From positions 17,750 to 81,749 of the forward strand of contig JADFYG010000025.1 of the NCBI GenBank assembly GCA_015233155.1: a stretch of DNA of 64,000 bases. Direction: 5' to 3'. Shown one piece after another: positions 1 to 64,000 of the stretch. The translations under genes were made by a program, and so were the position numbers. Numbering within the stretch: the first letter of the stretch is position 1; each line of letters begins with the position of its first letter. A model generated the notes under the pieces. The model ran no database searches. It was not told the DNA's origin and worked only from the letters and a program-made list of their open reading frames with translations. This DNA is from Candidatus Rifleibacteriota bacterium (GTDB taxonomy: Bacteria > Muiribacteriota > Ozemobacteria > Ozemobacterales > Ozemobacteraceae).

Positions 1-2481
1 CAGACCCGTGAGCGGATGAACGGTCAGCGCCTTTGCCATAGCCATCACCAGAGCCGCCGAGACTCCGTGGCCGGAAACATCTCCAACGATGATCGCAGCG
101 CGCCGCTCTCCAATGGCAAGATAATCGAAATAATCTCCACCCAACTCTGTAGCGCTCATCGAAACCCCATCAATACGCCAGCTTCCAGGCGATGGAGGAA
201 TACGAGGAAAAAGGTTCTCCTGAACGATTCGCGCCACTTCAAGATCGCTGAACCCTTCCATCATTTCATTGAATGCGCGAATCAGGTCGCCGAATTCCCC
301 TTGATCACCCTCCGGCAATCTCTCTGCAAATCGACGTTCACTCAGCGCCTCAACGCCATGCTGCAATTTGCTTATGGGCTCCAGAAACGTTCGTGCAAGC
401 AAAATCCCGATGGTCAGACTGATGAGGCTCATTGTCAATCCGGCAAAGCTGAATCGCCAACCAAGGGCCTGCAGCTCCGCGCGAATCATTCGATCGTTTC
501 CGACGGCGATCAGATGATAACCGGTGATATTCTCAGCTCTTACAGCTGTTATCAGACGAACTTCACCATTGTCTCCCTGTGCCCGAATACGAATAGTCGA
601 GCCACCGACGCGAATGCGACTCAGAAAAGGTTTCACCCAGGGTTCGACTCGGGATCGAACAGGCACGCATGATGTCGGAGAATCCGGATTCCATGCCCAT
701 AATTCGGTATCGGTAAGTCCACGCTGACAATTTGCAAGACGACGGTTCAAAAAATCGCGAACAAACTTTTCGCCGGTCCAGACCATGAGAACGAGGAAAT
801 GATTGTAGCGTCTGCTATCTATCATTGGCCATCCGGACACTATAATGTCGACGCCGCTGACCGTAAATCGGGCAACCCGGCACAGCATGCCACTCATACG
901 AGGCAGTAATAAATCAGATCCGGCGCCCGGATCAGCGGTAAACGTGCTGCTGGAGACATTCACGCTGTCACGATGCATTTCTGCGGCTTCCGGGAAATTA
1001 TTCACGGAAGAAGAGCCGACCTGGAGGGTGGAAGATTGAAGCGCCGCCAGGCTCCGCTCTCCGGTATTCATATTTTGCAAAATTTGACGCGCAAGTTTTG
1101 CCCAGAGGTTCAACCATTTGCCGTCCAGCGCTAATTTTGTTCCCCGACGCAGCTCAAGGCGAGGTCGACCGTCCGGATCATATAAAACTTCAAGATCCGC
1201 TGAAAACTTTTTGCTCAATGGTGTGATAAATGCAGCGGCAGAGGCAAATGGCGAGATATCCGGCAGACACAGCGGACTGAATTCCTTTCCAAGCTTTTCC
1301 GCCAAAGCTCCAAAAGACATAGGAAGCATTCGATCGAAACTCTGGAGTGTCTGCCCGACTTCGGAATGCCGGATTCGTTCAAGCACCTGTCGTCGTTCCG
1401 CGACATACGTTCCTGCCGTTGTCGCCATCACGATCAATGGTAAACCGGTAGCAAAAATGAAACCGGCAATAAGTCGCAATCGAATAGAGGGAATTCGACC
1501 GAAATCATGATAAAACGCGGTGCGGGTAAGATACGCGAGTATTACTGACAAGGCAATTGCGGTCAGAAGAACGAATTGTCGTTCCTCTTTCAGCCTTTCG
1601 ACCGGATTGGCGCGAAGCACTGCTGCAAGCAGAAACGATGGTCCGCATCGGCGCCATTTCCAGACGAATCCATTATCATTAATGACTTGTTCGTTGGTTT
1701 GCTCATATCTGAGCCGGCTTTTTTCCAACAGATAACGATTAAGCCCGGGCGGAACAGCTCGGGAAATGATACTGTCGGAACTCTCACATAAGGCCAGTCT
1801 CAATCGCGAATGCCGGGTGACGGCGCGAAGATTCGCCCGATATACCCTGTCGCGAAGCGGGAAGGCTTCCCAGTCCTGGACATGGTTCAGATGGACTATG
1901 AGCATTCCGCCATCGTAAGGTTGGGAAAGATACAAATAACGCTTCATATGGGATGAAGCCACATGATAGATATTCCCGTGAATCTGACTGCCTACGGGAG
2001 TGAAAATACCGAAAAAATTCCTTATCAGGAAACTCTCGCTGTCAAGTGCTTTCGAATCTCCGCGCAGAAAACGTATATAAGCTTCGAAAAATCGTCGTAA
2101 CATTCTGGATGGAACGACATCATCGCAAAGCTCAGAAACAACACCGCCCTTTCCGTCAAGGAAGGTAAAAGAGAAAACCCCGGGAAATCGGTTGCGCAGA
2201 TTGTCTCGAATCTGTCTGAATGACTTTTGCGAATTTTGTCCTGAAAATACCAGCCTCTCGACATTTCTTAACAGTCGGCAAAAAAAACGCTCGGGTTCGA
2301 CATCGGCTGCTAAAGCCGCAAGGGTATCATCCAGGCTCATTTCTATAGTTTGCTGACGTAATTCTGATCGTTCTTCCCAGGTTCCCAGGTAACCGAGTAG
2401 AGCGATCAGAATCGGAACCCCGAATGCAATTAAAGCAAATGACAACCAGTCGCGACCTTTGTCGACCGCTGATTTAATCAT
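1..2481 (-). CDS. Membrane-anchored HAMP domain / SpoIIE-type PP2C serine phosphatase (RsbU-like), partial, runs off the left edge
   Basis: Reverse-strand reading from ATG at 2481 (MIKSAVDKGRDWLSFALIAFGVPILIALLGYLG...) stays open to base 1. C-terminal part reads ILLARTFLEPISKLQHGVEALSERRFAERLPEGDQGEFGDLIRAFNEMMEGFSDLEVARIVQENLFPRIPPSPGSWRIDGVSMSATELGGDYFDYLAIGERRAALIVGDVSGHGVSAALVMAMAKAL: HAMP followed by PP2C/SpoIIE motifs (GGDYFD, GDVSGHG). Missing from the ORF track because no stop lies in the window. Confidence 0.88.
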   Translation of the reverse strand, partial: MIKSAVDKGRDWLSFALIAFGVPILIALLGYLGTWEERSELRQQTIEMSLDDTLAALAADVEPERFFCRLLRNVERLVFSGQNSQKSFRQIRDNLRNRFPGVFSFTFLDGKGGVVSELCDDVVPSRMLRRFFEAYIRFLRGDSKALDSESFLIRNFFGIFTPVGSQIHGNIYHVASSHMKRYLYLSQPYDGGMLIVHLNHVQDWEAFPLRDRVYRANLRAVTRHSRLRLALCESSDSIISRAVPPGLNRYLLEKSRLRYEQTNEQVINDNGFVWKWRRCGPSFLLAAVLRANPVERLKEERQFVLLTAIALSVILAYLTRTAFYHDFGRIPSIRLRLIAGFIFATGLPLIVMATTAGTYVAERRQVLERIRHSEVGQTLQSFDRMLPMSFGALAEKLGKEFSPLCLPDISPFASAAAFITPLSKKFSADLEVLYDPDGRPRLELRRGTKLALDGKWLNLWAKLARQILQNMNTGERSLAALQSSTLQVGSSSVNNFPEAAEMHRDSVNVSSSTFTADPGAGSDLLLPRMSGMLCRVARFTVSGVDIIVSGWPMIDSRRYNHFLVLMVWTGEKFVRDFLNRRLANCQRGLTDTELWAWNPDSPTSCVPVRSRVEPWVKPFLSRIRVGGSTIRIRAQGDNGEVRLITAVRAENITGYHLIAVGNDRMIRAELQALGWRFSFAGLTMSLISLTIGILLARTFLEPISKLQHGVEALSERRFAERLPEGDQGEFGDLIRAFNEMMEGFSDLEVARIVQENLFPRIPPSPGSWRIDGVSMSATELGGDYFDYLAIGERRAAIIVGDVSGHGVSAALVMAMAKALTVHPLTGL

Positions 2482-2557
2482 TATCGCCTCGTCGCCTGTC
2501 GCTACAGATGCTTAGTTGGGGCTTGTTAAGAAACAGTCAAACCATGCTCAATCGCAA

Positions 2558-4237
2558 TCAGAACCCGGGGGCGCGCCAGATCGGAAGGCCATCGAACAAT
2601 GTAAGGAGTACCTTCGCAGTATGGATTTCGAGCGGATGCATTTCGAAAAGATTCCGGTCGAGGAGTATGAGATCGGCTCGTTTTCCCGACTCGACTGAAC
2701 CGGTTTGCGAGTCGCGAAAATCGGCGAAAGCGGCACCACGCGTGTGTGCATCGATCATCTGTGCGAGAGTGACGCATTCGTTCGGGACATATGTTTCATC
2801 GATTCCGCGCCCGATGCCACGTCGTGTCACACCCGTGCGAATCGTATCGAGCGGGTTGAAAGTGATTACATCGCCTCCGAAGGGCCAGTCACTGGAACAC
2901 GCCACGGAAGCGCCTGACTGGAGGAAGCTGCGCATCGGATATAATGCGTGGGCTCGCTCTGGACCAAGGGGTCCGAGCACACTTTTAGTAAAGTTGCCAT
3001 CCATATAAAACCAGGATGGCTGGATATTCGCAACTACGCCAAGTCGGGCGAATCGCGGCAGATCATCACGGGAAACCATGTCCGCATGAGCTATCTGGTG
3101 GCTCGAATCACGAGGTCCGTTTTCGGAGCGGGCTTGTTCGAGACCGTCCAGTGCAAGTTTTACGGCCGCATCTCCTACCGCGTGAATATGCGCCTGCAAT
3201 CCGACGCGATCAAGCGCGGACACGACACGACGGAAGTTCACGGCATCCCAGATAGGTTCTCCGAAATTGCGTGGTTCGCCCTCATATGCTTGCCTGACCC
3301 AGGCGGTTTTCCCCTCGATAACGCCATCAAGGAAGAGTTTTCCGGTGTGGATGCGTAACAGTGAACGATCGTAACGTGCGCGAACGTCAAGCAGATCGAT
3401 AATCTGCTCAGGACCTCTATCCGGGTCGCAGAAGAGCGATGCGCAAACGCGGGCGGTCAATTTTCCGCGTTCCCAGAGGGTAGACCAGGCCTTCAAAAAT
3501 GGCGGCTTGCCCATCGCTTCATGAAATGCCGTGATGCCGAACGAGGCGGCCTTTTCGAGAAACAGCCGAGCGCCTTCGAGCTGCTCAGCGGGACCCGGCT
3601 TGGCCATGAGCCCTGACACAAGCCCCATGGCCGACCATTCACGCAGGGTTCCGGATGGCTCGCCCGTCGTCGCGTCGCGTTCTATAAGGCCGCCCGTCGG
3701 ATTTGGAGTGTCGCGGGTAATACCGGCTATCATCAGCGCTTTTGAGTTCACCCATGCAGAGTGACCATCAATGGCCTTTATAAATACCGGACGATCAGGA
3801 ACTACGGCGTCAAGCAGCTGTTTCGTCGGTCCCGAGGGCGGAAATGCGTTGTACAGCCAGCCACTACCCCGTATAAATGGCTTGTCGGAATGTTTCACGG
3901 CATACTCGCGAACATTTTCCAGATATGCGTCGACACCCTGAACTCCCTGGAGGGCGCATTCGAGCATGTCCAATGCTCCGATGAGAGGATGCAGGTGAGC
4001 ATCATGAAAGCCTGGCAGCAGAAGTTTTCCATGCATATCGATGGTTTCGGTGCGCAAGCCGACGAATGGCTTGAGATCTGTTTCAGGCCCGACGAAAACA
4101 ATTCGTCCCCCGGAAACAGCAACCGCCAGCGGCCGGGGACTTCCCCATCCCGGACTGTAAACGAAGCCGCCCCGGAATACGATGTCGGCCGGTTCAGATG
4201 TGAGTATGGCGTTCATGCGGTTTTGCTTCTGTGTCAT
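2558..4237 (-). CDS. YtcJ-like metal-dependent amidohydrolase
   Basis: 559 aa; GFHDAHLHP (HxH), DGHSAWVNSKAL, HIHAVGDAA, SSDWPF motifs typical of YtcJ/amidohydrolase-3 proteins. Confidence 0.88.
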   Translation of the reverse strand: MTQKQNRMNAILTSEPADIVFRGGFVYSPGWGSPRPLAVAVSGGRIVFVGPETDLKPFVGLRTETIDMHGKLLLPGFHDAHLHPLIGALDMLECALQGVQGVDAYLENVREYAVKHSDKPFIRGSGWLYNAFPPSGPTKQLLDAVVPDRPVFIKAIDGHSAWVNSKALMIAGITRDTPNPTGGLIERDATTGEPSGTLREWSAMGLVSGLMAKPGPAEQLEGARLFLEKAASFGITAFHEAMGKPPFLKAWSTLWERGKLTARVCASLFCDPDRGPEQIIDLLDVRARYDRSLLRIHTGKLFLDGVIEGKTAWVRQAYEGEPRNFGEPIWDAVNFRRVVSALDRVGLQAHIHAVGDAAVKLALDGLEQARSENGPRDSSHQIAHADMVSRDDLPRFARLGVVANIQPSWFYMDGNFTKSVLGPLGPERAHALYPMRSFLQSGASVACSSDWPFGGDVITFNPLDTIRTGVTRRGIGRGIDETYVPNECVTLAQMIDAHTRGAAFADFRDSQTGSVESGKRADLILLDRNLFEMHPLEIHTAKVLLTLFDGLPIWRAPGF

Positions 4238-4293
4238 GACGGCATTAGTATATCATGGATGAGCAACTTTCAAAATTACTGTAACATGTTGAT

Positions 4294-6351
4294 ATGGAAC
4301 GACAGAAGGAGAATCCTATGAACGCCCCGATTCATCCCGTGATTAAGCACCCGCTTCTTAACTCCCCGCTTACTGCGCGCCTGAAAAAAAACAAAATAGT
4401 TACCGCGGAAGAAGCAGTCCGTGTCATTCGCGACGGAGACACTATTGCAACGGGCGGTTTCGTCGGGATCGGTTTTCCGGAAGGTATTGCCGTAACAATC
4501 GAAAAGACATTTCTGGAACATGGGCGCCCATGCAACTTGACGCTCGTGTATGCGGCCGGTCAAGGTGACGGCGGAGATCGCGGCCTCAACCACCTGGGGC
4601 ATGAAGGTCTGGTGAAAAAGGTGATCGGTGGCCATTGGGGATTGGTTCCGAAATTGCAGAAGATGGCAATCGAGAACAAGATTGCCGCATATAACCTGCC
4701 GCAGGGTGTGATTTCCCACCTGTATCGAGATATTGCCGCGAAAAAGCCGCGCACGATCACTGGCGTTGGTATCGGAACCTTCGTCGATCCGCGTTTTGGC
4801 GGCGGAAAAATTAATGCGAAAACAACTGAAGACCTCGTAGAGTTGATTTCTTTCGACGGACAGGAATATCTGGCCTATCGCACATTTCCCATCAATGTTG
4901 CAATTTTGCGCGGCACCACGGCGGACACAGAGGGCAACATAAGCATGGAAAAGGAGGCTCTTACACTCGAAGCGCTTTCCATAGCAATGGCAGCCCGGAA
5001 TTCAGGTGGTTTTGTAATAGTGCAGGTCGAGCGCATCGCCGAGCGGGGAACCCTGCATCCGCGTCAGGTGAAGATTCCCGGCATTTTTGTCGACTGCGTT
5101 GTGGTCGGGAAACCCGAGCAGCATTGGCAGACATTTGCGAGCGTGTATAATCCCGCATACAGCGGCGAACTTCGGGCGCCCATGCAATCTATTGAACCCA
5201 TGGAAATGAGCGAGCGAAAAATCATCGCTCGTCGGGCCGCATTCGAACTCGCCGTCAACAGTGTTGTCAATCTCGGAATAGGCATGCCTGAAGGCGTTGC
5301 AAGCATCGCCAACGAAGAAAAAATGATCGACTTGATTACTCTTACCACGGAACCAGGTGTCATTGGGGGTATTCCGGCGGGCGGCCTCAACTTCGGCGCA
5401 GGTGTCAACGTTGATGCAGTAATCGACCAGCCATACCAGTTCGATTTCTACGACGGAGGCGGCCTGGATACCGCCTTTCTCGGTCTGGCCCAGACCGACG
5501 TCGAGGGCAACCTCAATGTCAGCAAATTCGGTCCGAAACTTGCCGGTGCGGGTGGCTTCATCAACATAAGTCAGAATGCGAAAAAAGTCGTATTTGTCGG
5601 AACCTTTACGGCAAGCGGTCTTGAAGTCGCAACGGAAAACGGGCATCTGAAGATCGTCAAAGAGGGGCGCGTCAGGAAGTTCATCAGGAAGGTTGAGCAT
5701 GTCACGTTCAGCGGCTCAGTTGCACGTACGCGGCGACAGCAGGTCTTTTATGTCACAGAACGAGCGGTGTTTCGGCTCGCGGATGACGGAATGGAGCTGA
5801 TCGAAATAGCGCCAGGCATAGATCTCGAACGCGACATTCTCGCCCAGATGGAGTTCAAACCGATCATTCGCGGCACTCCACGACTCATGGATGCCCGCAT
5901 TTTCAATGATGAACCAATGGGACTGAAAGAAGAACTCCTCTCTTTACCTCTGTCGGAACGCCTTGTATATAACACTGCGGACGAAATTTTCTTCGTTAAC
6001 TTCGAGGGTTACTCCGTCAAAACCTCTGCCCAGATTCGCGATATAGAAGAACGGGTCATAGCGATTCTTTCCCAGCTTCAGAAACGGGTGAGTGCCATCG
6101 TAAATTACGACAATTTCATGATACTGCCCGATGTGGTTGACGAGTATTCCGCTATGGTCCGACGACTGTGCGACAAATATTATTCAGATGTCACACGCTA
6201 CACTACGAGCACGTTCTTGCGCATGAAACTCGGAGATGCTCTTTCCAGGAGAGGAGTCGCTCCGCATATCTATGCTTCGCGTGAGGAGGCGGGTTCGGTA
6301 CTGGCCGATCTCAGAAAGCCTGACTCTGTCAGAAAGCCAAACCAGGGCTGA
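4294..6351 (+). CDS. Acyl-CoA:acetate/3-ketoacid (propionate-type) CoA-transferase with C-terminal extension
   Basis: 685 aa; [78 protein letters not shown]. Start could also be the internal ATG at 4318. Confidence 0.9.
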
Positions 6352-6389
6352 AACCATCAAAACACTGGTTTCATCTCACAAGCGAATAT

Positions 6390-7127
6390 TTACGGCTTTT
6401 GTCCGGTGAAATAAAGGGCATGGGAATCAGGCTTCAGCGCACTTTTGTCAGTATCAGCAAACAAAGTGATGTTTTGAAAACCGGAACTTTCCAAACCTGT
6501 TTTCAGTTCCTGCATGGTCAGCGGATAAAGAAAAACTCTGTTGGTCTGGCTTTCTCCTGACGCAAATTCAGTCAGGACAGTCTCAAAGATCAATCGGGAT
6601 TCCTGTTCGGGATAGATGTAACGTCTTTCAAACCTGATTCCGTTCTGCTCGATGACAGGCAGACCTGGAAGCCTGTCGCGGAGAATTCTATCGTAATGGA
6701 TAATCTGACCGAAGAAGATTCCGTCAGGTTGCAGTATAGAAAATACCTGGCTGGCCATTGCTCTCACCGAGGCCGGATCCGGAAGATGGGCCATTGTATT
6801 CCCGAGACAGACTACCGCTTCGAACTCGGCGGGTGAAAACAGGTTTTTCAACTGTAGCATGTTTCCCGCCTGAAATGAAACTCGGGTATTTTGATATTTC
6901 CGCGCCAGACGGACCATCGCAGCATCAAGGTCGATACCGGTGACTGAATGTCCCATCCGGCCCAGGGCATTGGCTAGTACGCCCGTAGCACAGCCTATGT
7001 CAAGGACTTTTCCACCAGCGGCCGGCAGATATCCGTGAATAAACGGAGCCAGATCTTCATCGAGAGGAAATATCCGGTTATACATTGCCGCGATATTTGA
7101 ATAAAAAGCCACGACAGCCTCCTTCAC
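6390..7127 (-). CDS. Class I SAM-dependent methyltransferase
   Basis: VLDIGCATGVLANALGRMGHSVTGIDLDAAMVRLAR motif I/II. Confidence 0.85.
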   Translation of the reverse strand: MKEAVVAFYSNIAAMYNRIFPLDEDLAPFIHGYLPAAGGKVLDIGCATGVLANALGRMGHSVTGIDLDAAMVRLARKYQNTRVSFQAGNMLQLKNLFSPAEFEAVVCLGNTMAHLPDPASVRAMASQVFSILQPDGIFFGQIIHYDRILRDRLPGLPVIEQNGIRFERRYIYPEQESRLIFETVLTEFASGESQTNRVFLYPLTMQELKTGLESSGFQNITLFADTDKSALKPDSHALYFTGQKP

Positions 7128-7188
7128 GAAGATGGTTTTCCATAATAATCCAATCAGGGCGTGGGAACAATCCCATTTTCATCAGCCC

Positions 7189-7343
7189 CAGGGTCATTTA
7201 ATTCTCGACAGGTAGAGCAGCGACCGCCGGGCGCGCCGCATTTTTTGCCACGAGCTTTCTCGGCGGGCCCGGCGGTCCCGCCCTACCATTCGTTGAAATC
7301 AGTCTATTCAAGCCATTCTACGGTCGAGAATTAAATGACCCTG
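7189..7343. repeat. ~155-bp intergenic element bounded by perfect 21-bp inverted repeats with a second nested GC-rich inverted repeat
   Basis: CAGGGTCATTTAATTCTCGAC (7189-7209) and GTCGAGAATTAAATGACCCTG (7323-7343); inner GACCGCCGGG (7222-7231) / CCCGGCGGTC (7268-7277). Confidence 0.8.
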
Positions 7344-7449
7344 CATCGTTCCCGGGAATCAGCTGAGTCAGGTTATAACGGGTTGATTCAAAGATAGATT
7401 CGCTGTATTATTTCGGCGGTAATTTCATTTTCTGACGGAGGAGTCAAAG

Positions 7450-7731
7450 ATGTTCAAGTCCAACGAGTATTTTGATGGAAAAGTAAAATCCATAGCCTTC
7501 ACTACCGATGAAGGACCGGCGACCATTGGCGTAATGGCACCGGGCGAGTATGAATTCGGAACATCAAAACTTGAAATAATGACTGTAATCAGTGGCAAGC
7601 TAACGGTAAAACTTCCAGATTCCAAGGAGTGGAAAGAGTTCCGGAAAAACGACAGTTTCACCGTTCAGGCCGGGAAAAAATTCAATCTGAAAGTGGAGGG
7701 TGATACCTCCTATCTCTGTTTGTACAAATGA
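7450..7731 (+). CDS. ppnP: Pyrimidine/purine nucleoside phosphorylase PpnP (DUF1255, cupin)
   Basis: 93 aa; [56 protein letters not shown], highly characteristic. Confidence 0.95.
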
Positions 7732-7745
7732 GCTGAGTCTTCAAC

Positions 7746-10295
7746 ATGAACGCACGACACAATAAGCTGCGACAACAATCAATTCTTGTTCTTGTTCTTT
7801 TTTCATTCCTTTTTTCCATCTTCAGTCCGGCTTTTGCCGGAAACCAATCACCCCTTACTACCATTGAAGCAAGCTATCAGCGGGCTTATCAGGCCTATTT
7901 GTCGAGCGTGGTCTCAGGTGCTTCCAGCGACGAAATACAAAAAAACCTTGATGCATACCTTAAGGTTTATGGTGAGTATCTAAAAACTCAGAGCCCTAAG
8001 GGGCCTGTTCAAAATCCGGTTACATCGAGTTATTCAACCGGCTCGGGCGCTGCTTTAAAAACAGCTGATCAGCAGGCATTATCGGCCACTTCCATCGCCA
8101 CGGGGCCACAATCGCTGATAAAAACCACACAGAGCTGGCTTGGGAAGATTTTTACAAAGGCCAAACAAATCCTCTTTGGCGGCGAAAAAAATGCAATGCC
8201 GCTACCGGAAAAAATCCTCTGGAATATTGGCAAGGCACTTGTTCCTGCTTTCGGAGTGATGTTCAGCGCGGCACTGCTTGTTTCGGTATCCCCGCTGCTG
8301 ATGATTTTCGGTGGAATCGCTGTTGGAGCAAGCCTCGGGGGACTGCTTACATATTCATATGAAAAAAGGATGAATTCCAAATATCGCGAAACCCCCAAGG
8401 AAAACGGTAAAATCTGGAGGGATGTCGCCGTCCAAGCCGCTGTTGATGCAGTCATAGCACCTTTTAATCTTGCCACGGTCGGATTGTTCGGAATGATAGG
8501 GCCCACCGTTGGCGCTGCCATTGGGCGGGTCGCTTTGACTCAGGCCGGACTGACCTTTGCCGGGAGCGCCGTTTCTTCCGGAGTGGGCGGACTGGTTAAA
8601 CACGCTTTTGCCACCAATTATTTCCATTACCCGGAAAAGATTGCCTCCGATGAAAAAAAGATCGATGATATGCTCGATGCACATATTGCCGCTGGAACCA
8701 CCCTTTCTGACGCAGAACTGAAAGAGCTTGATCGACTCAGGGCTGACATCGATTCCATGAAAAGTGAAGATTATACACCGGCCGATCTTGGGAAAGATTT
8801 GAAACGTGCGGCTGTTTCTGCGGTCATAAGCGGTTTTGCCGGATCAGTTTTCGCCGACAAGGCTTACACTGCTGATTCAGGCCGATGGGCCGACCGGATT
8901 GCATTAAAAGTTTTTGGAACCGCAGCCCACGGGAAACAGATTTCCGCTCTGGTTTCAACCGTTCCGGTGAATTTCGTGAGCGGAGTCTCCGGAGCCGCTC
9001 TTGAAAAACATTTTATCAGCCAGGACATCCTGAATCTTCAGAGTCAGCAGAGCCAATACCAGGCCGGTACCATCGGACATCAATATTATGATGGACTCAT
9101 CAGGCAAATGGAAGCAAAGCGCGACTCCATTAATCTGACGAACGCCGGTGTTGATTCCATGGTGAACAATTTTGCAATTCGCGCCGCCCAGATTACTGTA
9201 CAGGGTCTGAAATACAATCTGGTCGACGCCCCACAAGCAAAAAAACAAATCCTTGATGATAAATATCGATCCCAGAATCCTGAATGGCAAAAGGCTTCGG
9301 GGCTTTATGACAAGTATCAGAATGTCATGAAAGGGATTCCTAATCCCGTTAAATTCAAGAGTCCCGTTGCATACGCCAAAGCCCAGGCCGATTATGTAAA
9401 AAATCTCGAATCTGCCAGACGTGAATGGCTGGGACAATGCCTGAATGCGCAAAATGTGGAAAATCAGCCCAACAATCAGTTGTTGAAGCAGCAAATCGAA
9501 ACCCAGTATGATCATGATCTGAAAATGAACCAGATACTCGAACTGGGCCGCTTAAAGGGGGGCATGGCCCACATCGATGCCATGAAAACCATCATCAAGG
9601 ACCAAAATCCAAAACTTCAGATGAATGATCAGGATTTGACCAAATTAGCTTGTCAGGCCATTGCCAAATCTTATTCTGACAAATTCACTTCCTGCACTAC
9701 GAAAGTTCAGGAAATTGAAGGCACAATAAAAAAATATGATGATTACAAGGCCGGACGCCTTACCCTCAGTGACGCTGAAGCCAGAAGTCTGGAAGCTCAG
9801 CGTGATCTCATAAGTCCTTCTCAATACAAAGCGGCCCTTGTAGAAAAACAGGTGTATGAACTGAAATCCAGCAATGTTCGTTGGGATGATGTTGAAAAAA
9901 GAATGCCGGAAATTCTTGCCCAATCCGAAAGGATGACACTTGATAAATACGGCGGCAACTGGGGAAAAGTTCTTATTGCTGAAATGTATGCCAATGGACT
10001 CGCTCAGTATAAATATAATCCTGATGGATCTGTCCATTTTAAGGATGAAATGAAAAATATCGCAGCGAAAGTGCCGGGTATGATTGAATCCGGAGTGGTA
10101 AATGACTACAAGACACGGGTTAACAATGCCATAATTTCATCCATAATCCCTGCAAACTCTGCTCAGCAAAATGTGTTTGAAAGAAATATGCAGAGTGTTG
10201 CCAAAACCGCGATCACAGAGGGAACTGGTGGGATCATCGATTCAGTTTACGGCGCCTCCAAGGACAAGATCATTGGAGGATTCTCCGGACATTAG
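7746..10295 (+). CDS. Large exported protein of unknown function with Gly/Ala-rich hydrophobic segments and a long helical C-terminal half
   Basis: 849 aa; N-terminal signal (ILVLVLFSFLFSIFSPAFAG), hydrophobic stretches around residues 165-275, no family recognised. Confidence 0.75.
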   Translation: MNARHNKLRQQSILVLVLFSFLFSIFSPAFAGNQSPLTTIEASYQRAYQAYLSSVVSGASSDEIQKNLDAYLKVYGEYLKTQSPKGPVQNPVTSSYSTGSGAALKTADQQALSATSIATGPQSLIKTTQSWLGKIFTKAKQILFGGEKNAMPLPEKILWNIGKALVPAFGVMFSAALLVSVSPLLMIFGGIAVGASLGGLLTYSYEKRMNSKYRETPKENGKIWRDVAVQAAVDAVIAPFNLATVGLFGMIGPTVGAAIGRVALTQAGLTFAGSAVSSGVGGLVKHAFATNYFHYPEKIASDEKKIDDMLDAHIAAGTTLSDAELKELDRLRADIDSMKSEDYTPADLGKDLKRAAVSAVISGFAGSVFADKAYTADSGRWADRIALKVFGTAAHGKQISALVSTVPVNFVSGVSGAALEKHFISQDILNLQSQQSQYQAGTIGHQYYDGLIRQMEAKRDSINLTNAGVDSMVNNFAIRAAQITVQGLKYNLVDAPQAKKQILDDKYRSQNPEWQKASGLYDKYQNVMKGIPNPVKFKSPVAYAKAQADYVKNLESARREWLGQCLNAQNVENQPNNQLLKQQIETQYDHDLKMNQILELGRLKGGMAHIDAMKTIIKDQNPKLQMNDQDLTKLACQAIAKSYSDKFTSCTTKVQEIEGTIKKYDDYKAGRLTLSDAEARSLEAQRDLISPSQYKAALVEKQVYELKSSNVRWDDVEKRMPEILAQSERMTLDKYGGNWGKVLIAEMYANGLAQYKYNPDGSVHFKDEMKNIAAKVPGMIESGVVNDYKTRVNNAIISSIIPANSAQQNVFERNMQSVAKTAITEGTGGIIDSVYGASKDKIIGGFSGH

Positions 10296-10308
10296 GGGAT
10301 GATCATAG

Positions 10309-10578
10309 ATGCGCCTGGGAATATTTTTGTGCCTGGCCGGCGGTTTCACACTCATATTTCTGAACCCCGAGGATTTCCTGGCACTGACTTTTCGTGCCCT
10401 GATCTTTGTTTTTCCCGCCCTCTTTTGCATATATAATGCCGTGGCTGACAAGGACTACTTTTTTGAATCAGACAGTGCGCTGCCTTTTGTCTTTCTTTTT
10501 GGTCGCGACGGGGCGCGAGTCTATTATATTTGTTTTGGCATCTTAATCCTTTATTTGGCCTTCACTTATTTCAGATGA
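10309..10578 (+). CDS. Small hydrophobic (membrane) protein
   Basis: 89 aa, almost entirely hydrophobic, begins 14 nt after the preceding stop on the same strand. Confidence 0.6.
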   Translation: MRLGIFLCLAGGFTLIFLNPEDFLALTFRALIFVFPALFCIYNAVADKDYFFESDSALPFVFLFGRDGARVYYICFGILILYLAFTYFR

Positions 10579-10629
10579 TGGGGGCTGCGATGGTTTTCAT
10601 CACCAACTCAATTGTCGTTTTTCCGGATA

Positions 10630-11526
10630 TCAGCCTTTTTGAGTAAGAAAAACACCTGAAATGACAAGAGCAGCGCCAACGAAAAAGGAGATTGGAACGA
10701 TTTCGCCGAGAACCAGCCAACCCATCGCAGTTGCAACAACCGGTTGAAGATTAGAAATAACAGCCACTTTTCCGGTTTCAAGATAGCCCAGGGCCCATGT
10801 CCAGACAAGGTAAGCCACGATGGAAGTCAGGAAAGACTGATAAAACAAGGAGCCAACCCCTGCCATGGATACGTGGGAATAATCCTCGACCAGAAGATGG
10901 GGAATTCCAAGGGGCAAAAAAAGTACGGAGCCGATCGATAAAGAAAGCGCCGTGACATAAAGTGGACGATATTTTTTTAATAATCGCTTATTTATAATCG
11001 TGTAGAAACCCCAGGCAATAACTGCCAACCCTATAAAACCGTCTCCTCTGAGCGTCAGCGCTGAAAGGGAAACACCTTTTTCAAGAAGTATCACCAACAC
11101 ACCAGAAAACCCAAGTGCGATGCCAACGCACTTCAGCAAGGTAATACTCTCACTCAAAAAAACAAAAGACAAAAACATTACCACCATTGGCGTGGTTGCA
11201 TATAATAGCGCTCCATGGGCAGCTGGAGCATCTTTGATTCCATAGAGAAACAAACCCTGATTCAGTGGAACCCCAAGTAAAGCGGCGAGAAAAAAATCGC
11301 CATAATCCTCGCGTCGCGGTAATTGCATCTCGCCCAGAAAGGCTAAAATGGAGATCAGTACAACTCCTGCAAGCAGAAACCTGATGCAACCAAACGAAAT
11401 CGGAGTTAATTCGCGCAACCCTATTTTAGCTACAATGTATGTGGATCCGGTTATCAGTTGACAGGCAACCAGAGACCAAAGGGCCACATTCGCCTGAGAA
11501 GAAATCTCAAATTCAAGATTATTCAT
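10630..11526 (-). CDS. EamA-family (DMT) transporter
   Basis: 298 aa, ten hydrophobic helices, TSFRF-like GSTYIVAKIGLRELTPISFGCIRFLLAG and second EamA repeat. Confidence 0.88.
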   Translation of the reverse strand: MNNLEFEISSQANVALWSLVACQLITGSTYIVAKIGLRELTPISFGCIRFLLAGVVLISILAFLGEMQLPRREDYGDFFLAALLGVPLNQGLFLYGIKDAPAAHGALLYATTPMVVMFLSFVFLSESITLLKCVGIALGFSGVLVILLEKGVSLSALTLRGDGFIGLAVIAWGFYTIINKRLLKKYRPLYVTALSLSIGSVLFLPLGIPHLLVEDYSHVSMAGVGSLFYQSFLTSIVAYLVWTWALGYLETGKVAVISNLQPVVATAMGWLVLGEIVPISFFVGAALVISGVFLTQKG

Positions 11527-11579
11527 TTGTGAGAAATCATTCTATCACCCACCATCCCCAAAAAACGACGAGATTAAGA

Positions 11580-11632
11580 TTAATAGGGGTCAGACCACAT
11601 TAATCAGATTAATGTGGTCTGACACCTATTAA
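11580..11632. repeat. Intergenic palindrome (25-bp arms, one mismatch, 3-nt loop)
   Basis: TTAATAGGGGTCAGACCACATTAAT-CAG-ATTAATGTGGTCTGACACCTATTAA. Confidence 0.9.
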
Positions 11633-11675
11633 TTCACATCTGCGTCAAACTGTGCCATCTGCGGATGGACTCTCC

Positions 11676-12839
11676 CTATGTTGGTAACAGAGCGAGTTTT
11701 TCTTCTTGATGACTGAAGACAACGCCACGTTCCTGTAGTCCATCGACAATGGCCTGGAAAATCTTTGGTTGTCCTCCAAACCGCTCGGGAGGAAAGACTC
11801 CATGACTTTCGAACGAGCCATTCAGTATCAGGCGCGCCATGATCGCGTTGGGGAAGCCGGTCGTCCTGGACATCGAGGAAAAACCTGTCCGCGGATCGTT
11901 CCGATCAAGCAGATCGTAAGTGTGACGAATCCTATCACCTTTATGAGTACCGGTGACCTGAACCCGCATGACGGTAAATTCCTCTTCTCCGGGCTGCAAT
12001 TTCCATTTGGGGAAGAGAAGTCGCGTGGTGAGATCAAGAGGCGCAACGTTATGCCCTTTTACATCGATCGGCGTCTTGGAAAAGAAGCCCGTCTCCCGCA
12101 AAATCCTCATGATTTCAATGTGTCCGGGAAACCGAAGGGTTTTTTCCTTCATGTTGGGACATCGGATAGTATCAATCAATGATCGCAGGCCGTCGGTGTT
12201 GAATGCTTCCAGAGTTCCGACGCCCGGCAGATCGACGAGCTCCGGCTCAGTCAACGCCGGCATGTTGACGATATTTCCATCGCGGACATAACGGGCCGGG
12301 CGTGTGTATTCCTCGAGGACATCGATGGGAGAAAACGGGGCCTTATACTCATATGGCCATGTTCGCACACGTGGAAGGCCGCCCACCAGTATCAGAGCCT
12401 CTTCAAAGGAGTCAAATTCGGCGGCGTGTTTGCCCAGAATAAGATTTGACATTCCTGGCGCAACTCCGCAATCTACAACTGCCGTTACCTTTTTTTTCAC
12501 GGCCAGGCCGTCCAGTTGCAGATAGTCCTCGGGCATGAAGGCGATGTCGGCGAAATTTTTCCCCGACTCGATGACCAGTTTCAGAGTCTGAAATCCAAGA
12601 TATCCTGGAACAGCACCTATTACGAGATCTGCAGGACCGATAAGTTCTCGCACCTTGGCCTGATCGGCCAAATCAGCGATGACTGTTTTCACTGAAGCCC
12701 GCGCAGCAAGTCTGGACAAGACTTCTCCGTCACGATCCGCCACGGTGACACGGAAGGACGACTCACGAGCGAGATCCTCCGCCATTACAGCGCCAACCAT
12801 TCCCGCGCCCAGGACAACGATGCTTTTCTGGTTTCCCAT
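11676..12839 (-). CDS. Saccharopine dehydrogenase family protein
   Basis: 387 aa; Rossmann VVLGAGMVGAVMAEDLAR, DCGVAPGMSNLILG, typical saccharopine reductase-like architecture. Confidence 0.88.
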   Translation of the reverse strand: MGNQKSIVVLGAGMVGAVMAEDLARESSFRVTVADRDGEVLSRLAARASVKTVIADLADQAKVRELIGPADLVIGAVPGYLGFQTLKLVIESGKNFADIAFMPEDYLQLDGLAVKKKVTAVVDCGVAPGMSNLILGKHAAEFDSFEEALILVGGLPRVRTWPYEYKAPFSPIDVLEEYTRPARYVRDGNIVNMPALTEPELVDLPGVGTLEAFNTDGLRSLIDTIRCPNMKEKTLRFPGHIEIMRILRETGFFSKTPIDVKGHNVAPLDLTTRLLFPKWKLQPGEEEFTVMRVQVTGTHKGDRIRHTYDLLDRNDPRTGFSSMSRTTGFPNAIMARLILNGSFESHGVFPPERFGGQPKIFQAIVDGLQERGVVFSHQEEKLALLPT

Positions 12840-13061
12840 GGTTCCTGTTTTCCTTTCCCTTGTTCGGTTCCCGAACCATATTCGTTCCGACTGCGTAGAA
12901 TGTAATATGAGCGGCTCGAATAATCAACCCGCTGGTAGCGGAAATTCAGTCAACCCTGCTTGTCCTTCAGAACCGGGTTTGGTATCCTGAGCCCGCTATA
13001 ATTATTCCTGTCACGCAGATTAGCAGAATGCGTTTTATCTGAATTATCATAGGAGGTTCTT

Positions 13062-13322
13062 GTGGAAGGTTTTGTACCGTCAGTAGTTTGGGCAACTGGC
13101 TTTACTGTACTCGGAGCATTGCTTGGCATATCCGGGCTGTTGTTGGGGGTTTATTTCGTTCCCAGACTGGTGGACAGATTTACGCCACACATCGACGAAG
13201 AAATGGAGATCCTCAAAGGGAATCAGGCCGTTGCCACCTATTTTGGCTGGATCGTTGGTTGTACTATTATTGGAATCAGTCTGATTATTTCCGCGTCGAT
13301 TATTGCCGGAATACATGGGTAG
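13062..13322 (+). CDS. Small membrane protein, DUF350-like
   Basis: 86 aa, two hydrophobic helices with E(M/I)..GNQAVATYFG motif as in DUF350. Confidence 0.55.
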   Translation: MEGFVPSVVWATGFTVLGALLGISGLLLGVYFVPRLVDRFTPHIDEEMEILKGNQAVATYFGWIVGCTIIGISLIISASIIAGIHG

Positions 13323-13359
13323 CGCAGTGCGCCACTTTTTTCCACACTGGGGCGTATGT

Positions 13360-13875
13360 CTAATGCGAAACCGGCGTGGGTGAAGAAGCTGGCGGAGCTG
13401 CTTGTATCGCGGGTTGAGCGACAACTGCCGGCACGGATGGTGGTGATGACTGTGCCGGAGGCGAAGCCGGTGCCGCCTTAGCCGCGTGCTGATCGGGTTT
13501 CTTTCGTTTGGTCGTTCCAGCTTTCTTCTCTCTCACCGGCTGTTCGCTTTCGACCTTGACCGGCTGCTCGCTTTCGACCTTGACCGGCTGCTCGCTTTCG
13601 ACTTTGACCGGGCGAACTGGTTTCGATCTATCTGTCCTCGGCTTTTTTAATTTCACTTTTACTGGCACTTCTGCCGGAGCTACTACGGATGACTCCGCAG
13701 CAATATTATTTTGCCCCTCGACAGTCACTTGAATTGCATGATCTTTAACTGGTTCGGCATCATCAGTGATACATAGCTGACCGCTTTCATCGATCCAGGT
13801 ATGGAATTCCGCAAATGCCGGAATAGCCATACTTATTAAAACTATCATCAGCAAAACTAATCGGCGATTACACAT
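13360..13875 (-). CDS. Secreted DUF4124-like protein with Lys/Pro/Glu repeat region
   Basis: Signal peptide, FHTWIDESGQLCITDDAEP, then three PVKVESEQ repeats and a Pro/Ala-rich tail. Confidence 0.65.
   Translation of the reverse strand: MCNRRLVLLMIVLISMAIPAFAEFHTWIDESGQLCITDDAEPVKDHAIQVTVEGQNNIAAESSVVAPAEVPVKVKLKKPRTDRSKPVRPVKVESEQPVKVESEQPVKVESEQPVREKKAGTTKRKKPDQHAAKAAPASPPAQSSPPSVPAVVAQPAIQAAPPASSPTPVSH
13536..13607 (-). repeat. 24-bp tandem repeat, three units, coding (PVKVESEQ)
   Basis: ccggctgttcgctttcgaccttga / ccggctgctcgctttcgaccttga / ccggctgctcgctttcgactttga. Confidence 0.95.
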
Positions 13876-14044
13876 ACAATATACTTTCAGATATCATCGA
13901 AAAAATAATACCTCAATAACAAGATAAGAAGACAAGAAGTTACGAAATTCAACTACGGAAATAATATACCTGAAGCTTCACTCTCGCAACATTTCTCTTA
14001 TCAATTTATCGAATAAGCACCACCAAAGTTTGAGCAACTCCTTT

Positions 14045-14803
14045 TCATTTCTTCACTCTGCCGAGCAGACGCAGCAATCCATCAAGAATTGTGATTGGAT
14101 GCGGCGGACAGCCTGGAATATACAAATTGACTGGAAGAATATCAGTTATACCGTTGTTCTGTTCCGGGTGATCCCGATACACTCCTCCGCTGATGGCGCA
14201 GGCTCCGACTGCAATGACGAGCTTAGGGGCGGGGACGGCAGCGTAGGTTTTCAGCGTGGCCAGTTTCATGTTCGTCGTGATGGGACCGGTTACAATGAGC
14301 CCATCGGCATGACGTGGCGACGCCACGATATTGATTCCAAATCGGCTGAGATCGAAAACGACGGTAGTGAGAACGTTGACATCGACTTCGCAGCCGTTGC
14401 ATCCGCCGGAACTGACCTGGCGGAGCTTTAACGATCGACCAAATATGCGCATCATTTCTGAATTGAGTTCTGCCGCCAGCTCTATTTCCCGTTGACCTAC
14501 GGTCAGGTGTTCCCGTCTTCGAACAGCAAGACGATGGTCATTTGTAAAATTCAGAGCTCCGCTGGGACAGACTTCGACGCAGGCATTACAGAAAATGCAC
14601 CTCCCGAGGTCGATGCGGATTCCATCCTGATTGGTTATTGCCTCGGTAGGACAAGCTTCTATACAAGCCGCACATTTCTGCCGACATAAATCCGCACGAA
14701 AAGCAGGCAGTCCCCGCAGGCGATCCGGAACGAGTGGCGCCGAATCCGGATAAGAAATCGTTCGATGTCCCTGTTGCCAGCGGGCTCTCAGAATGCTCAG
14801 CAT
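14045..14803 (-). CDS. Ferredoxin + NuoB/HyfI-like small subunit fusion of Ehr-type complex
   Basis: CRQKCAACIEACP and CIFCNACVEVCP [4Fe-4S] motifs followed by SSGGCNGCEVDV, GACAISGG, PGCPPHP proximal-cluster motifs. Confidence 0.9.
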   Translation of the reverse strand: MLSILRARWQQGHRTISYPDSAPLVPDRLRGLPAFRADLCRQKCAACIEACPTEAITNQDGIRIDLGRCIFCNACVEVCPSGALNFTNDHRLAVRRREHLTVGQREIELAAELNSEMMRIFGRSLKLRQVSSGGCNGCEVDVNVLTTVVFDLSRFGINIVASPRHADGLIVTGPITTNMKLATLKTYAAVPAPKLVIAVGACAISGGVYRDHPEQNNGITDILPVNLYIPGCPPHPITILDGLLRLLGRVKK

Positions 14804-14924
14804 TGTTCACCTGCTACGACTACGGAACACAGTTCCTTGAAATTACACAGTATCCGTGCGCATTTACAGGCGATCCACCGGGGCGCCCCTATGCCAGGAA
14901 TGTGTTTTTTATGACAGATCTGGT

Positions 14925-16505
14925 TCATAGATCAAAACCGCAATAAGAGAGATTGAAACTCTTGTTACAGAGAGGAAAATCAGAAATTTCCTGATTGCGC
15001 ATGGCCATCTCCAAACCGATCCAGTTATGGAACGAGGGATCGACAATCTTGTACCGTGCAAATGCTCCGTGCGCATCGGTAACGATCGTGTGACATATCT
15101 CGCCCCGCCATCCTTCGACGAGCGATACGACGAGGGAATCCGGCTCGAGTGTTCGAGACAGATGCGCTGCCTCGGGTTCGATAATTTCTCCCGGCGGGAG
15201 TTGCTGCAGAATCTCCCGCAGGAACAACAGTGAGTTCTGAATCTCTGCCCAGCGTACGAACGCACGGCTTGCGACATCTCCGATTCGCCGCTCAAACGCG
15301 GGCAGTAAAATTTTGGAGGTCCGGTATGCTCCGCGGGGAAAATCCCGGCGTATGTCCTGCTCGCTTCCGCAGGCACGCGCAGCCGGGCCGACCAACCCGA
15401 GTTCAAGACAGACTTTCCGTGATACAACCCCGGTATCCTCAAATCGCGACATCACCGAAGGTGTTTCCCAGAGCACTTCGACAGCCACGTGAACATCTTT
15501 CGAGGCCCGGGAGAGTCCGTCAGTGAGTCTGGTCAGTCTCTCCGAATCGACGTCGAAGCCCACTCCGCCGGGACGGATAAAACTTCGTCCCAGCCTGCTT
15601 CCGCAGATCAAAGCAGTAAGATTCAGAAAGTCTCCGCGAATTCTTCCGCAGTATGAAGCCGTCGGAAGAAATCCGACGTCTCCCGCCAATGCGCCAAGAT
15701 CGCCTGTATGGTTTGCGAGTCGCTCGAGTTCAAGACCGACTGCCCGCAGAACTTTGGCTCGCCTGGAAACCTTGCATCCGCTCAGAGCCTCGATGGCCTG
15801 GCTGTATGCCAGCGTATGACCTACCGTTGTATCTCCCGCGAGAGTCTCCATATGATGCAATGTTCTTCTGTGAGGACCCCCAAGAATGGCTCTTTCGATA
15901 CCGCGATGCTGGTATCCGAGCGATATTTCGAGGTGGAATACATCCTCTCCATGGCATTGAAAACGGAAATGTCCAGGTTCTATAACCCCGGCATGTACTG
16001 GCCCGACAGCTACTTCGTGGATTCCCTCTCCTTCAATGCGAAAGAAATCGGTTACTCCCGGCAGACCAGCTGTGTTAGCTGATATAGGATACCCGTCGTT
16101 CGATCTGAGTGGAGGTTGGAAGCGGACAGGCGTTAATCGTGGATGTCCCTCGGGCAGGACGGACCATTGCTCCGCTATTTCCCGTTCAAACATATGGGCT
16201 TGCGGACAAGTGGGCGTGAGAGCTGGATAGCTTGTGCCTATATCAGTGGATATTACGGTCAATGTTTTTCCGGCGTCATTGGCAAGAATCGCTACCAGTC
16301 TAAGTGGGCGAATGAGCGTCGGTGGCGTCTTGCCGGAAGAGGGGGCCGATCCACTCGTTTCCATGACAAACAGTGAGCTGATTCTTGTACCGTGATGCCC
16401 CGTTTCGACGATATGTCTATGAAATTCATCGAAGGGAACACAAGGTACCCTGGAAAACGGGATAGCCTGGCTGTTTTCGATGGGACAGGCTTTCGCTAAA
16501 CTCAT
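14925..16505 (-). CDS. NuoCD/HyfG-like large subunit lacking [NiFe] ligand cysteines (Ehr large-subunit-like)
   Basis: 526 aa; EISLGYQHRGIERAI, RAKVLRAVGLELERLANHTGDLGALAGDVGFL; L1 position reads METLAGDTTVGHTLAYSQAIE and L2 position reads DPSFHNW (no CxxC in either). Confidence 0.9.
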   Translation of the reverse strand: MSLAKACPIENSQAIPFSRVPCVPFDEFHRHIVETGHHGTRISSLFVMETSGSAPSSGKTPPTLIRPLRLVAILANDAGKTLTVISTDIGTSYPALTPTCPQAHMFEREIAEQWSVLPEGHPRLTPVRFQPPLRSNDGYPISANTAGLPGVTDFFRIEGEGIHEVAVGPVHAGVIEPGHFRFQCHGEDVFHLEISLGYQHRGIERAILGGPHRRTLHHMETLAGDTTVGHTLAYSQAIEALSGCKVSRRAKVLRAVGLELERLANHTGDLGALAGDVGFLPTASYCGRIRGDFLNLTALICGSRLGRSFIRPGGVGFDVDSERLTRLTDGLSRASKDVHVAVEVLWETPSVMSRFEDTGVVSRKVCLELGLVGPAARACGSEQDIRRDFPRGAYRTSKILLPAFERRIGDVASRAFVRWAEIQNSLLFLREILQQLPPGEIIEPEAAHLSRTLEPDSLVVSLVEGWRGEICHTIVTDAHGAFARYKIVDPSFHNWIGLEMAMRNQEISDFPLCNKSFNLSYCGFDL

Positions 16506-18001
16506 GGGGCGTCTCCAATGTCATGGGTGTTGTGGATGACGGCAGCGGCCTGGCGCATTAAGGAATGCAGAGGCTGGGGCATCCAGAGTCCTAGGACTAA
16601 GAGAACGATCAGAGGGGCTGCGACGAGAAGGCGATCGAGCCAGTTGATGGACGCAGAGTCGACATATTCGCCGGGTTTTCCCCAGGCAATCGAGAGGGCG
16701 TGACGAAGAATGCCAACAAAAACTGTACTGATTCCCAACAGGAAAAGAATGACGACCCCGACCCTCTCCCCGTCGACGGCGGCTTTAAGAATCTGGAATT
16801 CGCTCATGAAGACGGAAAACGGAACAACGCCGATAAGCGCCAGAAGACTGGCAAAGATGCCCAGACCCCAGATCGGTGAAATCTTGACGCTGCCAGCCAT
16901 GCGATCCATTTTATAAGTGCCGTAGACTTGTCCAAGGCGGCCTGCGGCGAAAAATGAGAGGGTTTTACTCAGGGAGTGATTCAATGTGTGGAAGAGTGCA
17001 GCGTAGGTTCCTGCCCCGCCGATTCCGAAGCCAAGTGTTATGATTCCGATGTGCTCGACGCTGCAATAAGCCAGAAGTCGTTTGAGATCGTGCTGATGCA
17101 GGATGAATGTCGATGCCAGCAGAATGGAAAAAAGTCCGAATCCTGTCAGGAGTCGGAGAGACCACCCGGTGTTGCCCGTGGTCGCCTCGACGATCGGAAC
17201 GAAGCGCATGATGCAGTAGAGAGCGGCGTTAAGCATAAACCCTGAGAAAATCGCTGAAACCGGTGATGGAGCCTTGCTGTGAGCATCAGGAAGCCATGTA
17301 TGCATTGGGGCAAGACCGGCTTTTGTGCCGTAACCGACCAGCGCGAAGATGAATGCGGCCTTGATCAGGGCAGGTGCCAAAGATTTGGTGTTAGCCATGA
17401 GATTGGTCCAGAGCAGTGCCTGATTGGGATCGAGTGGAAGATCCTTGGCTGCAAGTCGAAGCAAAAGAGTTCCAAGAAAGGCGAAGGCGATGCCGACTGA
17501 ACAGATCAGCAGATATTTCCACATAGCTTCAAGGGATTCGCGGGTCATGTGGACACAGATAAGAAAAGAGGTCAGCAACGTCGTGGCTTCCATGCCCACC
17601 CACATAATGCCGAGATTGTTTGAAATGAGAACGAGTATCATGGCCGCCATAGCCGGAGTCCATAATCCGGAAAAGGTTCTTATCTGGCTGAGAGTGAGAT
17701 AACTGTGCTCTAGTTCCTCACCGAAATACCTGATCGAAAAGAGGGAACTGAGACCAAAGACCATCAGTAGAACCGCAAGGTGAAAAGCGGACAAGGGATC
17801 GAGAAAAAGCCAGTCAGAAAGACCAAAAATAGTTCCCTGAGTGATTGTTCTATGTATGGCTACGGCTCCGAATGCGGCAGTGATCATCACACCAGTCGCC
17901 GATATGAGTAGTGTCAGCCATTTGGAGGCAAAAAACTGAGACACCAATCCCGATACGAGAGGAATGATAACCAGCAAGGACAGGAGCAGTTCGTTACTCA
18001 C
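16502..18001 (-). CDS. HyfF/NuoL-N-type antiporter-like membrane subunit
   Basis: 499 aa; IKAAFIFALVGYGTKAGLAPMHTWLPDAHSKAPSPVSAIFSG and KRLLAYCSVEHIGII; overlaps the next gene by 4 nt. Confidence 0.92.
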   Translation of the reverse strand: MSNELLLSLLVIIPLVSGLVSQFFASKWLTLLISATGVMITAAFGAVAIHRTITQGTIFGLSDWLFLDPLSAFHLAVLLMVFGLSSLFSIRYFGEELEHSYLTLSQIRTFSGLWTPAMAAMILVLISNNLGIMWVGMEATTLLTSFLICVHMTRESLEAMWKYLLICSVGIAFAFLGTLLLRLAAKDLPLDPNQALLWTNLMANTKSLAPALIKAAFIFALVGYGTKAGLAPMHTWLPDAHSKAPSPVSAIFSGFMLNAALYCIMRFVPIVEATTGNTGWSLRLLTGFGLFSILLASTFILHQHDLKRLLAYCSVEHIGIITLGFGIGGAGTYAALFHTLNHSLSKTLSFFAAGRLGQVYGTYKMDRMAGSVKISPIWGLGIFASLLALIGVVPFSVFMSEFQILKAAVDGERVGVVILFLLGISTVFVGILRHALSIAWGKPGEYVDSASINWLDRLLVAAPLIVLLVLGLWMPQPLHSLMRQAAAVIHNTHDIGDAP

Positions 18002-18010
18002 GTGAGTTAA

Positions 18011-18646
18011 TCAACCTTTCAGGCGACTCAGTTCATGCGTGTCGATATGATGGAACGCGCGATTCATGTCTGTGATCAAAACCGTCATGATCAGCACTGC
18101 GAGAAACATGTCCAACAGGACTCCGCTTTCGACGAAGAAGGGGGCATAATAGAGAGTGCCGACACCTATCATGAAAGCTCCGTTTTCCATCACGAGGAAT
18201 CCAACAGCCTGCGAGATGGCCATTTTTCGGCTTATTATCAGAAACTGTCCGGTGAAAATAGAAAACAGGGTTCCGGGAACGAGCAGATGAGATGTATCTG
18301 TTCCGGGAATCGGGAGACGTGTTCCGAGCCAGAGAGAAACTACGAGAGCAACCATCCCGATCAGGAGCGAACCGATCGGACCAACATAAGGCTCGGTCTC
18401 TCTGCTTGTAACAACTATCTTTGTCGTATGGAGCAGAAAGGCGGGAAATACTAACCCCTTCAATAAAAGAGCGCCGAGCCCAATGATGAAGACATCGACG
18501 GAGAGATGGGCCTGGCGTGAGTATAATGCGAAAACTCCAAGGATGACTCCCTGGACGGCTGTCCAGGAGATGAGCGACTCGATACGACCGGTCGCCAGAA
18601 GCCGCACGTTGATCAGTATCACCAGGACGATCAGAAAATCAAACAT
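18011..18646 (-). CDS. HyfE-like membrane subunit
   Basis: 211 aa hydrophobic; SWTAVQGVILGVFALYSRQAHLSVDVFIIGLGALLLKGLVFPAFL. Confidence 0.85.
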   Translation of the reverse strand: MFDFLIVLVILINVRLLATGRIESLISWTAVQGVILGVFALYSRQAHLSVDVFIIGLGALLLKGLVFPAFLLHTTKIVVTSRETEPYVGPIGSLLIGMVALVVSLWLGTRLPIPGTDTSHLLVPGTLFSIFTGQFLIISRKMAISQAVGFLVMENGAFMIGVGTLYYAPFFVESGVLLDMFLAVLIMTVLITDMNRAFHHIDTHELSRLKG

Positions 18647-18666
18647 GAAGCATTACTCTCCAACGC

Positions 18667-19566
18667 TCATTGAATCAGGAATCCGATAACCGAGAAAATG
18701 CACGCCCCAACCAGGAGTTGTGGAACCTGCAAGAGTCGCAGTCGGGCCATGATTGAGCCGACGATCCCAATGATGACAGCCAAACAAATTAGTCCGAGAC
18801 ACATGGCGGAAATGTCGATTCCCGGGATTCCGGTGCGTACGGGAATGGCGATTCCAACTATGACGGAGCCGAGTATCCAGAGTTTGAGGGCTGCCGCGTA
18901 TTCGATGAATCCAAAGTCTACGCCGCTGTGATCAAGTACCATCACTTCATGGATCATAGTGAGTTCTAGATGAGTGGAAGGGTCATCAACCGGAATGCGT
19001 GAGTTCTCGGCAAGGAAGACCAGAAACAGTCCGACGACAACCAGAGCGAGAGAACCGACGTGAGTCTGCCAAAGGTTGATATTAATGCCATGGATGAGCT
19101 GATCAAGAGAGAGAGTTCCGGTCAGACGCGCTATTGTTGCCAGACCGAAGAAAAATGCGGGTTCAGCCAGAGCGGAAAAGGACATCTCGCGACTGGCTCC
19201 CATTCCTTCAAAAGCGCTTCCTGTATCCATCGCGGCAATGACGGTAAAGAATCTATGCAGGGACAACAGATAGATCAGAAAAATCAGATCGCCATGGAAG
19301 GAAACCATGGCGGGCATGTTTCCCAGCGGTAAAAAAATCAGACACAGAATGCCGATAGTCAACCCAATCGCTGGCCCGGCACGAAATACCCAGGTTGTCG
19401 TTTCACTGAAAACGGCTCCTTTGCGAAAGAGTCTGGCGAGATCATGATATGGCTGGATGACGGGAGGCCCCTGTCTTCCGGCAAAAAAGGCCTGGGTTTT
19501 CATGATAATCCCCTGCAAAAGCGGAGCAAAGAGCAGCGCCAACAGCGGATGGAGAAGCCTGATCAT
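18667..19566 (-). CDS. HyfC/NuoH-like membrane subunit
   Basis: 299 aa; GIIMKTQAFFAGRQGPPVIQPYHDLARLFRKGAV, MGASREMSFSALAEPAFF, DDPSTHLELTMIHEVMVLDHSG. Confidence 0.92.
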   Translation of the reverse strand: MIRLLHPLLALLFAPLLQGIIMKTQAFFAGRQGPPVIQPYHDLARLFRKGAVFSETTTWVFRAGPAIGLTIGILCLIFLPLGNMPAMVSFHGDLIFLIYLLSLHRFFTVIAAMDTGSAFEGMGASREMSFSALAEPAFFFGLATIARLTGTLSLDQLIHGININLWQTHVGSLALVVVGLFLVFLAENSRIPVDDPSTHLELTMIHEVMVLDHSGVDFGFIEYAAALKLWILGSVIVGIAIPVRTGIPGIDISAMCLGLICLAVIIGIVGSIMARLRLLQVPQLLVGACIFSVIGFLIQ

Positions 19567-19568
19567 GA

Positions 19569-21644
19569 CTACATCAGCCCTCCGATCAATAGAAATACCA
19601 GGGTAATTGTAATGTAGAAAACATAGGCTTGAACAACACCGTTTTGAATCCAGGAAAAACGGTGAGAAAGTGTTTCGATTCGAGTAAAAGCGGGCTTAAA
19701 CAGCTTTTCGATAAAAATGTTGGCGGAGTGTGACAGGAAACTGCCTTTCCGGGGAAAATACCCGTCGACTCCGCTCATTTGCGTTTCTGTACCAAGAACC
19801 GAGTTGAATAGTTCAACGAGGGGCTGTGAAAAGGAAGATCCAGTGTACTGCATCTTCACGGAAGGTTGAGCATATCCGCAGTCCCATGTGACGCTCGTCT
19901 CAACCTTTCGATTTGCAAGAAGCCCGACTCGCGTCATGACTATTGATCCAAGTATTGTGAAGAAGAGAAAACCACTGGCTGTGATTATGAAGAGAGGCGT
20001 TGCTACCTGGGCAAGTGAAGAGGTTACATCAGGTCCCGTCGAAAATTCGGGGAAGACCCCGAGCACCCGTTCGAATATTCCCAGGAGTGAGGGCGCGACG
20101 AACGAGATCACGGCACATAGCGAAGCAAGCACCATCATCGGTCCCCTCATCGACCACGCAACTTCCTGGGCCTCAGCAGCCCGAGCCTGGCGTGGATTTC
20201 CCAGGAAAATAATGCTGAACGCCTTTGCAAAGCAGCTGGCCGCAAGCCCGCCTATGAGAGAAAGACCAACGATGATGAATAAACCGGGAACTGCCAAAGA
20301 TAGAGATCCATTCAAAACTGCCGCAAATGCGGCAAAATATATGAAAAATTCACTGATAAACCCGTTGAAAGGCGGCAATCCGCAGATTGAAAGACAACCG
20401 ACGAGAAAGGTTGCCCCTGTATAGGGCATCCGCTTCAGAAGCCCTCCCATGCGATCCATGTCGCGGGTGCCTGTCTGTTCGAGAACTGCTCCTGATCCTA
20501 AAAAGAGCAATCCCTTGAACACTGCGTGATTCAATACGTGAAGAAGCCCTCCCGCGAAGCCCAATACGGCAACGTCCCGGTTGCCAAGGCTTAATCCGAG
20601 CAATCCCAGGCCCAGACCCATGGCGATGATTCCGATGTTTTCCACGCTGCAGTAGGCGAGGAGTTTCTTTATATCGTTCTGGGAAAGGGCAAAGAGTATG
20701 CCCAGAACGCCGGAAACCAGGCCAATTGTGATGAGAAGCCAGCCCCACCAGGGCGACGGATGTCCAAGAAAATAGAGTATCCTGACAATGCCGTAGATGC
20801 CGGTTTTGATCATTACGCCGGACATCAGTGCTGACACGTGGCTCGGCGCTGCCGGGTGAGCTTCCGGAAGCCATACGTGAAACGGAATAAATCCCGCTTT
20901 GGTGCCAAAGCCCAGGACGGCCAGCAGAAACAGGAAACCTTTGAAAGCCGGAGAAAGAAGCGCTGCGTGGGAAAATGCTGAGAAGTCGAGTGATCCGGTT
21001 TCCCGCTCAAGCAGTAAAAAGCATAGGATTATGAACACGGTCCCGAGGTGTGACGCCGTCAGGTAGATCCAGCCTGCTTGTCGATTGACCTCATTATCGC
21101 GATCGAGAACGACGAGAAAAAACGATGAAAGAACTGTCAATTCCCAGGCGATGAGGAAAAGCAGTCCGTTTGCGGCAAGCATGACAGTGACCATGCTTGC
21201 CACAAGGATGTGAAAGCTGCACCAGGCAGCGCCAAGGTTCGCCTCGTCAGTGGCATGGCGAAGATATGGCACTCCGAAAACTGCAGCCGCCATGCTCAGA
21301 CCCAATATCGGAACCAGGAAAAAAGCGGACAATGCATCGAGATTTAGAGCAAAAGAACAGAACGGCATCTGCCATGGGGCGACGAAGGTCATGCCCGGAT
21401 GCCCTGTAAGTACGCTTACACAGGGGACAAGTCCGATGCCATCGGCAACGACTGCAATAATCGCGGATAACTTCGCACGGGTCTGCGGCTTTGCTACAGG
21501 CACAATAGCGACAACTGCCGCAAACAACATCAATCCAAGCGATACCAAAAGCGGAAACATTACCAGAGCGCCTCCGAGTATTTCGGCGAAGAATATACGC
21601 CCATGTGACCCGAAGCGCAATAAAATTCTAGAGAATGTCTCCAA
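19569..21644 (-). CDS. HyfB/NuoL-like antiporter-like membrane subunit (start may be the internal Met at 21560)
   Basis: 691 aa; FGTKAGFIPFHVWLPEAHPAAPSHVSALMSGVMIKTGIYG, KKLLAYCSVENIGIIAMGLG. Confidence 0.92.
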   Translation of the reverse strand: METFSRILLRFGSHGRIFFAEILGGALVMFPLLVSLGLMLFAAVVAIVPVAKPQTRAKLSAIIAVVADGIGLVPCVSVLTGHPGMTFVAPWQMPFCSFALNLDALSAFFLVPILGLSMAAAVFGVPYLRHATDEANLGAAWCSFHILVASMVTVMLAANGLLFLIAWELTVLSSFFLVVLDRDNEVNRQAGWIYLTASHLGTVFIILCFLLLERETGSLDFSAFSHAALLSPAFKGFLFLLAVLGFGTKAGFIPFHVWLPEAHPAAPSHVSALMSGVMIKTGIYGIVRILYFLGHPSPWWGWLLITIGLVSGVLGILFALSQNDIKKLLAYCSVENIGIIAMGLGLGLLGLSLGNRDVAVLGFAGGLLHVLNHAVFKGLLFLGSGAVLEQTGTRDMDRMGGLLKRMPYTGATFLVGCLSICGLPPFNGFISEFFIYFAAFAAVLNGSLSLAVPGLFIIVGLSLIGGLAASCFAKAFSIIFLGNPRQARAAEAQEVAWSMRGPMMVLASLCAVISFVAPSLLGIFERVLGVFPEFSTGPDVTSSLAQVATPLFIITASGFLFFTILGSIVMTRVGLLANRKVETSVTWDCGYAQPSVKMQYTGSSFSQPLVELFNSVLGTETQMSGVDGYFPRKGSFLSHSANIFIEKLFKPAFTRIETLSHRFSWIQNGVVQAYVFYITITLVFLLIGGLM

Positions 21645-21645
21645 A

Positions 21646-22035
21646 TCACCAGAGGATCTTCACGCCATAGTGGGCGAAGACTCTGTCTGCCGATACAATA
21701 GTCAGCTTTTCCGTCATCGCTTGGGAGATCAACAGTCGATCAAACGGATCGCGATGATGAAAAGGCAGCTTTTCTATCTTTGCCGCATGGTGCAACTCGA
21801 TGTTCAACAGCGTAAAACCGTTGGCTGCCAGATGCTCCGAGACAAAACGCTCTATTGGCATGGCCAACTGTAACTTGCCAAGACTCGATTTTATCGCCAG
21901 CTCCCAGCAACTGGCCAAGCTCAGATAACACTCATTGTTTACATCAGCTATCGCTCGCCGGGCCGCCGCAGTAAGCTCTGGAGCGTCATCGACCCACCAG
22001 AGGAAAACATGTGTATCGAGGAGAAAACGCAACAT
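21646..22035 (-). CDS. PIN-domain VapC-like toxin
   Basis: FLLDTHVFLWWVDD, SLASCWELAIK, DPFDRLLISQA, IVSADRVF: four PIN acidic positions intact. ORF extends to 22044 with an upstream Met. Confidence 0.9.
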   Translation of the reverse strand: MLRFLLDTHVFLWWVDDAPELTAAARRAIADVNNECYLSLASCWELAIKSSLGKLQLAMPIERFVSEHLAANGFTLLNIELHHAAKIEKLPFHHRDPFDRLLISQAMTEKLTIVSADRVFAHYGVKILW

Positions 22036-22262
22036 CAGACACAATCCTTGAAATCCGCCGGTAGTGCATCAAAATCGGGTGCTATGGATAGAATCTGACC
22101 CTTTGCTGAACCGGGACGCCGCTTTCTTATTATCTTGTTCACCGGCAGCAGCCTGAGGAGAGGCTTGTTATCCCTTGCTATAACAATTTCTTCTCCAAGC
22201 AAAGCCAGTTTGACAAGCTCAGAGAAATGGGACTTAGCTTCAGCGATATTGTATTGCTTCAT
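22035..22262 (-). CDS. Phd/YefM-family antitoxin
   Basis: MKQYNIAEAKSHFSELVKLALLGEEIVIARDNKPLLRLLP; directly upstream of and abutting the PIN toxin. Confidence 0.9.
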   Translation of the reverse strand: MKQYNIAEAKSHFSELVKLALLGEEIVIARDNKPLLRLLPVNKIIRKRRPGSAKGQILSIAPDFDALPADFKDCV

Positions 22263-22266
22263 GATT

Positions 22267-22307
22267 CACCTCTATAGTAGTCATTTTATATGACTACTAT
22301 AGAGGTG
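22267..22307. promoter_or_regulatory. Perfect palindrome in front of the antitoxin gene (candidate operator or 5'-UTR hairpin)
   Basis: CACCTCTATAGTAGTCA-TTTTATA-TGACTACTATAGAGGTG, 17-bp arms, ends 4 nt before the antitoxin ATG; the proximal arm contains the putative SD GAGGTG. Confidence 0.85.
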
Positions 22308-22330
22308 TCAAGATCCAAATAAACCCGCGT

Positions 22331-22594
22331 TCAGTTCTTCGCGCCTGACATTAACACAAAAGCTTCTACAGACCGTGTCTTTCCCTTGATAGGTGGCAGC
22401 TCCAGTTTTCGCAGACAATCGTGAGCCAGAGTTACATGAGTTTTTGCGAAGCCTGTCGCCACGACGGCTTCCACTACAACAGCTCCGACACCATCGCCTG
22501 CATCTGCACGCACCACGCCTGCGTCATCGACACTCAAAGCAAGATCCCCCAGACGTGACGCCAGATTCACCGTTTCACCACCAAATTTTTCCAA
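22331..22594 (-). pseudogene. Remnant of a class III adenylate/guanylate cyclase catalytic domain C-terminus
   Basis: Residues EKFGGETVNLASRLGDL ... LRKLELPPIKGKTRSVEAFVL resemble the GDxVNLASRLE ... KGKxxPVxxFxL end of class III cyclases; no upstream catalytic domain in frame. Confidence 0.5.
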
Positions 22595-22762
22595 ACCGGC
22601 CTTATAAGCGCTTCACCAATATAGCTGCACTGGATACTGTTCCTGGAAATCATAAGACGCCGAAGTATCGGGGAGAAAACACGACATCAGACATAATTTG
22701 CACTAAAAATTCAGATTTATGATTATCTTGCCACGCGGTTAGACAGCTATTACAATGTATTC

Positions 22763-24052
22763 ATGTCTCCAAGAACCCTTATATTGAAGAAAGACAAGGA
22801 ATTTTCACTTCTGCGCGGCCACCCATGGATTTATCGCGAGGCCGTGAAAGAGCCGCCGCCTGATCTGGCCATGGGCGAAGAAGTAATTCTTCGCTCACAC
22901 AAAGGTTTCGACTTGGGATGCGGCTATGTTGATCCTGACTCGCCGATCCTGGTTCGGCGTGTGGAAGGCGCCGCCAATGCCGATCTTCGTGCCCGACTTT
23001 GCGACCGCATCGCTGCCGCGGTGGCATTACGGCGATCTCTTTTTGACGAAAAAACGACGAATGCATGGCGTGCCATAAACGGCGAAGGAGACGGCATCCC
23101 CGGACTGGTCGTAGACAGGTATGGAACAGCTCTTTCCCTGCAAATATACAGTCTCGGCCTCGAACCCTATCTCGATATCATTGTCACTGCGCTCCGGAAG
23201 GCCCTTCCCGAGGTCACATTGATCCGCAGACGCGATCAGGTGCGGCGAGCCCGAACCGCGGCGGGAAGTAGCCATGGTCACGCTTTCGATCCTCATTCCA
23301 GATTGTCAAAAACGAACGAAACAAGCGATCGATCCAGAAAAACCGGAAAAGACCAAAAGAACACGGAAGACCACGATGCTTTACTTCTGGGTCGCACGAT
23401 GCCTCCATTCGTGGCTTTTTCCGAAAATGGTATGAAATTTCGCGCAGATCTCGTCGGTGGCCAGAAAACCGGCTTCTTTCTCGATCAACGCGATAATCGC
23501 GATCTCATTCGTCGGGTCGCCCGTGGGCGGCGTTGCGCCAACGTCTGCGGATACACAGGTGCTTTCACCGTCGCGGCATTGGCTGGCGGCGCAAAGAGCT
23601 GTGTAACCGTTGATATTGCCGAACCTGCGCTGCGCGAAGCCGAAAAAATAATTCAGTTGAACGGATTTGCAGCGGCAAAACACGACTTCATCACTGCCGA
23701 CATGTTCAAATTTCTCGAAAATACAAAGAACGGCCCATATGACCTTTTGATCGTCGATCCACCTTCTATGGCGAAAAGCCGGCGAGATGTTCCCCTTGCA
23801 TTGAAGGCTTACACAAGGCTCAACCGGCTCGCTTTCTCGCGAGTCGCCCCCGGAGGCCTGCTTTTCACAGCTTCATGCTCGGCACAGGTGGGTCGCGACG
23901 ATTTTATCAGCGCAGTAACAGACGCACTGCGATCGACAGGTCGTTTCGCGCGCTTCCTCGTGGAATCGCATCATGCTCCCGATCATCCTATCGCCGTCGG
24001 ACACCCTGAGGGTCGCTACCTTCATGGTTTATTGATCGAGGTGGGACCATGA
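22763..24052 (+). CDS. RlmI-like class I rRNA (cytosine-C5) methyltransferase with PUA domain
   Basis: 429 aa; LRGHPWIYREAV, DLVGGQKTGFFLDQRDNR, VCGYTGAFTVAALAGGA, DLLIVDPPSMAKSR. Confidence 0.9.
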   Translation: MSPRTLILKKDKEFSLLRGHPWIYREAVKEPPPDLAMGEEVILRSHKGFDLGCGYVDPDSPILVRRVEGAANADLRARLCDRIAAAVALRRSLFDEKTTNAWRAINGEGDGIPGLVVDRYGTALSLQIYSLGLEPYLDIIVTALRKALPEVTLIRRRDQVRRARTAAGSSHGHAFDPHSRLSKTNETSDRSRKTGKDQKNTEDHDALLLGRTMPPFVAFSENGMKFRADLVGGQKTGFFLDQRDNRDLIRRVARGRRCANVCGYTGAFTVAALAGGAKSCVTVDIAEPALREAEKIIQLNGFAAAKHDFITADMFKFLENTKNGPYDLLIVDPPSMAKSRRDVPLALKAYTRLNRLAFSRVAPGGLLFTASCSAQVGRDDFISAVTDALRSTGRFARFLVESHHAPDHPIAVGHPEGRYLHGLLIEVGP

Positions 24053-24537
24053 GACTACCCCCCATCGAAGTAGCGGCGGCGGTCATCGCACGCGACGGGA
24101 AGATTCTCCTGGCAAAGCGTCGCGGAGGAGACCTCGACGGCCTCTGGGAATTCCCCGGAGGTAAAATCGAACAGGACGAAACCTGGGCGCACGCAGTCGA
24201 ACGCGAGATTCTCGAAGAATTGGCGCTCCCGGTCATCGCCGGAACCAGACTGCTGATCCTCGAACATGAATATCCCGACAAACGGGTGCGTCTGCATTTT
24301 GTGAGATGTGTGCTGAAACATGAGTTGCCTGCTGACGAAACGAAACATTCAGTACATGAAACTGAGTTACATTTTGTGCAATCCATGCCGAAACATGAGT
24401 CACATACAGAAGAAAGTGGCTGGTTCGAACCCGGCCATTTTCCACTATCCAACTTTTGTCCCGCAGATCGGATAGCCATAAACCACATCGACTGGAAATC
24501 AGTCCTGGAGCATTCAAAGGATATAAACAGCAGATGA
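24049..24537 (+). CDS. NUDIX (MutT-like) hydrolase with internal duplication
   Basis: GLWEFPGGKIEQDETWAHAVEREILEEL Nudix box; ATGA overlap with the upstream gene. Confidence 0.9.
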   Translation: MRLPPIEVAAAVIARDGKILLAKRRGGDLDGLWEFPGGKIEQDETWAHAVEREILEELALPVIAGTRLLILEHEYPDKRVRLHFVRCVLKHELPADETKHSVHETELHFVQSMPKHESHTEESGWFEPGHFPLSNFCPADRIAINHIDWKSVLEHSKDINSR

Positions 24538-25604
24538 AAAAGCCATTGATTCTCGTTATCAACCCCGGTTCCACATCAACGAAGATTGCGATTTACAATG
24601 ACCAGGATTGTGTCAACTCCATGGATATATCGCATACGGCAGAAGAACTGTCTGTATTTAAACGGAATCTTGACCAGATGGAATTTCGAACTGAAGCGGT
24701 TCATGAGGCTCTTGCCGACTGGAAAATCGAGATCGGAACGCTTTCCGCGATCATTGGGCGCGGAGGCCCTCTCAAGCCACTCACAGGCGGAGTCTATCGG
24801 GTCGACGATACGCTGATGTCTGATCTTCTTTCCGGTGTATTCACTGATCACGCCTCCATACTTGGCGGAATCATCGCCGGAAAACTTGCAAAATCTGCTT
24901 CCCTGCCTGCGTTCATCGCCGATCCGGTATCCGTCGATGAATTCGACGACATCGCCAGAATCAGCGGCTGCCCTGAGCTCCCACGCTATTCACTTTCACA
25001 CGCGCTGAACATAAAGTCAGTAGCATCACAGTATGCCCATGAGACAGGAAAGCGCGTAGAAGATCTTAATCTCGTAGTCGCGCACCTCGGCGGCGGTATA
25101 TCGATCGCCGCCCACAAGCAAGGCAGACAAGTTGATGTAAATAATGCAAATGACGGCGGTCCGTTTTCACCGGAACGCGTGGGCACTCTTCCCCTTACCG
25201 GACTTTTAAAAATGTGTTTTTCGGGCGAATATACCCACAATGAATTGAAAAAGAAGCTGATCGGAAAAGGCGGTCTGATGGCTCATCTCGGCACGGCGGA
25301 TGCTCGCGAAGTTGTTGCCCGTATCGAGTCAGGAGACAAAAAAGCCGCTTTGATACTCGATGCAATGATCTATACGATCTCCAAAGAAATCGGAGCCATG
25401 GCGGTCGTCATGTTCGGAAAAGTCGACGCGATAATACTCACGGGCGGCCTCGCTCATCAGAAGCGAATCGTCGACGGGATTTCCGAACGCGTTTCGTTCA
25501 TCGCCCCGATTATAGTGAAGCCCGGACAGAACGAGATGAAGGCGCTGGCCACTCATGCATTGAATGCACTTGAGAATCCTTCCATAATCAAAAAATACGT
25601 CTGA
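24534..25604 (+). CDS. buk: Butyrate kinase
   Basis: VINPGSTSTKIAIYNDQ, IGRGGPLKPLTGGVYRV, VAHLGGGISIAAHKQGRQVDVNNANDGGPFSPERVG. Confidence 0.93.
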   Translation: MKKPLILVINPGSTSTKIAIYNDQDCVNSMDISHTAEELSVFKRNLDQMEFRTEAVHEALADWKIEIGTLSAIIGRGGPLKPLTGGVYRVDDTLMSDLLSGVFTDHASILGGIIAGKLAKSASLPAFIADPVSVDEFDDIARISGCPELPRYSLSHALNIKSVASQYAHETGKRVEDLNLVVAHLGGGISIAAHKQGRQVDVNNANDGGPFSPERVGTLPLTGLLKMCFSGEYTHNELKKKLIGKGGLMAHLGTADAREVVARIESGDKKAALILDAMIYTISKEIGAMAVVMFGKVDAIILTGGLAHQKRIVDGISERVSFIAPIIVKPGQNEMKALATHALNALENPSIIKKYV

Positions 25605-25791
25605 ACGAGTTTTAATAAGACATGTCTGCAGTGACATTTTATGAAAAGGTTCTTGCTAAATTCACGATATATGATAGGTAAGATTACTGTATCGTCTGAA
25701 ACCGGGCGAATGGTTATTCACCCCCGCGAACACCATGGTCTGCTATCAGCAAAACGATGATTAAAAGCAAGGAAAGGATGATTCACTTATC

Positions 25792-26673
25792 ATGAACTTC
25801 GCCTGGCTCGATACACATCTCGAGGCTCGCAGAATACCGCTCGCGGTCTGCATGCCCGAGGAAGCCGAGATAGTGTCCGCTGCAAAGGAAGCCTCGGAAC
25901 TCGGCTACGTCGATTGTCTGTTCGTCGGAAACCGCGAAAAAATGCAGGCAGCCATTGCATTGGCCGCTCCCGGTTTCGCTCCTGAAATGATAGAAACGTC
26001 AAGTGATGAGGAAGCCGCCGCCGCGTCTGTAAGGCTGGTTCGCGAAGGACGGGCAAAAGCCCTCATGAAGGGCGTCATTCCTACGCCAACGCTTCTCAAG
26101 GCCATCTTGAACAATGAAACCGGCATCAAGAAATCGTCCGTGCTTTCTCATGTGCTCATATTCGAATATCAGGGCCGATTTCGTTTTTTAACGGATGGCG
26201 GCATGATTCCACATCCCACCCTGGCCGAGAAACAAGAAATACTGGCTAACGCCGTTTTTCTGGCCCAGCGTCTTGGCTTCGAAAAGCCCCGCGTTGCGGT
26301 ACTTGCGGCCATCGAGACGGTGAATCCTAAAATGGCTTGCACGAGCGATGCCGCTATTCTATCCAAGATGGGTGAGCGCAAACAGTTCGGCTCATGTATC
26401 GTGGATGGGCCGCTCGCACTGGATAACGCCATTTCACTCGAAGCGGCTCATCATAAAGGCCTGTTCAATGAGGTGGTAGGCGAAGCGGAAATACTTATTT
26501 GTCCTGATATCGACTGCGGGAACATTCTCGGAAAATCCATCATTTATTTCAGCAAGTGCCCGGCCGGCGGGATGATCGTCGGCGCGCAGGCCCCAGTGAT
26601 CCTGCTTTCACGCTCAGACACCAAGGAAGTGCGGATAAACTCCATAAAACTCGCACTTGCGGCCGGATGTTGA
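25792..26673 (+). CDS. ptb: Phosphate butyryltransferase
   Basis: 293 aa; ALMKGVIPTPTLLKAILN, SHVLIFEYQGRFRFLTDGGMIPHPTLAEK, DGPLALDNAISLEAAHHKG. Confidence 0.9.
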   Translation: MNFAWLDTHLEARRIPLAVCMPEEAEIVSAAKEASELGYVDCLFVGNREKMQAAIALAAPGFAPEMIETSSDEEAAAASVRLVREGRAKALMKGVIPTPTLLKAILNNETGIKKSSVLSHVLIFEYQGRFRFLTDGGMIPHPTLAEKQEILANAVFLAQRLGFEKPRVAVLAAIETVNPKMACTSDAAILSKMGERKQFGSCIVDGPLALDNAISLEAAHHKGLFNEVVGEAEILICPDIDCGNILGKSIIYFSKCPAGGMIVGAQAPVILLSRSDTKEVRINSIKLALAAGC

Positions 26674-27926
26674 ATAAATCTCGCGAGCGGGGGCCGGCAT
26701 TGCTGACCTTTGACGAGGCATTGGAACGCGTTATCTCCGAAGCCTCTCACCACAAGCTTTCTTCGGAGGGTGTGTCTCTCGATGCCGCATGCGGAAGAGT
26801 TCTTGCAGCCGCCCTGGCGGCTCCGGGAGACCAGCCTGCATGCGATAATTCCGCAATGGATGGATATTGCATCCGGCATTCAGATGCGGCGTCTGCAAGG
26901 CCCGAAGCACCGATCACGTTGCCTGTCGCGGGTGAAGCCATGGCAGGGCGTCCGCTGGCTGCACTTCCCGACATGAACGCTGCATACATTGCCACCGGCG
27001 GCATGCTTCCAGAAAACGCTGATACCGTTGTCAAGATCGAAGACGTCTCCGTCAGCGCTGACGGCAAGTCGGTGACCTTTTCCTCCATCCCACCCGTCGG
27101 AACCTATATTCGCCGCCAGGGAAAAGATGTGCGAGCCGGTGATATTGTACTTCCGGCCGGTGAATCTTTATCACCTTTCGCCATCGGAACTGTAGCTTCG
27201 CTGGGTCGGATGGTCATTCCCGTAACACGACAGCCGCGCATCGCGCTCATGACATCCGGGGACGAAATTGTGATGCCCTTTGACGAGCCAAAGCCGTGGC
27301 AGGTCCGCAACGCAAACTCGTATGCGCTCGCGTCTCTGATTCGCGAATCGGGAGGAGTACCAGTCGATTTCGGCATCGTGCGCGATTGCCCGAAACGGGC
27401 CATGGCTGTTCTTCGCGATGCTTTCTCGACCTGCGATCTTATTGTGACATGCGGCGGCGTATCCATGGGAAAAAAAGACCCTTTCATCGCGGCGTTTCGC
27501 GAACTGGGAGTAGATATCCGTGTTCACGGCGTCGCCATCAGGCCCGGCAAACCTTTCTTTTTCGGCCTGTTTGAGGGGAAGCCACTGTTCGGCCTGCCGG
27601 GAAACCAGGCGAGCTGCGTCGTGACTTTTGAAATATTTGCGCGACCATTCATACGCCGCGTTCTTGGCGATCGCTGCCCTGACAGGCTTTTAATGCGCCT
27701 CTCCCCTACCCTGCCCCTTGTCAATCATACGGGCCGCGATCACTTCATGCGCGCACGCCTGACCGTCGATCCCGCGAACGATGGCCGACCTTGTGCTGAC
27801 GTTTTTCAGCAGCAGGATTCCCACCTTCTCACGTCTTTGATCGGCGCCAATCTGCTGGTTCGACACCCAGGCTCGCTTGAATCTGCCGGTACCGATACCT
27901 TGCTTGAGTGCCGCCTTACTTCCTGA
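26667..27926 (+). CDS. moeA: Molybdopterin molybdotransferase
   Basis: PACDNSAMDGYC, TSGDEIVMPFDEPKPWQVRNANSYAL, TCGGVSMGKKDPF, RPGKPFFFGLFEGKPLFGLPGNQASC; ATG at 26667 overlaps the ptb stop. Confidence 0.93.
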   Translation: MLNKSRERGPALLTFDEALERVISEASHHKLSSEGVSLDAACGRVLAAALAAPGDQPACDNSAMDGYCIRHSDAASARPEAPITLPVAGEAMAGRPLAALPDMNAAYIATGGMLPENADTVVKIEDVSVSADGKSVTFSSIPPVGTYIRRQGKDVRAGDIVLPAGESLSPFAIGTVASLGRMVIPVTRQPRIALMTSGDEIVMPFDEPKPWQVRNANSYALASLIRESGGVPVDFGIVRDCPKRAMAVLRDAFSTCDLIVTCGGVSMGKKDPFIAAFRELGVDIRVHGVAIRPGKPFFFGLFEGKPLFGLPGNQASCVVTFEIFARPFIRRVLGDRCPDRLLMRLSPTLPLVNHTGRDHFMRARLTVDPANDGRPCADVFQQQDSHLLTSLIGANLLVRHPGSLESAGTDTLLECRLTS

Positions 27927-27941
27927 TTTTCCGAAGTTTCA
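27802..27941 (+). repeat. Direct repeat copy 1: moeA 3' end plus downstream spacer
   Basis: agcaggattcccaccttctcacgtctttgatcggcgccaatctgctggttcg...ccgaagtttca; matches 32900-33040. Confidence 0.92.
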
Positions 27942-27971
27942 ATTTTCAGTTTGGAGGCAAAAAGCCAGTCA

Positions 27972-28970
27972 TTATTTCCCGGACTCAGTGGTTCGGAAAG
28001 CTCGAATTTCCGCCTTTTGGCTGCCGCGATGAGGAACGGCAACGAAAAGCGTTCCTGAACTCGCGTCCAAAAGCGAAGTTCGGGCTCCATTCGCGGTCTC
28101 GATCGTACCGGCACTCATGTAACTGTCAGCGTCGATCTGGGTGAATAGGCTGACCTGGCCTGCTCCACCGGAGACATACACTTTTTTGCAGGTCGGATCA
28201 TAGAACACATCGTCCGCATCGCCGACAATTTTAAGGCTCGCAACCGCTTTGCCGTTATCGGTGTTGTACACCAGGAGCATGGCGGGTTTCCGGCATCCGA
28301 CGAAGAGGCGGTGGCTTTGCTCATCCAGGGCCATTGGAAAGTTTGACCTGGCATTCGTAATCGGCCACCTTGCAACCACGGCTCCTTTATCCCGGTCAAT
28401 AACCGCGACATGTCCCGCTTCCGGGACGTTTACGAATATTCGCCTCCCGTTTTTTTCCAGCTGAAAGGATTCCGGATGGCCGTCTAGTTTTATCTCTCCG
28501 ACCTTCGTACCGGTTTGAGGATCAATAAGGGCCACACCCCCTTCCCCAAAGCCGACAAACACTTTTTTTGCGATCGGGTCATATCGGACGTTGTCGGCGT
28601 CCGGGAGATTGTCGATCGACGCCAGAAGCTTGAGCATCGCATCGTAGATCCGGCACTTGCCGTCCCCGCCGCTTGCAACGACCAGGCGCTGCACATCGGA
28701 AAGAAATTCAAGCCCTTGCGGTTCCTCGAAGCCCTTGATCGAATCAAGCTTCTTGCCGGTCGTCATATCGACAACTTCTACCGTATTGTTCCCAAGCCCC
28801 GCGATAAAGAGTCTTCCGGCCTTGGCGTCGACGGCCATATGGTCGATTCGACCTTCCACCTCGTCCAGCGCGATGACCTGCGCCGGTTCGTGTGTCGGAT
28901 CAGCGACCGCCGACGCGGCAAACCCGCAGACCATGAAAGCCGTCAGAATCATTAAGAGGAAATGTCGCAT
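27972..28970 (-). CDS. Secreted YncE/NHL-like beta-propeller protein
   Basis: Signal peptide (MRHFLLMILTAFMVCGFAASAVA) and repeated blades such as KVFVGFGEGGVALIDPQTGTKVGEIKLDGHPESF; ORF extends to 29033 with a less likely start. Confidence 0.82.
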   Translation of the reverse strand: MRHFLLMILTAFMVCGFAASAVADPTHEPAQVIALDEVEGRIDHMAVDAKAGRLFIAGLGNNTVEVVDMTTGKKLDSIKGFEEPQGLEFLSDVQRLVVASGGDGKCRIYDAMLKLLASIDNLPDADNVRYDPIAKKVFVGFGEGGVALIDPQTGTKVGEIKLDGHPESFQLEKNGRRIFVNVPEAGHVAVIDRDKGAVVARWPITNARSNFPMALDEQSHRLFVGCRKPAMLLVYNTDNGKAVASLKIVGDADDVFYDPTCKKVYVSGGAGQVSLFTQIDADSYMSAGTIETANGARTSLLDASSGTLFVAVPHRGSQKAEIRAFRTTESGK

Positions 28971-29047
28971 GGTTTCTCCTTTGCGAAGGCCGAGGTCAAG
29001 CCGTTGGATGTTAACAAGTTCTGCTTTTACCACTTCCCTCGCGACGG

Positions 29048-30916
29048 TTAAAATGAATCGTCAAACGCCGTTGCCGACGCCGAATCAAAACCCTCGGAGG
29101 TGGAGGCCGGACACGGAAGGTTAAAGGAATAGGTGGCAATGTTCCCTGTTACATAGAAGCGGAACCCGTTCGCCCCGTCGAAAGAAACGACTGGCTGGCG
29201 CGGATCGGCCGGAATATTCGCGGAGGCTTTCATCATCACTTTTCCATACGACTTATTTATTGATTGGATGATATATTCAAAACCCCTCAATGTCCTGGCA
29301 TCCTCATCGATATTGACCGGAGTAACGCGAATCACCCCGGAACCGTTCTTGAAATTCTTGTACATGTTGAGTTGAGATGCTTCGTCCAGGCTTTTCTTGT
29401 TCGCAATTTCACCGTAGGGCGCACGAAACAGACCACCCACATCGAACATCAGCGGCCTTCTTTCGAGAATTTCAAGAGCGCTGACGGCGGCATACACGGC
29501 TCGGTCCTCCCCTTTCACGATAATGTGTTTCTGTCCGGTATCAAACATCGCTTTTCCGTCGAAACCTAATGAAGCCATGATATCGTTTATTATTTTTGAA
29601 GCCTTTTCCACAGAAACCTCTTTTAAGTCTGGCGAAACAAACGGTTTTAAATAATAGCCTCTCATTCCGGAAATGGCCTTGGGAAGACCGACCAACCAGG
29701 TGCCTCCCTCATGGGATGCTTCGAAGTCTCTCGATGCGGCAATAGCCTGAACCAGAGAGTAAAATGGAATACTTTCTCCGTAACAGATTAACGTCACGGT
29801 TCCGGAAACCACATCATCGCAAAGAAGTTTTTCCCCTTCTGAGGCAATTATGGATTCAAGTATTGAAGTGATCGGGGTTTCAAAATAGGCAAATCCGGAA
29901 GGAATTAGCGAAGAGTCACTGACATTACATTCTTCTTCTTTTGCATCTCCAATGGATTCACGTTCATTAAGGGAGATCATTGGAAAAGTCGCTGGCGCGG
30001 CTTTGATAAAGCCGGAAGAAACATGTTCAACTCCCCATTTGATGATGAACTCCCCGGAGGCAAGCCCAACGCATTGCGTTCCCATGTGAAGTTTCAGGGG
30101 ATGATCCTTTATAAAAAGTGAATGTTCAAGCTGAATTGATTCAGACGAACTCTTATTTGAAAAATGGAGGTTCGTTTTAAGAGTTGCCTCCTCGTCAAAA
30201 GTGATGTCACCGATGCCTTCGCCAGAAAAAGACCATTCAGAAGGCGTCTGAGGAACAATGGCGAATTTGAACGGCTGATTTCCCTGCGCATAAAATGAAA
30301 ATGAGGCAATCATTATTGATTCAGGCTTCTTTTCCACGTTGCATGAAATCCGTAATGAGCGACAGATTAAATCGTGAGAATATTGAAACATTTCAAAATC
30401 TGATCTTTCCGGAGATCTACCCGCCAAAAAAATTAGATTTCCTTCGGGACTGAAGAATTTTTTTGCCAGGGGAAAAGCCTTCCGGTAAAGATCGAACAGC
30501 TCCAATTTATTTCGTAAAGTCTTCCTGATAATCTTAAACTGTTCTTTTTTACATTGCTCTTCCTGTTCGTCTGAATGGAGCAAAAAAACGTTCGCTATTT
30601 TCGTCATCCGGAAAGGAATGACTTGTCCCAAAAGATTAACCATCTCTTCCCAACAGCCATCACCGGAGCATCTCAAAATCAGCTTTTCAATTTTTACCGG
30701 AGGAAGGGCGGTTATAACGTTGAACTTTCCCAATTTAGCCATTTCCAGAAGAGCTTTGTGAATGGTTTTTCCGGAATAATCGACTTGTCTGTCTGCCTCT
30801 TCTGCCGCTAGAAACGATTGTAAAACTATAATCACAATAAACAGAGCGAAGAAAAGAATAATGTGCCGCCCTGTTTTACATTCTCTCATGATTCTTTCCT
30901 CTCCATTCATCTCCAA
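29048..30916 (-). CDS. Secreted secretin/STN-domain-like protein without a recognisable secretin barrel (paralog A)
   Basis: QVDYSGKTIHKALLEMAKLGKFNVITALPPV (STN/secretin-N-like), later VSVEKASKIINDIMASLGFDGKAMFDTGQKHIIVKGEDRAVYAAVSALEILERRP (secretin N-domain-like). Confidence 0.65.
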   Translation of the reverse strand: MEMNGEERIMRECKTGRHIILFFALFIVIIVLQSFLAAEEADRQVDYSGKTIHKALLEMAKLGKFNVITALPPVKIEKLILRCSGDGCWEEMVNLLGQVIPFRMTKIANVFLLHSDEQEEQCKKEQFKIIRKTLRNKLELFDLYRKAFPLAKKFFSPEGNLIFLAGRSPERSDFEMFQYSHDLICRSLRISCNVEKKPESIMIASFSFYAQGNQPFKFAIVPQTPSEWSFSGEGIGDITFDEEATLKTNLHFSNKSSSESIQLEHSLFIKDHPLKLHMGTQCVGLASGEFIIKWGVEHVSSGFIKAAPATFPMISLNERESIGDAKEEECNVSDSSLIPSGFAYFETPITSILESIIASEGEKLLCDDVVSGTVTLICYGESIPFYSLVQAIAASRDFEASHEGGTWLVGLPKAISGMRGYYLKPFVSPDLKEVSVEKASKIINDIMASLGFDGKAMFDTGQKHIIVKGEDRAVYAAVSALEILERRPLMFDVGGLFRAPYGEIANKKSLDEASQLNMYKNFKNGSGVIRVTPVNIDEDARTLRGFEYIIQSINKSYGKVMMKASANIPADPRQPVVSFDGANGFRFYVTGNIATYSFNLPCPASTSEGFDSASATAFDDSF

Positions 30917-30930
30917 CTCATTCCACTCTA

Positions 30931-32835
30931 CTAAAAACTGCTGTCAAACGCATGATCAAATGCGTCTTTATTTGTCGTAGATGTCGTAGATGTCGTAGAT
31001 GCCATGGATGCAGAATCGCTTGAAATAATGTCTGAAACGAGAGAGTCGTCCGCTTTTGCCTCATATGTCGGACTTCCGATACCCCCGAAATACAGTTTAG
31101 CCTCAGCAGGATTTTCCAGATGTATCATCAATCTATCGGGGGCGGGGCCAAAGGGGGTAAAGGCTTCTATCGCCGTTTTCCCCCAACCCGTGTTCAACAG
31201 TTCAAAATCAACCTTTGCACCGGCGTATCCTTTGCAACCGAAAACAAATGGAACAACCTCAAACCTCGAGACCTCTTGAAGTTTATTCAATCTGATCATG
31301 TAGGGAATATTCTCAGGAGCGGAAGCAATCTGTTTCACCCGTTCACCGGAAGTTTGGATTATAACGTTCAACCCAAACAGAGTCGGCGGTCTGTCAAGAA
31401 TATCGATGAGATCGCGAACGCATTCCGCGCTGATCAATCCATCCCAACTGATGAAGACTGAATTGATTCGCGGATCAGCACTCATTTTCTCCGAAAGACC
31501 AAGCCGCGCTGACATTTCGTTGACCATCCGGGTAAAGCTTTCCGAATCGTTGTATGAGAGGTATTTGGAAAAAATGATGCAGCCGCGATCTATGCACTCC
31601 CTTTTTGCCAAAACGTATTTGTTCCCAACGATCCAGCAGTTACCGACTTTTCGAATGGCGAGCCCTCTGATACTGGCGAGAAGGCGCATTAATTCCTCGT
31701 AATAGATCCCGGGGCCGCGTAGGATAAGCGTTATCGGTTCTCTACAAGCCTGCGCACAGACAAGGGAGCCGGACGAGGCGGAAGCGACGAATTCGAAAAC
31801 TTCGGAGAGAGGCCGATCAAGGTACGTGAGGTTTTTCAGAGCATCCGGGTCTGAATCAGAAGAGACAGAACCGCCACTCCCCGCTGCTTTTTCATGGCTC
31901 TTCGAATGGTCCTGCGAATGATCTTTCGAAGATTCCGAGCCAATAACGTCCAGTAATGGGTGCTCGAAATCTTTCATGGGTATGAAAATCGGCGTCATCT
32001 CAAGCGAAAGCATTTTGGCACCCAGCTTCACAACCTTGGATACCAAAACTCCGCTTTTGGTCTGCGATGCCTCAATGGATTCGCACTTCATTCCCGAGGA
32101 AGGAATGGAAAATGAGATACTGGAATTCAGATAAATCGAGCCGCCGTTTTTTTCAAAATGAGCAGTCACCGTCCCACGAGCATTTAACGCCTCAAAAGCG
32201 TTGGGGGCCAAGGAAAAAGTAACCGGCCGGTTGTTCAGTGTTATAACCGACAAAGAGGCAATAACAGAGGAGTCGCCGATACTCTTAACTTGAAGCGACA
32301 GTTGAATAAAATCCTTGGGTACATCCATGGAAAGGAATTGCCGATGGACTTCATTCATGTCATCTCGAAAGCCGAACATTACAAGAATGTTTCTGGAAAG
32401 ATCGCTCCAGATTCTTACGGGATAAGATGAAATGCAGGACAGTTTCTGAGAAAAGTCTTCGAAAATTCCATAGTGAGAACGGAGGATCGTTGTGTTTTTG
32501 CCAATGAGACGGCCTTTCTCACCATGAGGAACCAGACACCATGTACCATGATAATCATGAGCTTCCACGCCACAATGCTCTGCCAGGGTTGACAAGATCT
32601 CGTCGCCATTAACTGCCGATTTAACGGAAAAAGAGGCAATCGGGGAAAGCGGTACATCGGCAATGATATTCAGTCTTCCGGCTGAGGCAATTTCCACAAG
32701 AGCTTCACCCAGGTTTTTCCCGGTGAAGTCCCATGTCCTTGGTTTATCCTCTCCAAAACATCTTGAGAAGCAAATTACAAAGAGCATAATCGAAATAAAT
32801 AAAGACTTAGAGCTTGCTCCGACTGCCATTAGCAC
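30931..32835 (-). CDS. Secreted secretin/STN-domain-like protein (paralog B)
   Basis: TWDFTGKNLGEALVEIASAGRLNIIADVPLSPIASFSVKSAVNGDEILSTLAEHCGVEAHDYHGTWCLVP plus later MVNEMSARLGLSEKMSADPRINSVFISWDGLISAECVRDLIDILDRPP; same organisation as paralog A. Confidence 0.65.
   Translation of the reverse strand: MLMAVGASSKSLFISIMLFVICFSRCFGEDKPRTWDFTGKNLGEALVEIASAGRLNIIADVPLSPIASFSVKSAVNGDEILSTLAEHCGVEAHDYHGTWCLVPHGEKGRLIGKNTTILRSHYGIFEDFSQKLSCISSYPVRIWSDLSRNILVMFGFRDDMNEVHRQFLSMDVPKDFIQLSLQVKSIGDSSVIASLSVITLNNRPVTFSLAPNAFEALNARGTVTAHFEKNGGSIYLNSSISFSIPSSGMKCESIEASQTKSGVLVSKVVKLGAKMLSLEMTPIFIPMKDFEHPLLDVIGSESSKDHSQDHSKSHEKAAGSGGSVSSDSDPDALKNLTYLDRPLSEVFEFVASASSGSLVCAQACREPITLILRGPGIYYEELMRLLASIRGLAIRKVGNCWIVGNKYVLAKRECIDRGCIIFSKYLSYNDSESFTRMVNEMSARLGLSEKMSADPRINSVFISWDGLISAECVRDLIDILDRPPTLFGLNVIIQTSGERVKQIASAPENIPYMIRLNKLQEVSRFEVVPFVFGCKGYAGAKVDFELLNTGWGKTAIEAFTPFGPAPDRLMIHLENPAEAKLYFGGIGSPTYEAKADDSLVSDIISSDSASMASTTSTTSTTNKDAFDHAFDSSF
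30973..30999 (-). repeat. Three exact copies of a 9-bp coding microsatellite
   Basis: tgtcgtaga x3, encoding STTSTT near the C-terminus of paralog B. Confidence 0.95.
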
Positions 32836-32899
32836 TACCTCACCTGACTATTTTAGAGTAAATTATATTGAAATACAAATCGAAAGTGAAGTTACGTAC

Positions 32900-33040
32900 T
32901 TTTTCCAGAAGCAGGATTCACACCTTCTCACGTCTTTGATCGGAGCCAATTTACTGGTTCGGCACCCCGGTTCGCTTGAATCGTCCGGGACCAAAACCTT
33001 GCTTTAATGCCGCCTGACCACCTGAATTCCGGAAGTTTCA
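32900..33040 (+). repeat. Direct repeat copy 2: detached moeA 3'-end fragment
   Basis: ccagaagcaggattcacaccttctcacgtctttgatcggagccaatttactggttcggcacc...ggaagtttca; encodes QDSHLLTSLIGANLLVRHPGSLESSGTKTLL versus MoeA QDSHLLTSLIGANLLVRHPGSLESAGTDTLL. Confidence 0.92.
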
Positions 33041-34000
33041 GGAACTCCAGGATTCCAACAGGTAGGCAAGCGTCAACAGGCCGTCTCCGAAGGGGCCATG
33101 GCCCTGATGGGCGATAATGCCTGGTTCCCACCAGCCCATGAGAAGGTCGGCAAAGCCTGCCCTGTAACTCATTTCCAGAGGACCGTCATGCACTTCGATG
33201 ATTTCGATACCATCGGAGAAGGGCTTTACCAGATCGACAGTACCGGGGGGGCCGATTATCGTCCCCCGTCCGGAACGCTGTTCATGTAAATATTGGCCGA
33301 CCGCTGCCACCATTTCTGTAGTCGCGAAATGCTTTCCGGCCGGCCATTCGATTTCGAGACCCTGGCCGTCCGGGGAAATTCTGGCGCGAGGGCCGGAAGT
33401 ATTACGCTCACGGAGAACGATGCATCTCCCTGAATCGGCCTTTTCCCGCAGATATTGTTCGATTTCCGGGAATGGACATTCCAGGGTTGAAAGGCGAGGT
33501 CCCTCGCCAATATTGGGATCAAGCAAGCCTTCCAGTGTCTGCAGATATGGCTTTATAATTTCGGTTTCGCCAAGCACACCGGTCTGACGCAATGGTTTCG
33601 TGACAACCTCTTCCTGAATCGCGTTTTCGACCGGCCCGCCGTGCGCGGCCAGCGGAAGAAGAGTCCAGAAACCTTCGGCGTCCTCGTCGAGATACAAGCC
33701 GATCTTCATTCCGCGGCGTGCTATCGCCACGGAAAGTGCGATAACCGGAACCGCCGCGCGCGGATGAAATACATTCAGCCCCAACGCAGTGAGACCCTGA
33801 GCTACAGTATTTGTCACGCTTTTGGCTCCACCGCGCGCGGCGTGAGCAAGAATCAGCGACGGAGATGACGCTCCTGTGCGAAGAAGATGCGCCTTTAGTT
33901 CGAGACCGTTTTCCAGATCGTCCAGTTTGAAGCCGTTGCCAATATCACCGCTCCGGAAGCGGCATGGCATTACGATATTTGTCGATTTGTCAGCACTCAC
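33038..34000 (-). CDS. Degenerate alpha-D-phosphohexomutase-like protein
   Basis: Fold-level similarity by eye to phosphohexomutase domains I-III (e.g. VTNTVAQGLTALGLNVFHPRAAVPVIALSVAIARRGMKIG; VAAVGQYLHEQRSGRGTIIGPPGTVDLV; DGIEIIEVHDG...GPFGDGLLTLAYLLE), but without TASHNP, DGDADR or RxSGTEP motifs. Confidence 0.55.
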   Translation of the reverse strand: MSADKSTNIVMPCRFRSGDIGNGFKLDDLENGLELKAHLLRTGASSPSLILAHAARGGAKSVTNTVAQGLTALGLNVFHPRAAVPVIALSVAIARRGMKIGLYLDEDAEGFWTLLPLAAHGGPVENAIQEEVVTKPLRQTGVLGETEIIKPYLQTLEGLLDPNIGEGPRLSTLECPFPEIEQYLREKADSGRCIVLRERNTSGPRARISPDGQGLEIEWPAGKHFATTEMVAAVGQYLHEQRSGRGTIIGPPGTVDLVKPFSDGIEIIEVHDGPLEMSYRAGFADLLMGWWEPGIIAHQGHGPFGDGLLTLAYLLESWSS

Positions 34001-34020
34001 CAGAGTTCATCCATAATATA

Positions 34021-34995
34021 TCAACGCCCCGGATGAGTAGCGCAAAAAAGAGCAGCACTGCCGATGACGGCGGCATCCTCTTCACATGCGGCCATAACGA
34101 CGATATTGTCACGCAATGCCACCGGAAGAATATGTTTTTCCATAGCTTCTATTAGGGAAGGCATTATGAATTCCCGCAACGCCATCACACCCCCTCCCAA
34201 AGCTATACGCTGAGGATTCAGCATGGTATGTACATTTGCAATAGCCAGTCCAAGATACATTCCCGCCCGCCGGAGCGTCGCAAGAGCCAGTTCATCACCT
34301 TCCCGGGCAGCCATGCCAATTACTTTCCCGGTCACTTTGCGCGGATCGCCTTCCACGATATCGTTGATGCTGCTTTTGACTCCGTGTACGAGCTGCGTCA
34401 TGACATAGCGTTCCATGCCACGTCCCGAGGAAAAAACTTCGAAACATCCTTTTTTTCCGCAACCACAGGGTGGCCCGTCGGTTTCGAGACAAATGTGGCC
34501 AATCTCGCCGGCGGAATTGGTGGCGCCGTCGAGCAGCTTTCCGTTCAAGACGAAGCCTGAGCCGATACCCGTTCCGACAAATATATTAACGAAATCGGAC
34601 AGTCCTCTGCCGGATCCATATCGATACTCGGCTATGGTCGCGGCCCGCACATCGTTTACTACCTTTACGGGCAATGAAAGACCAGCTTTCAGTTTTTCCG
34701 CAAGCGGAACATGATTCCAGTATAAATTCGGCGCATAGATGACCTCGCCTGTTTTCGGATCAATCTGGCCTGCTGCGCCAACACCAACGCCCGCGACCTC
34801 AGACGATTCAATGCCTGTCATGGCTTCGCGCGCAGCCTTGATCATGGCATTAATAACAGCTTCGGGACCACTATTTGCCGGAGTAGGGGTCACGATTTTC
34901 TTTTCGATCTGCTCGCCTCGACAAAGTCCTACGGCTATTTTGGTACCGCCCAGGTCGATGCCGAGAGCAAAAGGCTTGTTTTGCCTGACTTCCAT
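34021..34995 (-). CDS. ROK family sugar kinase (glucokinase-like)
   Basis: LGIDLGGTKIAVGL, FVGTGIGSGFVLNGKLLDGATNSAGEIGHICLETDGPPCGCGKKGCFEVFSSG (ROK Zn motif). Confidence 0.92.
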   Translation of the reverse strand: MEVRQNKPFALGIDLGGTKIAVGLCRGEQIEKKIVTPTPANSGPEAVINAMIKAAREAMTGIESSEVAGVGVGAAGQIDPKTGEVIYAPNLYWNHVPLAEKLKAGLSLPVKVVNDVRAATIAEYRYGSGRGLSDFVNIFVGTGIGSGFVLNGKLLDGATNSAGEIGHICLETDGPPCGCGKKGCFEVFSSGRGMERYVMTQLVHGVKSSINDIVEGDPRKVTGKVIGMAAREGDELALATLRRAGMYLGLAIANVHTMLNPQRIALGGGVMALREFIMPSLIEAMEKHILPVALRDNIVVMAACEEDAAVIGSAALFCATHPGR

Positions 34996-35024
34996 GAAAT
35001 CATCCTTTCAAACAATCAACCATT

Positions 35025-36011
35025 TCAGCCACCGATGTCAGAAAGCGATTGACAGCCGGCACGCCTGAACTCCGGACAGCTTTTTCCAATGGCGAGCTTT
35101 TCTTCGGCCAGGCGACGAATGACACTTCCCACTTCTTTTTTCGAGAGATTGTGCACGTCGATCCCGTGGTCTGCGTCAAGGCATGGAAGCAAGGTTCCGG
35201 ATGCAGTCAGACGCAGTCGATTGCATCTGCGACAGAATGGATTCGTGCGCGAGCTGATGAAGCCAATCCGACCTGAACCTCCATTGATCGAAAACATCTG
35301 TGCAGGCCCACCAGCGGCTGATTCCTGGGCCGGCGTGAGTGAGAATCGACTGGCAAGACGTTCCATCAGATATTCCTGAGATACAAATTCTTTGTCAGAT
35401 TTACTCTGGCGTATAGGCGATGTTGGCTGTGCGATGGAGAACGGCATCCGCTCTATGAACCGCACATGGATGGATTTATCCATTGCAAGCGCGGCGAAAT
35501 CGAACAACTCGTCGTCATTCTCTCCTGGAATCAACACCACATTGATCTTCACAGGACTGAGCCCGGCTTCGATTGCGGAATCGATGCCGCGAAGAACGGC
35601 GCCGATTTCGCCGCCCCGCGTGAAAGCACGAAATCGCTCCGGCCGGAGAGAATCGAGACTGACATTTATGCGCTTCAGGCCTGCATTGGCAAGTTCGTAT
35701 GCCCGGTCGGCAAGCAATATTCCATTCGTGGTAAGTGCCAGATCAATAACTCCGGGAATTCGAGCCAATTCTGCGATAAAAGATGTCAGGCCACGCCGCA
35801 CTAATGGTTCTCCGCCGGTTACACGAACGCGAAAAACGCCTTCAGCTACGGCGGCGCGAACAATCGTAAGCATCTCTTCATATCGCATCACCTGCGAATG
35901 CTTGAGCTTCGGTACGCCTTCCGCTGGCATGCAGTAGACGCAACGAAGATTGCATCGATCCGTCACCGAAAGTCGGAGATATTCGAAAACCGCTCTTGTA
36001 TTAGTTTCCAT
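35025..36011 (-). CDS. moaA: GTP 3',8-cyclase MoaA (radical SAM)
   Basis: YLRLSVTDRCNLRCVYCMPAEGV, RVTGGEPLVRRG, FCRRCNRLRLTASGTLLPCL. Confidence 0.94.
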   Translation of the reverse strand: METNTRAVFEYLRLSVTDRCNLRCVYCMPAEGVPKLKHSQVMRYEEMLTIVRAAVAEGVFRVRVTGGEPLVRRGLTSFIAELARIPGVIDLALTTNGILLADRAYELANAGLKRINVSLDSLRPERFRAFTRGGEIGAVLRGIDSAIEAGLSPVKINVVLIPGENDDELFDFAALAMDKSIHVRFIERMPFSIAQPTSPIRQSKSDKEFVSQEYLMERLASRFSLTPAQESAAGGPAQMFSINGGSGRIGFISSRTNPFCRRCNRLRLTASGTLLPCLDADHGIDVHNLSKKEVGSVIRRLAEEKLAIGKSCPEFRRAGCQSLSDIGG

Positions 36012-36045
36012 GGGTTATATACCGAAACATCTCAACAGACCGTAT

Positions 36046-36121
36046 CCAATTTCAGGGCGCTCAGGGCGCGAATCATCGTGCCCTGAGCGCCCTGAAATTG
36101 GGGCGCGATGATTCGCGCCCC
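36046..36121. repeat. Compound intergenic inverted-repeat element (22-bp hairpin plus second hairpin with mutually exclusive pairing)
   Basis: CCAATTTCAGGGCGCTCAGGGC (36046-36067)/GCCCTGAGCGCCCTGAAATTGG (36080-36101); GGGGCGCGA (36100-36108)/TCGCGCCCC (36113-36121); GGGCGCGAATCATCG (36064-36078) is the reverse complement of CGATGATTCGCGCCC (36106-36120). Confidence 0.9.
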
Positions 36122-36129
36122 AGCAGAAT

Positions 36130-36666
36130 TCACTTACTGTCCTTTTTCTCTTCCTTATTCATGTTCATGGATCCGCTGGCGTCAGGACATACACCTGGTT
36201 TTGCGCCGGGTTTGATGCATGCCGGGCAACAATAGAAGGTGATCTTGTTGTCATTTATGCTGAATACGTCAGCCTTTGCGGGTTCACCGGTCTGTGGGCA
36301 TTTGCCATCCTTATTCGTGATAGTCAAAGGAACTTCTTTTGCATCCTTAATTTTAGCGATCGCGGCCTTCGGATCCTTGGTGAATTCAGGAATACATCCC
36401 TTGCAGCAGAAGTGATAAACCTTGCCATCATAAATCAGCGCAAATTCGGGTTTGGCCTCTTTCCCCTTGATGGGGCAGAGTTTATACTGAACATCCACAA
36501 GTTTTTCCGGAAGTGTTGCGGCTGGGGCAGCGGCATCGGTTTTCGCGGCTGGCGCTGGAACATCAGCTTTCGCGGCGGTCTGTGCCGGGGCCTTTTCTTC
36601 TGCGGAAACCATCATCGGGAAAGCAAATAGACCGAACAGTGCAAGGAAAGGCAAACAACGTTTCAT
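36130..36666 (-). CDS. Secreted protein with two YHS/TRASH-like cysteine modules
   Basis: MKRCLPFLALFGLFAFPMMVSAEE signal; YKLCPIKGK...YHFCCKGCIPEFTKDP and GKCPQTGEP...ITFYCCPACIKPG. The ORF-track extension to 37323 overlaps a divergent gene and is rejected. Confidence 0.8.
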   Translation of the reverse strand: MKRCLPFLALFGLFAFPMMVSAEEKAPAQTAAKADVPAPAAKTDAAAPAATLPEKLVDVQYKLCPIKGKEAKPEFALIYDGKVYHFCCKGCIPEFTKDPKAAIAKIKDAKEVPLTITNKDGKCPQTGEPAKADVFSINDNKITFYCCPACIKPGAKPGVCPDASGSMNMNKEEKKDSK

Positions 36667-36850
36667 AGATTCCTCCTGAAATAATTTTCGATGCTGATAG
36701 CACCGAATGAGTTCTGATGATACCACACCCAAAAAATTTGGACAGCTGTTGAAAAACCGTTTTTCATTTGAGGTCAGTTCCATTGCGGCTGGCAAATTGA
36801 TATAATTGATCCACGGAAGACACAACCCATAGAAAGACGACAGGGCACAC

Positions 36851-38635
36851 ATGGCTAATAACTGTGATCTCGCGAACTTCAGCGTCCAAAACATGACCAG
36901 ATGCGGACGAGATATCCGTTTGCTGGGTGATAGCGCGGATTGCATGGAGGAAGCCGCAAATAGAATTGCGACATACCTGCGTAGCACTCTTTTGTGCGGC
37001 GAGACTGGCTCAAAGGCATGTGCCCTCGTCCGTTTATTTAAAACCAGCAGTTTTTCGAGTCTTGAGTCAGATCTGCAAAATTTTGTCCGCAGTCGCCTGG
37101 AAAATGAGTCTGTATCACCGGATATGAAATGTCTTGTTCTCCTTGCAACAGCCGGGGAAGAATATGAATGGAACTCAAAAGGTAAATCGACAGGACATAT
37201 GGTGATTCCTCTTCCGAACGAGGAAGTCATTCGGAAGGTGCCCATGATACACAATCTTATCAGCGAGATGGGATTAAGTATTAGCAGTGTAATCAGGCCT
37301 GATCCTGGTCTGATAATGTGCATGGAACAGAAACAATATGGTGTCTTTTTTGTGCCTGAGGCGCGTGGCTGTTCTCACATTCCCGCGCAAAATGAATTTG
37401 TCATACCTTATGGTATACGGTCTGTACTTGGATTTGGAGGACAATTTCCATCGGGCGATATCTACGTGGTTATAATGTTTTTAAAGATCCCACTTTCAGT
37501 TGAAACTGCCGATCTTTTCAAGCCCCTGGCTCTTGACGTGAAGGTTGCGCTGCTGCCTCACGCAGATGCTGTTTTCGGGAACATGGATGCCACGACAAAC
37601 AGAGCAAGCCAAAAGCGAAAAGAAGCTCTCAGATCTGAAATCGGAGCTTTGAAAGAGCTGCTTGAAACCCGTGAAAAGAGTGTAATTGAGCAATCTGACA
37701 GACTATATAAGGAAATTTCCACCAGAAAACGGGTGGAGAAAGACCTCTTACAAGCCAAGGAAGAAGCCGATGAGGCCAATCGTGTCGTGAACGAATATAT
37801 TACCGACATGAATTCGGAGTCAGACAAAGCACAATTTGCACCAGGACGGACGCTACCGAAGTGTAGTCAACGCAGTTTGAGAGTACTTCTTGCGGAAGAC
37901 AATTCCGTGAACCGAACTATAGTCAGGTCCATGCTCGAAAAATGCGGTCATACTGTGACCGTCGCCGTTGATGGAAAAGAGGCGATTTCTTTTTTCGAAA
38001 ACGAAAAGCCCTTTGATCTCATCCTCATGGATGTGCAGATGCCCGAAATGGACGGACTGGAAGCTACGGCATTTATTAGAAAAAAAGAAAAGAGTTCCGG
38101 AGGACATGTTCCTATTATAGCTCTTACCGGTCAATCCATGAAAGAAGCCCGGGATATATGCATGAAAGCGGGTATGGACGACTATATTTCCAAACCCCTC
38201 AGAGCTGATAACATTTTCTCTATTATAGAAAGAGTTGTTCCATCACCGCCTGCGAACGCTACAAATACAAAGTCCGCGTTTGACACACCCGGAGGAGATG
38301 TTTTCGATCTGGAAGACGCCCTTTCCTTCATGAACAAAGACCTGAATATCCTAGGGCATGCAGTGAAAATATTTATCCGGGAGTGCCCGGTCATGCTATC
38401 GGATATCCGTTCCGCCATCGATGCCGGGAAACCCACTGCACTCAGTATGGCCGCACACAAGCTCAAAGGATCGGTTGCTAATTTCTCCGCCCGGCATGTT
38501 CATGAGCGTGCCCTGGCACTTGAGAAGTTAGGCAAAGGTGGCGACCTGAACGGAGCGAAGGAAGGACTGACAGCCCTGGAAAAGGAAATTGATCGATTAC
38601 TCATAGCGTTTGCTCCGTTTGCCGCAACAAATTGA
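36851..38635 (+). CDS. N-terminal sensory region - coiled coil - REC - HPt protein lacking a histidine-kinase core
   Basis: RVLLAEDNSVNRTIVRSML...LILMDVQMPEMDGLEA...DDYISKPL (REC), MAAHKLKGSVANFSA (HPt), RKRVEKDLLQAKEEADEANRVVNEY (hybrid-kinase linker) but no H-box or HATPase. Confidence 0.85.
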   Translation: MANNCDLANFSVQNMTRCGRDIRLLGDSADCMEEAANRIATYLRSTLLCGETGSKACALVRLFKTSSFSSLESDLQNFVRSRLENESVSPDMKCLVLLATAGEEYEWNSKGKSTGHMVIPLPNEEVIRKVPMIHNLISEMGLSISSVIRPDPGLIMCMEQKQYGVFFVPEARGCSHIPAQNEFVIPYGIRSVLGFGGQFPSGDIYVVIMFLKIPLSVETADLFKPLALDVKVALLPHADAVFGNMDATTNRASQKRKEALRSEIGALKELLETREKSVIEQSDRLYKEISTRKRVEKDLLQAKEEADEANRVVNEYITDMNSESDKAQFAPGRTLPKCSQRSLRVLLAEDNSVNRTIVRSMLEKCGHTVTVAVDGKEAISFFENEKPFDLILMDVQMPEMDGLEATAFIRKKEKSSGGHVPIIALTGQSMKEARDICMKAGMDDYISKPLRADNIFSIIERVVPSPPANATNTKSAFDTPGGDVFDLEDALSFMNKDLNILGHAVKIFIRECPVMLSDIRSAIDAGKPTALSMAAHKLKGSVANFSARHVHERALALEKLGKGGDLNGAKEGLTALEKEIDRLLIAFAPFAATN

Positions 38636-38704
38636 GGCAAAACAGCGAGACTCGCAAACCATTGTGAATTGGCGACATGATTAGACGTCAAACAGGGGAT
38701 TATC

Positions 38705-39184
38705 GTGAATAGTATTCGACAGGCGACAATCGATGATTTAGAAATAATTGTCAAAATGCGAATTGCCTTTTTTGAAGAAATGAAAAACAATCCGAATATA
38801 AAAGACGATTCACATTTTGTCCAAAAAACGAGAGAATATTTCAATAAGAAGCTTGGAAATAAAGACATAATTATCTGGTTAATAGAGCGAGAATCTTTCG
38901 TCGTTTCAACGGGTGGTTTAATACTGTTCGAAGGTGCTCCGACTCTTAAAAATGTTAATGGACTGGAAGGATATATCTTTAACATGTTTACCGTTTCAAA
39001 ATATCGCCGACAAGGCCTGTCACAAATAATTATAAATGAAATAATCAGTTACGCTAAATTCAACCATATTTCAAGATTATGGCTGAAGTCAACCAAAGAT
39101 GGCTTCTCCGGATATTTGAAGAATGGCTTTACATTGATTAACGGGGAACTTGACGAAAATCCGCATATGGAGCTGATATTCTGA
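38705..39184 (+). CDS. GNAT family N-acetyltransferase
   Basis: 159 aa; IRQATIDDLEIIVKMR ... NMFTVSKYRRQGLSQIIINEIISYAK. Confidence 0.88.
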   Translation: MNSIRQATIDDLEIIVKMRIAFFEEMKNNPNIKDDSHFVQKTREYFNKKLGNKDIIIWLIERESFVVSTGGLILFEGAPTLKNVNGLEGYIFNMFTVSKYRRQGLSQIIINEIISYAKFNHISRLWLKSTKDGFSGYLKNGFTLINGELDENPHMELIF

Positions 39185-39215
39185 GATGATTAGTCACGTC
39201 AAAAGAGATTGAGCT

Positions 39216-39857
39216 GTGCATAATATACGTTTTTCCACATGGGTATTTTGCGCTGTCATACTTTTTTCCGTTATCTTCGCCGCCGACTGTTCGACCGGCA
39301 CCTCCGGCTCAGGAAAGATAAAGACTGAGCACAGAACACTGGGCGAATTCAAGTACATTAACCTTACCGGAAACTATATCGTGACTATCGAAACCGGACA
39401 ATCAGAACATGCCGTAGACGTAACCATTGATGACAATCTGGTGACCCTGGTCAAGACCGAGACAGTCGACGGAATTCTGAAGGTTTCCCACCAATCCGAC
39501 ATAAAACCAACCAAGCGAATCGGGCTCAGGATCTCGATGAAGGAGATTGCCACCCTGAGCGTTGTTGGCATGGGGCAGATAGAAGCAAAAAACATTTCAG
39601 GCAATACTTTCAAACTCAGGCTTGTCGGCGGCGCAACAAATATTTTCTTAAGCGGAGCCGTCGATAACTTATTGGTAGCAGGGGAGGCCGGAAATATCAA
39701 AGCCGGCGATCTCAAAGCAAAATGCGTCGACATCGCTCTTGGCTCTGGACACGCCGAGGTTTTCGCGTCCGAGTCGCTGACCGCACAGGGCAACGTCGAG
39801 TATTATGGCAATCCACTTAAGGTAGTCAGCAGCGGAAATGTTACCAGGAAAAATTGA
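39216..39857 (+). CDS. Exported GIN-domain (DUF2807) protein
   Basis: Lipoprotein-like signal; FKYINLTGNYIVTIETGQSEHAVDVTIDDNLVTLVKTETVDGILKVSH ... LRLVGGATNIFLSGAVDNLLVAGEAGNIKAGDLKAK. Confidence 0.8.
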   Translation: MHNIRFSTWVFCAVILFSVIFAADCSTGTSGSGKIKTEHRTLGEFKYINLTGNYIVTIETGQSEHAVDVTIDDNLVTLVKTETVDGILKVSHQSDIKPTKRIGLRISMKEIATLSVVGMGQIEAKNISGNTFKLRLVGGATNIFLSGAVDNLLVAGEAGNIKAGDLKAKCVDIALGSGHAEVFASESLTAQGNVEYYGNPLKVVSSGNVTRKN

Positions 39858-39876
39858 TGATTTTGGATGATTCTTT

Positions 39877-42747
39877 TTGATCAGGGAAAAATTGAGAGCC
39901 GAAACAGTTGAGATGGAGCGGCTTTTCGCAGGTCTCGTCAGACTTCTCGAAGTGGAAGGTGAGTATGTATCCCATCTGACTGCGCTGTATTTCCTTGGGC
40001 AGTGGCCGCATCTTCCGGATGTGTTAACCGTCGTTTCTCCCCGCAGACGTCGGCCAAGAACTCTTGAGGGCCGGCCTCTTGTATTCATTTTACTTCCCCC
40101 TGAACGCCTGAAACCGGTACAAAAAATTTCAATGTCGTCAGGTACGCTGACGGTATCAACGCTTGAAAAAACTCTGATAGATATGGCTGCATATCTCGAT
40201 TATGCGCCCCCAATAGATGATTTTGCAGGTCTGTTCGTCTCGTCGTTCTTTTCTCCATCTCTCCTGTTGCAGACGGCCATCCACAGCACGGATTCAGTGC
40301 TTAAACGTATCTCATGGTTTCTTGGATTCACCGGTTTAACGGCCTCTCCTGAAATTCCATGGGAATCCATGACTCGTACCCCCATCAAGCTGGACCCGCG
40401 TGTGAATAGCGAAGATACCCTCTGGGACGCGCGCTTTTACTTGCGTTTTCCGAAGAAGTTACTTTCTCTCTGTCTGCCAGAGCCAGTGAGAGGCTTGCCG
40501 GATGAAATATGTGAATGGATCGAGTTGCGCCAATATCGAGGCTTTATTGATGAGACCATCAGAGCAGGTTCTGTAATTTTGCGTGAAGAGTCCTCTGCAG
40601 TCGCCAAATCCCGCATGGAGGATTTTTTCAGGCAAATGCTGGAAGATGTCGTGAACACTGCTCTTGAATCTTTTCTACTGGCTCATGTCGATGAACTTAT
40701 ATACAACCGGCGCAAAGAATCCCGGGTTCACCCGACGAAGTTGATTGGCGTGAGTTCATCAAGCCCCGCCACACACAGAAAGGCCGGTCATGGCACTCCC
40801 GGAAATGGAGTGCCTCTTATTTTCAACCGATGGTTTGAGCAACACCCGGAAGCATTCGAGCGCATTCGCCCAGCCATCACAGCATGGGTCCGCCGGCATC
40901 TGCGATCATCCAACCCGGAAAAACTCGAAACAGCATTTTATTTCGGGCATCGCCTGGGCCTCACCGATGAAGTCCTGGAATCCATAGGTTCCAGGGGCAC
41001 GGCGCTCATGAACAGTGGCCGGGAACGCGTTATCGCGAGTATCGTCACCTGGCATCTCGCGCGTGGCGTTCCCCTCCCCCACTCCGTATATATTGTCGCG
41101 GCAAGGTCAGCCGGACGCCGAGGTTGTCTGGACGAAGCCCTGGAGATTGTCGAAACAGGGCGCAAAGTCGGAGAAGTTCGCGGAATCACCGCAACTGAGA
41201 CGGGTGAGCTTGCCTATGCGGCAGGGAACGCGTTGCGCATGCTGCATCGATTCGATCGGGCACTTCCCGAACTCTTCCTCTCTCGTGAATGCTTCGAAGT
41301 TGCTAAAGATATTCGCGGACTGGTGGCGGTTAATACGGCCATGGGAAATCTCTATTTCGATCGGGGAATGAGTCGGCAAGCCCGTACTTGGTATATGCGG
41401 GCTCTCAGTTGTGCCCGTGAGGTCCGAGACATGGATGCCCAGGCGTCACTACTCGGACATCTTGCAATGATCGAGAGTGATTCGTGCCATCTGCGACGCG
41501 CGATCCTGCTTTTTTCGCGTGCGCTCATGTTGCAGAAAGCCGGACGCAACCGTTGGAGCACCGGCATAATTTTGATAGCCCGGGGGAAAGCGTACCTTCA
41601 GACAGGATATATAACGAAGGCCTCGCGAGATTTTCAGGAAGCGCTTGCTATAAAGACGGAGCTACGCCATCAGGCCGGGATTGACGAATGTATGGCGATG
41701 CTCGCCTGGATCTCGGAACTCAACGGTCGTTCCGCCGCCGCCAAGTCATGGTGGTCAGCGATTCATGAAAGCAACCAGGGGAAGGAACCGCGTGTCATAT
41801 TCCTCGTGAAAACCATTCGATCGATGGCAACATTGTTTCGGGGCAACTTCGAAGAAGCTGTTACGCAGTATCGCGAAACGCTTGATTTTGCACGCGCCAA
41901 TGATATTTCTTCAAACGACGAGGGTGTCTCGCTTCACGGCATCGGAATGTGTCTGGCGTGGCTGGGCAAACCAGGTGCAATCGAATCACTCCTGGAAGCA
42001 AAGTCGCTCATAGGACCAGACTCCGGACGTCTTCAAATGAGGCTGGTCAATATCTTCGGATTTCTCCATTTTCCTGAGGCATTCGCCGACGTTTCGATTC
42101 AATCTGAACTTGAAGCAGTTATTGAAGCGCAGGCCTTTGACCCCTTCTGGGGCTGGTATGCGTGCAGTCTGCGCGAGCTGAATAATCCAGCCGCTGATAC
42201 ATTTCTGTCATATCACATGCAGCGCACCCCTCCGACAATGCTGCAACTTCTTCAGGAGTTGATTCCTGCTATCGGTTCGGTAATTGCGGGTTTCGAAAAG
42301 CGGTTGGAGCGGGCAGCCGAATTTTTCACTCATGTTATTGACGGTGAAACACGGCCAATGCATGTCGACGATTACCGGATATGGGCACACAACCGGCATC
42401 CTGGGACTCTTGTATTCGACGCTCCCGGTGGACATGTGACATATGAGGCGCGAAGCATGAAAGTGAAGCATGGCTCGCTCGCTCACGGTATCCTGACAAG
42501 TCTTGTTTCAGCGTATCCACGGCCGGTACAAGCGGATGCGCTGTTCCGGTCGGTATGGGGAACTCCTTTCGATCCCGAGTGCGATCCGGCGGCGTTGAAA
42601 AGTGCCATAGGAAGACTCAGGCGACAGCTTCGCTCCATTCATCCCGGTATATGGCTTCGGAGAAAAATTTCCGGTCAGGAAACTCATAACATCCCCGGCA
42701 GCATTCGACTTGTTTTTCCGTGCCGATGGGAGGCTGTACTCTCATGA
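39877..42747 (+). CDS. AbiEi-like / TPR-repeat / C-terminal OmpR-type wHTH fusion regulator
   Basis: 956 aa (TTG start): EYVSHLTALYFLGQ...VVSPRRRRPRTLEGRPLVFI...VSTLEKTLIDMAAYLDY (AbiEi-like), TPR-like helical repeats in the middle, and HGILTSLVSAYPRPVQADALFRSVWGTPFDPECDPAALKSAIGRLRRQL (Trans_reg_C-like). Confidence 0.6.
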   Translation: MIREKLRAETVEMERLFAGLVRLLEVEGEYVSHLTALYFLGQWPHLPDVLTVVSPRRRRPRTLEGRPLVFILLPPERLKPVQKISMSSGTLTVSTLEKTLIDMAAYLDYAPPIDDFAGLFVSSFFSPSLLLQTAIHSTDSVLKRISWFLGFTGLTASPEIPWESMTRTPIKLDPRVNSEDTLWDARFYLRFPKKLLSLCLPEPVRGLPDEICEWIELRQYRGFIDETIRAGSVILREESSAVAKSRMEDFFRQMLEDVVNTALESFLLAHVDELIYNRRKESRVHPTKLIGVSSSSPATHRKAGHGTPGNGVPLIFNRWFEQHPEAFERIRPAITAWVRRHLRSSNPEKLETAFYFGHRLGLTDEVLESIGSRGTALMNSGRERVIASIVTWHLARGVPLPHSVYIVAARSAGRRGCLDEALEIVETGRKVGEVRGITATETGELAYAAGNALRMLHRFDRALPELFLSRECFEVAKDIRGLVAVNTAMGNLYFDRGMSRQARTWYMRALSCAREVRDMDAQASLLGHLAMIESDSCHLRRAILLFSRALMLQKAGRNRWSTGIILIARGKAYLQTGYITKASRDFQEALAIKTELRHQAGIDECMAMLAWISELNGRSAAAKSWWSAIHESNQGKEPRVIFLVKTIRSMATLFRGNFEEAVTQYRETLDFARANDISSNDEGVSLHGIGMCLAWLGKPGAIESLLEAKSLIGPDSGRLQMRLVNIFGFLHFPEAFADVSIQSELEAVIEAQAFDPFWGWYACSLRELNNPAADTFLSYHMQRTPPTMLQLLQELIPAIGSVIAGFEKRLERAAEFFTHVIDGETRPMHVDDYRIWAHNRHPGTLVFDAPGGHVTYEARSMKVKHGSLAHGILTSLVSAYPRPVQADALFRSVWGTPFDPECDPAALKSAIGRLRRQLRSIHPGIWLRRKISGQETHNIPGSIRLVFPCRWEAVLS

Positions 42748-42950
42748 CTGCGGAAAGGGTACCCTCATGCGCACCGCTTCCTCGCATATTTTGTGTAACA
42801 TGTTTTAATAATTCCTGGCATCTGGTCTTTTGTGATGGCCTTGTCGCTACACTTGTAGATGCACCCTTTATAGAACTTGTCGGTTGTTCTAACGATTGAT
42901 ATACTTACCTCTGAACGCAGCTTTTTTGTATTGAATAAGGAGTATTGAGC

Positions 42951-43838
42951 ATGCAGATTCGACGTTCTCTCTTGGCAGTGTTGACGCTTTGTCTTTTTAT
43001 CGGTATGTCTCCGGCTTTTGCTTTTGACGGACTTGGCCCGAAGGATAAGGGATTTGATGTCCAGGCCCAGGTTTTTTCGCTGGTTCACCAGCGCTGGATG
43101 ATCGTCGACATGCTGATCAAACTCCAGGAAAATCCTTCCACCGAGGCCCAGGAAAAGTATAACAAAGAGCTTGATATCTTCAAGGAAAATGGGGTTGAGC
43201 TCGGTAAGCGTATCATCAACAGCCTCGAAGATCCGAATCGCGAAGTCATAGAGCTTGTAAGTGCGATCTACAAGTCCATGGATTCCGTAGGCCGACAGAG
43301 TTTGTATGATGCACTTGGTTATATCAAGACCTCATGCAATGTTGAGTTCCAGTCACGACTTTCCGATAAAGAGTTCCGCGATTATTTCCCTGGCTACGGT
43401 TATTCCGACCCAGGCTACAAGTATCGCAAGGGGCATGAAGTTTCCCGCGAATTCAAAGGGAATCTCTGGCAGTATGAAGAGCACACAATCACTTCTACTT
43501 TCCAGGTTGACCTTACCGTTTCTCTTGATGTGCTCGGCATGCTCAAGGGCTATGCTGCAAACGGCACTATAAAGAATCTGACCATTGGCGATCAATCAGA
43601 AATGAATGTCGGTGGGACTCCGATGATCTGCGTTAAAGTGTCATTCCAGATCGTAAAGAGCCTTGTTACGAAGACCAATCGAAAATTTGATGTGAACAAG
43701 ATCTGGTTCGAGCTTCTCCGCAGCAAGGATTCCGGCTGGGGCAACAGCGGAACCTGGGAACTCTGCGGTCAAACCTACGAAATCATCAATGAAGCTACAG
43801 GTGAAGCCGTTACAACTGAAGTAAAGCCGAGCAACTGA
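42951..43838 (+). CDS. Secreted protein of unknown function
   Basis: Signal peptide MQIRRSLLAVLTLCLFIGMSPAFA; no recognisable family; followed by a good terminator. Confidence 0.75.
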   Translation: MQIRRSLLAVLTLCLFIGMSPAFAFDGLGPKDKGFDVQAQVFSLVHQRWMIVDMLIKLQENPSTEAQEKYNKELDIFKENGVELGKRIINSLEDPNREVIELVSAIYKSMDSVGRQSLYDALGYIKTSCNVEFQSRLSDKEFRDYFPGYGYSDPGYKYRKGHEVSREFKGNLWQYEEHTITSTFQVDLTVSLDVLGMLKGYAANGTIKNLTIGDQSEMNVGGTPMICVKVSFQIVKSLVTKTNRKFDVNKIWFELLRSKDSGWGNSGTWELCGQTYEIINEATGEAVTTEVKPSN

Positions 43839-43861
43839 TCATATAAGCGATAAACCTTAAC

Positions 43862-43901
43862 GGGGCCGGAGCGCGCAAGCGATATCCGGCCCCTTTTATT
43901 T
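43862..43901 (+). terminator. Rho-independent terminator
   Basis: GGGGCCGGA...TCCGGCCCC followed by TTTTATTTT. Confidence 0.88.
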
Positions 43902-43940
43902 TCCAAAAGTGCGAAGTCAGAGCTCAACAGCCCTCAAAAG

Positions 43941-43966
43941 TCATAGTTTCGCTCCTTCGGGCACTT
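43941..43966. repeat. Short interspersed repeat, copy 1
   Basis: TCATAGTTTCGCTCCTTCGGGCACTT, 23/26 identical to 53638-53663. Confidence 0.75.
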
Positions 43967-44059
43967 TTTGCCCCGGGTTCAGATTTTTGCGCTTGAACCC
44001 CCTGATCAGGAGCGGTATAATGCCCATCTTCTAAGTTTGTAATTAAGGAAGGTACCCAT

Positions 44060-45622
44060 ATGCGAATCGGCGTTCCCAAAGAAATACATCAGGGCGAAAA
44101 GCGCGTCGCAACCACCCCTGACATTGCGGAAAAACTTATTAAATTAGGCTTTTCTGTAGCCGTTGAAAAAGGTGCCGGTGATCAGGCGAACTTTGCTGAC
44201 GACACTTATAAAGAAGTTGGGGTTGAAATCGTTGAAAACGTCAAGACTTTATGGGCGTCTTCCGACATCATTCTCAAGGTCAGGGCCCCGGAAGAATATC
44301 CGGAGCTTTGCATAGATGAAACCAAGCTTCTGCGTGAAGGCGGGACACTGATCAGCTTCATCTGGCCTGCTCAAAATCCGGAATTGCTGAAACGCTTAGT
44401 CGAGCGAAAATCAACAGTACTGGCAATGGACTGTGTTCCACGTATTTCCCGGGCACAGAAACTGGATGCTCTCAGTTCCATGGCCAATATTGCCGGATAT
44501 CGTGCAGTCATAGAAGCGGCACACGTTTTTGGGCGGTTTTTTACAGGTCAGATAACCGCGGCCGGGAAAGTGCCCCCTGCCAAAGTTTTTATCATCGGTG
44601 TCGGTGTCGCCGGCCTTGCCGCCATCGGGACAGCGAACGGTCTTGGTGCTATTGTCAGAGCAAATGACACCCGCCCCGAAGTAAAAGATCAGGTCAAAAG
44701 CATGGGCGCAGAATTCGTCGATGTGGACTATAAAGAAGATGGCTCAGGTGTTGGTGGTTACGCCAAAATCATGAGCGAAGGCTATCAGAAGGCGCAGAAA
44801 GAATTATTTGCCCGACAGGCTATGGAAGTGGATATAATTATCACCACGGCTCTGATACCCGGGAAACCTGCGCCAAAGCTGATAACCGCTGGCATGGTTG
44901 AATCCATGAAGCCGGGAAGCGTTATCGTGGATCTTGCGGCCGAACAGGGTGGGAACTGTGAACTTACCGTGCCTAATGAAGTCGTTGTCCGGCATGGCGT
45001 GACGATTATCGGCTATTCAGACTTGCCCAGTCGACTGGCAAAGCAGTCGAGCACGCTTTATTCCACGAATCTGTTACGAATTATCGAAGAACTCTGTCCT
45101 GCCAAAGACGGCGTAATAAGAGTAAATATGGAAGATGAGGTCATTCGCGGAACAACGGTTGTGAAGGAAGGCAGTATCACCTGGCCTCCACCTCCGGTGA
45201 AAGTCGTCGCCCCCCCCGCAAAGACTGAAGTTGCCACGGTGCCGAAGAAGGAGCTGAAAAAGCCGGCTGCCGGGCTTCCCGAGCATGTTAAGTCCGGGAT
45301 CATACTTGCACTGGGCGTCCTGATCTTCTATTTCCTGGGTGTGTCGACCCCGTCAGCTTTTATGGGCCACTTTAACGTGTTTGTACTGGCTTGCTTTGTC
45401 GGGTATCTGGTTATCTGGAATGTGAAACCCGCCCTTCATACCCCACTCATGAGTGTCACCAATGCAATCAGCAGCATTATTGCAATAGGTGCCTTGATCC
45501 AACTTTCGACTTCAAGCACTTTGCTCACTATCCTGGCAAGCCTGGCCCTGGTTTTAACCACCATCAATATGACGGGTGGTTTCTGGGTTACTCAGCGCAT
45601 GCTTGAAATGTTCAGGAAATAA
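44060..45622 (+). CDS. pntA: NAD(P) transhydrogenase subunit alpha
   Basis: [75 protein letters not shown]-terminal membrane helices. Confidence 0.95.
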
Positions 45623-45633
45623 GGAGAAACCTC

Positions 45634-47022
45634 ATGAACGAAGGACTCGTTTCAATAACATATATTGGTGCAACGTCATTATTTATATTGAGTCTAGGCG
45701 GTCTTTCCGACCCAGAAACAGCCCGACGCGGCAACTTCTACGGAATTTTCGGCATGACTATCGCCATTTTGGCGACGGTCTTTGGCCCACAGGTGACAAA
45801 TTATGTTCCCGTAATAATCTCCATGGTGATTGGCGCAGCTATCGGAATATATGCGGCGACCAGAGTCAAAATGACCGAAATGCCCGAGCTTGTCGCTTTG
45901 ATGCACAGCCTTGTGGGCCTGGCCGCAGTTCTGGTCGGATTCGCCAGTTTCATGGACCCGCCAGCAAATTTATTGGGCGCCGAAAAAACCATTCACCTGC
46001 TGGAAATATTTCTCGGAATCCTGATTGGTGCGGTAACATTTTCCGGATCTCTGGTTGCTTTCGGAAAACTTTCCGGGAAAATCAGTGGCAAGCCCTTATT
46101 GTTGCCGGGTCGCCATTTCATCAATCTCGCCGGCCTCATTGTGGTTATCTTTCTTGCTCAATGGTTTCTTCCATCAGAAGGCAGTGCCCCCCTGTTTCTC
46201 ATGACACTTATTTCTCTGGCTTTCGGAGTTCATATGGTCATGGCTATCGGCGGGGCGGATATGCCGGTTGTCGTCTCCATGCTCAACAGTTACTCCGGAT
46301 GGGCAGCGGCAGCCACCGGCTTCATGCTCTCGAATGACCTGCTCATTGTCGTTGGTGCTCTTGTCGGCTCCAGTGGCGCAATTCTAAGCTCCATCATGTG
46401 TCGTGCGATGAACCGAAACTTTTTGTCCGTCATAGCCGGCGGATTTGGAACGGAAGGCGGCACAGTTGCGACGGGAGGAGCCGCTCCTGCCGGCGATGTA
46501 AAACCGGTTACCCCGAGCGAAGCCGCCGACCTGTTGCGTTCGGCCAAAAGCGTTATCATTATTCCCGGATATGGAATGGCTGTCGCACAGGCTCAACACA
46601 CAGTATTCGAGATTACCAAACTGCTCCGAGAGAGGAATGTCAATGTGCGCTTCGCAATCCATCCAGTTGCCGGACGTATGCCCGGCCACATGAATGTTCT
46701 TTTGGCTGAGGCGAGAGTCCCTTATGACATAGTTCTTGAAATGGATGAAATCAATAAGGATTTCCCTGAAACAGATGTGGTTATAGTCATTGGTGCCAAT
46801 GATATTGTTAACCCCGACGCGCAGGATGATCCCAACAGTCCCATTGCCGGAATGCCCGTCCTGGAGGCCTGGAAAGCAAAGACTTCTATTGTCATGAAAA
46901 GAAGTATGGCATCGGGATATGCGGGTGTAGATAACCCGCTTTTTTATAAAGAGAACAACAGAATGTTGTTTGGCGATGCAAAAAAAATGATTGATGAGGT
47001 ATTTGCAATCCTCAAAAGTTAA
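45634..47022 (+). CDS. pntB: NAD(P) transhydrogenase subunit beta
   Basis: [66 protein letters not shown]. Confidence 0.95.
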
Positions 47023-47162
47023 TACACGGACTATATGAGATTTTATAAATACACAGCAGTTGGTACATGATATACTTGTTGCGATTCATCTGCCGTTGAG
47101 TCTGCCTGCATTAAGCAATCTGCCGATGAATAAGTGAGATTCTGCAGGTCGGGAGGCAATGG

Positions 47163-49862
47163 GTGCCGCCTATTTCATTGAGGGAGAAGCGAAAGATGTC
47201 AAAGTATTCCCTACGAAACCTCTTCATGAAGTACAAGCTGCTTACAGTCATAAGTCTGATGGTAGTGACTGTGGCACTGTTCCAGGTCCCGGATTTTATG
47301 GCATCACGGGCGGCGGCTCAAGAACCAGGCGGTTCCAATGCGATTACAGCAGTCGGCTCAACATTGCCGACATGTTCAGTCAAACCAGACGCCCCGGGAG
47401 AATTCAGATTTTTCGAGTTTTATTACTCTGATAAATTCAGTAACGGTGAGCGGTATGCCCTCTTTGCGGTCATTTTTATCGCCCTGTCCGGCCTCTTGTA
47501 TGCATGGTTTCTCATGCGCCAGGTATATGCCGCGGACACCGGCACTGCGAAAATGCAGGCGGTCGCCGATGCCGTCCGCGAGGGAGCTGTCGCCTATCTC
47601 AAGCGTCAGCTGATGATCGTAGGATTCCTGATCATATTGCTGGTCATCCTTTTGTTCCTGACCAAAGCCATGACTTCAGAACTCGGCTTCTATGATCCAT
47701 TTGCCTGGGGCCGCGCTGGCTCCTTCCTGCTCGGCGCAATATTCTCAGGCACCGTCGGTTTCGTCGGTATGCGTCTGGCAACGATCGGCAACCTCCGCGT
47801 CGCCGCAGCCGCCCAGGTAGGTTTCGGTCGCGCACTGATCCTCGGCTATCGCACAGGTACGGTTACCGGTATGTTGACTGATGGTCTGGGTCTCCTCGGC
47901 GGCACAATCATATTCATGATCTTTGGCGAGCATGCTTACGAAGCACTGCTCGGCTTCGGTTTCGGCGGCACTCTGCTCGCTCTGTTTATGCGCGTCGGCG
48001 GAGGTATCTTCACCAAGGCGGCTGACGTCGGCGCCGATCTGGTCGGAAAGATCGAAAAAGACATTCCTGAAGACGATCCCCGCAACGCGGCGACGATTGC
48101 CGACAACGTCGGTGACAACGTTGGCGACTGTGCCGGTATGGCCGCCGATATATTCGAGTCCTACGAGGTGACTATCGTTGCGGCAATGATCCTGGGCTGG
48201 GTAGCCTTCGGTCATAAGGGCGTCATGTTTCCGATTCTCGTTCGCTCTATTGGCGTAATGGCCTCTATTATCTCAACATATCTTGTGCGGGCTGGCGATC
48301 AAGGTGGCGTAGGCGAAGCCATGGATTCAATCAACCTCGGCTTCTACGCCGGCTCAGTACTCTCGGTTTTGGGTTTCATCCTGCTTGGAGGGTTCTATCT
48401 GTATTTCGGGCCGGATCCATCGCGCCCCTGGCTTACCCAGGTTCCATACTGGGCCAATTTCAACATGGTGTCGCCCATAGGCTGGGTGCTCGACATGCGC
48501 CCCGCATACACATGTCTGATCGGTATCATCCTCTGTGTAGCCCTCAATCGCTGTACTGAGTATTTTACAGGCACCGAGTTTACACCGGTGAAGCAACTTG
48601 TGAAGAACTGCACTACAGGCCATGCGACGAACATTATCGAAGGTATGGCCCTCGGCTTTGAATCCGCTGTAGTCACTGCGATCATCCTCAGCATCGCCAT
48701 TTTCTCCTCAGTCATCGTCTACTCCGGCACCAACGCGATATGTATCGCTTATGGAGTGGCCATGTGCGGTATCGGCATGCTTACCATGACCGGCAACACG
48801 ATCTCAATGGATGTATTCGGCCCGGTCGCGGACAATGCCAATGGCATCGGTGAAATGGGTTATGACGAGAAAGAAATGGGTCCCGAAAATTACAAGAGAG
48901 CGCGACAGGTGCTTTCCGACCTTGATGCAGTCGGCAATACTACGAAGGCCGTCACCAAGGGCGTGGCAATCGGGTCAGCGGTCATTGCTGCCGTTTCTCT
49001 CTACGCCAGCTTTATCACGGTTGTAGGGTCGGGTGGTGGCGGGGAATCCGCTGCGATTCCGATTGCCATGTTCGACAAAGTCGCTGGGCTGATGTCTATC
49101 TCTGATCCACGTCTGCTCATCGGCATGTTGCTCGGTGGCAGCGTACCGATGCTCTTTTCTTCGATGACCATCCGCGCAGTCGGACGTGCCGCATTCCTGA
49201 TCGTTCATGAGTGTCGCGCTCAGTTTCGTCGGCCCGGAGTCATGGAAGGAACGGTCAAGCCCGAATATGGCCGCGTCGTGGCCATTTGCACAGCCGCAGC
49301 GCAGAAGGAACTCGTCGGCCCGGCCTTCCTCGCCGTCTTCGCTCCGGTCCTCGTCGGCTTTTTGCTCGGCCCTATTGCCTTGGCCGGCTTTCTCGGTGGC
49401 GCAATCGTTGTCGGCCAACTGATGGCCTCGTTCATGTGCAATGCCGGCGGTGCCTGGGACAATTGCAAGAAAACCATCGAAGATGCTCCCCGGAATATCG
49501 AGCAGAATAGGGGCAAGGGAAGCGAAATGCACAAGGCTTCCGTTACCGGCGATACGGTCGGCGACCCACTTAAAGACACTGCCGGTCCGGCAATCAACCC
49601 TTTGCTCAAGGTTATGAATATGGTCTCTATTCTAGCCGTTCCTTTGTTGATCGGCTACGACAGGCGCATAGTCGACGCGGTCAAAAAGTTCGCAATCGAA
49701 GAGCACTACAACCTCAATGTGACCTTCGGTTTCAAGGAACACGATGGATTCTACTTCCTCGTCGTATTCGTCTCCACTATCGCCCTGCTTTGGTCATACT
49801 GGCAGTCCAGACGTGAAGTCAAGCGCGATGCGATGATGGTGGACATTCCACAGCACCGCTGA
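47163..49862 (+). CDS. hppA: Membrane-bound ion-pumping pyrophosphatase (K+-independent type); start likely at or near 47196
   Basis: KAADVGADLVGKIEKDIPEDDPRNAATIADNVGDNVGDCAGMAADIFESYEV; GNTTKAVTKGVAIGSA; GGAWDNCKKTIE; GDPLKDTAGPAINPLLKVMN. Confidence 0.94.
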   Translation: MPPISLREKRKMSKYSLRNLFMKYKLLTVISLMVVTVALFQVPDFMASRAAAQEPGGSNAITAVGSTLPTCSVKPDAPGEFRFFEFYYSDKFSNGERYALFAVIFIALSGLLYAWFLMRQVYAADTGTAKMQAVADAVREGAVAYLKRQLMIVGFLIILLVILLFLTKAMTSELGFYDPFAWGRAGSFLLGAIFSGTVGFVGMRLATIGNLRVAAAAQVGFGRALILGYRTGTVTGMLTDGLGLLGGTIIFMIFGEHAYEALLGFGFGGTLLALFMRVGGGIFTKAADVGADLVGKIEKDIPEDDPRNAATIADNVGDNVGDCAGMAADIFESYEVTIVAAMILGWVAFGHKGVMFPILVRSIGVMASIISTYLVRAGDQGGVGEAMDSINLGFYAGSVLSVLGFILLGGFYLYFGPDPSRPWLTQVPYWANFNMVSPIGWVLDMRPAYTCLIGIILCVALNRCTEYFTGTEFTPVKQLVKNCTTGHATNIIEGMALGFESAVVTAIILSIAIFSSVIVYSGTNAICIAYGVAMCGIGMLTMTGNTISMDVFGPVADNANGIGEMGYDEKEMGPENYKRARQVLSDLDAVGNTTKAVTKGVAIGSAVIAAVSLYASFITVVGSGGGGESAAIPIAMFDKVAGLMSISDPRLLIGMLLGGSVPMLFSSMTIRAVGRAAFLIVHECRAQFRRPGVMEGTVKPEYGRVVAICTAAAQKELVGPAFLAVFAPVLVGFLLGPIALAGFLGGAIVVGQLMASFMCNAGGAWDNCKKTIEDAPRNIEQNRGKGSEMHKASVTGDTVGDPLKDTAGPAINPLLKVMNMVSILAVPLLIGYDRRIVDAVKKFAIEEHYNLNVTFGFKEHDGFYFLVVFVSTIALLWSYWQSRREVKRDAMMVDIPQHR

Positions 49863-49905
49863 TCACCCGATAAAGCCTGGGGCATTACCCCACGCGTCTG
49901 TAGAG

Positions 49906-49944
49906 TAATCCATGTGCGTCGGAAATCCTGGCGCACATGGATTA
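49906..49944. terminator. Perfect 13-bp hairpin between convergent genes (candidate terminator)
   Basis: TAATCCATGTGCG (49906-49918)/CGCACATGGATTA (49932-49944). Confidence 0.6.
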
Positions 49945-49989
49945 TCTAAATACTGATGGGACCTAATAACTCCATAAAATAAACGGAGA

Positions 49990-51978
49990 TCAAACGATCA
50001 CGGGCATCAGAATAAATGGAATCCCCTCGAGAAAGAAGTTGCGCTGGACAGCGGAAGCGATGTTGTTGTGCAGCAACTGATTGACGAATGAATCCTCCGG
50101 AAAGACAAGCTGCCCGCTGAAAAATGTGGTATTTGTAAATCTTTCCCTTATCCTGTTAGCCAGCGTCATGGTCTCTTCAACTACATCCACAGCGATGGCG
50201 GATACCCCTTCAGCATAGTATCCCTGCTTGTTCATGAAGTTCACATATTTCTGGACTGCCTCTCTGGAATGCTGCTCCAGTCCCTGAACTTCGCTTACAC
50301 CTTTAAAATTGCCGGCGTCGATCATGCCAACATGTAGAAAGATGTAATTTCTGAATGAATTGTCGAACATTTTGATCACTTGGAGAAGCGTGTGAACGCC
50401 TTGGCCGTTGAAACCGTTCACCAGAAACACTGCTGTCCGGCTTCTCAGATCGCAGGTAAATCCCTGCCCCGCAACATCGATTTCTTTGGGATGGAGCTTT
50501 TCTATCTGGGTAACATCCACCAGTGACTGGAATTTCTGAAGCAGTCCATATGCACGGTTGTAATGGCTCTTAATTCTCAGAGCTATTGCCACCAGTGAGC
50601 CGGTAATTACAATTGTTAACCAGCCACCCTCGAAGAATTTTATTATGGTCACGGAAATCAGGATAAAAAGGGTCATGAGAAGTCCAATGCCGTTGATCAG
50701 GGCTTTTTTCTTCCAGTTAGGGGTTTCAGCCCGGACATTCCACCAGTGCTTGACCATGCCAAGTTGAGAAAGGGTAAAAGTGAGGAAGACGTTGATACTG
50801 TATAGGACAACGAGAAAAGAAACAACGCCATGCGTGTAGAACATCAGAAGTCCGGATGCAAAGCCCATCAGCAGTATGCCGTTCTGAGTCACAAGGCGGT
50901 CACTCAACATGGAGAATCTGGTAGGAAACCAGCGATCCTGAGCCATATTGGCCAGCACCCTGGGTCCATCAAGAAAACCGGCTTGCGCGGCTACAAAAAG
51001 AAGTGTCGCCTCCGAAATCAAAGTAATGAATATAATACCGGTTCCCAGGGGTCCGAAACCTCCCAATGCCTTTTCAAATAGAACTGCATTCAGAGTTTTA
51101 TCAGGATCAGGATGGACATCAAATAGAAGGTAGGCCGTCATTAAACCTAATACGATTGACGCCAGGGAAACCGCCATGTAGGTCATTGTCCGCTTTCCAG
51201 TCTCAACCCGAGGCTCTCGAAGAATTGGAAGTCCGTTGCTTACCGCCTCAATGCCGGTGTAGGTTCCGGCGCTCATACTGTAGGCTTTCATAAGAATCCA
51301 GAACATTCCCAGCCATCCCAGTTCAGTATGTGTCTGATGGATATCAGTCATCACGCGGGTTTTTATGACTGAAAATTCCATAAAGTGGGATGAGAGAGCA
51401 TAAATAATTATTGCCGCATGTGAAACGATAAATACAAGGAAAATCGGCACCAGAGGTATAACCGACTCTTTGACTCCTCGCATATTCATCAGGGTCAGCA
51501 GGATAAGCCCAAACACGGCAAACCAGAACTTCAAAGGCTGCCATGCCGGTCCGAAAAAACTGAAAAGGGCATCTGCTCCGCTGGCAATCGAGAGAGTGAT
51601 TGTCAGCACGTAGTCGACCAGCAAGGCGCACCCGGAAACCATCCCAAGGTTGGGTGACAACAGTTTGCTGGCCACGAGATAGCCCCCGCCCCCCGATGGG
51701 AACAGTTCAATTATCTGTGAATAACTGCTGGCTATGACAAAAACAGTGATGGCACTTGCCAGCCCGACAAAAATGCTCAGGCTGGAATGGCCGCTGAGAG
51801 CTCTAAAAGCCTCTTCAGGGCCATAGCAGGAGGAGGAAATACCATCGGCGCCAAGACCTACCCATGCGAGGAATGCTATCAGAGAAATATCATGAAAGAC
51901 ATCCTTGTCATGCGGATCGCGTGCATCACCAATAACAATGCGCTTGAAATTATTAAGAAATGAAGTTTTTGTCGGCAT
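49990..51978 (-). CDS. APC superfamily amino acid/cation permease with C-terminal cytosolic domain
   Basis: 662 aa, about 12 hydrophobic helices; LGADGISSSCYGPEEAFRAL, LFPSGGGGYLVASKLLSPNLGMVSGCALLVDYVLTITLSIASG. Confidence 0.87.
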   Translation of the reverse strand: MPTKTSFLNNFKRIVIGDARDPHDKDVFHDISLIAFLAWVGLGADGISSSCYGPEEAFRALSGHSSLSIFVGLASAITVFVIASSYSQIIELFPSGGGGYLVASKLLSPNLGMVSGCALLVDYVLTITLSIASGADALFSFFGPAWQPLKFWFAVFGLILLTLMNMRGVKESVIPLVPIFLVFIVSHAAIIIYALSSHFMEFSVIKTRVMTDIHQTHTELGWLGMFWILMKAYSMSAGTYTGIEAVSNGLPILREPRVETGKRTMTYMAVSLASIVLGLMTAYLLFDVHPDPDKTLNAVLFEKALGGFGPLGTGIIFITLISEATLLFVAAQAGFLDGPRVLANMAQDRWFPTRFSMLSDRLVTQNGILLMGFASGLLMFYTHGVVSFLVVLYSINVFLTFTLSQLGMVKHWWNVRAETPNWKKKALINGIGLLMTLFILISVTIIKFFEGGWLTIVITGSLVAIALRIKSHYNRAYGLLQKFQSLVDVTQIEKLHPKEIDVAGQGFTCDLRSRTAVFLVNGFNGQGVHTLLQVIKMFDNSFRNYIFLHVGMIDAGNFKGVSEVQGLEQHSREAVQKYVNFMNKQGYYAEGVSAIAVDVVEETMTLANRIRERFTNTTFFSGQLVFPEDSFVNQLLHNNIASAVQRNFFLEGIPFILMPVIV

Positions 51979-52301
51979 GGAATGTCACACCTCATGATCA
52001 GCTATTAAAGGCTTCCTGGTATTTTTCCCGTGAGATCAATTAACACTGTTGCATCTTACCCAACGTAGCGGGAACTCAGTTTGTCCGGCCGGGGTACTAT
52101 CCAGTAGCAACTAGTATGCCATTCACCAAAATGGCAGTAGATCCAAATTTTGAAGAGAAAAAAGCAGGCGTGCATTGCAAAATGAAATGTGTATTGACGT
52201 TACGAATTGCGTTATGCAATTATCTGATTGTTGAACGAAAGACAGAAATCGCATAAAATGCACAGGATAAATAAGTTTTTTCTTCTTTTGCGGAGGACAA
52301 A

Positions 52302-53444
52302 ATGGATGTCGTTAAATCCAATAAAATGCCTAATGTAATGCTGATTGATGACACCCCAGAAAATCTGTCACTTCTGGAGTTGATCTTACGCGGAGAGTAT
52401 GAGGTTTGCGCTTTCCCTGATGGCGCGATAGCACTTGAAGCGGCTGATAAATTTCCACCGGATATCGTTCTTCTCGATATCAATATGCCCGGAATGAACG
52501 GCTATGAAGTTTGCCGGAAATTCAAAGAGAATCCAAAACTTAACCATATTCCCATTCTTTTTCTTTCCGCACTTGCATCGACTGAGAATAAACTGGAAGC
52601 CTTTCGGGAAGGAGGGGTGGATTACATAACCAAGCCATTCCAGGCCCATGAAGTCCTGGCGCGTGTTCGAACCCATTTGAAGATTCACATATTGCAGTCT
52701 GAACTAACCCAGAAAAACCTGGAGCTTTCTACAGCATATGCCTCCCTCCGCGAACTGGAGGCATTACGCGATACTTTAGTAAACTCCGTAATCCACGACA
52801 TGCGGGGTCCTTTGCAAAATATTTCGGGGTTTATTGATATAGTCTTGGAAAGTTTGAGAGATGATAATTTTTTCCAGACAGCGCCCGAATTACTTCGCAA
52901 AGTACAGTCAGAGACGGAAATGTTGGTGGAAATGGCCAGTGCCGTCCTCGATGTGAGCAAAATTGAAGCGAATCGGATGCAACTCTCCCTGACGCAATGC
53001 AATCTGAGCGAGTTGCTCCTGAATGTTGTAGATAAAATGAAGCATTCTAAAAAAGAACGAAAAATTACGGCTGTCGTTCCCGAAAAAGCAGTCACGGTTC
53101 GATGTGATCGAGATATCATCACGCGGGTTTTATACAACCTGATTATCAATGCCATGAAATTCACATCTAATGATAATGGAGAAGTGAGAACCTCTGTTAC
53201 TTCAAGTGACCGTGGGATAATGGTCTCTGTACAGGATAATGGCGCGGGAATTCGCGCGGAACATCTGGAAAAGATTTTTGACAAGTTCTGGCAGGGAGAA
53301 GCGAATAAACATGCTTACAGATACTCATCCGGCATGGGATTGACCTTCTGTAAAATGGCAGTCGAGGCCCACGGAGGAAAAATTGGAGTTGAAAGTCAGT
53401 TCGGCCATGGAAGTTCTTTCTGGTTCCTTTTGCCGGACAAGTGA
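52302..53444 (+). CDS. REC - HisKA - HATPase histidine kinase
   Basis: PDIVLLDINMPGMNGYEVC (REC), NSVIHDMRGPLQNISGFID (H-box), RVLYNLIINAMKFT and GAGIRAEHLEKIFDKFWQ (HATPase). Confidence 0.93.
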   Translation: MDVVKSNKMPNVMLIDDTPENLSLLELILRGEYEVCAFPDGAIALEAADKFPPDIVLLDINMPGMNGYEVCRKFKENPKLNHIPILFLSALASTENKLEAFREGGVDYITKPFQAHEVLARVRTHLKIHILQSELTQKNLELSTAYASLRELEALRDTLVNSVIHDMRGPLQNISGFIDIVLESLRDDNFFQTAPELLRKVQSETEMLVEMASAVLDVSKIEANRMQLSLTQCNLSELLLNVVDKMKHSKKERKITAVVPEKAVTVRCDRDIITRVLYNLIINAMKFTSNDNGEVRTSVTSSDRGIMVSVQDNGAGIRAEHLEKIFDKFWQGEANKHAYRYSSGMGLTFCKMAVEAHGGKIGVESQFGHGSSFWFLLPDK

Positions 53445-53637
53445 TCAGGACGGATCAACACGACGCTGATGGCAAACGAAGATCGATATCGGACTGTCTT
53501 TCATCATTTGCACACACGCCATCCTAACGCCCGTTGTTTTATCGAAAATCTTCGCCCCTTATCGGTGATATTTTTTCAGACACAGAGGTTTAATTCGGTT
53601 GCCCTGACGGGCGACACAGGGCAAACACCCTACCATA

Positions 53638-53663
53638 TCATAGTTTCGCCCTTGCGGGCACTT
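53638..53663. repeat. Short interspersed repeat, copy 2
   Basis: TCATAGTTTCGCCCTTGCGGGCACTT, see 43941-43966. Confidence 0.75.
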
Positions 53664-53808
53664 CGCAGTGTCGAGAGCCCTGTTATAGACCATTCCTGAG
53701 TTTTTAATGCGTTTGCCTTGGCTGATGACATTAGCTCTTGCAATTTTTCACAAGGCATAATAATCTGAATAAGTCTTAAAAAATGACAATTGAGGGGGGC
53801 AGAGCATC

Positions 53809-56253
53809 ATGAAATTGGGAATGAAGGTTGTTTTTGCCATTGGAGCGCTTGTCGCCGTGCTTTTAATCATGGGCTACATAGGTTACAACGGTATGGTCGC
53901 CATGGATAAAGAAAGCAAGGACATCGCCCTGAATTTCCTCCCAAGCATCTCTTCGCTGGGCGTAATGAATGAGGCCCAGACAGCGGTACAGGCCGCTCAG
54001 GAAGTCTTTCAAAACGATGCTTCCACCGATGAGGATATTCAAGTCGCCAAGGCTCACCTGAAAGACGCATGGGAGCGGGCCGATAAAGCATGGAAAATTT
54101 ACGAGCCCCTTCCTCGGGGGAAAGAGGAAGATGAGCTCTGGAAGAAATTCGTCCCCGTCTGGAATAAATGGAAAGCCGACAGCGAAGAATACGCAAAAAT
54201 GATTACGGAGGAAGACAAACTCCGGCAGGAGTTAAAAAAAATGGAAAAGCTGGGTGAGGAGCTGCATCAAAAGCTCAGCAGTTGTGCTCTTGAAGATAAC
54301 AGTAAACTCTTCAAGGAAGCCAGAGGCGCTCTCGACAAGGTTCTTATGCAGTTTTCTCCAAAAGGCGATGCGGGAACAGTCACCGTTGATGCAACCAGTA
54401 GTGCAATCAATACAAAGGCCACGATCATACTTTTGCGGGTAAAAGAGTCAATGGGTGAGATTAAAACTGCCGAGAGAACTCTTCTGACTACAAATCTTCT
54501 CCCGGAAAGAGTTCAGCAGGAAATAGGTCATATTGCATCTGCCTGGGAGTCCTTAGAACAGGACTGGAAAGAATTTGAAGGTCTGTCGCTGAGTGAAGGT
54601 CAGAAAAATGCATTGGCGGCTTTTCAACCGACCTGGAACACATGGAGAGATGGTGATAAGAACTTTGTAAAGACTTCAGATGAATTTCGGAATGTCCAGA
54701 AACAAACAGCCTCTTCGTCTAAGATACAAGATCAGGCGGCAAAAAAGAATGACGATTTTATCAATGTGGATCTGGCAAAATCCCTCAAGACTTCAGAAGA
54801 GCTACTGAACGAAATTATCAACTTGAACGAGAAATACGCTGCCGATGGTGTAAGGGATTCAAATGCGGCATCAGAAAGTGCCCGACGAAATTTTGTTATC
54901 TGTATTTTGGTCGCCTTGATTGTTGCATTCGGTATGGGTTTTTACATCAATCGCAATATTTCTGAAATTCTCAACGGATTATTTGGCCAGACCCAGGAGT
55001 TGATCAACGCCACACTTGCCGGAAAACTTGATAAACGTTGTAACACCGATTCGATCAATTTTGAATTTCGCGAAATCGGAATCGGCGTAAATCGCATTCT
55101 TGATGCAATTATCGGGCCCTTGAATATGGCAGCCGAGTATGTCGATCGCATCAGCAAAGGCGATGTTCCCAGGAAAATCACGGAAAATTATCTCGGGGAT
55201 TTCAACGAGATCAAGAACAATATCAATATGCTGATCGAAGCCATGGAGAGCGTAACAAATTCCGCAAAAGAGATTGCCGGCGGGAATCTGACCACTAAAA
55301 TTCAGGAGCGATCGAGTCAGGATGAGTTGATGAAAGCCCTGTCCAATATGATCAGGAACCTTTCCCAGATGATCAGGGATATTTCTTCAGGCGTTCAGAC
55401 ATTGGGCACTTCTTCAAGCGATCTGACAGAGGTTTCGACTCAGATGACCAGCAAGACCCGGGAGGTGGCCTCCAAATCAGCCACTGTCGCCACAGCTTCC
55501 GAAGAAATGAGCGCAAATGCATCTTCTGTTGCCGTCAGCATGGAACAAGCAACCACCAACCTGACCACGATTGCCACCGCTACCGAGGAAATGACCTCTA
55601 CAATCAGCGAAATCGCCGGAAACTCTGAAAAGGCCCGTACTATCACGACAAATGCGGTTAATCAGGCTAACCAGGTATCGACCAGGATACGCAATCTTGG
55701 TAAATCCGCTCAGGAGATCGGAAAATTCACCGAAACGATTTCGAGTATCTCGGCTCAGACCAACATTCTTGCCCTGAATGCCACCATTGAGGCTGCCCGT
55801 GCCGGTGCCGCCGGAAGGGGCTTCGCAGTCGTCGCCAATGAGATAAAGGAACTTGCAAAACAAGCAGCGGCCGGTACTGAAGATATAAAGGCCGGAATAG
55901 CCGGAATCCAGTCTTCCACCGATGACGCCATTGTCGATATCGATAAAATCGCCCAGGTAATAAGAGAAGTTAGTGAAATCGTTTCCGCCATTGCCACTGC
56001 CATCGAAGAACAGACTGCGGTCACCAAACAGATCGCCGGAAACATTGCCCAGGCTTCAACGGGAGTCCGCGATTCCAACCAACGGGTTGCTCAAAGCTCC
56101 ATGGTTACGCAGTCAATAACCAAAGAAATCACCTTCGTCAGCGCTGCTGCTTCTGAACTTGAGCATTCAGGCACACAGGTTGACGGCAGCGCAAAGCAAC
56201 TATCGCAGCTTGCGGAAAGACTCAAGGGATTAGTTTCTAATTTCCGCATTTGA
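53809..56253 (+). CDS. Methyl-accepting chemotaxis protein with a long bimodular-looking periplasmic helical region
   Basis: [42 protein letters not shown] signalling hairpin; two TM segments flanking ~330 residues; HAMP. Confidence 0.95.
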
Positions 56254-56300
56254 AATCTTTGGTGTTACTTGCAAGATAACAATATGCCGTAATCCTTCGC

Positions 56301-56345
56301 AGGGGCGATTCATGAATCGCTCGTTTACAGGTGGGGCTCGCCCCT
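56301..56345. repeat. Intergenic palindromic element
   Basis: AGGGGCGA...TCGCCCCT outer arms (56301-56308/56338-56345) enclosing the perfect palindrome GCGATTCATGAATCGC (56305-56320). Confidence 0.75.
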
Positions 56346-56389
56346 ACAAAATATTGTGAATATTGCATGAACCTCTTTGGAGAACGATT

Positions 56390-56833
56390 ATGGAAGATGA
56401 AGTCCATGAGGATGGCCAGCAAACCCTCATCGTTACTTTTCTTGTCGGAGATTCCCGCTACGGTCTCGAAACCAGCAAAGTCCAGGAAGTAGTCAGGGCA
56501 ACCGAGATTACTCCGGTGTGCCACGCCCCCGATGAGGTTATCGGCGTAATGAATCTTCGGGGACGCATTGTAACCATCCTGGATCTTGGTAAAAAAATCG
56601 GATCAGGGGCACAGGAGATATCCTCTGAATCCCGGATTTTCATCGTTTCCATGGGCCAGGAGTATGTCGGACTCCTTGTCGATCAGGTATCCGATGTTGT
56701 TCCCCTTGAAGAAGGGGCTTTGTTTCCGCCGCCTGAAAATGTTCATAAGGGCCATATTCATTTATTGTCCGGAGTCTTTCAATCGGGAGAATTCCTGGTT
56801 GCCCAGCTTAACCTCGATGAAGTTCTGGCTTGA
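56390..56833 (+). CDS. cheW: Chemotaxis coupling protein CheW
   Basis: TFLVGDSRYGLETSKVQEVVRATEITPVCHAPDEVIGVMNLRGRIVTILDLGKKIG. Confidence 0.94.
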   Translation: MEDEVHEDGQQTLIVTFLVGDSRYGLETSKVQEVVRATEITPVCHAPDEVIGVMNLRGRIVTILDLGKKIGSGAQEISSESRIFIVSMGQEYVGLLVDQVSDVVPLEEGALFPPPENVHKGHIHLLSGVFQSGEFLVAQLNLDEVLA

Positions 56834-56846
56834 TTAACACGACACT

Positions 56847-57968
56847 ATGAACTCCAACGTTCCTCTCATACTCATAATTGATGACGATGAAACGATTCAT
56901 CAGTTATTTCAAAAGATTTTTCAATCCGAGGGGTTTGAGACCAATTCCGCCTATAATTCGCTTCAAGGAATTATACTTGCGAAACATCTGAAACCAGATC
57001 TGATCCTGCTGGACGTAAATATGCCCGGCGAGTTGGGAACCGTCGTTTGCAAAAAACTCCAGGATCATCCCGATACCAACCGAATACCTATCATCATGTG
57101 TTCCGGGACTTCAAAAATCTCGACCAAAATTGAATCATTTGAGGCGGGAGCGGTTGACTATATTATCAAACCGTTCAGCGCCATTGAGCTGTTAGCCAGA
57201 GTTAAGACTCACATCCGCCTTAGACGGGCTTTGCTGGCCCAGGCAGAATTGCAAAGTCTCAGACTCCAGGGCTTGAAAGAGGCCCATGAGGCGATTATGA
57301 CCAAGCCATCCGATTTTCCGGATGCCAGATTTGGCGTTTATTACAAGCCGCTACAGGAGCTGGGCGGAGATTTCTATAACGTTCAGAAAATTCACGAGGA
57401 TATTTTCGATTATGTCGTAGCCGATGCCTGCGGCCATGATCTTCAGTCATCTGTTGTGGCATCCGCATTGAAATCCCTGCTGGCACAGAATAGTTCACCT
57501 CTGGTTACTCTTCCCGAGCTTCTTCAATCGCTCAATAAACCTCTTCAAAGCGTTTTATTCGAGGGGAAATTCGTGACAATGACAATTATTCGCCTGAATC
57601 GAAAAACGAGGCGAGCCCAAATCGCAAGTGCCGGAGGAGTTCCTCCGTTATTCGTTCCTCGAGATTCCACCAAAAGCCAGAGCATCAAGATATCCGGTGA
57701 TCTTCTGGGAGGATTCGATCGTGTGACTTTTCAATCCTGTGAACTGGAGATTGCAACGGGTGATCGATTCTATCTTGTTACCGATGGCTTAATCGAAATC
57801 AACGTTCCCGATTCCCAGGATTGGCGAGAATCACTGGAAGTCCTGCTGACTGATGTCAAAAACCTGAGCGGAAGTGACATTGACGAATGCGTGCGATCCG
57901 TTTCCCAAAAGGCAGTTTGCCATTCAACTCCCGCTGACGACATCCTTCTGATGGGGGTGGAAGTTTGA
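56847..57968 (+). CDS. REC - SpoIIE-type PP2C phosphatase (RsbU/HsbR-like)
   Basis: REC (DLILLDVNMPGELG, DYIIKPF) then KPLQELGGDFYNVQ, VVADACGHDLQSS, LVTDGLIE, PADDILLM. Confidence 0.92.
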   Translation: MNSNVPLILIIDDDETIHQLFQKIFQSEGFETNSAYNSLQGIILAKHLKPDLILLDVNMPGELGTVVCKKLQDHPDTNRIPIIMCSGTSKISTKIESFEAGAVDYIIKPFSAIELLARVKTHIRLRRALLAQAELQSLRLQGLKEAHEAIMTKPSDFPDARFGVYYKPLQELGGDFYNVQKIHEDIFDYVVADACGHDLQSSVVASALKSLLAQNSSPLVTLPELLQSLNKPLQSVLFEGKFVTMTIIRLNRKTRRAQIASAGGVPPLFVPRDSTKSQSIKISGDLLGGFDRVTFQSCELEIATGDRFYLVTDGLIEINVPDSQDWRESLEVLLTDVKNLSGSDIDECVRSVSQKAVCHSTPADDILLMGVEV

Positions 57969-58402
57969 GAGTCTTCCCTTCTCTCTTGTCTATCAAGCGC
58001 CGGCTTTTTCCTCGACTTGAAGTTATCGAGCCCCTTTGTGATGAAACAAGTCGGATACTTTCCAGGCGGCATTGGGACCAGGATATTTTTCCATTTACCA
58101 CTCTTTTGCGGGAAGTGCTTATGAATGCCATCCTTCACGGCTGCAAAGGAGTCAATGACTGTCGAATCCAATGTCAGATATTTTTTAGAAAATCATCCAT
58201 GAGTTTTACCGTAAAGGATGAAGGTCATGGTTTTTCCTGGCGAAAACAATTAAGACGAGCCGTCACTCCCGATATAGAAGGCGGCAGAGGTCTTCAGATT
58301 CTCCAACATTATGCTCACAAATTCACTTTTAATGAACAAGGCAATCGAATTCATGTTTTTCGGAGTGCCAGTGAAAATAGTCCCACGGAGGTACACAAAT
58401 GA
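57965..58402 (+). CDS. HATPase_c anti-sigma-factor-type serine kinase (RsbW/SpoIIAB-like)
   Basis: LLREVLMNAILHGCK (N box), FTVKDEGHGFSW (G1), EGGRGLQILQHY (G2); 4-nt overlaps with both neighbours. Confidence 0.88.
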   Translation: MRVFPSLLSIKRRLFPRLEVIEPLCDETSRILSRRHWDQDIFPFTTLLREVLMNAILHGCKGVNDCRIQCQIFFRKSSMSFTVKDEGHGFSWRKQLRRAVTPDIEGGRGLQILQHYAHKFTFNEQGNRIHVFRSASENSPTEVHK

Positions 58403-58710
58403 GTTGTGCTCAGGTTAACCGCGAAAAGGAAAAGGCAACCGTAATCCTTCAGACAGACCTGGTGGCAGTTTCAACTGCCGAACTTCGCCCCATATTTCTC
58501 AATCTCATAAAAGACGGAGTAACCTCTCTCTGGTTGGATATGACAGCCGCAAAGAAGATAGATTCGCAGGGAATAAGTATCCTGGTAGCTTCGTGCAATT
58601 CACTCGACGCAGTCCACGGGGAGTTGGTTTTATTTGGTGTAAGCGCCCCCATTGTCAGTCTTTTCCAAACTTTGCAACTTTCAAGGAAATTCAAAATTAA
58701 TCCGGCATAA
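58399..58710 (+). CDS. STAS-domain (anti-sigma factor antagonist-like) protein
   Basis: VSTAELRPIFLNLIKDGVTSLWLDMTAAKKIDSQGISILVASCNSL. Confidence 0.9.
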   Translation: MSCAQVNREKEKATVILQTDLVAVSTAELRPIFLNLIKDGVTSLWLDMTAAKKIDSQGISILVASCNSLDAVHGELVLFGVSAPIVSLFQTLQLSRKFKINPA

Positions 58711-58725
58711 TAACGAGAGGACTTT

Positions 58726-61700
58726 ATGAGCTCTGAAATGGATTTTTTGCTCAATGAATTCGTTGCCGAATCCAGAGAAATGCTGTCGAACATTGAGAGC
58801 GACCTGCTTATCATTGAAAAAAGCGGCGCCAACTTCAGCGACAAGTTGATCAACAATGTTTTTCGCGCCGCCCATTCCATAAAGGGAGCGAGCGGGTTAT
58901 TTGGTTTTACCAAGATGCAGGAACTTGCACACAAAACGGAAACTGTCCTTGACATGATTCGTACCCACCTGATCACTCCCGACGCTGAGGTGGTAAATAT
59001 TCTTCTCATGGCTTTTGACAAATTACGGGATATGATCAATCAACCAAATGCCAGCAATGAGCAGAACATTACAGAAAATATTATTTCTCTCACGGGCCTT
59101 GCAACAGCATTTCTGCCTACCGAGGAAAAAGGAGCGTTTTCGCGATCGACCTCTGTTAAATTACCGGACGGATTTTTGATTTCGATCCCGGAAATAGATC
59201 TGAATCTGGCAATAAAGCAGAAAACATTTATCTATTTTGCCGAATACGATCTTTTGAATGACATCGATCGGGCCGGAAAAGATCTTCTGGATGTCATGCG
59301 CGTATTGGTGGCTTTCGGAAAAGTGCTTGATGCCAGGGTAAACTACAGTGTCATTGGGAAGCTCGATGACGAAGTGAATACAAAGCTTCCCCTGCAGGTT
59401 TTGTTTGCCACAGATGTTGAGCCCAAAGAAATCGGATGCGCCATGGAGTTGCCAGGTGAGCGCGTAATTGTTGTGCATGATCCGCGCCAGGGAGAAAACA
59501 TTTTGTTGCCAATTCCGATAGCGCCATCATCAGGTGCAAAGGAATCCGCTATTCAGCAGCTGCCTTCGACCACCCTCCCCCAGGAAAACAAACCATCGAC
59601 TCCCCCGAAAACCGCTTCCGCTCAAGCATCCTCAGGCACGTCTTCAAGTGTGCCGTCAAGTCATCCGGCGCCGGAAAACGGTCGAAGTGGCGGTTTGGAA
59701 GAGGCATCCCATGGTGATTCAACAATACGAGTAAGTCTCGATATCCTGGAAAACCTCATGAATCTCGCTGGCGAACTTGTACTGAGCCGGAACCAGCTGC
59801 GGGAGGCTCTTTCACAAAAAGACGAGAAGGGAATTCTCTCTGGAAGCCAGCGGATCAATCTTGTAACCACGGAATTACAGGAAGTCATCATGCAAACCCG
59901 CATGCAGCCAATCGGAAATGTCTTCGGCAAATTTCCACGCCTTGTCCGGGATCTCACCAGAGAATTGAAAAAAGAAATCAATCTTCAGATCGAGGGCAAG
60001 GAAGTCGAGATGGACAAAACCCTTGTAGAGGGATTGAACGACCCGCTAACCCACATGGTGCGCAACGCCTGTGATCATGGAATCGAGTTGCCCGAAAAAC
60101 GCGTTGACTCAGGGAAAAAAGCCGCTGGCACAGTCTCATTAAGGGCCTACCATGAAGCCGGACAGGTTGTCATCGAAATCACAGATGATGGCAAAGGCAT
60201 TGACCCTGAACGACTTGCCGCTGCCGCAATAGAAAAGGGTCTGGTTTCCCAGGACGCACTTCAGGGCATGTCGGAAAAAGAAAAAATTGCGCTGATTTTC
60301 CTGCCCGGTCTGTCTACCGCGGAAAAGGTCACCGGCCTGTCAGGGCGCGGAGTAGGAATGGATGTAGTCAAGACAAACCTTGACCATCTTGGTGGAAAAA
60401 TCGAAATAGATTCAAAAATCGGCAAAGGCTCTCTGTTTCGCATCAAGCTTCCTTTAACCCTTGCCATAATTCCTTCCCTCCTTTTTTCAGCTGGACAACA
60501 GCGTTTTGCCATCCCGCAGATCAACGTGGTTGAAATTCTGCGTATTCCTGTCGCCCAGATTCAAAAGCGCATCGAGATTGTAAGCGGGGTTGAAGTGCTC
60601 AACCTGCGCGGCAAACTCGTGCCACTTGTCGTATTCAGAGAGATCCTTGGCCTGGAAACGAGTTATCTGGATAAAGAAACTCTTGAAGAGTTGCCTTCCA
60701 GACGTCAGGGAATTGCCAATCGAAGGTCTCGCGATGATTCCCAGAAAAATGCGCCTTCAGAAAAGGCAAAGAAAATGATAAATAAAGAGGACAAGCGCTC
60801 CGAAAGAGACCGGCGATTTGATGCTTCCGGGGATTTGAATATCATTATTGTAACTACCGGTCTCATGCAGTATGGGGTAGTCGTAGACCAGTTGTACAAC
60901 AATGAAGAAATAGTAGTAAAACCTCTTGGACGACATCTGAAGGGGTTACAGGAGTATGCCGGAGCCACTATCATGGGCGACGGGAAGGTGGCCCTGATTA
61001 TCGACAGCTCAGGACTGGCTGCAAAGTCGCATTTGAAAAGTGTCTCCGAGACCAAGCGTGCCTCCGAAGCCGAGGAAGAGGCGTTAAAAGAGCGACGCCA
61101 GGACATTCAGAATTTTCTCCTGTTCTTCAATGGCCCAAAGGAAGAGTGTGCCATCCCCCTGGAAATGGTTCGCAGAGTCGAGCGGATTACAAAGTCCCAG
61201 ATTGAGTTTCTCGGCGGGCGCAGGACCATGCAGTATCGAGGAGTTTCGTTGCCCCTTGTAACCCTCAGCGATGCCGCCAAAGTCCAGACAATCTCGGAAA
61301 ATCAGGAACTGCTGGTTGTGGTTTCAAGCGTCGAGGACAAAGAAGTGGGACTACTCGTCACAATGCCGGTCGATGCTCTTGAAACCAAGGTTGCCATTGA
61401 CCAGACAACCATGCGACAGAAAGGAGTTGCCGGCTCTTTCATTTTAAAGGGCAGAACCATCATGGTTGTAGATATATATGAATTGGTACAAACTGTTCAT
61501 GCGGACTGGGCCCCTGCGCAGAAGTTGCGAGCCGCCTCACTGGCAGGTGGGAAAGGTCCCACCATCATTCTGGCCGAAGATTCAGATTTCTTTCGCAGCC
61601 ATGTTAAGCGCCTGATTGAGAGTGAAGGCATTAATGTAATAGAAGCCTGCAACGGACTGATTGCCTGGCAATTACTCGAAAAGCATGCCAGTAAAGTGAA

Positions 61701-61944
61701 TGCGGTGCTGACAGACATCGAGATGCCAGAAATGACAGGGTTGGAACTGACCCGTCAGATACGCAAGGAACAACGTTTTGCGAACCTTCCGGTTATCGGT
61801 TTAACTTCCCTTGCCGGCGAACAAAATATTGAGGAGGGAAAGGCGGCCGGAATTACCGAATACCTTGTAAAACTGGACCAGGAAAAATTGCGAACTGCCC
61901 TGCATCGCTTTCTTTCCGATGAAGTAATAACTGATGTCTCGTGA
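58726..61944 (+). CDS. cheA: Hybrid chemotaxis kinase CheA (HPt - HATPase - two CheW-like modules - REC)
   Basis: FRAAHSIKGASGLFG (HPt), NQLREALSQ..., VRNACDHGIELPEKR, DDGKGIDPERL, GRGVGMDVVKTNLDHLGG, C-terminal AVLTDIEMPEMTGLEL REC. Confidence 0.95.
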   Translation: MSSEMDFLLNEFVAESREMLSNIESDLLIIEKSGANFSDKLINNVFRAAHSIKGASGLFGFTKMQELAHKTETVLDMIRTHLITPDAEVVNILLMAFDKLRDMINQPNASNEQNITENIISLTGLATAFLPTEEKGAFSRSTSVKLPDGFLISIPEIDLNLAIKQKTFIYFAEYDLLNDIDRAGKDLLDVMRVLVAFGKVLDARVNYSVIGKLDDEVNTKLPLQVLFATDVEPKEIGCAMELPGERVIVVHDPRQGENILLPIPIAPSSGAKESAIQQLPSTTLPQENKPSTPPKTASAQASSGTSSSVPSSHPAPENGRSGGLEEASHGDSTIRVSLDILENLMNLAGELVLSRNQLREALSQKDEKGILSGSQRINLVTTELQEVIMQTRMQPIGNVFGKFPRLVRDLTRELKKEINLQIEGKEVEMDKTLVEGLNDPLTHMVRNACDHGIELPEKRVDSGKKAAGTVSLRAYHEAGQVVIEITDDGKGIDPERLAAAAIEKGLVSQDALQGMSEKEKIALIFLPGLSTAEKVTGLSGRGVGMDVVKTNLDHLGGKIEIDSKIGKGSLFRIKLPLTLAIIPSLLFSAGQQRFAIPQINVVEILRIPVAQIQKRIEIVSGVEVLNLRGKLVPLVVFREILGLETSYLDKETLEELPSRRQGIANRRSRDDSQKNAPSEKAKKMINKEDKRSERDRRFDASGDLNIIIVTTGLMQYGVVVDQLYNNEEIVVKPLGRHLKGLQEYAGATIMGDGKVALIIDSSGLAAKSHLKSVSETKRASEAEEEALKERRQDIQNFLLFFNGPKEECAIPLEMVRRVERITKSQIEFLGGRRTMQYRGVSLPLVTLSDAAKVQTISENQELLVVVSSVEDKEVGLLVTMPVDALETKVAIDQTTMRQKGVAGSFILKGRTIMVVDIYELVQTVHADWAPAQKLRAASLAGGKGPTIILAEDSDFFRSHVKRLIESEGINVIEACNGLIAWQLLEKHASKVNAVLTDIEMPEMTGLELTRQIRKEQRFANLPVIGLTSLAGEQNIEEGKAAGITEYLVKLDQEKLRTALHRFLSDEVITDVS

Positions 61945-61987
61945 TGTATAGGGGCACCGTGCGCCGTGCCCGTGGGAGAACGTAATT

Positions 61988-63133
61988 TTGTCTCTTCGTG
62001 TTCTGGTGGTCGAAGACTCGGCAGTTTTCCGCCGGGTCATTCAGGACGCTTTAAGAAAAATTCCCGGGATTGAGATTATCGGCACAGCCGGCACCGGGCA
62101 CCTCGCTTTGAGTAAGATTCGGGAAGCGAAACCCGATCTTGTCACCCTGGACATCGAATTGCCCGACATGACAGGTCTCCAGGTCCTGGACGAGCTCAGA
62201 CAATACAATCTTTTACCCGGAGTGATTGTCGTCAGCGCTCTCACATCCCGGGGCGGCAAATTGTCTATGAGTGCCATCGAGAAAGGAGCCATGGATTTCA
62301 TTACGAAACCTGAAGGGGGAAATTTTGAGGAAAACTGCCAGGCTCTTTTTACCTCCCTCGAACCTTTGGTTCGGGGATTCATACGTCGCCAGGAAATACG
62401 CTCCATTCTTCGGGCAAAGCCGTCCGGTGCTTCTGAACAGTCTTCGATTTTGCCAAAATCGTCTGCACAGGAGCCATCCCATCTAGATAATGTCGCTGAA
62501 CGAATGCGACGCCTGGAAAACTCACAAAAACCACAAATGGTACTCATAGGAGTTTCCACAGGCGGGCCGGTCGCGCTGGGCGAATTGTTGCCGATGCTTC
62601 CGGGAGATCTTCAAGTTCCCATTTTTATCGTTCAGCACATACCGCCATTGTTTACCAAACCACTGGTTGAAAGGCTGCAACTCAAATGTCGGATGAAAGT
62701 GAAAGAAGCGGAAAACGGGGAATTCGCGCAGCCCAACGTAGCCTACATATCTCCGGGTGGCGTGCATTTGCGTCTATCCAAAAATGCCAATTCCCGGATC
62801 ATTCTTCAGCTTACTGATGAGCCGCCGGAGAATAATTGCAGACCTTCAGTCGATGTATTGTTCCGCTCAGCCGCACATCTTTTTCCCGGTCAGGGAATGC
62901 CGATAATACTCACCGGAATGGGAAGCGACGGCACCATTGGCCTGCGCCTCCTCAAACGCCATCCATGCTGGTCGATCGCTCAGGATGAGGCAACATGCGC
63001 CGTTTTTGGAATGCCGAAGGCCGCAATTGAGTCTGGTATTATTGACCAGGTCCTGCCTCTCCAGGACATTGCTTCTGCAATAGTTTCCAGAATTCGGCTG
63101 GCCTTCCCGCGTCCCCAAGGAACTCGGATATGA
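61988..63133 (+). CDS. cheB: Chemotaxis methylesterase CheB (TTG start)
   Basis: REC plus VLIGVSTGGPVALGELLPMLP, FIVQHIPP, ILTGMGSDGTIGLRLLKR, AQDEATCAVFGMPKAAIESG. Confidence 0.94.
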   Translation: MSLRVLVVEDSAVFRRVIQDALRKIPGIEIIGTAGTGHLALSKIREAKPDLVTLDIELPDMTGLQVLDELRQYNLLPGVIVVSALTSRGGKLSMSAIEKGAMDFITKPEGGNFEENCQALFTSLEPLVRGFIRRQEIRSILRAKPSGASEQSSILPKSSAQEPSHLDNVAERMRRLENSQKPQMVLIGVSTGGPVALGELLPMLPGDLQVPIFIVQHIPPLFTKPLVERLQLKCRMKVKEAENGEFAQPNVAYISPGGVHLRLSKNANSRIILQLTDEPPENNCRPSVDVLFRSAAHLFPGQGMPIILTGMGSDGTIGLRLLKRHPCWSIAQDEATCAVFGMPKAAIESGIIDQVLPLQDIASAIVSRIRLAFPRPQGTRI

Positions 63134-63996
63134 TTCCAATAAATACTGATGAAATCAAGGTTTGGTCAAGTCTCATTTATAATCTCTGCGGGATTTGTCT
63201 CGATGAAACCAAAGGCTATCTTTTGGAGAGCCGGCTGGGAAATCTCCTGAACGAAACGAATTCACAGACGTTCAGCGAATTATATTTCAAGGTAAAAGCC
63301 GATGGCGCCAATGTTTTGCGTAGAAAGGTCATCGACGTCCTGACCACTGGAGAAACATCCTTTTTTCGGGATACTTCCCCCTTTGACCTCTTACGAAATA
63401 AAATTCTTCCGGAATTGATAGATCGCCGAAAAAAAGGCCTTACAACCGTGCTTCCGGTTCCGATTCGAATCTGGAGCGCAGCCTGTTCAACCGGCCAGGA
63501 GGTGTATACAATCGCGATGGTCGTTCGCGAAATGATCCAGGGGAGTCCTCTGAAAATAGACGTCCAGATAACCGGTACGGATATTTCAGATCAGGCTCTG
63601 GCCAAGGCCAGCAGTGGTGTTTATACTCGGTTTGAGGTCGAAAGAGGGTTACCCCTTGATAAAGCGAAAAAATGTTTCACTCAACAGGGTGATAATTTCA
63701 AAATCAATGACGAAATTCGCAGCATGGCGTCTTTTCAGCGCATAAACCTCATGGACCCGTTCGATTTTGGCAACAAGTTCGATATCATTTTTTGTCGAAA
63801 TGTCGCCATCTATTTTCAGGAAAAAGACAAAAAAATCCTTTTTGAACGGCTGGGAAGAGCACTGGCGGCAGATGGAGCCCTCATAATCGGATCAACAGAG
63901 TCTATTTCCGGGCTTGGCCTCAATTTTGTTCCACAGCGTTATCTGCGAACCGTCTTTTATCAGCCCGGAAAGCCGGGTGAGGTCGGCCATCTATAG
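63130..63996 (+). CDS. cheR: Chemotaxis methyltransferase CheR
   Basis: DVLTTGETSFFRDTSPFDLLRNKILPEL; IRIWSAACSTGQEVYTIAMVV; FDIIFCRNVAIYF. Confidence 0.95.
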   Translation: MIPINTDEIKVWSSLIYNLCGICLDETKGYLLESRLGNLLNETNSQTFSELYFKVKADGANVLRRKVIDVLTTGETSFFRDTSPFDLLRNKILPELIDRRKKGLTTVLPVPIRIWSAACSTGQEVYTIAMVVREMIQGSPLKIDVQITGTDISDQALAKASSGVYTRFEVERGLPLDKAKKCFTQQGDNFKINDEIRSMASFQRINLMDPFDFGNKFDIIFCRNVAIYFQEKDKKILFERLGRALAADGALIIGSTESISGLGLNFVPQRYLRTVFYQPGKPGEVGHL

Positions 63997-64000
63997 TGGC

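Follow-up and report, generated by a model that had tools for sequence, protein, structure and literature searches.

A decaying stub of a second moeA gene beside a beta-propeller gene and a secretin-N-domain-like operon in a Candidatus Rifleibacteriota genome, possibly left by one-sided uptake of related DNA

The window analysed here, a stretch of 64,000 nt, belongs to contig C103 of a draft genome of 6.3 Mb, which is 84% complete and split into 185 contigs. It carries an intact moeA gene followed by three genes on the opposite strand and, beyond them, by a gene that yielded no family match in Pfam, NCBIfam, or PHROGs and that is referred to below as the 33038 gene (Table 1). The three intervening genes, hereafter the cargo, lie between two direct copies of the moeA 3' end (A and B) and correspond to the beta-propeller gene and two secretin-like paralogs listed in the preliminary description of this DNA; the propeller is YncE-like, and the two paralogs, P1 and P2, have secretin-N-like domains.

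Table 1. Positions of the features discussed in the text (window coordinates unless a locus is named).
Feature	Position	Strand	Remarks
Intact moeA, 411 aa	26691..27926	+	MoeA N, MoCF, and C domains (Pfam PF03453/PF00994/PF03454); 3' end is copy A
Repeat copy A	27799..27941	+	Final 128 nt of moeA and the next 15 nt of spacer
YncE-like beta-propeller	27972..29033	-	NF052280, 1.4e-20, below cut-off
P2, secretin-N-domain-like	29048..30916	-	Second gene of a conserved two-gene operon
P1, two N0-N1-beta sandwich repeats, no secretin pore domain	30931..32835	-	First gene of the operon; Secretin_N match weak
Promoter-like site TTCACT-17-TATAAT	32862..32890	-	Precedes the P1-P2 operon; lies 7 nt away from the B junction
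Abrupt breakpoint between cargo and truncated moeA relic	32897..32898	.	2/10 and 4/20 identity to the left; putative illegitimate joint
Repeat copy B, relic of a second moeA 3' end	32898..33040	+	In-frame TAA at 33005-33007; natural end CRLTT-TGA in register
Convergent gene, no assigned family (33038 gene)	33038..34000	-	Stop codon formed by the final 3 nt of B; in relatives, part of a moaA-ROK block apart from moeA
P1-P2 operon loci	29048-32835; L098:1-3487, L099:321-3929, L101:6443-10041, L102:7296-10906		Window locus and loci in relatives

Homologs of the propeller were all distant, with about 30% identity to those found in genome G013 and elsewhere in the same genome (C98). P1 matched the N domains of PilQ, HofQ, and GspD with E-values down to 7.5e-8, and P1/P2 carry the N0/N1 periplasmic domains that count as a mark of secretins. 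A structural model of P1, of moderate confidence (mean pLDDT 65, built from seven sequences), presented a signal helix and two N0-N1-beta-sandwich units, with a disordered tail at the end; these domain names are a reading of the order of the elements. Foldseek searches with this model recovered mostly secretins, at low TM-scores. No Pfam match to the C-terminal secretin pore domain was obtained, and the model places there the second N0-N1-beta sandwich. Most P1 and P2 proteins have a C-terminal tail close to D-A-F-[DE]-S-S-F. As a guess, the two proteins might act as a periplasmic partner or scaffold.

The P1-P2 operon is fast-evolving (about 20% identity) and was found in several genomes of the family. 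The order of the two genes was kept in the relatives that have both of them, but the genes around the operon were unrelated and it was never located at moeA. Repeats similar to A and B were searched for around the operon in six relatives: five showed none, and the only repeats of the sixth (L103, about 70% GC) were short or of low complexity. That the operon, with no recombinase of its own, spreads from genome to genome by pushing aside the 3' ends of one core gene after another, moeA being one instance, seems to us exceedingly doubtful.

Pairwise alignment of copies A and B extended without gaps over 143 nt at 84% identity, with an offset of 5099 nt between them, in agreement with the direct repeat of about 85% identity, covering the moeA 3' end and spacer, that had been proposed from a hand alignment. 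This was by far the longest and best repeat found in the 64-kb window. A search of the whole genome with the B region recovered A (E = 4e-38) and no other noteworthy match, the best on another contig being of 23 nt at 91%. The repeat starts within the moeA reading frame and its right end falls on the stop codon of the 33038 gene. Both ends are abrupt, the flanks of A and B sharing 2/10 and 4/20 bases on the left side and 0/10 and 2/20 bases on the right. Extension of B to the left, into the promoter region, raised its MoeA profile score from 31.5 to 39.0, a gain of 7.5 bits reached by 1 of 400 shuffled sequences. The gain built up gradually and came in part from sequence antisense to the start of P1, while the pairwise comparison with A detected no homology of B left of 32898. 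Homology to MoeA beyond that point was considered too weak and was not accepted.

The differences between A and B bear the mark of protein-coding constraint. The 20 coding differences were distributed as 7, 0, and 13 over the first, second, and third codon positions, so that none of the 43 second positions was changed, and the NG86 method gave a dS of 0.52 and a dN of 0.07 (ratio 0.14). When decay of B was simulated as neutral from the start, zero changes at second positions were seen in at most 0.2% of the runs (P ≤ 0.002). In a relative-rate check against 15 MoeA sequences of relatives, two of which (L023 and L090) apparently come from one contig, B was closer than A in 5 cases and equally distant in 10, and at one of the differing residues (K instead of Q) B has the residue common among relatives. 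These codon positions, the dN/dS ratio, and the distances to the 15 relatives indicate that B diverged within a working moeA and was truncated later. The synonymous excess noticed in the preliminary description is thus real, and its proposal that both copies had diverged inside functional moeA genes before being joined agrees with the simulations and the outgroup distances. As to its present state, B carries a GAG to TAA change six codons before the natural stop and hence is a relic and not a functional end; behind this TAA, it still reads CRLTT* in register with CRLTS* of A. Judged from its codons, B is a stub left by another moeA, one that used to be functional and was cut off fairly recently. 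Since 31 of 35 residues are common to A and B, against 10-17 for relatives, both can be placed in one narrow lineage.

Gene order was compared among 26 genomes of the family including this one, all the others belonging to other genera, in which the MoeA sequences are up to 56% identical to the one studied here. A pattern scan for MoeA relatives gave its only match in a public Candidatus Riflebacteria genome. In relatives, moeA lies in one block, followed by a conserved set of genes, and in two genomes a methyltransferase gene, a ptb-like gene, and moeA are found together. The 33038 gene belongs to a separate block, moaA-ROK-33038 gene. It is a conserved gene, located beside a ROK kinase gene and moaA in much of the family. 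Adjacency of moeA and the 33038 gene was absent from every relative examined, all of other genera, and the link between B and the 33038 gene appears to be private to the present lineage. In the genome under study, the genes usually found downstream of moeA are together on contig C126, without moeA (L122:3894-8523; G000 C126, about 6893-11522), and no moeA remnant was detected upstream of this relocated operon. As that operon is intact there without moeA, the neighbourhood has been rebuilt. By comparison of gene orders, then, moeA has parted from its ancestral downstream partners and the arrangement seen here is derived; an order moeA-propeller-paralogs common to all relatives, which would have spoken against a recombinational origin, was not encountered.

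The pattern of A and B points to two functional moeA histories, and it would look alike whether the two copies were orthologs of two lineages or one of them a paralog. A duplication within the genome, with both moeA copies remaining functional up to a dS of about 0.5 before a deletion spared only the 3' end of the one neighbouring the 33038 gene, accounts equally well for the functional divergence of B and requires no donor. It demands, however, a long-lived redundant moeA followed by a deletion, and no second canonical moeA was found in any of the 26 family genomes searched, the extra MoeA matches being distant paralogs (about 28-38%), contig-end fragments, or B itself. We regard such a duplication as unlikely.

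The explanation that we prefer, with a probability of about one half, is one-sided homologous uptake (homology-facilitated illegitimate recombination, HFIR) of DNA from a congener carrying moeA, the propeller gene, and the P1-P2 operon, B being the relic of the displaced resident gene. Two congeneric lineages would each have had a functional, diverged moeA with different downstream neighbours, the 33038 gene facing moeA in the first and the propeller gene and P1-P2 operon following it in the second. A DNA fragment of the second lineage would then have entered the first and recombined on its left side by homology, somewhere in or upstream of moeA, while its right side would have been sealed by an illegitimate joint that cut the resident moeA about 125 nt short of its end. 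The gene that came in, now A, would have replaced the resident one, of which the last 143 nt of gene and spacer (B) would have stayed beside the 33038 gene, decaying. The integrity of moeA across the left side and the non-homologous joint on the right are what HFIR would produce at its junctions, although a truncated duplicate predicts the same. A source in another species rather than a duplicate, the identity of the incoming copy, and the pairing of a homologous with an illegitimate event are the parts of this scheme that we infer.

The composition of the cargo speaks, if anything, against this uptake from a congener. Its codon usage was the same as that of the neighbouring genes, with no foreign signal, which fits a congeneric donor but also fits no transfer at all. 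The GC content of the P1-P2 genes is 44-47% vs. about 55-58% for moeA and the propeller gene, which may mean that parts of the cargo differ in origin. Codon usage also bears on the possibility of an assembly chimera, in which contigs of two co-occurring species would have been misjoined at a point between B and the promoter of P1. As given above, the genome is an incomplete draft of many contigs, and the moeA versions on the two sides differ at species level or more; against a misjoin, codon usage is continuous across both sides and the junction is shared with no other contig of the genome, given the 23-nt best match described above. A chimera seems to us quite unlikely.

Genes that could have moved the cargo by themselves were also sought. 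No integrase, transposase, or tRNA gene was found in the cargo or in the other scanned genes of the window, as had been remarked for integrases before. Genomic islands with an integration site at the 3' end of a gene duplicate that end as direct repeats around their cargo and keep the gene intact. The locus shares with them the direct repeats of a gene end and an intact moeA; unlike in those islands, no integrase was found here, and the repeats are 16% diverged throughout. The longest identical run between A and B is of 23 nt, which is expected with P = 0.27 if mismatches are placed at random at 84% identity; thus, no perfect att core beyond chance was detected. In addition, none of the family genomes, which are of other genera and have a different moeA neighbourhood, was seen to carry other cargo at moeA, and a literature search found nothing on moeA as an island site. 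The resemblance to a site-specific element inserted at the 3' end of a gene, suggested in the preliminary description, was thus not supported. An island with the 3' end of moeA as its attB, whose integrase has since disappeared, would explain the direct repeats and the restored gene, and yet the lack of an integrase in the 5-kb cargo or the scanned window genes and of an identical core beyond chance, together with the empty record of other cargo at moeA in the family, make it extremely improbable. Insertion of a transposon was not supported either, with no transposase found and a repeat that is a 143-nt gene end and not a short target-site duplication.

Integration of a circular molecule bearing the last 143 nt of a moeA through a single (Campbell) crossover would likewise yield direct repeats of the shared stretch only, as an additive insertion with no integrase. 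Its entire homology would be those 143 nt at 84% identity, a poor substrate: such a stretch is too short for a single crossover to be efficient, whereas homology on one side only leaves a stub of this kind. The cargo, moreover, contains no plasmid genes; P1 and the propeller-region DNA had no matches on plasmids, and P1 and the 33038 gene had none in viral contigs. A Campbell integration is for these reasons very unlikely.

HFIR, the mechanism preferred above, has been shown experimentally in Streptococcus pneumoniae, A. baylyi, P. stutzeri, and E. coli (PMC3240628). The cases described there resemble the present locus in having homology on one side and a non-homologous junction on the other, no recombinase gene, and a resident sequence cut at the joint. 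They differ from it in that the parental sequences and the microhomology at the joint are known, an HFIR product being recognised by 3-10 bp of microhomology at the illegitimate joint and usually a deletion in the recipient, and in that the insertions average roughly 1 kb, compared with about 5 kb for the larger cargo here (PMC3240628). A displacement of HFIR type has also been proposed for T6SS effectors of Vibrio and for Rhs genes, where old 3' ends or immunity genes are stranded downstream (PMC5361080). As here, the imported version takes over and the old 3' end comes to lie downstream of the new cargo; in those systems, however, the diversifying gene is itself under selection and arrays build up, whereas at our locus a housekeeping cofactor gene serves as anchor and a single relic is found (PMC5361080).

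The locus is most likely a clear example of an already known kind of recombination scar, seldom preserved so clearly. If this is true, an uncultured phylum would offer here a natural record of interspecies one-sided recombination in which the stub of the displaced gene can still be read, and a core cofactor gene would be able to anchor the import of unrelated cargo without an integrase. The understanding of the recombination process itself is left unchanged by the present case.

Two other features of the window deserve mention. A PIN toxin/Phd-YefM antitoxin pair (21646-22262) is located between a gene for a proton-antiporter subunit and a methyltransferase gene. Finally, a Nudix-like (mutT) gene contains, at positions 24295-24415, an imperfect direct repeat of 46 nt (74% identity), by which a peptide is repeated near the C-terminal part of the protein.
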